Shown here one piece after another: positions 1-64,000 of a stretch of 64,000 bases of DNA. The DNA is from Byssochlamys sp. IMV 00236. Taxonomy: Eukaryota > Ascomycota > Eurotiomycetes > Eurotiales > Thermoascaceae. Both the position numbers and the translations under genes were made by a program. The notes under the pieces were generated by a model. That model was not told where the DNA came from. It ran no database searches and was given only the letters and a program-made list of their open reading frames with translations. The stretch spans positions 269,437 through 333,436 of the forward strand of contig MSJH02000650.1 of NCBI GenBank assembly GCA_001931875.2, given 5' to 3'. Every line of letters begins with the position of its first letter. The stretch's first letter is position 1.

Positions 1-2160
1 TTCCGCTTGCCTATCTATCGAGTCAGGGACAGGCTGTTATTTGCATCGACATGTATTGCCAAGTGGGCAAGATACTAATTTCATCTCGATCTACGCGCTA
101 CGGAATTTACGACTGAGGAGTTAATATAAAGGAGCGAGTATACTAATACATGGAGAACGGAGTCAACTATATGCTTTGGGGTTTTCGTGATTATGATCTG
201 CACGAGCGTTTACAGTTGTTTTCTATGGTGTGGCGTCTTCATGTCCCGACTGTCGATATCTTCTCAATCACATTATAGAAATCTCCGGAATAACCGGGTA
301 CATATGCATATCATTGTCGATATCAACGACAGATAAATAGATGTTCATTTTCAGCTCTATTGTGTCGCTCTCCGTGGTCGAAGCTAGTATCGTAACTTCT
401 ACATAGGCTAGCCACTCCAAGTTCCTCGACAGGCATTGTAGATGAACTCGGCCTAACCCATGTTCATCCAACATCCAACAACTAGATCTACGCTTTAGCA
501 TCCTCAGACTCTGCCTCGGAACTCTTTAGACCCTGCATGGCAACTCCTTTAATCACGCATTGATACGACCAGAACTTGCGCGCGGGTAGAACGGGTTCTG
601 CATCGATGATGCGTTCCGAGCTTACTTGTAAAAGAAAACCAGGATCCCGTCTAGTATTTACGGTGATAAGAAACTATTACAGTTTAGGAATGGATCCAGT
701 AGCTCTGAAGTACACAGATCACCATTGACATTCTCTAGGATTCATTCCCTGCTGCCTCTTCTGATATGGACGATCTTTCAACGGAAAGGAATATATATAT
801 ATACATGAACATATCCGGAGTGATACCCAATTCAACAGAGCCCTTCCATTCGTCTGCGCGATTCAGAACGAAAGATCTACTTTCAATTTGCGGAATTTTA
901 TTCATTTACGGCCCTCGAGATCGGAGAACACTTCCCCGCACTGATATTGAGATGATCACTCAAGCCCGCGAGAAAGACATAGCGGCCCACAACTTGGATG
1001 TGCCTTATGCGAACGCACGGAAAGGAAACGGGAGAGTTCTCTAGGTCGGCTCTTCACTTGTTTCAGAACATATCTGTTCTCGAATGAGTGTCGTGACAAG
1101 TTAATCATCATAATAATGGGTTGAATGGTTGATGTAGTTAGTCTATGAGAATGTTTCTCCGCGGCCGGACTACTTAAGTGTGCCGTATCTTTATCAACGG
1201 GCCCATCAACCCGGCCGTGAAATATCGCCTCTACTCCGTAGAATCATGATAAACGCGTACCCTTCGTCCCGGGGCAGTGAGGGAGATGAGCTCAGCATGG
1301 ATGTCTGATTTGTATTCTCAGCCAGTCCGGTACGAAACGGGACAAAGTCCCACATGGAGTCCCGGTAAATACATAGTATTAAGCTTTATTAGAGTCCGGG
1401 GCTGGTTTGAGGTTTGGTGGGGTAGTTCTAACAGGTTACAGATGCGATGACAGAAAGCATATTGTTTCGTGAGCATCACCTCCCCTCGTCAGATAACCCA
1501 TGGATTGATGCATCCTACTTAGTTGCTAGAGGTCTAGGGTTTCTAAGCCGGTCCTAGTCTAGAAGGCAAGTCCTTCTGAGAAGCTCGAGGCAAAGACTAA
1601 TTACCTGAGTAGTAGTAAAAGTAGCATGACATGGCTTTGTCGGAAAATCCCTTTGTACCGCTCCTTTTCTCTCTCAACTGCCCCGTGTCAGGAATACATG
1701 CGAATGAAACAGTATAGCAGTCATGCCCCAATGTTCCGTGCATACTCATTTATCGAGATTGGTAGAGATATAATATCTGTATGCAGGAATGATAAATAGC
1801 CCTGCAAAGGCTGCGAAGGATAGGAAGGTCTTGCCAATGCGACCTTAACTGTCTGTGGGGCAAGTTGACTATGAATCCTCAGCCCTTAAAGACACATTGG
1901 AGATATCCCTGCTAGTTTGATAATGTATCTGCCATGCGAGACGCGGGAGCTGGAAGAACTAGCAATCTGGTTTATCTTACCAGACGATTGGTGACATGAT
2001 GCTGTGCTACTATCGATCTCGTAGATACTGGCATGAGGTCCCACGTCCAGAGCCAACCTCGTAGCGGTTCACAAGCGGGGTAAATAGTTCTGCGAGATGG
2101 ACGGTTGGAGCAGCATTCGTATGCATGAGAGAGCGATCCTGATCGTAGTAAGAGACACCA
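1..2160. other. Gene-poor stretch, no gene recognised
   Basis: Only short open frames with no recognisable protein are present, and no paired exons with splice signals could be assembled. The sequence has scattered TA-rich runs. It leads directly into the decayed P450 and may be the same decaying accessory block. Confidence 0.5.
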
Positions 2161-2169
2161 GCGGCGAGG

Positions 2170-3560
2170 AATGCCCGACGGGCCCTGTATCTTACCAGAC
2201 TGCAAACCCTGGATCTATTTCAAGCAATTTGTAAAGGAATATAAGGCACCCCTGATCACATTCTGGAGTGGTCGCAATCCGACACTTTGGATCCGCGATG
2301 CATGGGCTGCGTAGTTGCTCGACAAGCGCGCAGGCATCTATGCTTCGCGGCGGCAAATGGTGGTCTTTGGAGAGCTTGGCTTGGATCAGTTATTCTGGGG
2401 ACCGCTGGCGGCTACATCGACGGTTAACGCACATGGGTGTCAGTCTGCAACAAGTCAGGAGTTATCGCAGCTTCCAGAATGACGAGGGTAAGGTGGTCGC
2501 CTACAACCTGCTATCTACCCCTAAGGCATATGTTGACCATTTTGAACGATATGCCGCAAGTGTTGTATCTATCATCGGTTTTGGAAGACGAATTGTGAGC
2601 TTCATGGATCCTACTATAAGGGAGGTCATTGCGGTCATGCAGCTGGCGGGACAAAAAGTTCCTGGCAAGAAGTTCCCAATGATGATGGAAGGTCTTTGGT
2701 GCGGGAAGCCATACATCCAGTTCCACACTGATCACGTTCGTTCTCCTCTGCTGTGCCTTTCCAGAGACGCTACCAAAAGCCTGGGAGGAACTCGACCAGG
2801 CTGTTGGACATCAGCGCAGCCCCACGTTCGAAGATGAGCCCAAGCTGCCTTATGTCGACAGTCAAGGCATTTGTAAAGGAGGTTCTCCGCTGGCGGTCAG
2901 TAGCAATCATTGGAGGCCAACCCTATGCTCCAATCCAAGATGAACATCTATAAGATATGCATTCAGCGCGATAACAATACGAACGCTAGTGCCTGGTACT
3001 GTCAACACACAGGGGTGGCTGTTTTTCCCCAAAGGTATATGGGTCCAAGGGAATGTTTGGGCTATCCACCACGATGAACGCGAATCCCGACCGATTCAAA
3101 CCGGAAAGATAATACATCAAAGGCAGCCCTGACAGCCGTCCGTACCCGGGAGACAGAGAATACATGACCTTCGGTTGGGGCCGTCGGGTATGCAGTGGCC
3201 AGGGGCTGGTGGAACAGGGTACATACATTCATCATGGTGGCCCGCTTACTGTGGGGTTTTGAGGATCCAAAAGGCCGTTGATGAGCAAGGAAACAAGATT
3301 CCAATGAACATCTTTGACTATACGTATGTGTTCCTGGCCGTCCCCGGCAGTCTGTCTCGGGAGATATCATTATTGTTGTTGTCTGACTGAGATGACAGAA
3401 ACGGCCCCAACATGCGTCCCAGCCCGTTTGAGTGTCGGATCACACCTCGCAGCCTGAGATACAAGCAACGATTGAGCGGGAGGGCCTGCAGGCTCTATCT
3501 GATCTGGTTTCGTACGAGGGTGAAACCAAGTTATCAGACAAAGACATTGTCCTGGAGTCT
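2170..3560 (+). pseudogene. Cytochrome P450 monooxygenase, decayed
   Basis: P450 pieces can be followed left to right in changing frames. A membrane-proximal segment reads LPDCKPWIYFKQF. A helix-C-like piece (GDRWRLHRRLTHMG) is in the frame at 2268-2837. The ExxR helix (VKEVLRWRS) is near 2863-2895. A WVQGNVWAIHH piece is near 3030-3065. The heme loop FGWGRRVCSGQGL starts at 3170 with its Cys codon at 3191-3193, and a C-terminal RPSPFECRITPRS block begins near 3412. An in-frame TAG lies at 2312-2314, and at least four frame changes separate the pieces, for example near 2860 where the frame shifts just before VKAFVKEV. The order and completeness of the blocks show a former full-length fungal P450, probably microsomal. 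The heme cysteine, ExxR and most residues are intact, so decay appears fairly recent. The original substrate cannot be told. No intact redox partner or cluster backbone gene lies nearby. Confidence 0.85.
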
Positions 3561-5092
3561 GGCCGTTGGGACGTTGTCGCATGGTGATCCGAGCCCGATA
3601 TCTACTCAGCATCAATCCTTTTCCGCGAATTGGACAACGGCTCTGGATTCCGCTAGCTCAGAGATCCACGATCACTGATCAACGGCCGGAGTAAAGTGAG
3701 TCCGTAGATACTTGATACATAGATATTGGCAGTTCTCGGATCCGCATTGGAAAGGCAGTACCGAACGACTCAGACCTGTGGAGCAGAAGAACAACCTGTG
3801 GGGAAAGGGACGGGAAACGGGGAGCCCACCACGTGCAGATGAGAGACCACGGATTGATTCATAGGTTTCGTAGAGGGCAGAGTCTGAAGGAATAATAACA
3901 ACAATGGATGGGAGTATCTGCTTGTGCTATCTGATCCAAAGACAGCCAGGGCCGTTGCACATTTCCTTCTGATACTGTATGTCATAATGTATACTACCAG
4001 CATCGCAGATTGGCCACTGCATGGTCGTCGTAACTGAAGCATCCTTGTTTATTCTGCCATGACAGGGCACCGGGGAGGAGCCAATCGCTGGGGTATTCCG
4101 ACTGTTCAATAATGATACTGCATCCCCGGGGGAGTGAATTCTCCGGAACTGTCCCCGTCTAGCCTCAGAATCATAATACCATACATAGCATGTGCAGCAG
4201 ACGAACTCCTGTACTCCTTATCGAGAACAGCAATAATAATGACTTGACTTGTCTTTTAGTGAGTGAGCAAAGAGAGTTAGTGAGTTCGTGTATCGGCAAG
4301 AGAGAGATGCCATCATTGCCGTGAACTGGACGGGCGATGGCAGACGAGGCAGATGACATGGGGAAACAGCGTAACTAAGTATAACTAAGTAAGAATACAG
4401 CTCACAAAAGAAGAATGAGACTTGAACCACCGTTGAACTGGACAAAACAATTAGTTAGTAGTTAGCGACAGAGGGAGAACCGGCAGATGAAAGGGGACTG
4501 ACAGCCGGGCACGACCAAAAGAGAAGCGCTGCCGAGGATTTCTGCCGAACGCCTCAGGACGCCAACTGCTCCTCCACCGCGCGCTATCCCATAGGACATT
4601 GCAGTATCAATCTGTTGCCAAGCTCCGCAGCCTTCGATCCCGCCGAACGCTTTTCCACGCTTTTCCTGTCTTCTTGGGCCGATTTTTTGCGCCAGTCGCC
4701 GCACACAGACCGGACCCTAATCTACTACTAATTGCCCCGGAGAACAGTCCCTTGGGTCCCGCGCCCCGCACGGCTGGACCGGCAGTGCGCATCTCGGACG
4801 GCATTACCCTCGCTGTCTTTGCCGTCGCGAGACGAGGTCGTGGGGGCACAGCATCGCGAGATGGGGTCTTCGACCGGCTGTTCGAGGTGTAGCCTCGCGG
4901 TTCTGCTTCTGTCCACTTCCCGGAGGCAGATAAAGACAAGCCAGGTCCGCTACATCAAGGTGAAGTGATTCAATTGCTTCACTGTATACGGCCCGCCGCC
5001 TCTCCGCGCGCAGGAAATTTTCACGTGGGACGCTCCGGGTTCTTTTCTTCTCTTCTCAGTCGATACCGGGCTTTGGTCAGACGATCGCCATC
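3561..5092. other. Intergenic stretch, GC-richer block at 4480-4960
   Basis: No recognisable protein is seen. Positions 4480-4960 are GC-richer and open in several frames on both strands (about 60-110 codons), but none resembles a known family and no start/splice structure is convincing. This stretch contains the upstream region of the FAD monooxygenase, including a CACGTG at about 5022. Confidence 0.45.
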
Positions 5093-6778
5093 ATGGTGAC
5101 GGTACCACAGGCGAAGACGCCGTTGACGGTGGTCGTGGTTGGGTATGGCTCTTTCAATGTATCTGTTCCATCATGTCTCGAGAATGATAGCTAACAATCT
5201 TTTTCTTATAGAGCAGGTATGACGCATGTACAGCGCGCGCAGGGGCACCAAAAGCTGATGGGAAACAGGAATCGGGGGTATGGCAGCTGCTCTGACACTG
5301 GGTCTGCGGGGACACCGGGTGATTATCGTAGAAGCAGCACCCAAGGTACGGGGAACGAAACAATAGTCCTGAAATGCGTGACAGGATGCTAACCTACAAA
5401 TACAGCTGATGGAGGTTGGTGCCGGAATTCAGGTTTCCCCGAACATGTTGAGGTTGCTCGACCGTGAGTGCAATCTATCCAGAGAGGTTGGCTATACACA
5501 GCAGATTCTTATGGGATACAATAGGATGGGGTGTCAGTGATTTGATCCACGCAACAGATGTTCCCCTTGAGCATATCAACGTATTGAGATGGGAGAACGG
5601 AGCCGTCCTGGGCAAGATGCCGGTCAACAAGGCCTACGGACAGCAGGTCGTTATCCACCGGGCAGATCTACACAACGCTTTGATCGAAAGAGCTCTGGCC
5701 CTGCCCAATGTTGAGCTCCGGGTCAATTCGATGGTTAAGGATGTCACCTTTGAGCCCCCGTCAGTGACACTGGTCAACGATACGGTGGTGTCTGGAGATG
5801 TCGTGATTGCGGGCGACGGCATCAAATCCGTGATCCGCGGCAAGCTCCTGAACGATGACATCAAAGCGTACCCGACGGGAGATGCTGTGTACAGAGTCAT
5901 TCTACCCCGCAGCGTGATGGAGACGGACCCGGAGCTGAAGCAGCTTATCGATGAGCCCGATGCCACCCGATGGATCGGACCCGGACGCCATGTCATCGCA
6001 TATCCCGTTCGCAAGCACGAGCTGTACAACGTCGTCTTGACGCATCCGGACCGAGGTAATGTCGAGGAGGGTTGGACTACCAAGGGATCAAAGCAGGGTA
6101 TGGTCAACGACTATCTTGGCTGGGACGCCCGGGTGAGGAAGATCATCGATCTGGTGCAGGAGGACGAGGTGCTGGAGTGGAAGCTCTGTCTACACAAGCC
6201 TCTCCCGACATGGGTCAAGGGTAGTGTAGCGTTGATGGGGGATGCATGCCATCCCATGCTGTAAGGATATCTTCGTTTGTTCCCGCTTCCCCACGGGTTC
6301 GTGCTAACTCTCTATTAGACCATACGTCGCACAGGGTGCTGCTCAAGCCGTCGAGGATGCTGCTGCTTTGGGCGTCCTTCTTTCTGCCATTTCCTCTCCC
6401 CGCGAGGTACCCCTGGCCCTGCAGGCCTACGAGAAGTCCCGTAAGCAGCGTGCAGACACTGTGCAGCAGTCAGGGACGGACAATCGCATTACACTACACC
6501 TGCCTGATGGCCCCGAACAAAGAGCGCGCGATGAGCAATTCCGTGCCTCGATGAATGGAGCATCTAATCCCGATAAGTGGGCCGATCGGGAGACACAGAA
6601 GTTCCTCTGGGGGTGGGATGAAGAGGAGCACGCCCTTCAGGCGTGGAATGGTGCGTTGTGTGAGCCTTGCCTCAGACCCTCGTCCATATGTGGAGGGGTA
6701 GCTAGAAAGAAACAGCTACTGACTTTTCTTTTGACAGAGATTGTTGGCGCCGAAGTGAAGGTGAATGCCAGCTTGTAG
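5093..6778 (+). CDS. FAD-dependent monooxygenase, salicylate hydroxylase-like
   Basis: Seven exons: 5093-5142, 5212-5216, 5269-5345, 5406-5463, 5525-6260, 6319-6650, 6738-6778 (1,299 nt, 432 aa). The product is a class A flavoprotein hydroxylase expected to hydroxylate an aromatic substrate with NAD(P)H and O2. The dinucleotide-binding GxGxxG motif (VVGAGIGG) starts near residue 16 and is followed by an acidic strand end (VIIVEA). The mid-protein DG motif reads GDGIKSVIRGK. The second FAD motif is GDACHPMLPYVAQGAAQAVED. The length is normal for the family. The GAGIGG glycine loop is only restored if the 5-nt exon 5212-5216 is included. Its flanking introns have good donors (gtatgg, gtatga), a branch site gctaac near 5190 and acceptors tatag and acag. 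The gene ends tail-to-tail with the tannase gene. The substrate is unknown; salicylate, kynurenine or a polyketide intermediate are all possible. Confidence 0.88.
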
Positions 6779-7450
6779 AGCACGATCTTCGTTTCAACAT
6801 GACGGTTTTTGCATGACTAGGTATTATCCCAATTGCTCTATCTTTTCTGCAACTGGAGTTGACCTGAGACTTTCGCTACTAGATTTATTTAACGTGATCG
6901 GTCGATCTGTATACAGGACAACTATACAGTGGTTGTGTCCTCGTTAAGAGATTCCCAGCGAGCAAGCGATCGGATCGATTCCGGCGTTCATCCTTTTAAG
7001 GCGGCTATATTGCGCATTTGCATACACATGAATTTCTTTTTTATTCTTCTATCTTCGACCTTCATTCTTTTCGCTCTATTGTAGACTAGATTCATCAATT
7101 TTATTGAGATGCCTAACTTGTTATAGCTTTATACTGAATATCTCGACGCGGATGGATGTCTCAGAAGCTCTTGGCAAACTGAAACTGGCGTCAGTAGTCA
7201 TACATCATATGACATATCTTGGACCTGCTAGTTAGATGCTTGATTGGGTGAAACATTTCTTGAACAGCTCTAGCCAACCCCGATCAGGAAGGTGTAGGAG
7301 ATCGAAAACATATATTATTATCTAATATGTATGTACATACGTTCAATATAAAAAGCTGTCTCCAAAATATGTAAAGCGAAATGAAAGCAGCCAAATATCT
7401 GTTTCAAGCCATACGAGTAGAGAAACAAACCACTCTTGAAACCCGCTTAG
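6779..7450. other. Shared 3' intergenic region
   Basis: This lies between two convergent genes and is AT-rich. It probably carries both 3' UTRs. No other gene is seen. Confidence 0.6.
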
Positions 7451-9256
7451 TTAGTAGACCGGGACCTTGAACGCGGGGAAACTGTAAGTCCAGCTTTCAA
7501 TAGACTTCTGATCGTGGACGCAGTCAAAACTCGAGCTATTCCCGTGCCAGAGCGGACGAGTCGGCCACTGGCACAACATCTGCGTCTCGCCAGCATAAGG
7601 ACCCGAGGAGACAGTCGCGTTAAGTCGACTTGGCTTCACGCCATTCTCGACCCAATCGATCATGATCTCCATGTTGTTCTCTGGATATGGGCCAGGCTGC
7701 AGGGAGTTGGTCCCGCAGTGGGCTGCGCCGGGGACCAGGTAGAATTGGTACCAATCCTCGAGGGCCTGAAGGCTCTCTTCCTCAGAGAGGTTGCCGTACA
7801 TGATCGAACGGACGGATTGCCAGTAGTGCACGGAGGAGGCAGTGGGGATACTGGGGTCGGATTCTCCGTGGTAATGGAGAAGTTTTCCGCCGGAGGATTG
7901 GAAGGTTGTGAGATCAGGTATGGTTGTCTGGAGACTGTCGAGGTACCGCACCATGCCGGTTTCCATCCAGGAGACGAGGGTGTCGTATGTGACGTTGTCT
8001 AGGTTGGAGAGGTTGTCGAGATCGAGCAACTCGACGAATTTGGTCGCGTACGAGCCCCCGGTGGATGGGATGCTGAGCTCCCATGATTTTGTGTCATTGT
8101 TCCAGGTAGTGTCAGCGTCAGAGAGCTCGGAACCGATCTGCCATGAGAGGTAGGCTCGCTCGCCCTTGGAGTTGAAAAGACCGTCGTAAATGGTCTGGGC
8201 GACAGCAACTCCCTCCGCGGAAACCGTGCCGTTCTGGGCTGGTTGGTAGCTGGTCGTGCTGCCTTCAGCGGCCTGGCGCTTGTTCAGATTTCCTCCTTTG
8301 ATATCGCGCTTGCTGAAGCCGAAGCCAAGGGACGTGCTGGTCTCGGCCGCGCAGTAGTAGGGTTCGCCGATGATCGAGCTCAGGTTGAAGTTGAGCTTAC
8401 AGAGATCCGTTCTGGAGATGACGCCGTCTGTTCTCCCATCGAGAGGATCGCAAGCAGCAATAGTGGCGTTCACGATCTTATCCAGTTCACATGGAGGTGG
8501 ATAGTAGTCCAAGGTATGCTCGACAGCAGATGAAAAGATATGGAGGACCTGTTGCTGCGCGAATCGAAAAGCTGGAGCACCCGTGATAACACCGTCGTAT
8601 TCGTCACCCCAGCGCTGAACCTGGCTCATACCTTCTCGTCCACCGTCGGAGCACCCCTCGTAGTAAGTATAGAGCTTGGTGTCGCTAGACAGCCCGTAGA
8701 AGTTCTTCGTAAGGGCTTTTCCGAGAAGCGTCATCTCGCCCAATGCCTGATATCCGAACATGTACGTGGCGTCCCAGTTGATGGAGCCATTGCCAAGCAG
8801 AACCACTTCGTCGTAACTGTAGTCGAAGGCATCGTAACCTGCTGAGGTGGCACCTCCAACAGCACCATATTCAAGACCACCAGTTGCATCGCTGGAGAGG
8901 GAGTAACCACCACCACCTTCGACATAGAACCGGTTCTTGAAATCGCCTGGGCTGGGGAAAGCATACTTGACCACCACAGTATCACCCTTGCCAGGGTGCG
9001 TGTAGGTAACTGTCACATTACAGTAATTGAATGTTTCAGTACTAGTGGTAGTGCTCGTAGCACCCATTCCTCCTCCAGCGGTGGCATTGTAGACAGGGCT
9101 CGCGGTTGAAGCCGACGGGATCATGTTGATGCCAAGCAAGGTGCCATTGGCAGGTAGAGCAGCCTGCACATTAGACACTGTGCAAACATCCGCAAGGGAC
9201 GCTGCATTGGCGGATGCTGCGATGGCAGCTACGGCCACGCGGGAAGCTCGACGCAT
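7451..9256 (-). CDS. Secreted tannase / feruloyl esterase family protein
   Basis: Intronless, 601 aa. The family hydrolyses ester bonds of gallotannins or feruloylated polysaccharides outside the cell. A short signal peptide is visible: RR followed by a hydrophobic alanine-rich run, with likely cleavage after ANA or AAS near residue 17-20. The catalytic serine is S203 in GCSDGGREGM. The acid is D467 in HGESDPS. The histidine is H513 in GAAHCGT. C202 and C514 sit next to the nucleophile and histidine, as in the CS-D-HC disulfide arrangement of this family. A lid region (about 205-440) is inserted between them. Two Lys-Arg doublets at 316-317 and 326-327 match the Kex2 processing seen in Aspergillus oryzae tannase, which yields two disulfide-linked chains. 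Many N-x-S/T sites suit a secreted glycoprotein. Size is close to known fungal tannases (about 590 aa). Tannase versus feruloyl esterase B cannot be decided from sequence alone. Confidence 0.93.
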   Translation of the reverse strand: MRRASRVAVAAIAASANAASLADVCTVSNVQAALPANGTLLGINMIPSASTASPVYNATAGGGMGATSTTTSTETFNYCNVTVTYTHPGKGDTVVVKYAFPSPGDFKNRFYVEGGGGYSLSSDATGGLEYGAVGGATSAGYDAFDYSYDEVVLLGNGSINWDATYMFGYQALGEMTLLGKALTKNFYGLSSDTKLYTYYEGCSDGGREGMSQVQRWGDEYDGVITGAPAFRFAQQQVLHIFSSAVEHTLDYYPPPCELDKIVNATIAACDPLDGRTDGVISRTDLCKLNFNLSSIIGEPYYCAAETSTSLGFGFSKRDIKGGNLNKRQAAEGSTTSYQPAQNGTVSAEGVAVAQTIYDGLFNSKGERAYLSWQIGSELSDADTTWNNDTKSWELSIPSTGGSYATKFVELLDLDNLSNLDNVTYDTLVSWMETGMVRYLDSLQTTIPDLTTFQSSGGKLLHYHGESDPSIPTASSVHYWQSVRSIMYGNLSEEESLQALEDWYQFYLVPGAAHCGTNSLQPGPYPENNMEIMIDWVENGVKPSRLNATVSSGPYAGETQMLCQWPTRPLWHGNSSSFDCVHDQKSIESWTYSFPAFKVPVY

Positions 9257-10917
9257 GTTGATTCCAGTTAGAGAAAAACGAGTGTGAGAATAGAAGACCC
9301 AAACAAGTGAACGAGTGGATGCAACGAGTGCAAAGACGGCTTCAATTTCGCTGAAGCGACTATTCTTATAAGGTCCATGTTGGACACTTTTTTCGAAGTC
9401 TTCGGATATTCTCCGGCGATTTTACCTCGTACCCCTTGGAGATTGAAGGAATAACAAGGCTGAGGAAACAGCCTAGCCACTGGCATCGCCATTCCATACA
9501 TAGCCGTAAGAGAATACCAAAGCTGGAATAGATAGTATACTTAGTGGTGCCATAGTTTCCATTTTTAATGATAATAATAATATATGGAGGATGGAAGGTT
9601 TCCGAATAAGTGCAATTTTGTTGCCAAGATCATGACGCGTCAGATCTGGGTCCATTGACAATGTCAAATCGGGGGATCTGGTTATGGTGTTTTTAAACGA
9701 CAGAGATGACGGCGACGTATGCATTGAAGCTAGAGAACGTTAACCATATTCCCATTTAGTCCGCTGTGCTTTTAGTTATCAGATCGGATCCTCTCCCACA
9801 ATTCCCACGCCATGGGGCTCCTTTTGCTAGTTCACCCATCAAGTGATCGCCCAATCAGCCAAGACAAGTCCGGGCCCATCCTTTGAGACTTACCAGCGAA
9901 TCGGTATCATCAACATCGTCTTCTCCATCACGATCAGAAGAGTGAGTATGCCGGTGTGGTGTCAAAATTAAGCTTGGAGATCAGTTTTAGCCAGAAACCC
10001 AAGGGAAGCTGCGTCGAATGGATGAGCTGTTTCATGAAGTACCTGACCTGAGGCTAGTGAGACCATCTTTAGGATCGACGATCCGATGCTTACCGAAATA
10101 GGAGAACAAGGCTTAACTAGTTAGTTATTATTGTATAATTGTTGTGACTGACTACGCCTCCGCATAAGAGTGGGGAAGTCAGCGCACTGCGTAATTAAGT
10201 GAGAACAGTGTGGGAACTGTGGGAAGTGGGAATTGTGGGAGTTGTGGGAGTTGTGGGAAGTCCACTGTATGGTAGAACAGCCTTGAGGTCGACTCATTGC
10301 GATTATCTCTGCGTGAAGCTCCCAGAGGATCTTTCGTGGCTGTATGTTATCTAGGAGGATTAGAATGTCTCTCCATCCACCGCCATATCGCTCTCATAAT
10401 CCATAGAAGAATACTAAATGAAAGCCCAGGGCTTTTTATTTCATCCGCTTATTTTCATGGAATCCAAAGCACAGAAGTATGGTCTGATTTGAACCACACC
10501 TAGCTTATATATCTAGGCTGTTTAAACTGCTTGCTTGAATCTAGCTCTAGGGAAAATTTGAACACATAGTGACCTCCTATTAGCATACAAAGAATTGAGA
10601 TCTCAGGGATCTGGTAGGTTATATCCTATGATTAGGAAACGGATGGTTGACAGATCACCTGGACATACACTTTACACGCCGACATATTGTGCGTATATGT
10701 TTATTAGTTGTCTTATGAGCTATTGCTGGATACAGCTAGACCTGATATACCGCACGTTTACAATTTACGCAAAGTCTGCATATAGATATACCATATATAC
10801 AAAGACGCTCTGGACTGAAAACTCTTTTGAAGGTTGTCCTTGGTGATTATTGTATTGACATATCAGTAATTCCGCATGTCCGTTTCAATGAAAGACAGAT
10901 CTTAACCAATTATTCGC
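9257..10917. other. Tannase upstream region and gene-free stretch
   Basis: The tannase promoter lies at the left end. A TATA-like ttataag on the minus-strand side sits near 9364-9371, about 110 bp upstream of its ATG. No gene was recognised further right. A purine-rich minisatellite at 10208-10262 is listed separately. Confidence 0.5.
10208..10262 (+). repeat. GTGGGA-based imperfect minisatellite
   Basis: The core TGTGGGA recurs about every 10 bp, roughly five copies, with unit forms such as ttgtgggagt and ttgtgggaag. The strand is strongly G-rich on plus. It lies in a gene-free stretch between the tannase and TUDOR-like genes. Confidence 0.8.
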
Positions 10918-11311
10918 CTAAGCCTTCCCTAGAATGTTACTTTCGTAAATCGTGCTCGTCTTCCCAGTGTTTTTATTTTCGATCTGCACTCCTTTTAGAC
11001 TCACACTCTCAAAATAGCTAATATGTTACAAAAGCTAGTCAATGAGGATAATACATTACATACCTCGTATCTCGGATCGTCCTCACTAGCATCGACGTTC
11101 CGACCGGCCTGGTTACCTGGCTCAGTCAGGACAGACTTGATGGTGCCGACACTTTCGGAGGTGTTGGAGTCCGGGCCTGCATATCAGTATTCGTTAGCTA
11201 CTAACCTGGTATTCTGTACGGAATAAGAGATACGGAAGAGAAACAAGAGCATCACATGCCTCCAACAGGCTTGTAGCGCACAGTGTCGCCGACCTTGTAT
11301 GCAGGTGCCAT
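10918..11311 (-). CDS. Small hypervirulence-associated TUDOR-like protein (DUF2945 type)
   Basis: Three exons on minus: 11260-11311, 11064-11176 and 10918-10983 (231 nt, 76 aa). The protein begins MAPAYKVGDTVRYKPVGG and ends in NTGKTSTIYESNILGKA. The pattern VGDTVRYKPVGG, VGTIKSV, then ASEDDPRYEIEN..TGK..ESNI is that of the small fungal hypervirulence-associated TUDOR domain family, a compact beta-barrel whose molecular role is unclear. The first intron (11177-11259) starts with GC rather than GT (AG|GCATGT) and ends in GCAG. The second (10984-11063) has GTATGT and GCAG. Both junctions preserve the frame exactly across conserved residues. Each exon is too short to stand out as an open frame, so the gene is easily missed. 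Confidence is high in the exons, moderate in function. Confidence 0.88.
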
Positions 11312-12723
11312 GTTCGCAGGTTATCTCAAGATGCAATTTCAAGATAGTTCTCGTAGTTCGTGTGATAGAATGAAAGATCTAAAGATGCTATGCTCGACGG
11401 GGAGGACGAAAGGTCAATATATATCCGCTTTCCCTAGACTACATCAATCAGCATAGTACTATATGACGTTAACTGGAACTATTCTATATTCTTCGAATGT
11501 AGTATATACGTCATTCCATGTTATCATGATGTCGGTAGTAAGAGCGTATCAAGAAGCGAGCAACGAGGGGGGTTAAACAGGCCATGTCCTAGCCCCATGT
11601 GAAGAATCACCAGCATCTATATTCTAAGTAGCCGAACCATGGTAAGTAAACCATGTGGGAGACGCGAAGTTCTGGTAAGGTTGACGTCTTCCCGCCCCAA
11701 AAGGAAAACGGTTATGTTTCTTCCATTATCAAGTATCCTCGATTGGGAGGGATAGAAATACCCATCCGCATTCTCGTTTGTTATGGCTTTCTGGTTTCCC
11801 CTATGGTGTTTCAAGGACGGACTCCCCGACCAATGAGCTGTATGCATGACTAGTATCGTTCTAGGTCGATATATGCGTGTTACATGTTCGTCAGCATGAC
11901 GAATTAATCTACTTCTTCCCATGTATCGTATACATAATAGATATACAGTATTCTGTACTCAGGTAGAAAAGATTTTCTATTTCTCATAGGTCCCTAACAG
12001 TAATTAGCTACCACCTCTACCCATGATCTGGTTGAAGGTCCTGCCGTTCACAATGTATCCAACTTGGCCCGTAGGCTTGTATTTCTTCCTGTAGATCCGC
12101 ATTTTAGCTTTTCAGCTATCATTGGACCACCTTTATCTCGATTGAATTAGTGAAAATCTGCTGAACGATGCTATTTTGTTGTACAAGTGTCTCCTTTAGA
12201 TTCTATATCGCCCGCAAGATTTCCCCTGACTTTGGACTCACAGTCTTGCCCTGGTGGGTCCAGAGCGATAAGTATGTTGGGGATGTTTTATCTAGACAAC
12301 TTTGTGAGATTAGCTTTATTTTGTAGTCTCCCATTTCTCCAGGAGTCTAGTGAAGCTGTTTAAAGGTATTATTATTATTGCTTCACCGATATAAACATGC
12401 ACAACATGATCACGTGCTCACCGCCACTTACCTGCTCGGTGGCAGTGCAGAGTCAAGTTTCATCTGGCGCTCGAGATTCCACTCATCGGCGTCCTAGCGC
12501 CTAAACAATCAAGTGGTGATACCCAAGCAAAAGATTGTATGTATGTACATATTTATTTAGTATTTGTTTTCTCCGGCCGTTGATTGCACCTTAAGTTGCG
12601 GAGCGCGGACCCTACACGGAAGCAGAAGCGGATATCATCGGCTGTCAACGGCTATCAATCTGCCATCCGTGATATTATCAACTTTGTGATACTTATCCGC
12701 TTCTCAGATGCAGATTACTGATT
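11312..12723. other. Intergenic stretch upstream of two divergent genes
   Basis: It contains the promoters of the TUDOR-like gene (left, minus) and the Zn2Cys6 regulator (right, plus). A 31-codon minus frame near 12020-12115 (…KYKPTGQVGYIVNGRTF…) looks mildly protein-like but could not be joined to other exons. Nothing else was recognised. Confidence 0.45.
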
Positions 12724-15319
12724 ATGGAAGCCGCTACTCCTACTAAGACCAGGCAGCGAGCATACAAGGCGTGCGTCCCATGTCGCCAACGGAAAGCAAA
12801 ATGCGACCTGGGTAGCGGAGCCGACGGCAAACCGCCTGGGCCGCCTTGTGCAAAGTGCCGCAGAGAGCAGAGGCAATGCGTATTCCCTAAGAAGAGAGCC
12901 TGGGAGAGACGGAGTACATGTCTGTTTCAATAAACCCTTACATTTCGCGATAGTTTCGCTAACAACTTTATAGCTCAAACGGGCCAGCGGCTTCCCGCAC
13001 ATGAAGGCACCCTGAGGAGTCCGGGTTTGGGGAGGAACAGTATTGCAGCATCGGAATTCTCATCACCATCCGCTAATCCTCGACTTAATAGCCGCAACGA
13101 TACTGAGGAGCAGTGGTCCCCCGACGAAGCTGGAAGCGGCCGTGCGCAACCGGCACATCATCACGACAATTACCAAGCAGAGAGCCGATCAGTCTCGATG
13201 ACTTTGGACAGCTCGATGGTGCGTACCGTTGTTTCCAGTGGTAATGATGCGCTCAACATTCTCTTCGAGGCAGCTACTGCTCATGAAAATGGGACAAACT
13301 CTGCCGGCGATGTTGACAATGTTCCTCGCCGGGAACAGAATGGGCGTACGACTTCCCATGAAGGGACTCCACCTCGTCGCTCGATGGCCATGACTAATGA
13401 ACCAGAGAGACTTTCAAATGCAGGGAAGGAGGTCCTTCGAATTTGGGAGGCATGTCGGTTTGTAAGAATGGGCTGGTTCACTGCTAGAGAAGCTGTTACA
13501 TATATTGACTTGTTAGCTGGGCACCCATATCGTATACCGTACGCCCTATACTAATTTCTTATAGATTCTTCAAGAATATGTCGCCATTATCCCCTATCCT
13601 GTGTGGTTTCTACAGTGATCACAGAAATCATCAGCTGCTTCTGAAAGATGAGCCCATTCTCTGTTGCACTATATTGATGATATCCTCACGATATCATGTT
13701 CTACCAGGCGGCGGCGGGGCTTCAAGGAGTTTCTTCATCCATCACCGTCTATGGCAGCATTGCGAACAGCTGATTATGAGGTTAATTTTGGGGCAGGAAA
13801 AATCATCGAAACGGAATACGCGGACTGTTGGCACTATAGAGGCGCTTCTGCTGATGTCAGAGTGGCATCCTCGCTCTCTCCATTTCCCACCCGACAGTGA
13901 TGGGTGGGATTCTGACTTAGTCCTTACGCTTGAGGAGCCATCTTATAGCATGTCAAGAGATCCTATTTCATCCTCAAGCAGATGGATTGAAGACGTCATA
14001 GCGCCTGCGACAAGGTCTGACAGGATGTCTTGGATGTTGCTTGGCTGTGCATTGTCACTTGCCTATGAACTTGGAATCTTCGAGTCAGACGCTGAAAAGT
14101 CGGCAAGCGCCACAAATAATGACGGTATGCCAGGCTCGTCTGGGCACTGTGGCTATCGACACAAACGCGTTCAGCGCCTGCTCTACATCTATATTAATCA
14201 GCATGCTTCTCGAATAGGTTGCAGATCTCTAATGCCTCAAAGCTTGAATCGTACTGTTATCAGCCGTCTCTGGATGCGGGCACCTGATGAGTCGGCTGAT
14301 GAATGGTCGGCATTCATGGTATCATGGATGGATCTAACAAAACTTATGGGGTCCATCAACGACATGTTCTTCCCGTCTACGTCGTTAGCCACTACTCAGC
14401 TACAAAGTGGACGGTATATAGGTCTGTTAGATCACTTTCGTCAGTTACTGCAACGGTGGCGTGAAACCCATCTTAGTCCAAGAGGTATGGTGCCTTTCAT
14501 TATCACACCCTAACTTTTGGAGTCCATGGAGAGTATGACCAAGGACGATCGCTAATACCCACCTCCACAGATCTAGGAAAACGTTCTTTTGATTTACTAT
14601 TCATCGAATACCATTTCGTCCGGGTGTATATGAACTCTATTGGAATGCAGGCGGTGGTGGAACGTCTTCTGGTAGACGGATATGGGTCGACTGGTCATCT
14701 CATGGCTAATATTCGCGCGATGAGCATAGACCCGGTTGACTACGAATTCATCCAGGAAGTAATCGACGGATGCTGCTCCATACTTCAGAAAGTAACAGAA
14801 CTTGCGAAGGACAAGGCTCTCCAGTTCGCCCCCGTTAGGATATTTCTTCGTGTAACAAGCTCGTCTATTTTTCTGCTTAAAGCTCTCAGCTTAGGAGTAC
14901 GCAACGCGAAACTCCAAGAATCTCTCAATATCCTTGACGAAAGCATCCGGGCGCTGAGACTGAATACACTGGACGATATACACTTGGCAGCGCGTTATGC
15001 AACACTTCTTGAGGTGCATGTTTCGCGGCTGCGACGTCATTTCGCCGCATCATCTAAGACGACTGGGACAAGCTGCGATATTACGAGGCCATCATCTTCG
15101 CTGCCTCAAGAGCAGGCATTAAGTACAGAAGCATCCAATGACCCCATGGAAGAGGAGGCGTTCGATGCGGACTTTGTCCCCTTATTGACCGATATGCCGC
15201 CGGATGACTGGCTCTTCCTCCCTTTCGATCCCTCTATGGCACCATTTGGTACGGCAGGCGGTCAGTCTTTAGGAATGGAAGACGGTTCGCTCGACTTCAT
15301 TTGGAATCTACCACATTGA
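12724..15319 (+). CDS. Zn2Cys6 transcription factor with fungal middle homology region
   Basis: Four exons: 12724-12919, 12974-13511, 13565-14484, 14571-15319 (2,403 nt, 800 aa). The binuclear zinc cluster is at residues 17-52: CVPCRQRKAKC, then a long 14-residue loop ending PPC, then AKCRREQRQC. It is followed by basic KKRAWERR. The long PP-containing loop resembles the Aro80-like subgroup, but that is only a resemblance. The central region (FFKNMSPLSPIL, CCTILMISSRYH, FFIHHRLWQHCEQ) is the typical fungal middle homology domain. An acidic C-terminus (MPPDDWLFLPFDPS) could be an activation domain. Exon 2/3 is joined by a 53-nt intron with an actaat branch site, giving YIDL-FFKN. A nuclear regulator; targets unknown. 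It stands alone between the TUDOR-like gene and a decayed dehydrogenase. Confidence 0.9.
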
Positions 15320-15689
15320 ATAATATCTCTTTCTTTCTTTCCTTCTTCTTCTTCTTCTTCTTCTTCTTCTTCTTCTTCTTCTTCTGCTTCTGCTCTTTTT
15401 TCTTTTTTTTCTTTTTTTCTTTTTGCGCGTTCAAGTAAACTACTATCTAATGTTGGGAGAACTATTGGGGTTGATGATCCGCGATGACCGCAGACAGGGC
15501 AGAATTTCCTCATTTCATCATTACAACTTCGTTTTGGATTATCTGGTATGACACAGGACGTGGATGGGGACGGTACGAAGTATCCAGCGGCTACACAACT
15601 TGGAGTGATGGATATGGGATGGGTGCTTGTTTTTTTCTTCTCGTTCTTCTATAGATTTTGAAGCACTGGAAATTCAGTCAGCATTGGCT
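15320..15689. other. 3' region of the Zn2Cys6 gene
   Basis: Pyrimidine-rich sequence, including a TTC microsatellite directly after the stop codon. No gene was recognised. Confidence 0.5.
15343..15385 (+). repeat. (TTC)n microsatellite
   Basis: About 14 near-perfect TTC units followed by T-rich imperfect sequence, starting 24 bp after the regulator's stop codon and so probably in its 3' UTR. Confidence 0.95.
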
Positions 15690-16208
15690 ACTGCTAGCCA
15701 ACTTGTTCTCCGCGAAGCCGTCGATGTCCTCCATTCAACCTTTAACCAGGATTAGCCTGACAAGTCCTCGTGGGGTGAACTCGAAAGCTTCATCCACGTC
15801 TCTCCTCCTACCCGTGATCGATTCTACTACGTTCAAATCCTTCGGAGCCATGGTCATGGGCGGTCATCCGCATTAGACTGCCCAGAGGTCAGCACGAGTA
15901 GGGTAGTTCCTCCTGTACGACCCAAGTTGCAGCAGTCACAATGCAATGATTCTATGTGCACCATACGTTGTTATATCCATGATTTTCTCCATGATATCTT
16001 TCTGTGTGGTAAGATCAAGGTAGTGTTCCGCACCAAGTTTCATGCAGAGCTCTTTTTTGTCTTTACCACCACCAACACCGACGATGCGCATACCCATTGC
16101 CTTGTATTGGATCCCCTTATGACCGAGACAGCCACCGGCACCTTCGACCACTACCCATTGACCTGGCCGGACACCAGATGTCTTCAGAGCCGTATACGCC
16201 GTAGTGAC
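15690..16208 (-). pseudogene. Zinc-type alcohol dehydrogenase, decayed fragment
   Basis: Reading down the minus strand from 16208, the frame gives VTTAYTALKTSGVRPGQWVVV, then the nucleotide-binding glycine loop region EGAGGCLGHKGIQYKAMGMRIVG and KKELCMKLGAEHYLDL, then AHRIIAL. After frame loss it resumes with APKDLNVVESITG and DEAFEFTPRGLV. An in-frame TGA lies in the last part (before MEDIDGFAE). These are the coenzyme-binding-domain blocks of fungal ADH-like medium-chain dehydrogenases. The N-terminal catalytic zinc domain is not recognisable upstream, so the copy is truncated as well as frameshifted. It is almost certainly non-functional. Confidence 0.85.
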
Positions 16209-17349
16209 AATTCATCCTATATTGTGAACTCCACGATACAGTAATACGTTGCGCAGAGAATTTACGTTGTTGTGTGTAGCAGACATTCTCCAATTTGAGA
16301 TTTGATTAATGCCTCGATATCAAAGCAAGCATTTGCCCTATTCTTAGTCATTCTCAAATACATTCCAACATTCGCATACGTATTTGAATAGCACATGCAT
16401 CCTTCAGCTGCTGATAGACTGTGTTCATGGCCGTTAACGTTGGAACTTTGTTAGTTACGACGGCGCTGACACTCTAGAATTGGCCCCCACTAAGTAGAAG
16501 AAGCAACGGCTAAGTAGCTAGATATTATTCGACCCCGTAAGTATGGTTTCTCGCGCTCATTCGGTCAGGCAGCGATTGCTAACCATGTGGCTGATACAAA
16601 TCCATGTGCCGAATTGCTGCTGCCTGGCAGCTCCCGCTGGCGTGTTCTGGTGGATCTTATCCAAAAAAAAAAAAAAAAAAAAAAAGGTATCGGTAAATAA
16701 GGCCTGGTTTTGTCGATATTCCATCATTTCCCCACGCAGATCTTTCAATAAGAATGATGCTCAGCCACGTCTCTCGCACACCAAACCGAATCCGGTATGC
16801 AGTGCGAAACGGCCGCCTAGGAGTTTTCTCAACGATATTTCTCGACAACGAATGAGACGTCCTAGAAGAAGGTAGTTAGAGCCTGTCTTGGCATTCGACA
16901 GGTCAAGCTTTTCACAGTCGATCTAGAGGCTGAGCGCTGAGGTTAATCATTTGCCTTTAGCCAAACCACACTAGAGTGCGAGCTGGTTGTTTAGGACACG
17001 AGAGCCACGGGAAACGATACACTAGAAGAGGTGTTAGGGCTGGATAAGGCGACCCATGGCTTGATGTAGCTCGTATAATAATGTGCACTGCCCTTTTTCT
17101 GGCTGGATATTGTTGTTGCTGTAGGTAAAATCGCAACGATTGCCGAAATAGGAAACCATGCAGCTGGAGGCATAGTTACTCGTAGACACTTATATAACAC
17201 CCCCCGCGATCTCATGAGATCTGATGCTCGTAAACAGTAGTTAAATATTCAGCTACAGGTCAATTGTCGAGACCTCTCATTTTTGACCACTTTATCCTAC
17301 CCCTCATTCATCGCCCTCTGCTAATCTTGCTGGATCTTTGTTATCTTCA
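16209..17349. other. Intergenic stretch with a poly(A) tract
   Basis: No gene was recognised. It contains a 23-nt A run at 16663-16685. The right end is the promoter of the membrane protein gene. Confidence 0.5.
16663..16685 (+). repeat. Poly(A) homopolymer, 23 nt
   Basis: An uninterrupted A run preceded by TATCC and followed by GGTATC. No retroposon body or target-site duplication was recognised around it, so it is recorded only as a simple repeat. Confidence 0.95.
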
Positions 17350-18398
17350 ATGGCTATCGGTTACCGCCATGGGATCTCCATCCTGGAACTCATCTTTTAC
17401 ACACCCGCCATTTTTGTTGCGCTATTGCTGGCATTCCGACATGGTTTCAGGAAGAGTTCCGGGTGGTACTATTTCATCATGTTCAGTCTTGCCCGCATCG
17501 TGGGTTCGTGCTGTTCTCTAGCCACAATCACCTATCCAACATCAGTCGGCCTGTATATTGCATATGCAGTGTGCTCGTCAGTGGGTGTAGGACCGCTACT
17601 TCATGCTAACACGGGTCTTCTTTCGAGAATGTTAGTGTTTGCACCAAAGATATCCATCCAACTTTAGCCCTATGAAACTACAAAAGCTAACGATGCTCCC
17701 CTTGAACCAGCAATGATTCGATCGACCGAAAAACGAACCGACCGCTCAGCCCGCTCATCTTTCGAGGACTCTTCTTACTTACGCTGGCTGCCCTGATCGT
17801 AGAAATTGTCGGTCAAACAACCGGCGATTCTTCTACCGCGACTCTTACGCATCCCAAAGTCGAAACGAAGATCGGTATCATCCTCTTCGTCGTCATTTGG
17901 GTAGCTATTTGCTTTATCCTGCTTGCCCTCCGTGGCAGATACAACGATATTGAGGATGGAGAGCATCGCCTTCTCGCCGCGGTGGGAATGTCATTGCCCT
18001 TCATTCTCGTGCGGCTGATTTACTCGGTCCTTTCTGTCTTCGTGCACAACTCAGACTTCAACATGGTCACCGGTAACGTGACAATAATGCTCATCATGGC
18101 TGTTCTGGAGGAATTTGCTGTCGTCGTTATCTGTCTTGGTATCGGGTTGACATTGCAGGTTCGACAGTCGGTTGCTGATCCGGAACAACCACAGACTGGA
18201 TACCCAGCAGATCAGGGTTACCGGAACCAGGGGCCGAGTTCTTCAGAGCCAAAATACCACCCAACTCCAGCAGATCCATACGAAGCGGAGATGAGTTATC
18301 TTCCTAAGCAACCGAGGAGACACAGAAGAAGAGGAGGTCCGATCACACAGCTGGTCAGACTAGCTGCAGATGAGATCCAAGACAGGAGATACGGCTAG
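17350..18398 (+). CDS. Seven-helix integral membrane protein (DUF7702-like)
   Basis: Two exons: 17350-17630 and 17711-18398 (322 aa), with an 80-nt intron that restores GLLSRINDSIDR. About seven hydrophobic segments are visible: ILELIFYTPAIFVALLLAF, WYYFIMFSLARIVGSC, VGLYIAYAVCSSVGVGPLL, IFRGLFLLTLAALIVEIVG, IGIILFVVIWVAICFILLAL, the MSLPFILVRLIYSVLSVF helix, and a last helix around VVVICLGIGLTL. A hydrophilic, basic, proline-rich tail of about 70 residues follows (RRHRRRGG). The H-G-F-R-K/R-S-S-G-W element after the first helix is typical of a large fungal family of unknown function; the DUF7702 name is from memory. ATG at 17350 is preferred over the upstream TTG. No catalytic residues are recognised. 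Confidence 0.85.
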
Positions 18399-18683
18399 GT
18401 CTATGATATTTTGAACCATTGTTGATTTAGTTTGTTTTGTTATACCCGTGTTTTCTACACAGAGGAATGTTTTTGCATTTGTGCCTAGCAATTGTTGATT
18501 TTGAATAGATGGGAACAAAGCTTTTTGTCTTTCCCCTTTCTTACTAGACATTTATGCACAATAATAATTGTTACCAACCACACCACGATCTGACCGGAGA
18601 CTGATAGCAAGCCCTAAAAACCAGTAAACCCATTAATAGACTCACCCTGATGGGTCTTTTGTCGTCTTCCGTTTCGTTGAGGC

Positions 18684-19964
18684 CTAAGTCTGCTTGTCCC
18701 CTGGGACAAAATCCGGCGCCGTGGCACGCAGCTCGGCGGACTGGGCGCTTTCCGCTGCAGCAGCCTGGTTCCGGTTCCTGTTCTCGTTGGTCTTGATGTT
18801 ATCAGTCATATAGTTTTAACCAATTCGAGTTTAGATTCTTACTTACCCGCTCGCGAGGGAAGAACCGACTTCCTCTGTTTCTACGAGGGCTGTACTGATT
18901 CATATTGCCAAAGCCGGGTGGTGGAAGAACGAGGCTATGGCGCGCAGTACCACCAAGACCAGAATAATGGTTGTAGTGATTCATGTTCGCAGTCCCGGAT
19001 ATCTGAGGAACAATGTGACGGCGTGCTATACCACCCTGTCCAGAATAAGGACTGAGGTAGTGCGAGTAAGTAGGTTCAGTCATGTTCGCAACAACCCCGG
19101 ATGACTGAGAAATGTAGTTACGGCGCACAGTACCACCCAGACCCGAGTAAGGACTGAGGTATGGAGGGTAAACGGGATGGTACGTCGTCGGATAAGCAGC
19201 AGGGTACAAAGGCCCCCAGTGAAGTTGTTCGTACTGCCTATGGAAAGGGACAGAGGCAAACTCGGTAGAGTTTGTAATCCTTGGCTCTGCGCTTTGTTTA
19301 TTCTCAGCGGTGGCAGCCCCAGGAACAGTCGGGGCAGTCTCAGATCTGCGATTCTCCTTCTTCTTCAATTTGTCGTGTTGGTTGTTGAATCTGTTCTTCC
19401 GCTTGGGGCGCTGCTTCTTCTTGGATTTTGATTGGGCGTTGTCCTCAGCGGTAAGAGGAGTAGCAGGCGGTTTGGAGATCCCAGTTGGAGCTGGAGCGTC
19501 TTCGGTCTTTGTGTCGATCATAGCAGCAGTAGCTTCTTCACCCTCGTCGGCATGTTTATCGGTAGTATCGACTTTGTTCTTGTCATGTTTCTCAACCATT
19601 TCAGAGATGTCTGCCTCAAGGACATGTTCGACTTCAGTCTCTTTCTCTTTTTCCTCGTTTCCCTTCTTCATGAGAGGTGTCTCGCAAGTGGGCAGCGCAG
19701 GAAAATGCTCGACAGATTCCATCACAGCTACTGACTGCAGCGAAGGAGAGGCAATGACCGGAGGAGATGCAGCAGGAACCCCAGTCTCAATATCGGTCTC
19801 GGCTTTACGTATTCCTTCTGCGAGAATTCTCCAACGCTCACGAGTAGCAGCTAGCTGTATATCTCGTCAGAGCTTGTGTATATCATGTGGTGAAGGGCCG
19901 AGGACTCAGGGGGATGGGAGAGGGAGGGGGTTTAACGAACTCTGGCTCTCTGCCCTTTCCCCAT
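18684..19964 (-). CDS. Low-complexity protein with C-terminal PAM2 motif
   Basis: Three exons on minus: 19941-19964, 18847-19854 and 18684-18791 (379 aa). The start MGKGQRAR joins LAATRERWRILAEGIRKAE; an alternative donor/acceptor pair there (…RV|P…) is also in frame. The N-terminal third is acidic and charged (KEKETEVEH, EEATAA), followed by a Lys/Arg block (SKSKKKQRPKRKNRF). A Tyr/Gly-rich region holds three imperfect repeats built on YSGLGGTARR (SPYSGLGGTVRR, SPYSGQGGIARR, HYSGLGGTARH). A perfect GTAAGT donor at the end of the RGSRFFPRER block leads to a short last exon ending LRATAPDFVPGDKQT. The L365-x3-A369-x2-F372-x-P374 spacing is exactly that of a PAM2 motif, which binds the MLLE domain of poly(A)-binding protein. 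The acceptor of that exon is an AAG, less common than CAG or TAG. Probably a cytoplasmic RNA-related protein, but the family was not recognised. Confidence 0.78.
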
Positions 19965-20684
19965 CTTCGTGGTCTTGAAAAAAGGTAGAGTATGTAAGAG
20001 TAGTGGAAAGGAATTATTGAATCAGGCCGGGCAATCAGGAAGAGCCGATGCTTGACTGTTGATATGAAGATGTAGGTAGAGAGGAGAACCTGGGATTGTT
20101 CATGAAAAGAACAGTGGAGGTGCAAGGAGTGAAAAGAATCATAACAGATATTTCCCTGGGTGCTATCACTTGTCCAGGTCTGTTATGAAATGAGAAAAGC
20201 CCACCCATATTTGGTTGCGTTGAAAGGCGCCGAGATGCTTTGCTTCACAACAATCGTCACGGCGATGGAAAGACTTGTGTGTAGTGAACCATTTTTAGGT
20301 AGCCCCCTCCAGACTCCAAGGATGGTATCATCACAAAGGATTATTTGCAGTGTAGATAGAGTCTGTGAGCTGAACATTTTAGAGTTTTGTAAGAGGTCAT
20401 ATATCATAAAGATTGTTCCTTTAAGGGAAGAGCTTACTAAGAGTGTTGGAAGAACATATATACTCAGACAAATTTTTATTGTTTTCTATTTAACATTTTT
20501 TTTTTCTTTTTTCCTTTTTGGTTTTCCTCATTGAGGAAAGGAAAAGACACTTATTCGTACAGGGGTATTATTTCACCAAAGAAAACACCAAAGAAAACAC
20601 GAAGAACCCGCAGAAAACACCAGGACCCAGAGAAGAAACGGGAGACGGCCACGAATCCCACACCGAACCAAGTCCCTGGGGAAC
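19965..20684. other. Intergenic region between two minus-strand genes
   Basis: It contains the promoter of the PAM2-motif gene and the 3' region of the 1,024-aa gene. Near 20578-20608 the phrase caaagaaaacacc/acg repeats two to three times. No gene was recognised. Confidence 0.5.
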
Positions 20685-23600
20685 TTAGTTCGGCGTGAGC
20701 TTTATGAAATCTCGCGGCGCCGAGATCTGCTTGCCCCTGGCTGGGTTTTTGGAGGGCCTGTTAAGGCCCCTCCAGCCATTTGCCTGTGAGGTTTTACCCT
20801 CCTTTGCCTTCGACTTCCCAAGGAAGCCGAGTACGCTTCTCAGAACGCCGAAGCGTCTGGAAGTAGCAGGCCGGGCTTGCACCGTCCCCCGTTCGCTGAA
20901 TTCGGGAACCGAATCAGCGGCCCTCATACGCGTAGGTCCACGTATGGCAGTAGCACCATTCCCACCCAGGTACTGAAGCGAGGAGGTGCGGAGAGGGAAC
21001 CTGGAGTCCCTCGAGGTCCGCACCTCCTCTGTTTCCACTGGGTGGGAATGGAGGGCTCTATCTCTGAAGTCCCTTCTCCCCGTTGCCACAAGCGTATTGA
21101 AGCTTGGCATTGCTGCCAGGCCTCTGCCTGCGGCGGCAGACGGTTCGCCAGAGTCAGGGCGTGAAATACCACGCTGGGTATTTCTGCCCTTTGCAGCAGT
21201 CATATGATATTCTGCTGGAACCGCTGGGACGGGGGGTGCATCTTCAGGTATGCACATCTTCGAACCAGAGCTAGACAAACTAGACAAACTGGTTCTACTC
21301 CCAAGTCGACGAAACAGATTCATCTCCTTGCCACTGAAATCCCGCTTCAGAGTCTGCGCCGAAGATCTCTTGGAGCGAGGAGTGCCAGTGGGGGACGATG
21401 TCTCATTGTCAGCGCGTGCTTTGCCCTTGGAACCCTTATGGGCATCGTCGTCTTGGACTAGGGAGGGACCAGTTTCTGTCCTATCGTTCTCCGTGCCTTG
21501 GACAGCGTTCTTCAGATTGATAATTGAAAAGCGACTACCTATAGAGGCACGTATTCCTTCCCCAAGGGAGCGCTGGGTCGGTCGCGGAGTACGGTTGTCT
21601 GGAGAGACGTCGTCCTGAGATCCCATAATGAGTTTGTCGGCAGATCTGGAGATATGCATGGTAGGGCCAAGATCTAGTCTGAGTCTGGAGGAAAGCTTTG
21701 CACGATACTCTCCGGTATAAACACTCTGTGGGCGCAAGAGAAGCTGTCCATTGCTCGTGTAGATGTCGTCGTCAGTGTCCACCAGAGGGGTTGCTGCTGA
21801 ATTTGCGTTTTGCGGTCGAAGAGACGGCGTCAATGCAGAATCCTCATACTGAGGGATAGGCGAATCCAGAGGATCGTCAATGTTAGGTGTGGGAGATGCA
21901 GCATCACCATACTTGGGGTTGGGAGAGCCCAGTAGATCGTCAGTGTTTGATTTGAGAGATGGACCGGCATTAACTGGGCCTATGTCTTCGAGAGGCACAT
22001 TATTCCTGGTGGTTGTGACGTCGATAGGAACATGTATCGAACTGCGGCTCTCAACAGAGGCATTCATTCTTTGTATGATACGTCTTTCGTACCGTATTGG
22101 AGAGTTCAGCAAGTCCGAGCCAGTTGCTATTGGGATTCCACTGGCTATTGGGATTCCGCTAGGTACAATTCTTTCGTCTGCTGGAATGGAAGTCTGGGCA
22201 GGCGCAGACAATATAGGAGCAGGAACTAAATGAGACTCTTCCCCGGTTGGAGACATCTGCCTTCTGTCTGCGTTTTCATTCCCTGGAAAGAAGCTGCGTC
22301 CAATAGTTTCCAAGTCAGGGAGAGGAGGAGAAGATGGTGATAACTGGCCAAGCTGCCTTTTCGTCCTAATAGGGTATGAGTCTGACATGGCTTTGTTGGC
22401 AGAAACGTATTGTGAACGTAAATAATCAGCCGATGAAGACGCTCTTCTGAGGTAAGCAGAGAGATTTGCAGAGTGGTGTGAGAACTGAACTGAAGGACTG
22501 AGACTCAGATGTGTTTTGCTCTTTGTCGCGGCGATATCAGAGTGAATGCTAAGGCGACTTTCCGTCTGGTTCCGTGACAAGGGCGTGTTACAGGACAATC
22601 GCACAGTTCCTGAGGTGCAGCTAGCTCTCAGAGAGTCTAGAGATCCTTCATACAGAAGTGCAGGGACGTTAGACAAGGACTTGATATGTTTCCGTGTAGC
22701 AGCTTCCGAGTCTTCTATGATAGGGTACTCAGAAAAGGGGTTGTCACTATCTGGACGCGTAGCGTTTGGTGCAGTATCTGTAGAGGTTGACGACAGATTT
22801 TCAAGAGTCAAAGTAGATGTAGATTTCTGTAGACGGTTGTCAAAAGTCCCAGGGTACTCAAGGGTAGAGGATTCCTGCTCGTAAAAATGAACCAGTGATG
22901 ATACCGTAGAGTGAGTCCTTGTGCTGGCGGGTGCCGGAGTCAGGAAATGATTGTTTCCTCCAGTCGAGAAGTGTTTGTCTCCTGCTTGGACTGGAGATCC
23001 AGCCTCTGGTAGGCTCGAAGCAAGCCACTCCTCCTTTATCTTTGACTTTCGAGGAAAAGTTCGGCGTGGAGGTGTCAACCTTGAAGCAAATGGAGTTCCT
23101 ATTGCGGCACGGATATCTTCAACAGGGTCAGCGTCTGGAGGGAGAGAAGGGAGAGGCTTTGACGGTAAGATGGGTTCCTGGGTCACCGGGTTTGCTGGAG
23201 GACTCTTCACATGTCGCACCCCCTTGTCTCTACGTTTCTGCCCGTATGTGTTAGTGCTCACTTAACATCAATCCAAATGAAAAATTCACATACAATCACC
23301 TCCGATACCTCATCATAAGCGAGTGATTGATACACATGAGACCCTTTACTGACTTCCCTGAACCTAAAGACTCGCTCACGGGGCTGATATGAGATATATT
23401 AGCCAAATCCCTAAATAACTGAAGCTCATGAAGCTTACCTTGGCCACTAAACTTGAATTCTTTCCCCATGTATGTTTAAACTTCTTGACATACTTCGAGT
23501 CCCTGAATTTAACCACGCGTTTGAAGACAGTGTTCCACATCTTACTACTCTTCGATAGTATTCCTTTTTTGTCCATATCCGGTGGCAGGGGGGCCGGTTT

Positions 23601-23876
23601 AGGGGCATAGAACTGTGGGCTACATCCAGTTATCGTCGGCAGCTTTGGTGCACCGCGTTGCAATCGAGATCTCTCCGTTCCATAGGGACTATTCGCTGTC
23701 TTTGCTTCGGGTCCATTAATGTTATGAATCTTGTCTGTCCTTGTGTGATCATTTTCCTGGGTTCTATTCTGGTCTGCTGTCCCCTTTGGGTTTGATTCTT
23801 GTGAGGATGAATGGAGAATAGAAGCAACAGCTTTCTTGAATGTTCCCGTCATATTATCGGTTGCATTTCTTATCAT
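20685..23876 (-). CDS. Large Ser/Pro-rich protein of unknown function
   Basis: Three exons on minus: 23439-23876, 23300-23383 and 20685-23237, all joined in phase 0 (3,075 nt, 1,024 aa). Taken alone, the 3' open frame looks like an 858-aa gene starting MSTNTYGQ and the 5' frame like a 190-aa gene. A strong donor (AAG|GTAAGC), a middle exon reading PRERVFRFREVSKGSHVYQSLAYDEVSE, a second donor GAG|GTGATT and acceptor GGGCAG|AAACGT merge them cleanly. The N-terminal part includes a basic segment (FKRVVKFRDSKYVKKFKHTWG) that could contact membranes or nucleic acid. The rest is mostly disordered, with an IRAAIGTPFASRL-type element, an internal duplication (SGIPIASGIPIATGS; SPNPKYGD / SPIPQYED) and a basic C-terminus (RRFGVLRSVLGFLGKSKAK). 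No enzymatic domain was recognised. Confidence 0.75.
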
Positions 23877-25455
23877 TATGGGTATCTGGACGAGAAGTAC
23901 ATGTGTGCATCTGTGTCTCTGGAAGGCTTGACAGTGCCAAAACAAAGGTGCTTTCAAAGCACGAATGAATCGAAATTCCCTGAATGCTGAGTATCGGGTA
24001 TCCTTATGGGTTGCTGAAAGATTCGAAAAGCTCGCTCGCCTTTTTCCAACAGCTTTATACTAACCGTGGAAGCTTTTAGGAAAGGAAAAGACTGAGTCTT
24101 GAAGAAGGAAAAAGCACTGTGTCACTGCACGTCACAGTCTCAAGCAGCATATCAAAACAGAATCTAGATATGGACTGATCTCTGACGTTGTTATGGATGT
24201 TAACTGATGCCTGAATGTAACGAAGAACTGGAGAAGCAATCAAGAGGAGAGAGATGAAAGGTAAAAAGGCGTTTTTGAGCGTGAGTGAGGTGAGGTTTGT
24301 GTGTTTAGGTGAAGGGAGTCTGCTCATAAAGAGTAGTAGCTCCTTCACGTGCTCATCACTGACTTCCTATATAGGTAATATAAGCGTAATGCACGTGATG
24401 ATATCTGCAATGGTAAAAGAGGGCATAACTCAACACGTGCCCCATTGCCCTATGTTAATCCTCTATTCTCACATATTAGGGGATTGGGTTATCGGGTAAT
24501 GATACTCGAGGCTTTAGCATGTTCCATGGCCTTTCGAATTGGCCGAGTATTGAGCATCCGGTCAATCAGCAGATCTAGATATCACCAATATACTAAGATA
24601 TCCGCTTTCTAACGTGGGAGGTGACCACTCCAGCGACGACTCCTCAAGCTACAGAGTCCGTGAATAAGTATCCTCCGGATATAGTATGTACAAATTGAAT
24701 ATCTAATGGCTTCCAAGATTCTATACGGTACAATGGGAACCAACTATGTTCAACTTATCAGGTGAAGTATGCGAAATATATGGGATTCTGTTTCCCCTTT
24801 TTGCTGGCTTCGAGCCAGAATTGAAAGACGGGGCTTGATGGGTGTACCCAATCGTCCGGCGAGACGATAACAGAAACTGCAGAAGACAATTACAAATGAA
24901 GAATCTACTGAGGTTGTCACGGTACCGGGTCTGAAATAAGCTACTAAGGCACTTGCAGAACCCGACGAAGGCAGCTTGGGTATTGATGGCAGCATGCAAT
25001 AGGATGGGATTGGTGCAGCTGCCAGCATCCTATCGATTCTATGAGAAGCGAAGTACTGGCAGTCTATGTCGACATAGAAGATCCGCAGTTACTTCAATGG
25101 CCTTCACGGACGCACTATCATCGCATGAGGGTGCAAGGACGCTGTTGGTTGATGCAGGGGAGCGTCAAAAGCGCGGGACCATGGTTCAGCACGACAACCT
25201 ACTCGAATATAGAAATGGGTCTCTTTTCCTTTTTCCATTATAATACATCCGCTGAAATGCAGAACGCGAGATCTGAACGGCATGAAACGATTAGCATCAG
25301 GCAGTTTTTAGTTGATTACAAATAGCTGCAGGAAACCCAATCTCCCGAACTTGAGAGTGCCTGCAGCAAATTTTGTTGTTAACCATAGATCAAAACACAC
25401 AAGGTACGAAACAATGGCTTGTTAATAGGCCTTGTGTATCAGTCCGTGGAGATAC
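23877..25455. other. Intergenic stretch with three CACGTG sites
   Basis: The left part is the promoter of the 1,024-aa gene. The right part (24600-25450) has short frames on both strands with no recognisable product. The CACGTG cluster is listed separately. Confidence 0.45.
24346..24439. promoter_or_regulatory. Cluster of three CACGTG E-boxes
   Basis: CACGTG occurs at 24346-24351, 24392-24397 and 24434-24439, spaced 46 and 42 bp. It lies 470-565 bp upstream of the start codon of the minus-strand 1,024-aa gene. Class B bHLH proteins, such as the type encoded at 26976, bind this sequence. Function is inferred from motif density only. Confidence 0.45.
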
Positions 25456-26315
25456 TTATAAGTCCGTCCGGAACTGAGATGAGCGACCTTCCCCTGTAGT
25501 TTGTTCAAGCTTCCTCTTTGCGATTACATTCCGAGTAGAAGAGTCAGTATTGATTTCCAGCTCCTCAGTAGGTCCCTCATCACGCCATTCCGTGATCTCC
25601 CATTCGATCGTGGTGGACTGGTCATCGCTCCTACCGACTCCTCGTCGACTCCTCATTAAGCGACCTAGGCGGCTACCCTCGATCATTTCCTGAAACCACG
25701 GAATACCGCCTACGGTGCCCTGACTGTAGCTTCTCGAGAAGTCTGAAAGGTCGGCAGTGGATGATACGGTGGGAGCAGACAATGGGGGGTTTCTCCTAGT
25801 TACGGCCGCCTGCGCATCCAGTGCCTCGTCATCCACATCCTCTGGAAGGAGCTTGAGATCCTCCAATAGCCTTTGGTCATCTCCACGTAGACTGCCAACG
25901 GATATAGACATAAAGTCCGCCTCCTCGGGTGGCAGTTCTGTCCAGTATGTCAAAGGAGTGCCGCAGAAACCGCAGAAGCTACGCTGGCTATGAGGAGCGT
26001 GTAGAGGAGTGAATGTACGGCGGATAGCGTTGTGAGATTCGTCTGGATAATAGGATCGTGTGTTTGATTGATACCACGCCAACGGAACTCGCAACCAGAC
26101 TGAAAGTGGTGCGCCGATGGATCGACCTGAGAGATGAGACTACCAGTCAGTTTATCTATAAATGAAGGCAAACATGCTAGGCAAGGCAACTTACGGTGGT
26201 CTCTACCACTGTCAAAATAAACCTGGGCAGCTTCCTCTGTGACACCTTCAGGGACTATAATCATGTATTGGTTTCGACCGCAAGCGCAGCCTCCTCGCAA
26301 GTGGCGGTGGCTCAT
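25456..26315 (-). CDS. GFA/CENP-V family zinc-binding protein
   Basis: Two exons on minus: 26195-26315 and 25456-26126 (263 aa), joined by a 68-nt intron (donor GTAAGT) giving GRDHR-RSIGAPLSVW. The fold is the small Mss4-like zinc module of glutathione-dependent formaldehyde-activating enzymes and CENP-V. Visible ligands are the N-terminal GGCACGRNQY (CxC, residues 10-12) and RSFCGFCGTPLTYW (CxxCGT, near residues 92-96). A fungal C-terminal extension of about 150 residues carries an acidic stretch (LLPEDVDDEALD) and IPWFQEMIEGSRLGRLMRSRRG. Binding of a glutathione adduct is known for some family members, but the central cysteine arrangement here is not clearly complete, so enzymatic activity is doubtful. 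It is divergent from the bHLH gene. Confidence 0.85.
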
Positions 26316-26975
26316 GTTCAGATTGCTCCGGGAAGTATAGGTATGTACGATCCAGCAATTGTGAACAACCGAACTGTGAAGCTTGCGAGTGCTGCTCTAG
26401 ATAAACAGTATCAGTCGAGATCGACAGTGAGGAGACTGCTGATAGCAATAGAGAGAAATGGAAAACGATCGTGCTCGCAGGAAATCAGCGGAAACCAGCG
26501 CTGGTCTTACAGAGGAGACGATGACGTGCATCGCTAAGTACTCTCTCCGGATCGATTCCAGCCCAATTGAAACAAACCACTAAGTTACTTAGGTTACCTA
26601 GCCCGGGCCAGAGCGGGACATCGCCCGACAACCTTAAAACTTGCCTAGGTTACTTATGTATCTTTAGACTAGACTACCTAAGACTACTCCGCACTTTTGG
26701 CAGCGTCCACCACAAGATCACCTTATCCGGCAGACAACAATGTTCCTGTCTCTGTCCCTGTGTCACCGTCAACCTCATCCACGAGTGACCAGAACCAGAG
26801 AGGCGTCGACGCGCCTGGCTGGCTAGCATCCAGCGCCTCCCTAACGAACCCTCGTGTTCCCTTGATGCATCTGGGAGCGATTATCGCGATCTTTGACCCC
26901 TAGACCCTGGTCCGCCCCATTTACGATCGGAGATCTTTGAACGCTCGAGACACGTGCAGACGTGCCATATCCACC
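26316..26975. other. Divergent promoter region
   Basis: Promoters of the GFA-family gene (minus) and the bHLH gene (plus). Repeated ttacttaggttacctag-like phrases at 26583-26660 are short imperfect repeats. No gene was recognised. Confidence 0.5.
26951..26956. promoter_or_regulatory. CACGTG site just upstream of the bHLH start codon
   Basis: A palindromic E-box 19 bp before the ATG of the bHLH gene, within its likely 5' UTR. The encoded basic region carries the H-E-R triad expected to recognise CACGTG, so self-regulation is possible. Confidence 0.45.
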
Positions 26976-27359
26976 ATGCCATCTGCACAACCACCTGCTT
27001 CCGTCTCTTCGATCTCGCCTGATCCGTCATCATCTCCAGCGCCAACCGGAAGGGCCAGTGGCGCAGACTCATCAAATCCAGCAGCAGCGTCCGCTGCCGA
27101 CAAGGATAAGCCGCGGCTCACTGAACAAGAGAAGAAGAACAACCACATTGCTTCCGAACAGAAACGCCGCGCCGCAATTCGGGAAGGGTTCGATCGATTG
27201 ACTGAACTAGTGCCGGGTCTTGAAGGCCAAGGCCGCAGCGAGAGCATAGTCTTAAAGAAGACGGTCGAATTCATGCACTTGCAGCTGCAAGAGAGGAGGA
27301 ATCTTATCGCAGAGATTGAGCGCAGAGGTGGCATTGTGGAAGACTCGTTCCGGCGATAA
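26976..27359 (+). CDS. Small bHLH transcription factor, INO4-like
   Basis: Single exon, 127 aa. The first 45 residues are Ser/Pro/Ala-rich. The basic region (KKNNHIASEQKRRAAIREGF) holds H57, E61 and R65, the class B triad that reads CACGTG. Helix 1 (FDRLTELVPGL), a short loop (EGQGRS) and helix 2 (ESIVLKKTVEFMHLQLQERRNLIAEIERRG) follow. The protein is almost only a bHLH domain, like yeast Ino4, which pairs with Ino2 on phospholipid-gene promoters. In filamentous fungi such small proteins are expected to act as dimer partners. ATG at 26976 is chosen because the upstream in-frame start would be a TTG. Nuclear. Confidence 0.88.
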   Translation: MPSAQPPASVSSISPDPSSSPAPTGRASGADSSNPAAASAADKDKPRLTEQEKKNNHIASEQKRRAAIREGFDRLTELVPGLEGQGRSESIVLKKTVEFMHLQLQERRNLIAEIERRGGIVEDSFRR

Positions 27360-30035
27360 TGGCTTGAGAGTGCTCGATATTTCTTGGATAACAGGGTGGA
27401 CTCAAGGTCCTCAGTTGTAACAAGCAGCTGCATGCTGTATGCTTTTGCCATACCAGCAATCAGGAAATGACTATGATCGCTTGCTGCAGGCCTGGTGCGA
27501 GCCTTGCCAGGTACTCTGTCGTTTTCTACCAGCCAGGCACAACTTCACGGCGGAAATGGTCTGGTTTACGGGCGTTTATGGTGTAACAGCTCCATTTGAA
27601 TACATCAGACTATGTTCTGTGATACTTCACTGTGGGTCCTGGGCTACATATTGCACGGGACAGAGGACGATGATAGATTTGTTCTTGCTTCGACGATGAT
27701 AGTCACATTGCTTGCATGAGACTACTCCGCTAATTGAGTCCGGACCGAAGCACCACCAGGTCGGTAAACGCCATCCGGTGGTGACTACGTCAAATGGGAT
27801 AGCTACTTTCTTTGTTAATCTGTAGGCATGCGTAAGATTAAACGCGGGCCTCTCATAAATCACATGGTACTTGGTATTCAGATAAGAGAATATGCGAGCA
27901 GCTGTCGGATGACTGGTTACCTCTCATTAGCTGTGCACTTATCCACCCAAGCTCTACGGAGGAGCCTGATAAATGATGAAGGATGAAAAGCCCAGGTCTT
28001 CATGGCGGCTAGAGAAATGAAAGCGAAACAGAAAAAGCAGACTAAGAAGGTCGTGTTGCATCGAGATAGGGCGGCATTGGGCCACAGGCACTCTCATGGA
28101 CTATATCCTTTTACGGAGGCAAGCTAGTTGCATTATTGCAGGCACTAATCTCGATCACTGGGTCGCAAGGTGCATTAACTTGCTTGTTTGTTCGTGCGGA
28201 ACGCTCTGTTCGCGCCAGACAAAATTTCAGGATATCTCGTGAGACAATATGTGATCTGTGCGGGTGGGGTTCCTTCCTCCTCAGCTCAAGAAACGAGGGA
28301 GACCACGGTTCCTGTTGATGTGATGGTAGGGATGCTCAGGACTGGCGCCTTATACTTGCCGTCTGAGTCGAGTGTGTGGACATGCGTGTTCCGTGGCAGA
28401 GTTCCAAGTCAGGGGAATGGATGGAGGTAGACACCAATACAACTCTCTAAAAGATAGCATACACAGAGAATATCAACATGAGAACTGTGTATACCACTCC
28501 AGAAAGAGACTAAGCTACTATGTGTGGCTTACAGAGACTTTTGCATTTTTTGAGAGAGCATATGCACAAAAGCCACCAATATATCACTGTGCTCGATATG
28601 AGACCCAGTATGCAACACCTATCGAGCCAATCGGTGACCAGAGAAGCTGTGACCCCATGTGCTAGATCTATTCACAATGGAGACAAGACGCGGAGACGAA
28701 CGAAGGCGCCCCGGTTCTATTTTTGACATCAGCGCTAACAACTAGATCAGCCTGCTTCAGGTCCAGTAGAGCTTCATACATCGATTGGATATCCCATCCC
28801 CGTATGTCCGTGGCGCAAAAGATCCGGTGTAAGCCACCGAGAAAAAGCTGCATTGATATCCAGATCTGAGAGCGGGCTTATTTGACCTTGTTCTGATCGG
28901 GACTACTGTCTCTCGATCGCTGTTCGCCAGTCGGTAACCGCCAGCCGGATCTACAGGTTAATCGTTGTACCAGAGCAGATCAAGCAGCAAAGTGCTGCCC
29001 TTGGTCCATGCTGTATTATCAGGTGTAACTCCGCTATCTTCTCTGTGATCACTCACTCGGTCATAATTGCAGAACTACATTACGTATATCACGTATACCT
29101 GGATTAGGTATCTACATAAGATAGGCTGGGTATGGTCGTTAGGCGGGTATTGTTAAGACATATTCTACACGGTCAGCTCCTTGCACTTATCAAGGCGTCC
29201 GCAATCTAGTCTAATCAAATTGTCCATGCATACGCTACCTTGATGAACAACAGAGTCTTTTCTCGCGGTCGGGGTCAGACAGGGGCAGGCAAAATCACTA
29301 GAAACGTACTAATTCCATTATGGGAAGAGGATGCTTAGGTTTCGTAGCAGATAGCGCCTGGTTTTTCAGTGACCTGATTCCTGCTAGCATGCTCCAAATT
29401 AGGAACTACCGATTATAGGACTTCTCGTAGTTCGAACCAAGATGGCCTCCAGATGTTGGAATCGGGGTGTTGGCCAGTAAACAAGCGATGGCCAGCGAGC
29501 AACATGCCCCGCCCTCTTAGTGCATGTTACCGCAAGCCGGGCGTCAACTCTCTACCAACCACCTCAGGTCGGCGCGTAGGGGTGCCAATGAAAAGATCAC
29601 GATCTCGATGTACTGTTGGCGCCAGGACCCTCCATTATGACTGTTAATAGAATACGCTGTTTGGGTTTAATTAGTCGTTTCTATTCTTGCTATGTGCAGA
29701 GAGGCTCTAGTAGAGTTCATCGTCTTGGGGATCATACATATACAGGTTCAACGACTGCACCTTCCATCATGATTTCCTTGGATCAAGTTCCTATTTTGTA
29801 TTTCCTTACTCCTTTACAGTATTTCTTTGAGTCAGTCACGATTTACCTTAGATTTTTCTTGTTATCCTTTCCTTGCGCATATGAGCAGCACATCTATCTG
29901 CGAAATATCGTTTGTTCAAACCCTTGCTATTTCGTATTGAACTACTACAACTTGTCTTGCTCTTGAATTTCCTTTGCTGCTTTCAACAACTCATATTTTC
30001 CAACGTCAAAAACATTTACAAGGCCATTGTTAGCG
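27360..30035. other. Long gene-poor stretch
   Basis: About 2.7 kb with only short frames (under 120 codons) and no recognisable family on either strand. No tRNA box pair or transposon was recognised. Positions 29640-30035 are the likely promoter and 5' UTR of the secreted protein. Confidence 0.5.
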
Positions 30036-30902
30036 ATGCGGTACTTGCCTGTCCTTGTTGCGTCCCTGGTGGCGAGCGTTGCTGCAGCCCCGTCTAACAT
30101 TGTCCGGAACAATGTCTATGGGTATTCTGCCGAGCTAGCAGAATTCTACTCAAGAGTCAGTCACTACATTGGCGAGATACGACAAGCATCCACTGCATCT
30201 CCAACGTGCGATACATCGAAGATCGCATTGCCCGCCCAGGCAAGTGGGCTACCTGCTCCACCAGCGGGGCAGAAAGTGTTACATGTTGCAGTTGGTCGAG
30301 GGACACAGGTATGTATTTCTCTATTGCTCGCTCGCGATATACAGCCATGGTATCACTACTGTAAATAGTCCGTCAGGCTAACAACTACATGTGTATAGAA
30401 CTATACCTGCGCCGACTCAACAGCCAATACTAAGCCTGTGGCTATCGGTGCTCTTGCCAGTCTCTACAACGCCACCTGCGTTGCTGCAAACTACCCAGAT
30501 CTAATGTCAATGGCACCGAATGTCGTGATTAATATCGCCCTACCTACCAAGTCCTCCTCCACACTTCCACCTGCCAACCTCGAGCTGCTCGGTCATCACT
30601 TCTTCAGAGACACCACTACGCCGGTATTCAACCTGGACACCACGCCCGAGCGGCAGTATGGCATCGCAATCAGCAAAAAGAATGCATCTATGAGCGCCCC
30701 CACTGATGCCGTGAAGGGTCAACATAATACCGGGAATGGCGCAGTGGCCTGGCTCTACTTGGATACCATTAATGGTACTGTCGGCGACTACAAGTCTGTC
30801 TACCGCGTAAACACGGCAGGCGGCAATCCTCCAGCAACGTGTGAGGGTATGGGTAAGACCTTTACTGTCCAATATTCGGCAGATTATTACTTCTATGGCT
30901 AG
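30036..30902 (+). CDS. Secreted DUF3455-family protein
   Basis: Two exons: 30036-30308 and 30399-30902 (258 aa), with a 90-nt intron (GTATGT..ctaac..TATAG). The signal peptide is MRYLPVLVASLVASVAAAP. The mature protein includes LPAPPAGQKVLHVAVGRGTQNYTCA, ALASLYNATCVAA, LLGHHFFRDTTTPVFNL, GAVAWLYLDTINGTVGDYKSVYRVNTAGGNPPATCEG and a final ADYYFYG. This order is the fungal/bacterial DUF3455 family. Fungal members are often mislabelled malate dehydrogenase; no dehydrogenase motif is present. The GRGTQNYTC splice junction falls inside the best-conserved block, which supports the model. Extracellular; role unknown. Confidence 0.9.
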
Positions 30903-31714
30903 TTCACTTGTTTCGTGATCGGTTATTGCCTAGCAGCTATCTGAGCGTTCTGGATTTGGCATTGTCTGCAGCAGAGCTGGTGACCTGTATTCTTCTACCT
31001 TTTTGTGGAATGATCATTCCCCTTTTCTCTTGGTTTTGTTCACATACCTTCTTCCAATGAGCCGTCCATCGGTCATCAAATAATAGCACGCTTTTATCTT
31101 CATTCTTGTGCAGATCATAAGTAAGGTGCCGATTCAATCTCGGGTTTTCTTATTTCAGAATACATATTTGAGTCAGGGATAAGATAGCGCGAATCAGAGT
31201 ACGTAGTAGTAGACTCTCTCAAAGCGACAACAGTGACTTTGGATACAACTTGGAACAACTCCACGCACTCGACTGGCGGCGACCGCTGATAGGGTTAACG
31301 GTTATCCCGTGACCTCGCTATCGGCAGAGGTTTTCAATCTCACGTGATGATAGTTGCTTTCCCACACAGGCCAGAAGCGGTGCCGGGCAGCGGTACGCTA
31401 GCCCAAAGGAGGTTTAGCGTATTTGATTTTCGAGAAACCGAAAAGCTCAAAAGTCTGAAAATCTCGAGCGCGGCAACGACGAGCACCTGCGACGGCTTCG
31501 ATAGAAACCTGATACCATTTTCACCTGTGACATTTGAAGCAGGTCAGGTTCTCGATTTCTGAGCCACTTGCGATCCAGTGTCTTCCTCGTCTCAACCGGA
31601 ATCAGCAAATTTTCTCCCCCCCGGGACCTACTTTTATCGACGACGGTCCCTCTACGGCACGAACGTCTTTCATCAGTTCGAACGTTGTAACGGTCAACTT
31701 TACATACAGACATA
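30903..31714. other. Intergenic region, fibrillarin promoter
   Basis: It contains the 3' UTR of the DUF3455 gene and the fibrillarin promoter. A CACGTG inside tctCACGTGatga lies at 31341-31346. No gene was recognised. Confidence 0.5.
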
Positions 31715-32937
31715 ATGGCATTTGGAGCTCCTAGAGGACGCGGTGGACCGGCTCGTGGTGGTCGTGGTGCCCCTCGAGGTGGTGGTGGCTTTGGTGGTCG
31801 CGGTGGCAGAGGTTTGTTATATCCATTTCCTGCAAAGCTGAAGGACTGTCCATTGGTACTCGATGCTATGGGATTATCTTCCTCCTTAAGGAGAAGTGAC
31901 CTTGAGATCACGTACCTCTAGTTGTCCTAGTCTGTGACCACGAGGCTAATCTGCTCGTTCTGTTTCACAGGTGGTGGTGCCCCCCGTGGCCGTGGAGGAC
32001 CCCGTGGAGGCGGCCGTGGTGGTCGCGGTGCTCCCAGAGGTGGTCGTGGTGGTGGTCGCGGCGGCAAGCCCGGTGTCAAGGGTGGTGCCAAGGTCATCAT
32101 TGTAAGTTCAATCACACAACTCCTATGCGAATTTTCTGGCAGTTGACTTACACCGTCATTTCTAGGAGCCTCACCGTCATGCCGGTGTCTTCGTTGCCCG
32201 CGGCGGTAAGGAAGACCTGCTGGTCACCAGGAACCTGACCCCCGGAGAGGCTGTTTACGGCGAGAAGCGTATCTCGGTTGAGGCCCCGTCTACTGGGGAA
32301 GATGGCGCTACTACCAAGGTCGAATACCGTGTCTGGAACCCTTTCCGTTCCAAGCTGGCTGCCGGTATTCTGGGTGGTATGGATGACATCTACATGCGCC
32401 CCGGCTCCAAGGTTCTGTACCTGGGTGCTGCCAGCGGTACTTCCGTCAGTCACGTTGCTGATATTGTCGGACCTACTGGAACTGTGTACGCTGTCGAGTT
32501 CTCTCACCGTTCCGGCCGTGACCTGATTGGCATGGCTACCCACCGTACCAACGTCATCCCCATTGTTGAGGATGCCAGACACCCTCTCCGCTACCGGATG
32601 CTCGTCAGCATGGTCGATGTCATCTTCGCAGACGTTGCTCAGCCCGACCAGGCCCGTATCGTGGGTCTCAATGCCCACCAGTTCCTGAAGGAAGGCGGTG
32701 GTGTCATCATCTCCATCAAGGCCAGCTGTATCGACAGTACCGCCAAGCCTGAGGTTGTGTTCGCCAGAGAGGTCCAGAAGATGAGAGAGGAGCGGATAAA
32801 GCCCAAGGAACAGCTGACGCTGGGTAAGTACCATGCATGCCGTTACCGTGAGAGAAAACTTATTGCTGACACTTGTGATAGAACCCTTCGAGCGTGACCA
32901 CTGTATCGTGGCTGGTATCTACAAGCGCTCCGCATAG
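31715..32937 (+). CDS. nop1: Fibrillarin, box C/D snoRNP 2'-O-methyltransferase
   Basis: Four exons: 31715-31811, 31971-32101, 32166-32823, 32882-32937 (942 nt, 313 aa). Fibrillarin methylates ribose 2'-OH groups of pre-rRNA, guided by box C/D snoRNAs in the nucleolus. The first about 75 residues form the GAR domain, dense in RGG/GGR. The conserved block [22 protein letters not shown] opens the catalytic part. It is followed by [15 protein letters not shown], the SAM-binding [35 protein letters not shown], the [11 protein letters not shown] segment with its catalytic Asp, and [10 protein letters not shown]. Intron 1 (159 nt) splits the GAR domain; a search by eye for a boxed snoRNA in it found none. 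All junctions keep frame across conserved residues. Length is normal. Confidence 0.97.
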
Positions 32938-34448
32938 ATAGTTTTGTATCTTGCTCTTTCATGTCTGGTGATATATGTCTCTTCTGGCGTCTAGTGATGT
33001 GTGTGCTGTATTTTTGAAATCTTCTTGTTCACTATCTTCCAAGGTTGCACGTGTATTTTCTTCGTTTTAAGTCACAGGAAGCTTCAGGTGTCTGGTCTCG
33101 CTCGGATCCAAGCGATTCTCCTGCTTTGAAAACAAAAGTGCGGCAGTCTTGCAACAATTACGTTAATGCTCTCCTCCGGGAAAAGAAAAAGCTATCCACC
33201 GTTATATTGATCTTCGATATGGTAAACGGGAACTTCTAACGTGAGCACATGCTGCCGCTTGGTTCAGCACATTAGAACTGTTTGAATGGCCGACTACCTC
33301 TGCCATATTCTCAAGGGTCATGGGCACCGCCTGGGTATGCATTGTGTAGTTCGTAAGACATGGCTGTTCTCGTGAAGCATGTGATTAAAAAAGGAATTGG
33401 CCATGTTGGGTTTCTTTTATTCTAGACGTACTTCCCAATATCAGGTTACTAACCACCGGTTTGCAACGTCTAATAATGGCTTCGTATCCTCGCTGTTAGG
33501 ACCTAACTACTTCAAGGATGTGCTCGTTAGTAGCTTTTTCCTATCCTACATGTTGCAGCCATGATTTAGCAGATTCGACGGAAGATGATCCTTGAAGATC
33601 TGCTGCCAACGGCTATCTCTCGGAGAATATGTGGAACATCTTCTTTACAGCCACGGGAGAAACCAGCCAGACTGGGATGGACGATCGCCTTCTGGTCGTC
33701 AGGCGTCGTACAAGTAAATGTTGAAAGCTTTAACGTGGTTAGCTGCCAAGATCGTCCCCCTCTACGATCATATGTCTCCAACAACAACCTTATGAGCTTT
33801 CCTCTCCCGCTAACTATCGCTGGTCCTACGGATTAATCACGGCGAACGGAGATCCTACAGCCGAGTTCTGCCCGTCGAACACTACCATACCATAGGAAGA
33901 GGCAACAAGGATGAGATGGCATTCTTTCCAGCACGCCTGACGGTAGTTATCCCTTTGGTGGCGAGCGCGACTGACAGACACGCCCTCCCCAAGCACACCC
34001 AACTAAGTATATACCGTGGTCTAGAGTCTTCCTACACAGCGCACATCCAGGTCTGATTAACTAACTAGCGCTTGTGCCTGTTGCTGACCGGGCTCGGATT
34101 TCGCGGCGACCGAATGCGCCGCGAAGGGGCCCTAGCCCTGGAGTTTTCTCGGGTCTATTAATATTGTCAATCATGCTGACTTCCTGTTCGTCCTCCCCGC
34201 GACCCACTGAAGAGAGCAAGACGCCGGCACGGAGATGCTCCTATCCTCTTCCACGGCTGTTGTTAAACTCTCCGCCCTAACCCCGCAATTGCTTGCGCTA
34301 TTTGAACTGGCCAGCTCTGTTGGTTGGGACCAGACGAGAACAGAGAAAAATGGCAGACAGGAACAGAGAGAGTGAAGGCTTTCCCTTCTTTCCATACTCG
34401 TTTGGACCTTCGAGAAGCGCTCCGTCCTAGCAGGCGTCCAGTGAAGCC
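32938..34448. other. Intergenic region
   Basis: Short frames only, none recognised. The last few hundred bases are the promoter and 5' UTR of the dehydrogenase at 34449. Confidence 0.5.
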
Positions 34449-35420
34449 ATGTCTATCCTCATCACCGGTGCGAATGGTTACGTCGGGCAGGAATTGACCT
34501 CTGCTCTCCTCCACGCTACCCCTCCAGAGACTATCATCACAATTACTGATGTCGTTGCGCCTCAGATACCTGCGTCGGCGGCCCAGCATGCCTACCGCTT
34601 GAGGAGCGTCCAAGCGGACCTTACATCGACGCAGGTCGTCGATACGATCATCAAGGATTCCAACCCGTATAGTACGGTTTACCTGCTTCATGGGATCATG
34701 TCCAGCGGCGCGGAGGCCAACTTCGAGTTGGGACTGCATGTGAATCTGGATGCGACACGATATATGCTGGATCGTCTGCGTGCCACCATGCCCGGTGTCA
34801 AGGTCATATTTACCTCATCCCTAGCCGTCTACGGTCCGACCCCGAAAGGATACGTGATCGACGAGACCAACCTTCCACCGATGCCCTCCTCTTCCTACGG
34901 TTCACAGAAACTTATCGTCGAAATCCTCCTCAACGACTACTCCAGGAAGGGATACCTGGATGGACGCGCTGTGAGACTGCCCACAGTCACTGTCCGAGCA
35001 GGACGGCCGACACAGGCCGCGAGTAGCTTCGCGAGCGACATCATTCGAGAGCCATTCAACGGACAGAAAGCCATACTTCCCGTCAGCAAGGAGACCGAGC
35101 TGTGGATTTGCTCGCCATACACGGTGGTCAGGAATCTTGTGCACGCCAAGGACATACCCAAGGAGGCATTTGGAGAGTCTCGATCAGTGAATCTGCCTGG
35201 ACTGAAAGTGACTGTCCAAGAAATGCTGGACGCCTTGGAAGAAATTGGTGGTAAGGAGAGACGTGCCCTGGTGGAAGAGAGGTACGACGCCGACATCGAC
35301 AAGATCGTGCAGTCATGGTCTCCAAATTTCAACACCACTCGCGCAAAGCAGCTGGGATTCGTCGACGATGTTCCGTTCAGGGAGAACCTCAGGCAGTATG
35401 TTAGTCGATTTGTGCAATAA
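34449..35420 (+). CDS. NAD-dependent epimerase/dehydratase-type SDR, DenD-like
   Basis: Intronless, 323 aa. An extended short-chain dehydrogenase with the glycine motif GANGYVGQ (residues 7-14), the catalytic serine pair in FTSSLAVYG (S123/S124) and YGSQK with Y150 and K154. The substrate-side segments RLPTVTVRAGRPTQAASSFAS and EPFNGQK resemble bacterial D-erythronate dehydrogenase (DenD), which oxidises four-carbon sugar acids. A sugar-acid or nucleotide-sugar substrate is therefore inferred, not shown. Cytosolic: no signal or membrane segment. Confidence 0.88.
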   Translation: MSILITGANGYVGQELTSALLHATPPETIITITDVVAPQIPASAAQHAYRLRSVQADLTSTQVVDTIIKDSNPYSTVYLLHGIMSSGAEANFELGLHVNLDATRYMLDRLRATMPGVKVIFTSSLAVYGPTPKGYVIDETNLPPMPSSSYGSQKLIVEILLNDYSRKGYLDGRAVRLPTVTVRAGRPTQAASSFASDIIREPFNGQKAILPVSKETELWICSPYTVVRNLVHAKDIPKEAFGESRSVNLPGLKVTVQEMLDALEEIGGKERRALVEERYDADIDKIVQSWSPNFNTTRAKQLGFVDDVPFRENLRQYVSRFVQ

Positions 35421-36365
35421 ATAGCGATACCCTTGGTGTGTATGGTATAATGGATCGGGAAATACACCTCTGGAACTGGTGTGGATGGGATATAAGAGAT
35501 TATCTGAATCTGAGACTCTTACTTAGTGAACTTCTTTTTATATGAATAACAGAGCGACGCCATCGTAACTCTGCTCGGGATACGAGTAGAATGCAAATCG
35601 CAAGATATGGATGGTTCAATGGCGTCGTCTGTTTCTGTGGCTTATTTTTACCAGCCTATATCTTCTAAACAACCCAGCATTCTGCAAACAATGAATGCCA
35701 AAACCATAGATCCCGTTTCTACAGTTCCCCTCAGGGATAGTTGTGTCGATATAGAACCCTCCGGTTCGGTCCGACGTTGTTTCCATACTCTAGTATCTGG
35801 AAGTTTGTCCTGGAAGCAGTGGCGAGTGAACGAACAGGTAAGCTGTAATCGTTGACACTCAGAAGGATACGAGTAATGTTGTTGTATCGAGACAACATGT
35901 CATAAATAAATAGCAGATTATCTCGAAGATACTGTGACGTCGTTAAGCATGATGCAGCAGGTATAAACCTCACGGGATATATATACCCTGCTCTCGGCTG
36001 AATGGAAAGTCACCACGCACTCCTTATTCCAAAGCCTTGAACGTTTTGAAAAGAAAAATGAATAGCTTAGTAGATCGCACAGAATCTTAAGAAAAAGAAA
36101 AGAACAAAGTCTTGCTACTCCAAGTCGCTGCGTGGCAGATAGGCCATGTTGCCATACTGGTGGTGTTGCGCTGGGGTTGCTGTAGGGAACGGCCGGGATG
36201 GCAATACTGGGTCAGTTGGAAAAGCGGGTCATGTGATTGGCCGACGAGCTTTCGAACAATTTGACTTCCGATCTTCACCTCGCAACTCCAGGGCAGACAG
36301 ACTCTCTTCGCCGCCTCACCCTTCCTCAATCTCCTCCCCCCAACCTCCCCTCACACTCGATCACA
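35421..36365. other. Intergenic region, MPP-beta promoter
   Basis: No gene was recognised. The right end carries the shared 18-bp CCAAT element and CT-rich sequence just before the MPP-beta ATG. Confidence 0.5.
36226..36243 (-). promoter_or_regulatory. 18-bp CCAAT/CACATGAC element, MPP-beta promoter
   Basis: The minus strand reads CGGCCAATCACATGACCC, about 125-140 bp upstream of the MPP-beta ATG. The same 18 bases occur on the plus strand in the SDH4 promoter at 41591-41608. It includes a CCAAT box, the target of the HAP/CBC complex, joined to CACATGAC. Confidence 0.7.
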
Positions 36366-38026
36366 ATGGCTTCCCGGCGCCTAGCTTTCTCTCTGAACCA
36401 GGCTCTCCGGAGTCGCGCTGCTATCAATGCCGTGAAGCCCGTCAGACGCGGTTTCGCCTCCCCGGTTACGCTCCCGAGCACCACCCAGTCGACGACCCTC
36501 ACCAATGGCCTCACGGTACGGTTTCCGGTCGCAGCAATTGGATTGACGATGTGCTGATGGGATACAGATCGCTACTGAGTACTCGCCATGGGCGCAGACC
36601 TCCACCGTCGGTGTGTGGATCGATGCCGGAAGCAGGGCTGAGACCGACAAGACCAACGGAACTGCGCACTTCCTCGAGCACCTTGCCTTCAAGGTACATT
36701 ACCATTATGACTCTGACGCGAACCGATGGAGACTGACAGTGATATAGGGCACGAACAAGCGCTCTCAGCACCAATTGGAGCTGGAGATCGAGAACATGGG
36801 TGGCCACCTCAACGCCTACACCTCGGTATGAATATTCGGAACGTCATGGAAAGATCTCTTTCGAGATACTAATTGCCGTCGATAGCGCGAAAACACTGTC
36901 TACTACGCCAAGTCCTTCAACGCCGATGTTCCAAAGGCCGTCGACATCCTTGCCGATATCCTCCAGAACTCTAAGCTCGAGCCTGCCGCTATCGAGAGGG
37001 AGAGAGATGTGATTCTGCGTGAGCAGGAGGAGGTTGACAAGCAGCTCGAGGAGGTTGTTTTCGACCACCTGCATGCTACTGCTTTCCAGAACCAGCCTCT
37101 CGGCCGCACCATCCTCGGACCCAAGGAGAACATCCAGAGCATCCAGCGTGATGACCTGGTCAACTACATCAAGACCAACTACACCGCTGACCGCATGGTT
37201 CTCGTTGGTGCCGGCGGTATCCCCCACGACCAGCTCGTCCGTCTTGCTGAGGAGCACTTCGGAAACCTTCCCAGCCAGCCTCACTCCTCCGCTGCCTCTG
37301 CCATCGCTGCTGAGCAGAAGCGCACTCCCGACTTCGTTGGCTCTGAAGTGAGAATCCGTGATGACACCATTCCCACTGCTAACATTGCCCTTGCCGTCGA
37401 GGGTGTTAGCTGGAAGGACGATGACTACTTCACTGCTCTCGTCACCCAGGCCATTGTCGGTAACTGGGACCGTGCCATGGGCAACTCCCCTTACCTCGGC
37501 AGCAAGCTCAGCACCTTCGTCAACCACCACAACTTGGCCAACAGCTTCATGAGCTTCTCCACCAGCTACAGCGACACTGGGTAGGTTATATGAGGATCTT
37601 AATCCATGATTTATAAGCTTTGCTAACGTATAAAGTCTCTGGGGTATCTACCTTGTCACCGAGAACCTTACCAACATCGATGACCTCGTCCACTTCACTC
37701 TTCGTGAGTGGTCTCGTCTGTCTTTCAACGTCAGCGCCGCCGAGGTCGAGCGTGCCAAGGCTCAGCTGAAGGCTTCTATCCTTCTGTCCCTCGACGGAAC
37801 CACCGCCGTTGCTGAGGACATTGGTCGCCAGATCATCACCACCGGTCGCCGACTGAGCCCCGAGGATGTTGAGCGTGCCGTTGGACAGATCACCGAGAAG
37901 GATGTCATGGACTTTGCTACGCGAAAGCTGTGGGATCAGGATGTCGCTGTCAGCGCTGTCGGAAGCATCGAGGGTCTGCTCGACTACCAGAGAATCCGCA
38001 ACGACATGAGCCGCAACCTTGCGTAA
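36366..38026 (+). CDS. mppB: Mitochondrial processing peptidase beta subunit
   Basis: Five exons: 36366-36515, 36568-36693, 36748-36825, 36886-37580, 37636-38026 (1,440 nt, 479 aa). The protein removes targeting presequences from imported mitochondrial precursors, as a heterodimer with MPP-alpha; in several fungi it is also core I of complex III. The N-terminus is a typical presequence ([17 protein letters not shown]…VRRGFA). The inverted zinc site [11 protein letters not shown] gives H84-x2-E87-H88, and a distal glutamate lies in [33 protein letters not shown] and [14 protein letters not shown] blocks are conserved M16 features. The pair of M16 domains and total length are normal. All introns are 52-60 nt. 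Confidence is high that it is the catalytic beta rather than the alpha subunit, because HxxEH is intact. Confidence 0.97.
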
Positions 38027-40115
38027 AGGAATTGAGACCTTGGGTCTTTATATCGCCGTGTTTCCGTCCCATCATGCCATCATCTTTTCCTTTGTTTTTG
38101 CCAGGTGATAGATAGATCATGTGGTAGTAGCAGCGCGTCTTGTACAGTATACAACTGTCCACCTATATTCTCCAAAACTTTAGTTCATTTCTTTTTTCTT
38201 TGTCGTTATCCAATGTACTGTACGTAGTTTCAAAGCTGCTATGCTTCCATGACCTGCTATCTAGAAGATGGCCAAGATCAAGCTATGGCAATTCTGCTAG
38301 GAACTGTCGAGCAAGAAGTTCTGATAACGACCTGGGCGGACTCGTACAGTACATAATTAGCACCACGATGCAAGCTTGATGTGTAGATTCCTATTCCACT
38401 TTGAAAACAAAAGCCTTTCGCATTTGATGCTTTCTGCAACTTGGAATATTGAACACCGAATGCAGAGTCATATTCCTGCTTCATCTTTGTAGAAGGTGCT
38501 GCGTCGAATAGCATCGAGTTTCTTGTCAAGCGCAACCCTGCAGGAGAAATTTAGTGCTTACAGACACATCCGGCCCGGTGGTTCAACGTTTGACCTGAGG
38601 AGATAAGAAGTTTCTTTGGACTTTATGATCTGGAAGTGACTCATGATATTAATCTTTACCTTTATTTATGTTGCGATTTGGCTCTCATATCTGGCAAAGA
38701 TCCATGGTGCGGAGATAACATGGAGTGACGCGCTGAGTGGAAGTTCTATTTCAATGCATCTAACTGTTATTTCCCTCCGACGTCCCCCTGCTTGTCTCTG
38801 TTCGTACATCTACTCTTGCCCCTCATGCGACTTTTGACTTCATTACGATCAGCAGAGGCCCTTATCGTCAAATACGCAACCTGTATCATACAAATATCCA
38901 CCACCTTATGATATGCAGCAATGCGTTGACATGGGTACTTAGTCTAGATAATTACATTGTCCAATCCTGCGGAAACACAGTTCATTTATCGGACGATTAA
39001 CCAGAATGCAGTTACATCTCCGGTGTCCTGCGACGCACTAGATGTACGTCTAGTATCTACCAACCGAGGTATGTCCCCAGGACAGCCAAAAAGGATGATG
39101 GCTGATTGATATTATTGTCCAGGATGGCCCCAGTGAGGTGGTTTTGCCTATAGAATACGCTTCTACAGCATGAAAATACCACACTACGGTGTAGCATGAG
39201 CGTCGAGTCTATGGTATCAAATCCTCTGAGAGAGCACAAAGTGGATGTTCCTGGAATTGATTAATAATGCGGCACAAACACCCCGTTACGTGTCCCAGTA
39301 TGCTAACTGACATCACATAATAATGATCTCGCTGGATTCATGTCTTGGGTGCTCCTATTGAGAGAATGAAGCATAGTGACTCTTGAGATTCTATGCTATG
39401 ATATTCAATAATCCCTTCGACACCTCATGCAGTGAATCCCTCTGAAGCGAAAGAAGTGTGAAACGCGGCGGGGCACCGTTGAAGCTTGACGGTGACCTCA
39501 CGGCCTTATTACCGGTTCCGCTACTTCCTACAGGAAAAGCTCCCCGCCGCAGTGATCAGTGAGGAAGTGCGTGCCCGAGCCTATGGAGATCATTGCTGGC
39601 GCTCCTCTCTTCATGTGCGGTCGTTTTCAGCCACAATATGACAGCTATTGCGCAACGGCTACGCCAGAGTGAATATGCTCCCGGATGAGGACAAAGCTGG
39701 CTGCTTCTCAACCTTTAAACCCAATTATATTCATTCGACTTGGGAAGATTTCGCCTATTCTACGCATCTAGAAAAAGGATCTACCGTTTTCGAGCTATAC
39801 GCCGCTAAAAAGATCAATTTCTAGAGTACGTTTTTTTTGTGGAGATCGCCACCACGTCCACGCAGACGTCGTATGGTATTAGAGCTCGAGAAGCTTCGAA
39901 CCAGATTTCGGGTTGACTCTTCTCCGTTGCTTTATAATACATACTGCACGTTGCTCGGACGCATACCTATTCTTGGTAATCCACCGCGGTAGTATAAGTT
40001 GCTCTCCAATCCCTCAGATCTAGAGACCCTTCTGGCCTGGGAGTCTTACCTTACTTTCATACCCTGCCAATACCCAATTTAACCCTCTTGATATCTATAC
40101 TCGAAAATAGTCATC
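38027..40115. other. Intergenic stretch
   Basis: About 2.1 kb without a recognised gene on either strand. The right end, with CT-rich sequence and taccctgcc at about 40060, is the upstream region of the medium-chain reductase. Confidence 0.5.
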
Positions 40116-41150
40116 ATGAGTAACAAGGCACTCGTTTTCAAGAAGGTCCCTACCGAATACCCTGTTCCCGGGGAGCATTTGGCCGTCGAGACGGTTTCCG
40201 GCGATGCTAACTCTCCCGCGCCAGCAAATGGAGTCACGTTGAAGTCCCTCTACGCCAGCTATGACCCCTACATGCGCGGCCGGATGCGCCCCGCAGAGGT
40301 GAAGTCCTACGCTCCGGCTTTCGAAGTCGGCAAGCCGATCGATAGCGCCATCATCGCGAAGGTCCTCAAGTCCAACAACTCCAAGTACAAGGAGGGGGAT
40401 CTTGTCATTGGTCAGCTTCCCATTCAGGAGTATATCCTGCTGGATGGTAACTCAATTGGCGCAATCAAGCCTCTCGACAACCCTCTTGGCATTGAGGACA
40501 TCCGAGTCTTCCTGGGTGCCCTTGGCATGCCCGGTTTGACTGCCTACTCTTCCCTCTATGAGATTGGAAAGCCCAAGAAGGGCGAAGTCATTTTCATCTC
40601 TGCAGCTAGCGGTGCCGTTGGCCAGCTTGTTGGACAACTCGCGAAGCACGATGGTCTCAAGGTCATTGGCAGTGTTGGTTCGGATGAAAAGCTGGAGTTC
40701 ATCACCAAGGAGTTGGGCTTTGACGGCGGTTTCAACTACAAGAACGAGAAGCCTGCAGATGCTCTGAAGCGCCTTGCCCCCGAGGGCATCGACATCTACT
40801 ACGAGAACGTCGGCGGAGAGCACCTCGAAGCTGCCCTGGATGCTATCAGGGACTTTGGTCGGGTCGTTGTCTGTGGTATGATCTCTCAGTACAACACCAC
40901 GAACCCCTACCCCATCAAGAACATCTCCAATGTGCTGGTGAAGCGTCTCGAAATGCGCGGCTTCATCGTCTTGGACCCTGGTTTCGCCGACCCGTACCTC
41001 GAACCGCACCAGAAGAACGTGCAGAAGTGGATCAAGGAAGGTTCTTTCAAGGCTTTGACCCACGAGACCGTTGGCATCGACAACGCTGCGGAAGGTCTGG
41101 TTGGTATTTTCCACGGCAAGAACAAGGGCAAGGCTGTGCTCAAGTTTTAA
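40116..41150 (+). CDS. NADP-dependent medium-chain reductase (alkenal/prostaglandin reductase type)
   Basis: Intronless, 344 aa. It belongs to the zinc-free MDR branch that reduces C=C bonds of alpha,beta-unsaturated carbonyls with NADPH. The N-terminal signature is SLYASYDPYMRGRM (residues 44-57). The nucleotide-binding loop is AASGAVGQLVGQLAK (163-177), followed by KVIGSVGSDEKLEFI. Further blocks are GIDIYYENVGGEHLEAAL and FGRVVVCGMISQYN. The catalytic zinc cysteines of alcohol dehydrogenases are absent, as expected. Likely roles are detoxification of reactive aldehydes or a reduction step in secondary metabolism. Cytosolic. Codon use is like neighbouring conserved genes. Confidence 0.93.
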   Translation: MSNKALVFKKVPTEYPVPGEHLAVETVSGDANSPAPANGVTLKSLYASYDPYMRGRMRPAEVKSYAPAFEVGKPIDSAIIAKVLKSNNSKYKEGDLVIGQLPIQEYILLDGNSIGAIKPLDNPLGIEDIRVFLGALGMPGLTAYSSLYEIGKPKKGEVIFISAASGAVGQLVGQLAKHDGLKVIGSVGSDEKLEFITKELGFDGGFNYKNEKPADALKRLAPEGIDIYYENVGGEHLEAALDAIRDFGRVVVCGMISQYNTTNPYPIKNISNVLVKRLEMRGFIVLDPGFADPYLEPHQKNVQKWIKEGSFKALTHETVGIDNAAEGLVGIFHGKNKGKAVLKF

Positions 41151-41826
41151 GCGCGGTCGGCGGATATAACCTGAAGCGGAAATCAGATGGATATGAAGTC
41201 ATGACACCGAAACGCCATGTTTGCATAGTCGCATGAGACTGGACTATGTATGCATGGGCAGTTCTTGAGGAAATTTTCATCCCTTTGGATGCTGTTAGCA
41301 TTTATCGGTAGTTTATGAGAACAAAGACATCATGGTAGAAATGATGATTCGAATCCAATGTGATGGGTCCCAGATAATCTTCGCTAGAAGGCGTAGTTCA
41401 TGAGCTGCTCAGTCATCTATATTATTAGCGAGACTCAACATGTAGTCTTCAGATAATGTGCGATGCAATAACAACTACAATAACAACTATCAGTAATGCA
41501 CAAGCTAACTATAGAGTACAGTATCTACGAGCTATTGCTACTGCTATTATTGCCGCCTATCGGGCCTTCTCGGCTAGTGAGCGGATGAAGCGGCCAATCA
41601 CATGACCCATAATGTGATGACCGCATTCCGACTTGAACTTCCGAGGAAGATCCATCCAACTTCCTCCGCGAACTCGCGGCTAAGAGCATCTTGACTGACA
41701 AGCTCACCTTTTGACGACGGTCTATACCCAGAGCCATCTTCGAACGCTCAATTACGGTCGCTTGACACTTCCGGCAATCTCTGTCGTCTATTACTGCTTC
41801 GAGAACCGATTTCCTCAGCAGCAATC
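41151..41826. other. Intergenic region, SDH4 promoter
   Basis: 3' UTR of the reductase and promoter of SDH4, containing the shared 18-bp element. A CAATAACAACTA phrase recurs near 41466-41490. No gene was recognised. Confidence 0.55.
41591..41608 (+). promoter_or_regulatory. 18-bp CCAAT/CACATGAC element, SDH4 promoter
   Basis: CGGCCAATCACATGACCC, about 220-235 bp upstream of the SDH4 ATG. It is identical to the reverse complement of 36226-36243 in the MPP-beta promoter. Confidence 0.7.
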
Positions 41827-42789
41827 ATGGCCTCGTTCGTCCGCCCCTCCTCGGTCCTGAGGCAGAGCGTCCTCTCCATGTCCAGGACGCCTGCTACTCG
41901 CACTGCCTTCTACTCGACCAAGTCACCTCTCGCCGCGACTTTCGTCCGTCCTTCTCAGGTCCAGAAGAAGGAGAGCGCCGTTTCGTCGCAGGTTGCGGCT
42001 TTCCACGCTTCCGGAAAGAAAGAGATTCTGCCTCCTCTGCCTCGTGAGTGCTAGCCCTCCGCAATTGCCATTATCATGCGAGCAAGAAGCAGTTCGCATG
42101 AGATGTGTAGGAGCTGCGTGTTGAGCATTGATGCTAACGGAATGTGTAATTGCAGAGGTCGTTCACGGAACCAGTATGTCTACCCTATAAAACCTCCGTT
42201 TGTCCGCATATACAAAACAAGTCACATTACATTTGCGAGACTCCGTCGAAAGAATCGCAACATGGAATAAGAAAGCATGAGAATACGTATCATGAATTGA
42301 GAACTGACTGATGTGATAATTAGCGAACGACGCTGCCCCGGTTCCTCCTCCATCGCCCACTCACGGTAGCTACCACTGGACCTTCGAGAGGTGGGTGATA
42401 TTGCACTAACAAGTCAGAATATCCAAAGCTGACTGTTTCTGTAACAGACTGGTCTCTGCCGCTCTCGTTCCCGTCACCATCGCTCCCTTTGCCGCTGGTT
42501 CTCTGAATCCCGCTCTGGACTCGTTCCTTTGCGCTCTCCTGGTTCTTCACTCGCATGTCGGATTCCAGTACGTCTCGACCTCACATTTTGCAAATAGGAT
42601 TTTTACACTGACCCTTCCAATAGGTCTATGATCATCGACTACCTCCCGCTCAAGCGTGTCCCCAAGACGCGGGCCGCCGCCTGGTGGGCGCTCCGCGCCG
42701 CTACGCTGGCCACCGCCGTTGGTCTCTACGAGTTTGAGACCAACGACGTCGGTCTGACTGAGGCCATCAAGCGTGTGTGGAAGGCGTAA
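41827..42789 (+). CDS. sdh4: Succinate dehydrogenase membrane anchor subunit (CybS)
   Basis: Five exons: 41827-42043, 42156-42173, 42324-42390, 42448-42567, 42624-42789 (588 nt, 195 aa). It is the small cytochrome b anchor of complex II in the inner mitochondrial membrane, taking part in ubiquinone reduction. The N-terminus is a Ser/Arg-rich presequence (MASFVRPSSVLRQSVLSMSRTP). Core features are SYHWTFERLVSAALVPVTIAPF (helix 1), LHSHVGFQSMIIDYLPLKR (helix 2, with the heme/quinone-side His near 135-137 and the conserved Asp-Tyr), and WALRAATLATAVGLYEF (helix 3). Exon 2 is only 18 nt (QVVHGT), but frame, donor GTATGT and acceptor GCAG support it. Introns 1 and 2 (112 and 150 nt) are longer than the rest. 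Confidence 0.94.
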
Positions 42790-43116
42790 TCACGCAGAAT
42801 TCACTAGCATCGTTTCCTTTGTTTCTGCTTTCTCTCTAGATTCTCCCGGTGCCTACCTGTGTATATGTTGTATTGATCACTTAGGTGTGGGCCGAGGTCT
42901 GCAGGCGCCTGTCCGATGTTTTCATTGTCTTTAGTCATAGAAAACTATATGTATTTGCCTACGAGCTATTTCTATGTACTACAAAATCATAAGTTTGGTC
43001 TATCTTTTAAACCCTCCGCCCGAACGCCAGACGTAAAGCCCAGAAAGTGCAGAACTGGCTGAGCATATAAGTCATTTCATGAAAATCTCTAAGACCGAAA
43101 ACGTAATCTTCATGTT
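42790..43116. other. Shared 3' region of convergent genes
   Basis: It lies between the SDH4 and Maf 3' ends. AT-rich, no gene recognised. Confidence 0.6.
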
Positions 43117-43965
43117 TTACTCGTCCTCGTCCTCCTCGCCGGACATTCCCTCATCATCCGGTAGCCTGTCATCGTCGTCCGCTTTCGACATCACCTTCTC
43201 GATCAACTTGAGCGTCGTCCTCAACGGCAATCCAATGACATTATCGGCGCTTCCTTCAATTTTCTCGATGAGTATTGAACCTAGTCCTTGTATGCCGTAT
43301 CCGCCGGCTTTATCTACTCCCTCTCTCGTCCGGACATAAGCCAAGATCAACTCATCCGTCACTTCGCTATCAAACCGCACACTGGTCTCCTCGACCGCCG
43401 TTTCAAGTGCATATCCGGGCTGCCGCGCGCTTGCCAGCGGCACCATCACCGCAATGGCCGTGTAGACCTTATGATCGCGCGCATCTCGAAGCGCCTTGAG
43501 CATCGCAATATGATGGCCTTCGGAGCGGGGCTTCTCCAAAATCGTCCCCGTCGTCGTATCCACGACAACCGTGTCTGCCGCCAGGATCAGTCCCGGCTCG
43601 CCCTTCTTCTCATTATCAATCTCCTGACTATAAACGGTCGTTGCTTTCTCCGTCGCCGTCGCCAGGACGTACTCGAACGGCGTCATCGTCTTGGGAAAGT
43701 TCTCTGCCGTGTTGGAGGGAATGATTTCGACATTGTTCAGGCCGAGGAACGAGATGATCTGCTTGCGGCGGGGCGATGCAGACGCGAGGATCACTCGCTT
43801 TGATCGAAGCTTGATGAGCGCTGGGAGACTAAGAGGAGGAGGTCGGGGAAGTAGCGATGCGCGAGCTGGTGTCGTGGTGGACGAGGCTTCATACGATGGC
43901 GGGGGTTCGACGGCATCCAATGCGTCGCTCTTGGAGTGTAGGAGAGGTTCCTTGGTATCCGCCAT
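43117..43965 (-). CDS. Maf family nucleoside triphosphate pyrophosphatase
   Basis: Intronless, 282 aa. Maf proteins hydrolyse nucleotides such as dTTP, UTP or modified NTPs to monophosphates and thereby clean the nucleotide pool. Signature parts are ILASASPRRKQI (SxSPRR at 62-67), the TAENF acidic segment, the catalytic AADTVVV with D131, and EKPRSEGHHIAML. The C-terminal half has GYGIQGLGSILIEKIEGSADNVIGLPL, also diagnostic. A proline-rich N-terminal extension of about 50 residues and an acidic tail (DDDDRLPDDEGMSGEEDEDE) are fungal additions. No targeting signal is evident. Whether it is of the dTTP/UTP or the m7GTP type was not determined. Confidence 0.95.
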   Translation of the reverse strand: MADTKEPLLHSKSDALDAVEPPPSYEASSTTTPARASLLPRPPPLSLPALIKLRSKRVILASASPRRKQIISFLGLNNVEIIPSNTAENFPKTMTPFEYVLATATEKATTVYSQEIDNEKKGEPGLILAADTVVVDTTTGTILEKPRSEGHHIAMLKALRDARDHKVYTAIAVMVPLASARQPGYALETAVEETSVRFDSEVTDELILAYVRTREGVDKAGGYGIQGLGSILIEKIEGSADNVIGLPLRTTLKLIEKVMSKADDDDRLPDDEGMSGEEDEDE

Positions 43966-44025
43966 TTCTGGAGCTCGGTTGGGTTCTTGTCTATCTCGGT
44001 GGTAATGTATTATGGTACTTGATGG

Positions 44026-44044
44026 ATAGAGAGAGAGAGAGAGA
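44026..44044 (+). repeat. (GA)n microsatellite
   Basis: About nine AG/GA units, some 60-80 bp upstream of the Maf start codon, so within its promoter or 5' UTR (CT-rich on the coding strand). Confidence 0.9.
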
Positions 44045-44272
44045 TTGGAGACGATCGGATAGTATTGATCTCCGATTTAACAGGGATCTGGTGCACTGTC
44101 CAGTGTCTATATAAGTGCTGGGTAATTCGTATATCTGAGACACTGGCGATTTGATTGCGCGGAAGCGGTGAATAACGGCAGTTGGGGAGCTAGTTCATCT
44201 GGAGCCGGGACTATCATTACGTCCACCGCTGCCATATATCTATCGCAATTATAAAGAACTCCTCGATCGGCC

Positions 44273-44323
44273 TTTTTCTTTCTTTCTTTCTTTCTTTCTT
44301 TTTCTTTTTCTTTTCTTTTCTTG
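44273..44323 (+). repeat. (TTTC)n microsatellite
   Basis: About six TTTC units grading into TTTTTC and TTTTC units. Confidence 0.93.
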
Positions 44324-44828
44324 TTTTTTCAAGAGCACTATTTAAGATAATCCTTAGTCTAGCTATTCTCAATGCGAACAAATAAGGCGGTTGCAAATGC
44401 TCTTAAAGAGTTTACTTACGGGCGATGATCCCTAGGATATTTACTCAAAATTCATTTAGAGTATGTGAAGCTCCAAGCCATATTCTCCTATTAGTCTATT
44501 TTGCCATGGCAAATACAGGGGACGGGTCAATTGCAGTTATTCTGTGGAGGTTCTGGTCCTGAATATCGAAGGACCGCGTCTTTCTATGGAACATGAACTC
44601 TACTGATTTTATGCACAAGTGCATGTACTACTACTGTTCCGGGTACGAATAAGGCTTATCACTTTTGTTTTCATGATCCGTGCTGACAGAATTGAAGTTA
44701 ACAGTTGCTTTGATTTGATAAGAATGGAACAACGCATATGTATGTATGCACACTCATTCAGAGAGAAATATTGATACTTGGATTGAATATAATATCCGTC
44801 AAGACGCTAACTTACAATAACCACTATT

Positions 44829-46334
44829 CTATGCCTTTCCCGAGGCCTTCGTCTTCATATATTCGTCGAAGTTGAGGACAGCTTTGCCCAAGACGAGAGC
44901 TCCTTCAGCGCAGTCCTCCTTATCACTCCACTCCCTGGCACAGTGACTGATTCCATCTTTACCCCTAACGAAAACCATGGCAGTTGGGCACTTGAGTCTG
45001 GTCATGGTTGAGTCGTGGCCAGTACCAGTGCGGGAACCGATTCCTTTATCGCCGCAGGCTCGCCTGACGCAATCAATGGCTTCTGGCCAGAAGTCTCCAG
45101 GGAGTAGGTGAACTTGTCTTTCAAGCTCATACTCAAGGCCATGCAAGGCGGCGATACCCTTGATCTTCTTAACGATCTTTTCTCCCATGTCTTCTAAGCC
45201 CTGTGCTTCTTTGTGCATCAAGCAGAAGACGACTTTGGTCTTTGATTGGATGTTGCAGGCACCCCATGGACCGCTCTGGATGTTGGTGGTCGTGGTATAA
45301 CCATTCAAGTCATATGCAAGATCCTCAAGCGCAACGATGAGCTTAGAGGCACCGACCAGGGCATCCTTACGTCCGTACATGGGATAGGTATTCGCGTGGC
45401 CATCGTCACCATGGTAGATGACCTGATACCAGGTCATTCCCTGCCATCCCTCAACCCAACCGACGGGTTTGCCGGCCTTCTCGAGATCGGTGGCTTGTTC
45501 CACATGTACCTCGAAATGAGCAGAAATAGGGAATTCCTCAAAGGTATTGGGCCCATCACCGACGTATCCGATCTTGGCCAGCTCACTGCCCAGCGTCAAG
45601 CCGGATCCATCATTTGAATATGAGGCATGTGCTTGGTCGACGGATGATTCTCCAGCATACACAATGGAGGATCCAAGAAGAGGGAAGAAGCGCGCTCCTT
45701 CCTCGTTTGTCCAGTTAAAAAGGGTGAGTGGTGCACGAGTCTTTATTCCTTGTTCTTTCAAACTTCGGATGACTTCGAGTCCGGATATGACCTGTTGTTG
45801 TAAGAAATAAAGTCCGTGCATGCGAGAATTGGGGGACGACTCACTCCGAGGGGGCCATCGAATCTACCTCCAGTGGCGACGGTGTCTAGGTGACTTCCCA
45901 TAGCAATGGGTGGAATGCTGTTGTCCTCGCCTTCGAAGGTGGCGATTTGGGTACCAGTCGCGTTAACCTAGGCTATCTTTAGCTGACATCCCGGGCATCA
46001 TGACGGAATGCCTATACTGACAGTGTACTTTGCTCCCAGTGCAAGCACCTGATCTCTGAACCAGTCTCGGACCTTCTTATCATTCTCATCGGCACATAGA
46101 CGGGTCACACCACCAGGAGAAGGTGCACTGAATTGAGCTGTATAGTGGATATCATCCCTGTTCAAGTCAGCCAGGTTCACGTTCCAACTAGCCAGTTCAT
46201 CGACATGACCCGTACCAGAGCCTATCACCATTGATCTTGAGCTTCTCCGCAAGAGGCGCGTTGGGTGCAGTCGAGTATGCACGACGAGTGATGAGCCTCG
46301 TTCGAAAGCTCACTGTTACGGCGCGTCTAAACAT
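44829..46334 (-). CDS. M20-family N-carbamoyl-L-amino-acid hydrolase / beta-ureidopropionase
   Basis: Four exons on minus: 46216-46334, 46022-46157, 45845-45967, 44829-45791 (446 aa). The family hydrolyses N-carbamoyl compounds to the amino acid, CO2 and ammonia, as in pyrimidine, hydantoin or ureide catabolism. Metal-site residues are H111 and D113 in MGSHLDTVATGGRFDG, D122 in that stretch, E156/E157 in FNWTNEEGARF, H221 in HFEVHVEQ, and the late His in DGISHCAREWSDKED. The dimerisation insert includes WQGMTWYQVIYHGDDGHANTYPM. The N-terminus (MFRRAVTVSFRTRLITRRAYST) looks like a mitochondrial presequence. Every splice junction lands in conserved sequence (DRLW-DDIHYTA, KYT-VNATGTQ, DGPLG-VISGLEV). 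It is divergent from the DUR3-type transporter, which suggests joint use in nitrogen scavenging. The exact substrate is not determined. Confidence 0.92.
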
Positions 46335-47975
46335 GGTGGCAAATAATCCTGTTTTCTCGAAATGATTGTTCGATAGCTGAATACCTACATGGCTCTTTGG
46401 AACGATTATAAATACCTAAGGCCGCTTCAGCGGCAGGGTCGATATTTCGCGCATCTCCGACCTCTACAGCAGCTATTCTCTATGCGGGATTACTCGATCA
46501 GGACATGCAAAACGCATGGACCCTTGGCGATCTCGTCCAGATTTCTCTCCTGTCCGGTGTTTCTCATGTTATCAGCTACTCTATCATTGGAACCCGAACG
46601 ATCTTGACGAAATAGACAAAATTTCCCGAATCAGCATGATAAACACTAGCCCGTGCGCAGTTTGACTTTCGAGATTTCCATTCCACTGGTGTTCGGCCTG
46701 CAGTTTAAGGTATCGATATAGAGTTCATAGGCCGAATTGTACAGCTTTTCGGGCGATAGAAGGAAGCGCTTGGTGATAATCGGTATCTGTGGGGCTGGGG
46801 CGATGTTATCAAGACCACCTACAGTAGTAAACTCTCAAACCCGCACCGAGTGAACACTAGGCATCCGACAAGCCATATCGTTGGTTATATCCCCGCGGAA
46901 CGAAGAGTTCGGGATTGCAGTGGATACCGTCGAGAGTCAAACTGCCCTCCAACGTTGGCTTACTCTGGGGTTGAATAAGTCCTCCGCATATCATCGTACC
47001 CCGACTAGTTACCCCTCAGCACGGTGGTTCGCCGAAGCTCTGATATCCCATCCACGCGTAATTGGCCCGAGCTTTAGTCGAGACATCGAACTGCCGTGTA
47101 GTGTGGTGGACGCAGCCATTATTCTGCAATCGCATACTCACTGAAGTGAACTGTACAACTGCAGATATGGGCTCCCGGAGCATCTCAGCGACAGTTGGAC
47201 TTTCTCCCTGGCACGATGTACCTGACTGTTGAGGGGTTATTGCTGCCCTGGACCGTTATTGTTTACCACCTCCATGCCATGGAAAATCAGGGGTCTGCAG
47301 CAGTAGATATCGCAAGTGGACCCAAACAGGGACCATACTCGTATTCTTGGATTGACCATGAAGTACTATGTTGGAAATGGATCTACCAAAGCCAATCATC
47401 TGCTTATTTTGATGGGAGACTTATCTCGTCGCTCGCAAACAGGACGCCAGTTCAAGTCGACGTGCCCAGCTAGTCTAGTCTGCGCAACCACGAGATAAGA
47501 AATCAGCTAGGTTAAAGGATGCGGATTCTGATTACCAGCACCATGAGTTTGATAATGACCAATCATTCCCGTGTGCATTTCTCGGTAGCCAACGATATTT
47601 GTCGGAATCCAAATAAGCTATCTTCAACCGTGACGAATTAAGTTGATCTACATGATCTACACGATATGATCAGACCAGCATATTTCCACTTCCAGAAATG
47701 GAATGCGATTCTGGTTATCACTGATAATGATAACAACGAAATCAAACACCGTTATCACGCCTGGAGTGCGTGGTAGGTAGTATCTCGACGTCATGTTCGG
47801 ATCTTCGATGCATCTGGCCATGCGATCGTGGCCCCCTCAGAGTGATGGCTCTCGTCGCATGCATCTATCTCTTGTCGTGGTCTATAAGTTGCTTATACCT
47901 AGCGCGCTCGCCCTGTTGCCAAGTAGGTATCATTGTATATTGCATATCTAGGAGAAAATACTTCGACGATCCAAG
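46335..47975. other. Divergent promoter region, about 1.6 kb
   Basis: It separates the carbamoylase and the transporter. Short frames are present (up to 92 codons) but none is recognised. GATA-type sites are frequent: CGATAG at 46754-46759, TGATAA at 46774-46779, and the dense cluster at 47715-47757. Confidence 0.55.
47715..47757. promoter_or_regulatory. Cluster of four AreA/Nit2-type GATA sites
   Basis: TTATCA at 47715-47720, TGATAA at 47722-47727 and 47728-47733, and TTATCA at 47752-47757. All fit HGATAR on one strand or the other. The cluster ends about 220 bp before the transporter ATG. Paired GATA sites are the known target of AreA/Nit2, which activates nitrogen-acquisition genes when ammonium and glutamine are scarce. 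A urea-family transporter is an expected target. Confidence 0.75.
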
Positions 47976-50232
47976 ATGGCTTCTGATGCCGTCGTGCCCG
48001 TCCTGCCCGAGGGGGCAGGATACGGGGTAGTTGTCGGTATTGGCTTCTTCTTTGCTCTCGTCATGGCCGGTGTTTCTTGGATGCAGGTCCGTGTACAATC
48101 CCCAGCATGTGAAAAGCTGATGCTGACTTCAAGTAGAACAAATATACGCAGTACTCAACGAAGACAAGTGAGGAATTCAATACGGCCAGTAGAAGTGTGA
48201 AGCCCGGCTTGATCGCTAGCGGTGTTGTTTCAGCATGGACATGGGCTGCTACTTTACTTCAAAGCAGTACTGTAGCTTACGAGTATGGAATTTCGGGACC
48301 ATTCTGGGTATGCTCACCAAATATCAACCTTTTTCGGAAGATTATTCTGACTTGAGATAGTGTTAGTTGTATCCTATATTGATTCATTGTGTCTGCGGAA
48401 GAGTACTCACACCATGGTACAGATGCCGCAGGAGCAACAGTACAGATTTTCATGTTTTCAGTACTTGCATGCAAGGTGAAACAGAATGCTCCTTACTGCC
48501 ATACGTACTTGGAGATAGTCTACCATCGATATGGCAGAGTCACTCACCTTGTCTTCATCTTCTTTGCCATGATGACCAACATTCTGGTGGCTAGTCAGCT
48601 TCTGCTTGGTGGCAGTGCCGTCGTTACAGCCCTAACGGGAATGAACGTATATGCAGCCGTCTTTTTGATCCCACTGGGTGTCTGCGTCTATGTTGTTCTT
48701 GGCGGTCTTCGAGCTACTTTTCTTTGTATGTGAACTACATCCTCGTCAGATTGCGATGATATTGGCACGAGGAAGGAGACTAATATGATTATACAGGCGA
48801 CTACTCTCATACGGTGATTTTGATGATCATTATACTTTATTTCATGTTCACAACGTACACATCCAGTGATCTGATCGGATCACCTACGGAGATGTACGAG
48901 CTCTTGAAGGAAGCTTCCATAAAGAGGCCTGTGGCTGGTAATACTGACGGCTCTTATTTGACACTGAAGTCCAACTACGGTCTCATATTCGGTGTTATCC
49001 AGCTCTGCTCTGGAATGGGAACTGTCTTCCTAGACCAAGGCTACTGGCAGAGAGCAATTGCAAGTCGTCCCTCTAGCGCTGTGCGAGCGTACATTATGGG
49101 AGGCTTTGCGTGGTTCGCCATTCCCTTTGGCTTCTCTACAACTCTCGGTCTGGCTGCCGTTGCTCTCACAGATAACCCTCGTTATCCGACATACCCGAAC
49201 AACATGACCACAGCGCAGGTATCAGCTGGTCTCTCTGCTCCATTTGCAGCAGCCGCGTTGCTAGGAAAGCACGGTGCTGTAGCGTTGCTTATTACGCTTT
49301 TTATGGCCGTAACGTCCTCATCTGCGTCTGAGCTCATTGCGGTGTCATCTATCCTTACTTTCGACATTTACAAAGTCTATATCAAACCGTCGGCTAGTCC
49401 CAAGGAGCTGATTTTTGTATCGCACGTCATGATCTGCATTTTTGGTGTTATCATGGCAGTTTTCGCATGCATCTGGAATGCCATCGGTATCGACCTGGGC
49501 TGGCTGTTCCTTGTTATGGGTCTTCTTATCGGCGGAGCCGTCTTCCCAGCTGCGTTTACTGTCACCTGGAAAGGTCAGACAAAAGCAGGAGCCATCTCTG
49601 GAGCGATCTGTGGTCTCATTGCTGGCCTCACGGCATGGCTTGCTGAATGCAAAGTCTACTACGGAGAGCTCAACGTCACCACGACTGGGCAATCATACCC
49701 AACTCTTGCTGGAAACATGGCTGCCGTGCTCACTGGCCTACTTGTATCAGTGGTCGTCTCAGTTATCAAACCCGACGATTTCGACTGGGAAATCACCCGG
49801 GCCATCAACGCTCCAGCTGCTGGCGAGAATCCGATCATAGTTCAGACAGGTGGTGAAGACCCTAACCACAATCACAATCTCCAAACTGTGCAAGACGAAG
49901 AAAAGGAGATGATAGAAGACGAAGCTGTGATCGATGACCCCAAGCGTCTCAGGCGGGCGTTCATCCTTGCCGTCACGGCGTCGACCGTTCTCTCATTCAT
50001 CATGGACTTCCTGATTCCCATTCCGATGTTCTTGAGCCACTACGTCTTCTCTAAAGGGTTCTTCATCGCATGGGTGGTCATCTCGTTCATTTGGGTCTTT
50101 GGAGCGGTTGCCTTATGCGGTATCTTGCCCATCTGGGAAACTAGACGGTTCTTTAAGGAATTGTTTATTGAGATCTTTGGAATATCCAGCACGAAGCCCA
50201 AATCGGAAAAGACCACACAGGAGAGTGAATAG
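47976..50232 (+). CDS. DUR3-type urea/polyamine:proton symporter (SSS family)
   Basis: Best model: exons 47976-48086, 48137-48307, a single base at 48361, 48423-48725 and 48797-50232 (2,022 nt, 673 aa). A plasma-membrane solute:sodium-symporter family protein with about 14-15 hydrophobic helices. Features are [18 protein letters not shown] (TM1), [34 protein letters not shown] (TM2, the SSS sodium-site region), [43 protein letters not shown] and [26 protein letters not shown] (TM8 region). A long acidic loop (about 49860-49940) precedes the last helices. After GPFW, the conserved YAAGATVQI block is only reached in frame if one T is spliced in. The alternative single intron 48308-48403 inserts SHHGTD into that block instead (679 aa). 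The GATA cluster upstream and divergent carbamoylase support a nitrogen-uptake role. Urea versus polyamine versus allantoin-type substrate is not decided. Confidence 0.87.
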
Positions 50233-51793
50233 GTGGATATATATATCTTAAATGTTCGGTCGGATATACTATGATATAAGTAATAACTTCGATTATAACG
50301 CGGCGCGATATATTACAGATATGATTGCGTGAGAAAGAATAGGGTAGATGTTTTAGATGAGCTCGTATACACGTGTCACAGTCAAAATTAATTTATTTTC
50401 ATGTCTTCTTGGGATTTCTAATAGGAAGCTTGAATTCAGGACTCTAGATAGGTGTCAGGAGAAGCTAATAAATACCATACTCAGGATCTTTAATAATACT
50501 ACAAGAAGGTCCCTCAACTCTACACAAAGGGAAACGTCGCCACCTGGATCGATCTTGATGAGCTCACGAGCAATTCTGTCATAACGATGAATAGTCGGAT
50601 CTGATACAGAGATAGGATCTTCCTATATCTTCGTTCCTCAAATCTTTAGTTGAGATGCGCTCTCGTACTTAGAAAGGCTAAATTACAGTACCGTCGCCGC
50701 CATGGAGTGAGCTGCGCGTAAGCAAGTTTAGATAGTCAAACTTGTGGGATTCTCTTCTATTATCTATTATAGCACATAGAGGTAATGACGTTCCTTTTAT
50801 TATCAACTGACTGTATAAGATGGACCGAATAAAAGACCAGTACTTCTGAGAAAGAATATAGCTATTTCCGATGAAACTCCCTTCACTAAGCTCCGATATA
50901 TTGTATGTTGACGATCCAGGTAGACCAACAAGGAGTTCTCCAGTTTGGTCGACTGGCAGGATGCCATGATCTTATAACCCCACATGACTCCAATGAGCTC
51001 CTTCTAAGTTCCCAGAAAATGATAGCAGATCTGACGATCTTTGGATATATTTAAAGAAGGTTACGCGGTAAAGAGCATAACCTGCCGCCAAGTCGGAAAA
51101 GTTAGAGTCGCTGGTGATAAGGCTGCGAGCCCATGAGTAAAGCACTGTATCACTTGTAGGCATTAGAAATATAGAGTCTTATCGTTCTGCTATACTGGTA
51201 CTTGCTGCCATCTTCTTTTAATTAGTTTTTGGGGAGCGTGGGCGCAGATAAAGAGCGTTTAGCTCTTATTGGTATCAAAATAAACGGAATTTGGACAACG
51301 CCCTTGCTAGTCCAAGTCTGATAGATTTCGTTTCGAACTTCGCCATCCAGAATTGCCCGGACAAGAAGAATGTCAGCCTGGATGGAGATATCTCGTCGTT
51401 ATGGAAGAGTTATCACGACAAGGTCGCGTCATCTGTAGTCGTAGTTAGTGATGATAACCTACGGTACTCCTCCGATCACCACGGTACCCCGTGGCCGGGT
51501 GATCTCGAGGGGGGGGAATCCGTCTGGCCACCGACGACCGTGGTTGACCGTCGTGTCTCACGGTCCGCCGTGGTCACTCGTGGAGACTCGTGGAGACTCG
51601 TGGAGGCTCGTGGTTTTCAGTCTGAGTTAATAATAAATAATAAGTCAGATCAAAAACCATGCTCAGCAAAGGGTAACCGTGGTCTCCCACGGAAATCGAA
51701 GCATTCAACAAACTGGTAGGTCACCAAATAGTTCAGCGAAAATCTATAATTACATACCTTTACTTCTGAAGGTCCATGCCGCTGCACGTCGAA
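50233..51793. other. AT-rich stretch with possible transposon decay and a tandem repeat
   Basis: About 1.5 kb with only broken short frames. Positions 50340-51260 are AT-rich and have a decayed-element look on the minus strand, but no reverse transcriptase, integrase or transposase motif could be named. A 10-bp tandem repeat lies at 51576-51612, and CGTGG/CCACGG words are frequent at 51478-51700. Confidence 0.4.
51576..51612 (+). repeat. 10-bp tandem repeat ACTCGTGGAG
   Basis: About 3.7 copies of ACTCGTGGAG with one A/G difference (aggctcgtgg). The surrounding 200 bp also contains many CGTGG/CCACGG words, so the repeat may have grown from a locally repetitive segment. Confidence 0.85.
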
Positions 51794-52857
51794 TTACTCA
51801 ATGTCTTGGAGTTCGATATTGTCATAGTCTTCGGCGGGACTGATGAAGTCCTTCTCGGGGGTATCCAACAATTGCTGCATGGTTAGAGCTAGCCTTCCAA
51901 ACATAGGAGGATCTATATTATTTAGCCAACACTCTTGAGTGGCTGAGAAGCAAGACAGGGATATTATAGATCTAACGATATCATCCACGAACTTATAGAC
52001 GGAGGAGCGTTGATCTGGATCGGAAATTCGTAGTGAGCTAGAAACCTGCAAGCACTTCCCATCTAGACGCAAGAACGTCCAGTAAATTCTATCAGAAACC
52101 ATGCCATATGTAGTATGGACGATCCTCTTGGGTTTCCTCAAATTCATCTGCTTCTGTCTAATGCCGACCATATAGGCCACTGCTTGGGCAATTCCAACCG
52201 CCCGTGTCTCGCTAGTTTTTCTCTTGGCTTCCACAACCACAGATATGCTCTCAAAGCCTTTCGAATCCACAGGAATAACTGGATCGTAACCTAACGCATA
52301 GTCTGCATTACCCACGACTATGATTTCATTTTCAGAAGAGATGACGGCCTCAAGAGGAACTTCTCCGCGAATGGACAACTTTCTAGCGGCCAGTTCTTCC
52401 TGGTGGGCATCCATTCGATCGAACAATACAATGTCGATCAGAGTGCGTGAGAGGCCGTCCGCCGATCCTCGATCACCCCAGAAATTCGCGCGGCGCATTC
52501 TAGTAAGTAGTGCTTCTGAAATAATATCAACATTATATATCTATATCAAGTCAAGATGTAAATGTACTGTACTGTACCTGCTTCGTCCGAGAGACGCACG
52601 TCTGGCCCTTCTGGCACTCTCCATATATAGGGTTCGTCTTCAAGATACTCGAGGCTGAACATCTGCACGACGTGGCTAAGGTTTTCCAGGCTCGATGCCT
52701 GAATTATTTGAGCTCCCAGCCTGGCTTTCTTGGAAGGTGTCAGTTGCTGCGTCAGTTGTTCGGCATCGTTCAGGAAAGCTTCCAGTTTCTGAACAGTCAC
52801 ATCTTCGTCATCGAGATCTCTAAGAATTTCACTGATCTTCTCGTCATCCAGAAGCAT
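51794..52857 (-). CDS. Fungal protein of unknown function with possible PD-(D/E)XK motif
   Basis: Two exons on minus: 52578-52857 and 51794-52515 (333 aa), with a 62-nt intron (GTACAG..TTTCAG) giving LSDEAEALLTRMRRANFWGD. The ATG at 52857 is the first in frame, but open, coding-like sequence continues upstream (FSPSSSPRKRK), so an extra 5' exon is possible. The first part is charged and helical (DDEKISEILRDLDDEDV…QLTQQLTPSKKARL). The second part has NADYALGYDP, then about 20 residues later SISVVVEAKRK. D…(E-A-K) at the end of a hydrophobic strand is the spacing of PD-(D/E)XK nuclease-like folds. Similar proteins of unknown function occur in variable numbers in fungi as far as I recall. No homologous enzyme was identified, so nuclease activity is only a suggestion. 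Confidence 0.7.
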
Positions 52858-53632
52858 CTTTCTCTTCCGTGGTGAGCTGCTTGGACTGAATCTAATTAAT
52901 GGTATACGACTGGTGGCTGTCGTGGATTTTTGAAAGTATAAAGACAAGCTTTAAGACTCTAAGTCGAGAATCGTAACAGAGCCTGGTATATATTGACAAA
53001 TATTAGGTAGGACTTCTTCGGCCCAAGAGGGTCGTCGGCGTAGATATAGTATTATATCTCAAATGCACAAGTAGTAGATAATTAACAACTAGTATAATCA
53101 CGGGATAGAGGTAGTCCTAAACGATAATTTGATAACAAGATAATAAAAAGAGGTCGGTGCAGATGAGGTGGCAGGTGTGGCCTAGGACTGGCGGGAGACA
53201 AAGAAGACTGCTAAGATACTTTGTTGCCTACCTCAGTGTCATTCACAATCTTTTATTGATACATATTGTATTAACTTGGAAATGTTCTTCCCAGATAGGT
53301 TTGGTAGGCATTTTGCCTGGATCCTGCCCAGCTATGATCCTCGGTCACGGGGGGCTGCGGCGCAAATGTGAGCCCTCATGATCGAGACTCGAAACAAACG
53401 CCAAAGGCGGTCTTTTATCGTTACTATTATACGTATGTATTCGCAGTAAGTCAGCAGTTCATTAGTACGGTGCCAAGACCCAGCTATAGGTAGTATAGTT
53501 ACGAGAGTGGTAGTATATAAGTAAACTATGCCAGCGGCCCAACGAAAAAGGCCGTGGGACACGCTTCTCACATATACCTCCTGTACTTTCATGTGACATC
53601 GGTGGCCTGAGTAGGCATCAAGTGAGTATTGT
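52858..53632. other. Intergenic region
   Basis: It holds the promoter of the minus-strand gene at left and the 3' side of the Zn2Cys6 gene at right. No gene was recognised. Confidence 0.5.
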
Positions 53633-54979
53633 TTACCTTGCCAACCCGCATTGCCTTTTCGGTCGTTCTAGCATTCGCTGGATCTCTGTCTCCTCGGCGT
53701 GATATCTCTCCAAATACAAACAGATCGCTTGGCATTCCAACCGAGCCCGTCGCGCAATCCACCAAAGGGAGTCACACATGGGTCCGTACCAAAACGCAGT
53801 AATTAACAGCGCACGCGGATCCTTACCGTGTAAAAAGGATTTAAAGGCCGGTTCCATGAACCCCAAGAATTTGAGATACTGGATCATGGACGCCTGGGTG
53901 CATGGGACATCCCAAAGTCGAGCCACGATGGAGACAGCGGAGTAATACGGATTCTGATGAAGTGGCACTGATTGGTCCAGGTGACATAGGCGGACAAACT
54001 CCGGAGGAATATCCTTTATCTCACAGGGCGGTGGCTTGGTCATGAGTATTCGATATTCGTCCGCCATTTTACTGAAAAGACTATCCGCCCGCAGTGGATT
54101 GGTCGCTTTCCAGACTGCATGTTTCCCCTGTGCAAATGATAGCCAGTTCAGATCGGATGGATCAGAGGATTTGAGCGGCCACGCTTCCTCTGGAGATGAC
54201 GCCTCGATAGAAGAGATATCAAGTATACCCAGCATAGCGGCCGCAGCCCACAGAGGATCGCGGTCCTGTGGTCTGATTGGAGCCGATAGTTTCTCATTGA
54301 GCAACGCAGCACAGCGTGACCAGTGATAAGCCTCTGTGAGGGATCGTCTTGTATTGTCTGGGGACATGGACAAGTGACGATCATGCGTAGCTGTGACGGT
54401 TAAAATTGCATGCATCAAGAACGGGTTCTGAATAATTACCAGTCAAAACCAAATGCAAGAATCAATTGGGGTAATGCGGTCTCACTTCTATCGCAAGCTG
54501 CACCACATCATTCTGATATGATTCGAGATTGATCGCGGTTGCAAAGGTGAATGCGGTACGATGTCTGAATTTGTCCAGACGAGCAATACTCTCCAAGTCC
54601 AAATTGAAAGAGCTATGTTTATTCCCAATAGTAACCACTGGACGAAGCAGTGTGAGATTGGGTTTCATGTCAAACACAATCTGGCCATAATTGGTCTGTG
54701 GAGAGGTACTGCCAGGTCTCTCGTGCGATGCTAGTTGTAAGTCCGGAACATCAGGTGCATTGTAATTGCAGGCCACTCTGAAGAGGAGACATTTCTGGCA
54801 ACTGGGTTCGCCTTCATCACACTTTGATAGCGGCTATCAGCACGTTCCTATTCCTGACTGACTGGGGCGCTTACTTTGACTCGACGAAGCTTGCAGTTCC
54901 GACAGCCCCGTCGCGACTTGGTATGTGCTCGACGTCTGCGGGGAGGATGTTCTCCCGCGCCCGACTGCGGAGATGGCAT
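53633..54979 (-). CDS. Zn2Cys6 transcription factor, Upc2/sterol-regulator-like architecture
   Basis: Three exons on minus: 54875-54979, 54486-54821, 53633-54427 (411 aa), all phase 0. The zinc cluster at residues 26-53 is split by intron 1: RRGCRNCKLRRVK / CDEGEPSCQKCLLFRVACNY. This is the compact CGRC-type cluster near the N-terminus followed by a short linker. The C-terminal part begins at the second junction with IENPFLMHAILTVTATHDRHL, typical of the fungal_trans_2 regulators in which this motif follows the linker. It ends in a helical region (YYSAVSIVARLWDVP, MIQYLKFLGFMEPAFKSFLHGKDP, WWIARRARLECQAI). Nuclear; target genes unknown. It is divergent from the SDR gene at 55465 with a 485-bp shared promoter, so that SDR is a natural candidate target. 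Confidence 0.9.
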
Positions 54980-55464
54980 TTCTGTTGTCACATTTCCTTG
55001 CAATTTGAAACCCTTGGAAGATAGGATAATTAACTTAGGTAGTCAAGGTGGAAAGATGGAATACGAATGCAGGAATAGCTTCGGTCATTACGTTAACTCG
55101 TTTGCTTAACTCCGCGCGGGTTGTCCGACTCCGATTGGCCGCCGGCAAAACCGCGCTAACCCGCACTCGTATTTGAGGTTTGGACAATGTTTTGGCTTTC
55201 TACAGTTCGCAATGGAAGATGCTCAAGAGCTATATACAACATCTTGACTAACTGTCCAGAAGCATTATTACAGGATGAGAACGGGCCTAATGGCTTTATA
55301 TCCGTTGTGGAGCTGGTACTATGTTCTGCCTACCAGGCATATAAATACCTGTCTGGTAGCCAGCAGAAGAACTATAGACTTCAGCACATTCCAGCACACT
55401 TCAACATCGTTCAATTAACAAGAGATTCATCTTTCACACTCGGTTAAATAAACCAAATATCACT
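54980..55464. promoter_or_regulatory. Bidirectional promoter, Zn2Cys6 regulator / SDR
   Basis: 485 bp between divergent start codons. A TATA box (tataaata, 55340-55347) lies about 118 bp before the SDR ATG. A CCAAT box (ATTGG on plus) is at 55134-55138. CGGGTT (55117-55122) and its inverse AACCCG (55158-55163) flank the CCAAT box, and CGG/CCG triplets suitable for zinc cluster proteins are dense between them. Confidence 0.6.
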
Positions 55465-56361
55465 ATGCGCGTCTTCGTTACCGGCGCTGCAGGCTTCATC
55501 GGCCAAGCTGTTGTAGACGACCTCCTCGAGGCCGGCCACACCGTCGTCGGCCTTGCCCGTTCCGAATCTTCAGCCAAATGGCTACAAAGTAAAGGCGTCG
55601 ATGTGATCAATGGGTCGATCGAAGACACCGAACTCCTCAAGCGTGGCGCATCCGAATCAGATGGCGTTATCCATCTTGCCTTCGACCATGACTTCACCAA
55701 ATTCGCAGAGAACGTCAGGTTCAACAATGAAGCTGTCCTCGCTCTCGGTGCGGCCCTTGCCGGATCCAATCGTCCTCTGGTGATAGCTTCCGGCACAGTG
55801 ATGCTTCAGAGCCGTCCGATTGCGACGGAAGATTCAGGTGCGGACTTGAGCAACCCGATCAATATCCGCGCCGCTGCCGAAGATGAGGTCTCGAAGCTTG
55901 CGAGCCAGGGCGTGCGCGGATCTGCTGTTCGTCTCCCACCCACTGTCCACGGTGACGGTGACCACGGATTTATCTATATGATTGGTCAGGTGGCGCGCGC
56001 AAAGGGCCAATCTGTCTTCGTTGGTGATGGACACAACCGCTGGCCAGCTGTCCACCGCACCGACGCGGCTCGTCTGTTCCGCTTGGCCTTGGAAAATGGT
56101 ACTGCCGGCGCGAGATACCATGCTGTTGGTGAAGAGGGAGTTGCGATGAAAGATATCGCCGGAGCTCTTGGGCAAGCGTTGGGGGTTCCGACGGTCTCTA
56201 AAACACGCGAGGAGGCTTCTAAGCATTTCGATGGTTTCATGGCCAATGTTGTTAGCATAGATAACCCGTCCTCGAGCAAGAAGACCCAGGAGCAGCTCGG
56301 ATGGACGCCGTCGGGACGGACTCTTCTCGAGGACATCAAGGCGGGAGTGTATACCAATTGA
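55465..56361 (+). CDS. Atypical NAD-dependent epimerase/SDR
   Basis: Intronless, 298 aa. The N-terminal Rossmann motif is GAAGFIG (residues 7-13) with HTVVGLARS after it, as in extended SDRs. Further blocks are DGVIHLAFDHDF, LVIASGTVML, VRLPPTVHGDGDHGFI, RWPAVHRTDAARLFRLALE and QLGWTPSGRTLLEDI. At the place of the usual YxxxK catalytic pair the sequence reads INIRAAAEDEVSKLA, without an obvious Tyr. This variant is common in a group of fungal and bacterial atypical SDRs whose reactions are poorly known. Cytosolic. Probably co-regulated with the divergent Zn2Cys6 factor. Confidence 0.9.
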   Translation: MRVFVTGAAGFIGQAVVDDLLEAGHTVVGLARSESSAKWLQSKGVDVINGSIEDTELLKRGASESDGVIHLAFDHDFTKFAENVRFNNEAVLALGAALAGSNRPLVIASGTVMLQSRPIATEDSGADLSNPINIRAAAEDEVSKLASQGVRGSAVRLPPTVHGDGDHGFIYMIGQVARAKGQSVFVGDGHNRWPAVHRTDAARLFRLALENGTAGARYHAVGEEGVAMKDIAGALGQALGVPTVSKTREEASKHFDGFMANVVSIDNPSSSKKTQEQLGWTPSGRTLLEDIKAGVYTN

Positions 56362-56590
56362 GCATTGTGGTGAAGCTAGTGCGATAGTTTCAAGTTTTAC
56401 CTTTTATTATTATTAGTTAATTGAAGTGGAAATACACATATAAGGTAAATTTCTCTCTTCTTTTCTTTTGGCGGCCTATTACCATTGGAACAGACATCTG
56501 GGACCATGTGGATTTGAGTCAGTATCGAGAATGACTGTACGGTCTGGTTTGAATAGGCTCGCAGAAGGCGGCTATGATTTAATGTTATAT

Positions 56591-58215
56591 TTAAGATTCG
56601 TCCTCCTCTTCCTCCTCATCGTCATCTATAGGCTCTACCACAAGGTTTCCTCCCCGGCCGATACGCTCGCGGACAGACCCACCTGCTTCAACTTCAAAGA
56701 CCGTCCGAGGCATGGGAGATACTAGTCGGAAGGGATACTTATGTTCGAAACCCTCAGGTTCTGGCGTCTTCTCGGTGCCGTCTGCCCCTTCAGCCGCCTG
56801 AAGAACATCGTAACATTCAACAAAAGCGTAGAGCTCCTCGATATCTGCATCGGCCGCAAATTTGCGGATGACCCTCTCACCAGACGGTAATCGGACGCTT
56901 ACACGCACAGCATCCTTGACGTCGGGGCCAGGTTCAGCAGGGAGGGACTGTATGCGCCACTTCTTCCACTGCTCCCGATCCCGCTTCAATTTCTCTTCTG
57001 CCGCCCTTCTTGCGGCAGCTTCCTGTTCCTCGCGCTGTCGGGCCGCCTCGGCTTCACGGCGCTGTCGCGCTCGTTCCCGATCCTGAGCTAGGGACCGTTC
57101 GTATGCGGAATCCTGTTGCTCTCGAAGGCTACGCGAGGCCTGTTGCTCTGCGCGCGTTGAACGAACCCGGTCTAGTGGCTCGCGGTGCTGTGCTGCAGCT
57201 GTTCTCAGTTTCTCGACGAACTCAGAGGGAGTTGTGTTGCCCGCTATCCTCGTGATGACTGACATTGCCGTGGAGGAGACATTAGGGGTGTGTACGATTA
57301 CGGATGCAAAAGGGAATTTGGTGCAGCGCAAGGAATTGGCCACTTGATAAGCCTCTGAGTCTAGCACGTTCCCACCCCAAATCAGGAAGTTGTTAGAAGG
57401 GTCATTGAGGTAATCTGTCACCTCTCGAGAGAGCAGAGTCTCCCGGACCCAGGTTGTGGTGTCATCATGCTCTGGTGAAAGAAGGACTACCAGCAAGAAT
57501 TTGAGATCCCTGTGGGCCTTCTCCAGAGCCATGTTATATCCATTTTCCAGGAACGGAAGGGAATGAGAGCCGTATTCTTCCTCGAATTCGCGGATAAACC
57601 TGGCTGCCGTGTCTTTGGGGCCGAGGGGTCTGCGTCCGCGAGTATCTCGTCGTACACCTTGAAGTGCTGGGTTCGCAGTGACGTTGAGGAAACGCGGCAG
57701 GAAGGGGAATAGAGCTCCAAATAACCGGAAAGAGCTGCAAAGCAGACGGTAGAGAAGATTGAATGGTGTGAAGAAGAGCGCGAGTATAAACGGGGGTCGA
57801 TAAGTTGGCTGGTCTTCCGGCTGAGTCAGGATTCGAGGAGCAGGCTCAACAGCCCGAGAAAACAGAGCAGGTCGTCGAGAAAGATCGTCCATCATTAGAT
57901 TCTGTGTCTGGCGGTTTGCTCGGGGCGGGGATGGGGTGTGGAGAGCAGCCCGAGCTTCCTCCACAGGATCTGGGCCCTCCCCGTCGAAGAACTTCGAGAT
58001 GGCAATCTACGCGCGGTATGTCAGTAATCAGATGTATGCAGAGTATCATAAGTACATAGACAATAATGCCATGCACATACCTGGACATTCCATTGCGAAC
58101 GACGCAGAAGTGGTATCGCTGCAGATGGTTCCTGGCCCGTTACCGTCGTGTAGGTCTGCAGAGCTTCTTGCTCGCTCGGAGAGAGCTCCGCAATGTCTAT
58201 TTCATCTGCAGACAT
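56591..58215 (-). CDS. UBX-domain ER protein, FAF2/UBXD8-like (Ucp10-type)
   Basis: Two exons on minus: 58081-58215 and 56591-58006 (516 aa), joined by a 74-nt intron. The N-terminal UBA-like domain (LSPSEQEALQTYTTVTGQE..WNVQIAISKFFDGEG) binds ubiquitin. A hydrophobic hairpin at about 119-148 (PPFILALFFTPFNLLYRLLCSSF) anchors the protein in the ER membrane or lipid droplets. A thioredoxin-like UAS domain follows (FIREFEEEYGSHSLPFLENGYNMALEKA..FLLVVLLSPEHDD). A long Arg/Glu-rich coiled coil (about 345-400) leads to the C-terminal UBX domain (VSVRLPSGERVIRKFAADADIEELYAFVE…PFRLVSPMPRTVF), which recruits p97/Cdc48. The last residues are very acidic. The role is ER-associated degradation and lipid-droplet control, by family. 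Confidence 0.95.
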
Positions 58216-59030
58216 GGTGGAATAGGGTCACTTCCATGTATATCTGGTATCCTTCGAAGAGCAACGCGCAGAGAGCTAGCTAGCCAGCTCCATGAGCCGG
58301 AGGTTCTGGCACCTCACCCGCAGCAACTCTGGCGGATCTATGATACACAATGAGACTCGTCGAGTAAGTTGGAAGCAACTGCTATTCAGACAGCAGTGTC
58401 AGTTCTTCCTGCCTGGTGGCGTTAAGTACAGTGTCAGCCACTGAGCGTAGCACTGAGTGTGTGATGAGAAGAAGGTGGCCGTCGGACCTGTCGAGCTGGC
58501 CCGAAGCAGCTCCGTCATCGCCGGGTCTGACAGCAGGTACTTCCGATGCCGCCTAAAGTCTAAGCAGAGCCAAGTACCGCCTGATAACTGCTACTAAACT
58601 CACTGTAGGCGCGCGCCTTTCGGCTGGTCTGTGCTCGCTCCACCTCGCGCCCGCTGGGGATCTTCGAGTCTCACGCCGCCCTCCACCATCATCAGGATCC
58701 CCCTCCTCCCATGGGCTTGAGCAGGGCCTGTCCCTCCCTCCATATTTCTTTCTGGATATTATTTTTACTGACGATATCTGGCCATTTGGATTCCTATTCC
58801 CCTATCTACGAATTTCTTGGACTTTTTCCTGCCGCCCCTTCGCTCCAAGGTTGCGTGTGCACTGCCGCGGGCCTGACGCGGTACCTGATCCTTGGATAGC
58901 CCGAGCCAGCTCACCTCTTGGGGGTGAAGGAATGTGGTTTTTTCGGCACACCTCCGATCATCTGCTTTTCCTTGCGTTCGGATCAATGGGGATCATCCTG
59001 CGCTGATCCGGGCTGCTGATTGTGGGTATC
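58216..59030. other. Divergent promoter region
   Basis: Upstream regions of the UBX gene (minus) and PAN3 (plus). CT-rich stretches occur at 58620-58740 and 58790-58860. No gene was recognised. Confidence 0.55.
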
Positions 59031-61956
59031 ATGGCTTCCACGGGGAAGTCGAATCTGGACGATTCCCGTCGCAGTATGGGATCGCCCAAGTTAAAGGGCC
59101 GAGGTGAGTGGATGCGCAGCTTATCTGTTTACTGCGACGACCACGATGCAAATCACGAGGTGCAGAAGCAGCGGGTGGGGATGAAATGGTTGAAAGAAAC
59201 CATGCGTGCTAACGGGCGGTTGCAGCAGAAAACGCGAAAGATACATTGTGTCGCAATGTCACCATCTACGGCCGATGTCGATATGAAGACAAAGGTACTG
59301 CGGTTACTCCTCACCTGCCTCTGTATAGTCTACCGTAATGTCATCTAACCGTGGGATCTATATATTAAGGCTGCGCCTTTAACCATGACCCTCATAAAGT
59401 CAACTCGGCACATCATTCGGACAGGTTAGATCACCCCTGATAACGGGCGTCCCTATGTTGGCAGGGATGCAATGTGTATATGGCAGTGGCAGGATGGCTT
59501 ACGCTCTGGTCGCAGTAATGGCAGTAAGAAGCGATTAAATGTCGATTCTCCCAGCTTTACTCCGTCTCTACTAGCCGCCAACGGCACATCGACTACGAAG
59601 AAAACGACCACAATCTCCCCTAAAGCGGCCAACGCTGCTCCATTTCTTCCCAAGAGTGTCGCGTCGCGTATGGTACCCTCGTCTGTTTGTTCAGAACGAA
59701 GACGTTGGCTGAACGTACACCAGGATCTAACACCAGCTCTCCATCCATACGACAAGATGCAGCTACACCGGACTGGTCTGTGGCAGAAATACAGGATTTT
59801 GTGCCCCACGGCTTCGATGCAACGCAAGTGGTAAGAACTGCTCTTTCCAAGTATAAGCGACAAGCTGCCTCTTTCAGCCGTTGCCCTTGCCTTGCAACGT
59901 CAACCCCTGAGCCTAACATGAAGCATTGCTTTTCCATCACGAGATCTTTGCAATTCTCTCTTTTCCATCTAAGTCTCGACCAGCCAGCACACATCTTGTG
60001 AAGGTCAAGAAAGGAGTACCATCTGTCGTGCGTTATGGATGATTTCCCCTCAGGCTACAATCATCGTCTTCGCTTGCAGCGCAGTCTCAATGCTTTGGCG
60101 GACGCCTTTCATCCCCGATCTTTACGATCTACCTCTCTCCCCATGTTCTTTCCTGATTCCCCTCATTGTTCCTCTCCCGAAATCGAGTCTGGCAGGACGT
60201 GGACAGACCCCCGATCTCATCCCAAAAGACAAAGATCGTACATGAGCGCACCGGATGCTGATCCAATCTTCCAGGCATCTCTCCAAGGAAACGGCAACGG
60301 TGTTTTGGCATCAGCCGCTGCATATGATCCTTTTGTGACAGCGACCGCTCCGCTCACTGCTGCGGGCGCCGTGGGTCCGGTTCAGGCCAACCCGTATGCA
60401 CACGATGCGGCCGCATTGAGCGGAGCCGCCTTTTTTGCTGGTCAGAGTGGTTTCCAGCAACCGGTATGGGCATTTCCCTTTACTTTCTTGGTCTTGCTGA
60501 TGAGAATATAGCTTCAATATCACCTATATGCACCCATTGGTCCGCACAACCAGAATACCCTTGGCTATCAGCGGAATGTGCACGACTTCTTCCTGCCCAA
60601 TGATTTCCGGGAAGAATTGCAAAAGAAAGCCGCTGCTACGTTGCAAACGTTGCCGAGTATGTTGCAGTCATTTAGCCTATCATGAGGGCCATTTTCACTA
60701 ACCGTCAAAGACTCCTCGTTGCCCGCCCAAGTCGACTATTTTCACTCGCTGGTTCCCTTGGACCTGAACAACCAGAAAAACGCGACCATATTTGGCTACC
60801 CAAGCTGGGTGTATAAAGCCCAGTCCAGCAAAGACGGCAACTTCTATGTACTTCGCAGATTAGAAGGTATGCTTGATATGCGATTTATATGGAGAAGGCA
60901 GACACGTCTAACTACTCGCCTTTAGGCTTCCGCTTGACTAATGAGAAGGCAATTCGGTCCGTGCAATCATGGAAGCGCGTCTGCAATGGGAGTGTGGTGA
61001 CTATCCACGACGCGTTCACGAACCGAAGCTTCCAAGACAGTTCCCTGATCTTCGTGATGGATTACCATCCTCTGTCCAAGACTCTTGCCGAGCAGCACTT
61101 GGGAGCCGGAAATCGGTTCCAGAATCGTCATAACACCCATATCCCGGAGCAGGTGCTCTGGGGCTACATGACTCAAATCGCCAATGCTCTGAAAGCGATT
61201 CATAGCAATGGACTGGCAGCACGGATCATTGACCCAAGCAAGATCTTGTTAACGGGCAAGAATCGGATCCGGCTTAACGCGTGTGCAATCATGGACGTGG
61301 TGCAGCACGACACACAGCGATCGATTACGGAACTCCAGCACCAGGATCTCGTCAATTTCGGTCAGCTGATCGTGACCCTGGGTGCGAACTCTCCCAACGT
61401 CATGCACAACCCTACCAAGGCAATGGAGCACTTTACACGGGCTTACAGTCCTCAACTGAAGAATTCGGTCTTCTGGCTCTTGAACGCTCTGCAGAAGGAT
61501 CAGGAACGCAATATTGACATCTTCATTACTGGTATTTCGTCGCAGCTGATGTCCACCTTCGATTCCGCGCTCCATCTGGATGACCAGCTGACGTCCGATC
61601 TGAGCCGTGAACTCGAAAACGGACGACTCGTGCGACTGATGGCGAAACTGAACTTTATCAACGAGCGACCCGAATATGAGCACGACCGGCAATGGTCTGA
61701 AAATGGAGAGCGATACTTCCTGAAGCTTTTCCGGGATTATGTGTTCCACCAAGTGGATGCGCAAAACAATCCCGTTGTGGACCTGGGGCATGTGCTGACG
61801 TGTCTGAACAAGCTGGATGCGGGCACCGATGAGAAGATTACCTTGATCAGCCGCGATGAACAGAGCTGCTTCATCGTGAGCTACAAGGAACTCAAGAAGG
61901 CCGTCGAGTCATCCTTCCAGGCGCTGCTGAAACCAGCAGCCAGAAGACTGCACTAG
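59031..61956 (+). CDS. pan3: PAN3, regulatory subunit of the PAN2-PAN3 deadenylase
   Basis: Nine exons: 59031-59103, 59229-59294, 59370-59424, 59516-59667, 59724-59830, 60275-60463, 60512-60656, 60711-60866, 60926-61956 (1,974 nt, 657 aa). PAN3 recruits PAN2 to poly(A)-binding protein and trims poly(A) tails in the cytoplasm. The N-terminal CCCH zinc finger is CRNVTIYGRCRYEDKGCAFNH, spread over exons 2-3. A PAM2-like segment (TPDWSVAEIQDFVPHGFD) lies in exon 5. The pseudokinase domain runs from about LQYHLYAPIGPHN through NFYVLRRLEGFRLTNEKAIRSVQSWKRV and FVMDYHPLSKTLAEQHL to LVNFGQLIVTLG; catalytic kinase residues are degenerate as expected. The C-terminal coiled coil and knob include LMAKLNFINERPEY and DGERYFLKLFRDYVFHQVD-like sequence. 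Intron 5 is unusually long (444 nt). Length agrees with other fungal PAN3. Confidence 0.95.
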
Positions 61957-63106
61957 CTCTTGTGTGTTTCTCACTGTTTTGGAGATGAAAGGGTGATGAC
62001 AGACTTTGCCGTGGGTGTCTTCGCTTCTGCGTACGGTTGCAATGTTAGTGCCCCCGATGTGCGGGGTGCTGTGAGAGAAAGGGAAGATGTAGGAAGGAGT
62101 GTTTTACGAAGCATGACACGGATTACTTTGATGACTTGAAGAGTTTGGTTGACGATGGCGTCTGAAACGTTCCTGGCACCTTTCTTGCAGTTTTAGCCTT
62201 GCCGGATGGCTGGTCTTGTCTTTTTGAACAGGAGCGACGAGACCAGTAAGCAGTCTGATGGTCCCGGGGTTGGGCATGATATCAGAAGGCAGCGGTGACG
62301 ATCAGCCCAGCGAGCAGAAAAGATCTGGTGGTCAGTGAGTTGGCTAGAATCTCAGCAACGTAAACATGTGGAGAAGGGTTATATGTACACAGCTATCTAG
62401 AAAAATATGAATTTCACTTTGTTCCACCTTGTTTCCATCTGGATTTATTTTGGGTGCATGCAGAGTGCTTGAGGTGAGCGGGGTAGGGCGGACAGGGAGG
62501 GGTTGCAGGGCGGAGGAACAAGGTACGGAGGGTGGCCGACGGAGCGGAGACCACCAGCCACGATACGTACCATATGTAATATAGATAACCAAATGCTCGG
62601 GTGCCTACGCGCATGTGACTGACAATATACATTATCTCATTTATTTTTTGGTTTTCATTTTCCAATTCTACCTTCAAAAGAAAAAGAGATATCATACATT
62701 TTGTTTTTGGTTGTTCTCTTGTCCATGCCCCCCCAGGAAATAGATATCAAGGACCATGTATGATCATGAGCATAATATAATTCGTTTGAATTCGTTAGGA
62801 GAAGGTTTCCCCAGCTCAGCTTAGTGCTGTTATAGGGCATGGTATGTGTAGGTTGGGGGGTTTTCTTTTTCCTTTTTCTCGTCGAAGAAGGAGAATAAGA
62901 AGAAAAAAAAGAAGAGGGTCGATGGCTTTTCCTCATTGATACAGTGAGGAAGATAATAAAGAGAAGACGCGCCTAGTGAGAATTAAGACTGTATAGAAAG
63001 GATCCGGTATATGGAAGCTTTCAATCGTCTATTCACTGGGCTCGCGTCGACGTGAGTGCCTGCTAGTGATAATTGGATAGCAAGCGATTGGAAGAGAGAC
63101 GGAATT
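61957..63106. other. 3' region between convergent PAN3 and LSM7
   Basis: About 1.15 kb with a polypurine/polypyrimidine stretch near 62860-62930. No gene was recognised; probably long 3' UTRs. Confidence 0.55.
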
Positions 63107-63804
63107 TTACTCTTCGGGCTGGACGAAAGGGTTGGGGATCTCTTCGGAGCCGTCGGCCGGGGAGATCAGTACGAGAAGGGTGCCTCGAGCGACGACCAGG
63201 CCGAGGGAGCGGGTGGTCTCATTGCCTTCGTCGTCTGGAAGATTTATCAAGATGTTAACGTTAGATGTGATGGCTCGAGAGAATGGAGTATCGAGTGGCA
63301 TGAAGAAAGAGAAATAACCTACCGCGCATGACTTCCTTGACGTCATCGAGAACGAGGTTCATGAGTTGGTCATAGCCCTTGAGAGTGCCAGTGACTGAAA
63401 ATAATAATAATAGATGGTTAGTGAGATCAAGTAGTTAATGGGCGATGATGATTTTAAGGGCAAGACAAGGCAAGATCGAATGATGATAAAAATGATAAGA
63501 GATGATCAGTATATCTAATCTAACAAAACAAGACCGGACAGGATAAAACTAAAGTAAATTAAAGTAAATTGAACTAAAATAAACTAAACTTACCCTCTCT
63601 GCCGCCATTGAATTTGACGTTGACTTGCTTGTCCATGTACTTGGTGAGGTCGAGGATGTTTTCCTTCTTGGGCTTCTCCTGCTGCTGGGCACCGCCACCG
63701 GCACCGCCACCTCTGTGCTGGGTGGGGTGGGAGCCACGGCCGCCTCGATGCTCACCTCCGCCGCGGCCTCGGGCACCCCCTCGGAAGGAACCTCGCTCGG
63801 ACAT
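63107..63804 (-). CDS. lsm7: U6 snRNA-associated Sm-like protein LSM7
   Basis: Three exons on minus: 63594-63804, 63323-63394, 63107-63234 (411 nt, 136 aa). LSM7 is part of the nuclear Lsm2-8 ring on U6 snRNA and the cytoplasmic Lsm1-7 ring that promotes decapping. Sm1 motif: ILDLTKYMDKQVNVKFNGGREVTGTLKGYDQLMNLVLDD. Sm2 motif: RSLGLVVARGTLLVLISP. Between them, KEVMRDDEGNETTR is typical for Lsm7. The first 45 residues are a Gly/Arg-rich extension (RGGARGRGGGEHRGGRGSH), often seen in fungal copies. ATG at 63804 (MSERGSF) is preferred over the upstream in-frame ATG. Intron 1 is 199 nt, and its plus-strand sequence contains the repeat taaattaaagtaaatt. Confidence 0.95.
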
Positions 63805-64000
63805 GGCTTGGCTGCGAGCTGGCACTGATATGGTCTGATGTGGTTTGGTCTGGTCGGGTCTGGTCTGGTATTCTGGTTAGGGGGGGGGTCCCTTGTCTAA
63901 GGTTGTCTGGAAATCTCTGCGGATCGAAAGGGCGGAGGGGGCCAGCAGAGCAGCCTAGGGGACGGACGGTGCGCGGGGAGGTTGGGGGGAGAGGGGAGAG
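63805..64000. other. LSM7 upstream region to window end
   Basis: Contains G-rich runs (ggggggg near 63881) and repeated ggtctggt words at 63836-63870. No gene was recognised. Confidence 0.5.

What the first reader, a model, noticed from the sequence alone, without database searches (positions are those of the whole stretch)
48308..48422. Possible one-nucleotide exon in a DUR3-type transporter gene
Exon 2 ends TTC TGG and the next conserved block ([23 protein letters not shown]) starts two bases after an acceptor at 48421-48422. Direct joining breaks frame. If a single T at 48361 is kept as an exon, the codons become TGG-TAT-GCC and give [11 protein letters not shown], the sequence expected in DUR3 proteins. 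The flanking introns would be 53 nt (gtatgc..ctgac..gatag) and 61 nt (gttagt..ctcac..tacag), each with donor, branch and acceptor signals of normal quality. The alternative single intron ending at 48403 has a purine-rich acceptor and inserts six residues into a conserved block. One-nucleotide exons are extremely rare.
Basis: partly seen in the sequence, partly recalled or inferred. Interest (0 to 1): 0.88.

Follow-up and report, generated by a model that had tools for sequence, protein, structure and literature searches.

The report
One-nucleotide exon in fungal transporter gene
A mould gene for a urea-transporter-like protein appears to contain an exon of a single letter, needed to complete one conserved amino acid, and the same oddity seems to be shared, and missed by annotators, in many related fungi.

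Summary
In a DUR3-type transporter gene (window 47976-50232, +), exon 2 ends TTC TGG at 48307 and the next conserved exon starts AT GCC at 48423. Direct joining breaks the frame. Keeping the single T at 48361 gives an unbroken 673-aa protein with [11 protein letters not shown]. It is the only micro-exon that fits between those outer sites, and none of 22 in-frame single-intron solutions gives FWYAAG. The motif is in 75 of 75 fetched prokaryotic loci and 98 of 141 listed protein models. Published models fail exactly here: 27 of 28 Eurotiales-clade models covering this part are abnormal. In 33 of 33 abnormal models that keep the AAG block, the residue before it is Y, N, H or D (codon N-A-[TC]), as expected if the exon starts at the second base of the Tyr codon. 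A paralogue has an ordinary intron at the same W|Y point. The restored Tyr95 corresponds to Tyr106 of Aspergillus nidulans UreA. One-nucleotide exons are already known (plant APC11, VPS55; Fusarium CYP621A), so this is a new member of a known kind.

The parts
47976..48086 (+). Exon 1 of the DUR3-type transporter gene (ATG at 47976)
   Evidence: Translation and homology
48087..48136 (+). Intron 1, 50 nt, gtccgt...ctgac...agtag
   Evidence: joined protein matches homologues
48137..48307 (+). Exon 2, ends TTC TGG (Phe93-Trp94)
48308..48360 (+). Intron 2, 53 nt, gtatgc...ctgac (48347-48351)...gatag; phase 0, same position as an ordinary intron in the paralogue on G000:C799 (L004:782-836)
48361..48361 (+). 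Exon 3, one nucleotide, T: first base of the Tyr95 codon (TAT)
   Evidence: Only micro-exon solution; frame and motif; comparative evidence
48362..48422 (+). Intron 3, 61 nt, gttagt...ctcac (48406-48410)...tacag; phase 1
   Evidence: an acceptor just before A[TC]-GC is inferred in 33 of 33 odd models that keep the AAG block
48423..48725 (+). Exon 4, starts AT GCC GCA GGA (rest of Tyr95, then AAGATVQI)
48726..48796 (+). Intron 4, 71 nt, gtatgt...tacag; its boundary was used as a control
48797..50232 (+). Exon 5 to the stop; protein of 673 aa in all, sodium:solute symporter family
   Evidence: family scans of the near-identical P0001

Best explanation
The T at 48361 is a real one-nucleotide coding exon. 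Two short U2-type introns (48308-48360 and 48362-48422) lie one base apart and are both removed. The T is joined between TGG and AT, so the mRNA reads TGG TAT GCC. Shown here: the sequence anatomy, the uniqueness of the solution, the frame and motif restoration, and the comparative pattern in protein models. Inferred: the splicing itself. Because the acceptor AG (48359-48360) and the donor GT (48362-48363) are too close to be bound by two spliceosomes at once, the introns are probably removed one after the other, as in recursive splicing. The W|Y intron (phase 0) is probably the older one, because a paralogue has it; a second intron then became established one base downstream, inside the Tyr codon. 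The tyrosine so completed corresponds to Tyr106 of Aspergillus nidulans UreA, a residue of the substrate pathway, so exact splicing should be under strong selection. The arrangement is probably shared by the Eurotiales clade of this gene and possibly by other Pezizomycotina.
For: (1) Only this micro-exon (up to 40 nt tried) fits between donor 48308 and acceptor 48422 with introns of at least 38 nt; none of 22 in-frame single GT/GC-AG introns yields FWYAAG. (2) The joined gene is one open frame of 673 aa; its best match, P. variotii P0001, differs only by the extra V at this point and two substitutions. (3) FWYA[AST]GA is in 75 of 75 prokaryotic loci fetched (the best of a similarity-selected set, some loci overlapping), in the solved DUR3 9j7c, and FWY-type motifs are in 98 of 141 listed models. 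(4) 27 of 28 Eurotiales-clade models that hold the N-terminal half are abnormal here (8 of the 28 are P. variotii), while the intron-4 boundary is intact in 31 of 33. (5) In 33 of 33 abnormal models that keep the AAG block the preceding residue is D (18), N (8), Y (5) or H (2), i.e. codon N-A-[TC]. (6) 14 of those 33 read GPFWV, as expected from TGG followed by a GT donor. (7) Two Aspergillus models (P0029 FWCEY, P0050 FWCES) read T followed by G[TC]GA[AG], as if a T|GTGA donor were read through. (8) The paralogue L004 has TGG|gtaaga...gatag|TACGCT at the same point. (9) On a tree built from the part after the site, 29 of 30 rows of the Eurotiales clade carry the odd label.
Against: There is no transcript evidence; none could be reached. 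The comparative evidence is from protein models, not DNA, of the other fungi; no eukaryotic genome other than the window's own could be searched. P0001 (FWVYAAG) is from P. variotii, whose reference genome was annotated with Illumina transcripts (PMC6300479, passages), and that model does not use the one-nucleotide exon. The A. californicus model (P0039) has exact FWYAAG, which could mean intron loss or a correct model. Outside the Eurotiales clade 97 of 108 models are exact, and 4 of the 11 abnormal ones (P0090, P0110, P0124, P0131) also fail the intron-4 control, so these may simply be poor models. The branch motif of the second intron (ctcac) is not the commonest type (recalled). A bare AGTGT is not rare by chance (6.3%).
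Confidence: 0.9

Rival explanations
1. One GC-AG intron, 48312-48422, giving [12 protein letters not shown] with one extra valine; this is what the P. variotii model P0001 implies.
For: In frame; it reproduces P0001 at this point, and that species' reference annotation had transcripts available (PMC6300479, passages). Two Hyaloscypha models also read FWVYAAG.
Against: The donor TAT|GCTCAC is far from the strong consensus that GC donors usually need (recalled). It inserts a residue into a motif with no insertion in 75 of 75 prokaryotic loci and 98 of 141 listed models. In other genera the matching shift gives N, H or D in place of Y (FWVN, FWVH, FWVD), so it looks like gene-finders moving the donor by four bases to repair the frame.
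Confidence: 0.04
2. One intron, 48308-48403, giving [12 protein letters not shown] with six extra residues.
For: In frame, canonical GT and AG.
Against: The acceptor tgcggaagag is purine-rich; six residues would be inserted into a transmembrane block that is uninterrupted in 75 of 75 prokaryotic loci and 98 of 141 models; none of the 8 P. variotii models seen uses it.
Confidence: 0.02
3. One intron running further into the coding sequence (48308-48445 giving FWIFMFS, or to the acceptor before GTG AAA CAG as in P. variotii strain models).
For: 48308-48445 is in frame. Penicillium lagena P0055 reads FWIFMF, and six P. variotii strain models skip the block.
Against: It deletes 8 or more residues, including the positions of UreA Y106 and A110 in transmembrane helix 3, whose changes impair urea uptake (PMC4077062, section 5 part 1). 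Most listed relatives keep the block.
Confidence: 0.02
4. A spliceosomal twin intron (stwintron): the whole 115 nt is removed as nested introns, and the gene is a frameshifted pseudogene or an allele with a lost base.
For: Two introns side by side with an interrupted donor are known in Aspergillus (PMC5639578 passages, PMC6616335 listing and start of abstract).
Against: Removing all 115 nt breaks the frame. The same phase mismatch is inferred in several genera, and the rest of the frame is intact, so neither a pseudogene nor an assembly error fits well.
Confidence: 0.02

Closest known systems
CYP621A one-nucleotide exon of Fusarium (Nelson and Syed 2026, PMC12940212)
   Same: Nuclear gene of a filamentous ascomycete; a single base flanked by AG and GT; phase mismatch inside a conserved motif; most public gene models wrong at the site.
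   Different: Different gene and genus; the base is G in the middle of a Gly codon, here T at the start of a Tyr codon; that case has RNA reads. It is reported within one genus; here the inferred spread is across an order and perhaps further.
APC11 one-nucleotide exon of plants (Guo and Liu 2015, PMC4674806)
   Same: Single base between AG and GT, two introns, required for the frame.
   Different: Plant gene; base A within a stretch of 422 nt; shown by cDNA and reporter constructs.
VPS55 one-nucleotide exon of land plants (PMC8831610, passages)
   Same: Widely conserved single-base exon, missing from annotations, with gene copies lacking it.
   Different: Plant gene; RNA-seq and RT-PCR support; alternative retention seen in some lineages.
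Stwintrons of fungi (e.g. PMC5639578, passages)
   Same: Two consecutive splicing reactions on adjoining introns.
   Different: Stwintrons leave nothing behind; here one base must stay in the mRNA.
Recursive splice sites (ratchet points; PMC8605326, start of abstract only)
   Same: Acceptor and donor next to each other, stepwise splicing.
   Different: No base is kept between them; described in long Drosophila introns, whereas these introns are 53 and 61 nt.

Membership tests
One-nucleotide exon (APC11, VPS55, CYP621A kind) | A single base preceded by AG and followed by GT | tested here: met
   gatag-T-gttagt at 48356-48367
One-nucleotide exon (APC11, VPS55, CYP621A kind) | Two flanking introns of viable length, each with donor, branch-like motif and acceptor | tested here: met
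   53 nt with ctgac, 61 nt with ctcac; motifs by inspection
One-nucleotide exon (APC11, VPS55, CYP621A kind) | The base is needed for the reading frame and no other splicing tried gives the conserved sequence | tested here: met
One-nucleotide exon (APC11, VPS55, CYP621A kind) | Conserved in orthologues | tested here: inconclusive
   Indirect evidence from protein models only; no orthologue DNA available
One-nucleotide exon (APC11, VPS55, CYP621A kind) | The base is present in mature transcripts | not testable with these tools
   No RNA reads or cDNA collection is held
DUR3-type transporter, sodium:solute symporter family | SSF domain and full-length similarity to DUR3 | tested here: met
   P0001, which differs from the window protein by one insertion and two substitutions, matches PF00474 and TIGR00813 above cut-off; the window protein matches DUR3 chains 9j7c, 9x5u and 9vim at E 4.4e-155 or better
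DUR3-type transporter, sodium:solute symporter family | Transports urea | not testable with these tools
   The gene may be the orthologue of A. nidulans AN7373 (P0008 carries the name AN7373.2), a paralogue said not to transport urea significantly (PMC4077062)
Stwintron | The whole nested unit is removed and the flanking exons join in frame | tested here: not met
   Removal of 48308-48422 as one unit shifts the frame

The most novel reading that the evidence does not exclude
The one-nucleotide exon is ancient: it existed before Eurotiomycetes, Leotiomycetes, Sordariomycetes and Dothideomycetes separated, has been kept in many lineages and lost by intron loss in others (for example the Chaetothyriales sampled here), and sits on the substrate-pathway tyrosine. 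It would then be the most widely conserved one-base exon known outside plants, and its stepwise splicing could act as an on/off switch, since skipping the T shifts the frame.
Probability: 0.35. Interest if true: 0.75.

Novelty: new member of a known kind. Interest (0 to 1): 0.62.

Why it matters
One-nucleotide exons are the lower limit of what splicing can do; I found only three cases in print in nuclear genes (APC11, VPS55, CYP621A). A conserved fungal example in short introns would allow genetic tests, in tractable laboratory moulds, of how two splice sites one base apart are used in turn. It would also correct the gene models of a group of transporters. The 2014 analysis of A. nidulans UreA chose Tyr106 because it is conserved in characterised urea transporters but not in paralogues including AN7373. 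If AN7373 has this exon, its apparent difference at that site may be an annotation artefact (inference; the AN7373 sequence itself was not seen here).

Tried and rejected
Intron duplication as the origin of the second intron: the two introns share CGGAAGAnTAnTC, but local similarity is no better than in shuffles (p = 0.147). Mobile intron: no second match to 48290-48440 in the genome, in a search that skips common words. Donor usage in this genome: GTTAGT 3 seen against 0.5 expected and GTATGC 4 against 0.65 in 94,495 bases. This is weak, since all motif hits together were 228 against 193.8 and the finding's own first intron fits the pattern. Orthologue DNA: the viral collection gave none; the prokaryote collection gave archaeal and bacterial relatives, used as the intronless yardstick. 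A published report of this case: none found in the listings of searches for one-nucleotide exons, stwintron/Aspergillus/microexon, urea transporter and intron, microexon and DUR3 or urea transporter terms (20 of 273 papers listed), fungal microexons (15 of 37 listed) and AN7373. That covers only the open-licence library.

Papers, what was seen: PMC12940212 parts 1 and 2 of 3; PMC4674806 part 1 of 3; PMC8831610, PMC5639578, PMC6300479 and PMC9783183 passages only; PMC4077062 section 5 part 1 of 2 and passages; PMC6616335 and PMC8605326 listing and start of abstract only. Fekete et al. 2017 on a one-nucleotide intron shift: title in a reference list only, text not held.

Full report
What is there. 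The window holds a gene of five exons, counting the single T, on the + strand for a DUR3-type sodium:solute symporter. DUR3 structures are its best PDB matches, and the near-identical P0001 matches PF00474. Its nearest protein is P0001 of Paecilomyces variotii: one inserted residue, the V at this site, and two substitutions, S396T and I574V. The window's genome is G000, 47.4 Mb in 840 contigs.

The problem. Exon 2 ends TTC TGG at 48307, followed by gtatgc. The next conserved exon begins AT GCC GCA GGA at 48423, preceded by tacag. Joining them gives a frameshift with stops; adding one base restores the frame. An enumeration of GT-AG and GC-AG introns around the site (38 to 220 nt) found 22 single introns that keep the frame without a stop, and none gives FWYAAG. 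With the outer sites fixed, exactly one micro-exon of length 1, 4, 7 and so on (up to 40 nt) is possible: the T at 48361, with introns of 53 and 61 nt.

Is the motif trustworthy? FWYA[AST]GA is present in 75 of 75 prokaryotic loci (84 occurrences). These loci are the best of 94 relatives found by two peptide patterns, and some overlap on one contig. The motif is in the solved DUR3 9j7c (FWYASGAT; its species was not shown). It is also in 98 of the 141 models collected from the best-120 lists of three searches, most of them fungal and four unnamed (regular-expression count). The restored Tyr95 sits at the place of UreA Tyr106: with a constant offset of 11, W82, W84, T87, G99, Y106 and A110 of UreA fall on W71, W73, T76, G88, Y95 and A99 here (UreA residues from PMC4077062 and PMC9783183). 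In UreA, Y106A keeps about 14% of urea uptake, and the mutant grows on urea like the deletion strain.

Comparative evidence. The published models fail at this point. I grouped 33 models as the Eurotiales clade by name and tree, including one filed under Tricholoma matsutake 945 that nests there and the unnamed P0070. Of these, 28 hold the N-terminal half (8 of them P. variotii), and only A. californicus P0039 has the exact motif. At the boundary of intron 4, used as a control, 31 of 33 are intact. Outside that group 97 of 108 are exact. The 11 exceptions are Amorphotheca, Melanomma, two Hyaloscypha, two Emmonsiellopsis, Scytalidium, Geosmithia, Glarea and two Hymenoscyphus; four of these 11 (P0090, P0110, P0124, P0131) also fail the intron-4 control, so they are weaker witnesses. 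In all 33 odd models that keep the AAG block, the residue before it is D, N, Y or H. These are the residues with codon N-A-T or N-A-C, so in each the exon appears to begin with the last two bases of the Tyr codon, and gene-finders have supplied a first base from elsewhere. 14 of the 33 read GPFWV, which fits TGG followed by GT. Moving the donor four bases along (GTNN|GT) is an easy way for software to mend the frame. Two models (A. mulundensis P0029, A. lucknowensis P0050) read FWC-E, i.e. T followed by G[TC]GA[AG], which looks like AG|T|GTGA read through its donor. These inferences come from proteins; I had no DNA of these species.

History. A tree was built from the part after the site for 71 of the 141 proteins that I picked (40 of the 43 odd, 31 of the 98 exact). 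The odd label needs 8 changes (shuffled mean 23.5, 0 of 500 shuffles as low) and marks 29 of 30 rows of the Eurotiales clade. The tree is a quick one and its deepest forks are weak. In the window's own genome the paralogue on contig C799 (L004) has one ordinary phase-0 intron at the same W|Y point, ending gatag|TACGCT. So the first intron is probably the older one and the second was gained one base downstream. Odd models in four classes suggest that the gain is old, with later losses, but mis-annotation for other reasons is not excluded outside the Eurotiales.

Chance. AGTGT arises in 6.3% of shuffles of the intron; with a GTNNGT donor and a branch motif before it, in 6 of 20,000. The criteria were chosen after seeing the site.

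Mechanism. Acceptor and donor are one base apart, so the two introns can hardly be handled at the same time and are probably removed in sequence (inference). The order is unknown. A stwintron does not explain the case, because it would remove the T as well and break the frame.

Against. There is no RNA evidence. The P. variotii model P0001 implies a GC donor and adds a valine, although the reference genome of that species was annotated with Illumina transcripts (PMC6300479, passages); that P0001 is from that strain is my inference.

Novelty. One-nucleotide exons are published for APC11 and VPS55 of plants (PMC4674806, PMC8831610) and for CYP621A of Fusarium (PMC12940212, 2026, with RNA reads). 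I found no report for this gene in the searches listed under Tried and rejected. It is a new member of a known kind; what is unusual is the inferred breadth of conservation and its place in the substrate-pathway tyrosine.

Noticed in passing
G000 (whole assembly): The assembly is 47.4 Mb in 840 contigs, although the DUR3 gene is essentially that of P. variotii, whose reference genome is about 30.1 Mb (PMC6300479). The assembly may be mixed or duplicated.
   Followed up: no
P0019: A protein filed under the mushroom Tricholoma matsutake 945 falls inside the Eurotiales clade with the same odd site (FWDAAG): a contaminated record or a transferred gene.
   Followed up: no
L004 (G000:C799:231111-235394): The main match of this DUR3-like paralogue reads through five stop codons (1 TGA, 4 TAG), either introns or a decayed copy; it is the copy with the ordinary W|Y intron.
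   Followed up: partly
PMC12940212 and PMC8831610: The 2026 Fusarium paper calls its case the second one-nucleotide exon known, but VPS55 of land plants was reported in 2022.
   Followed up: partly
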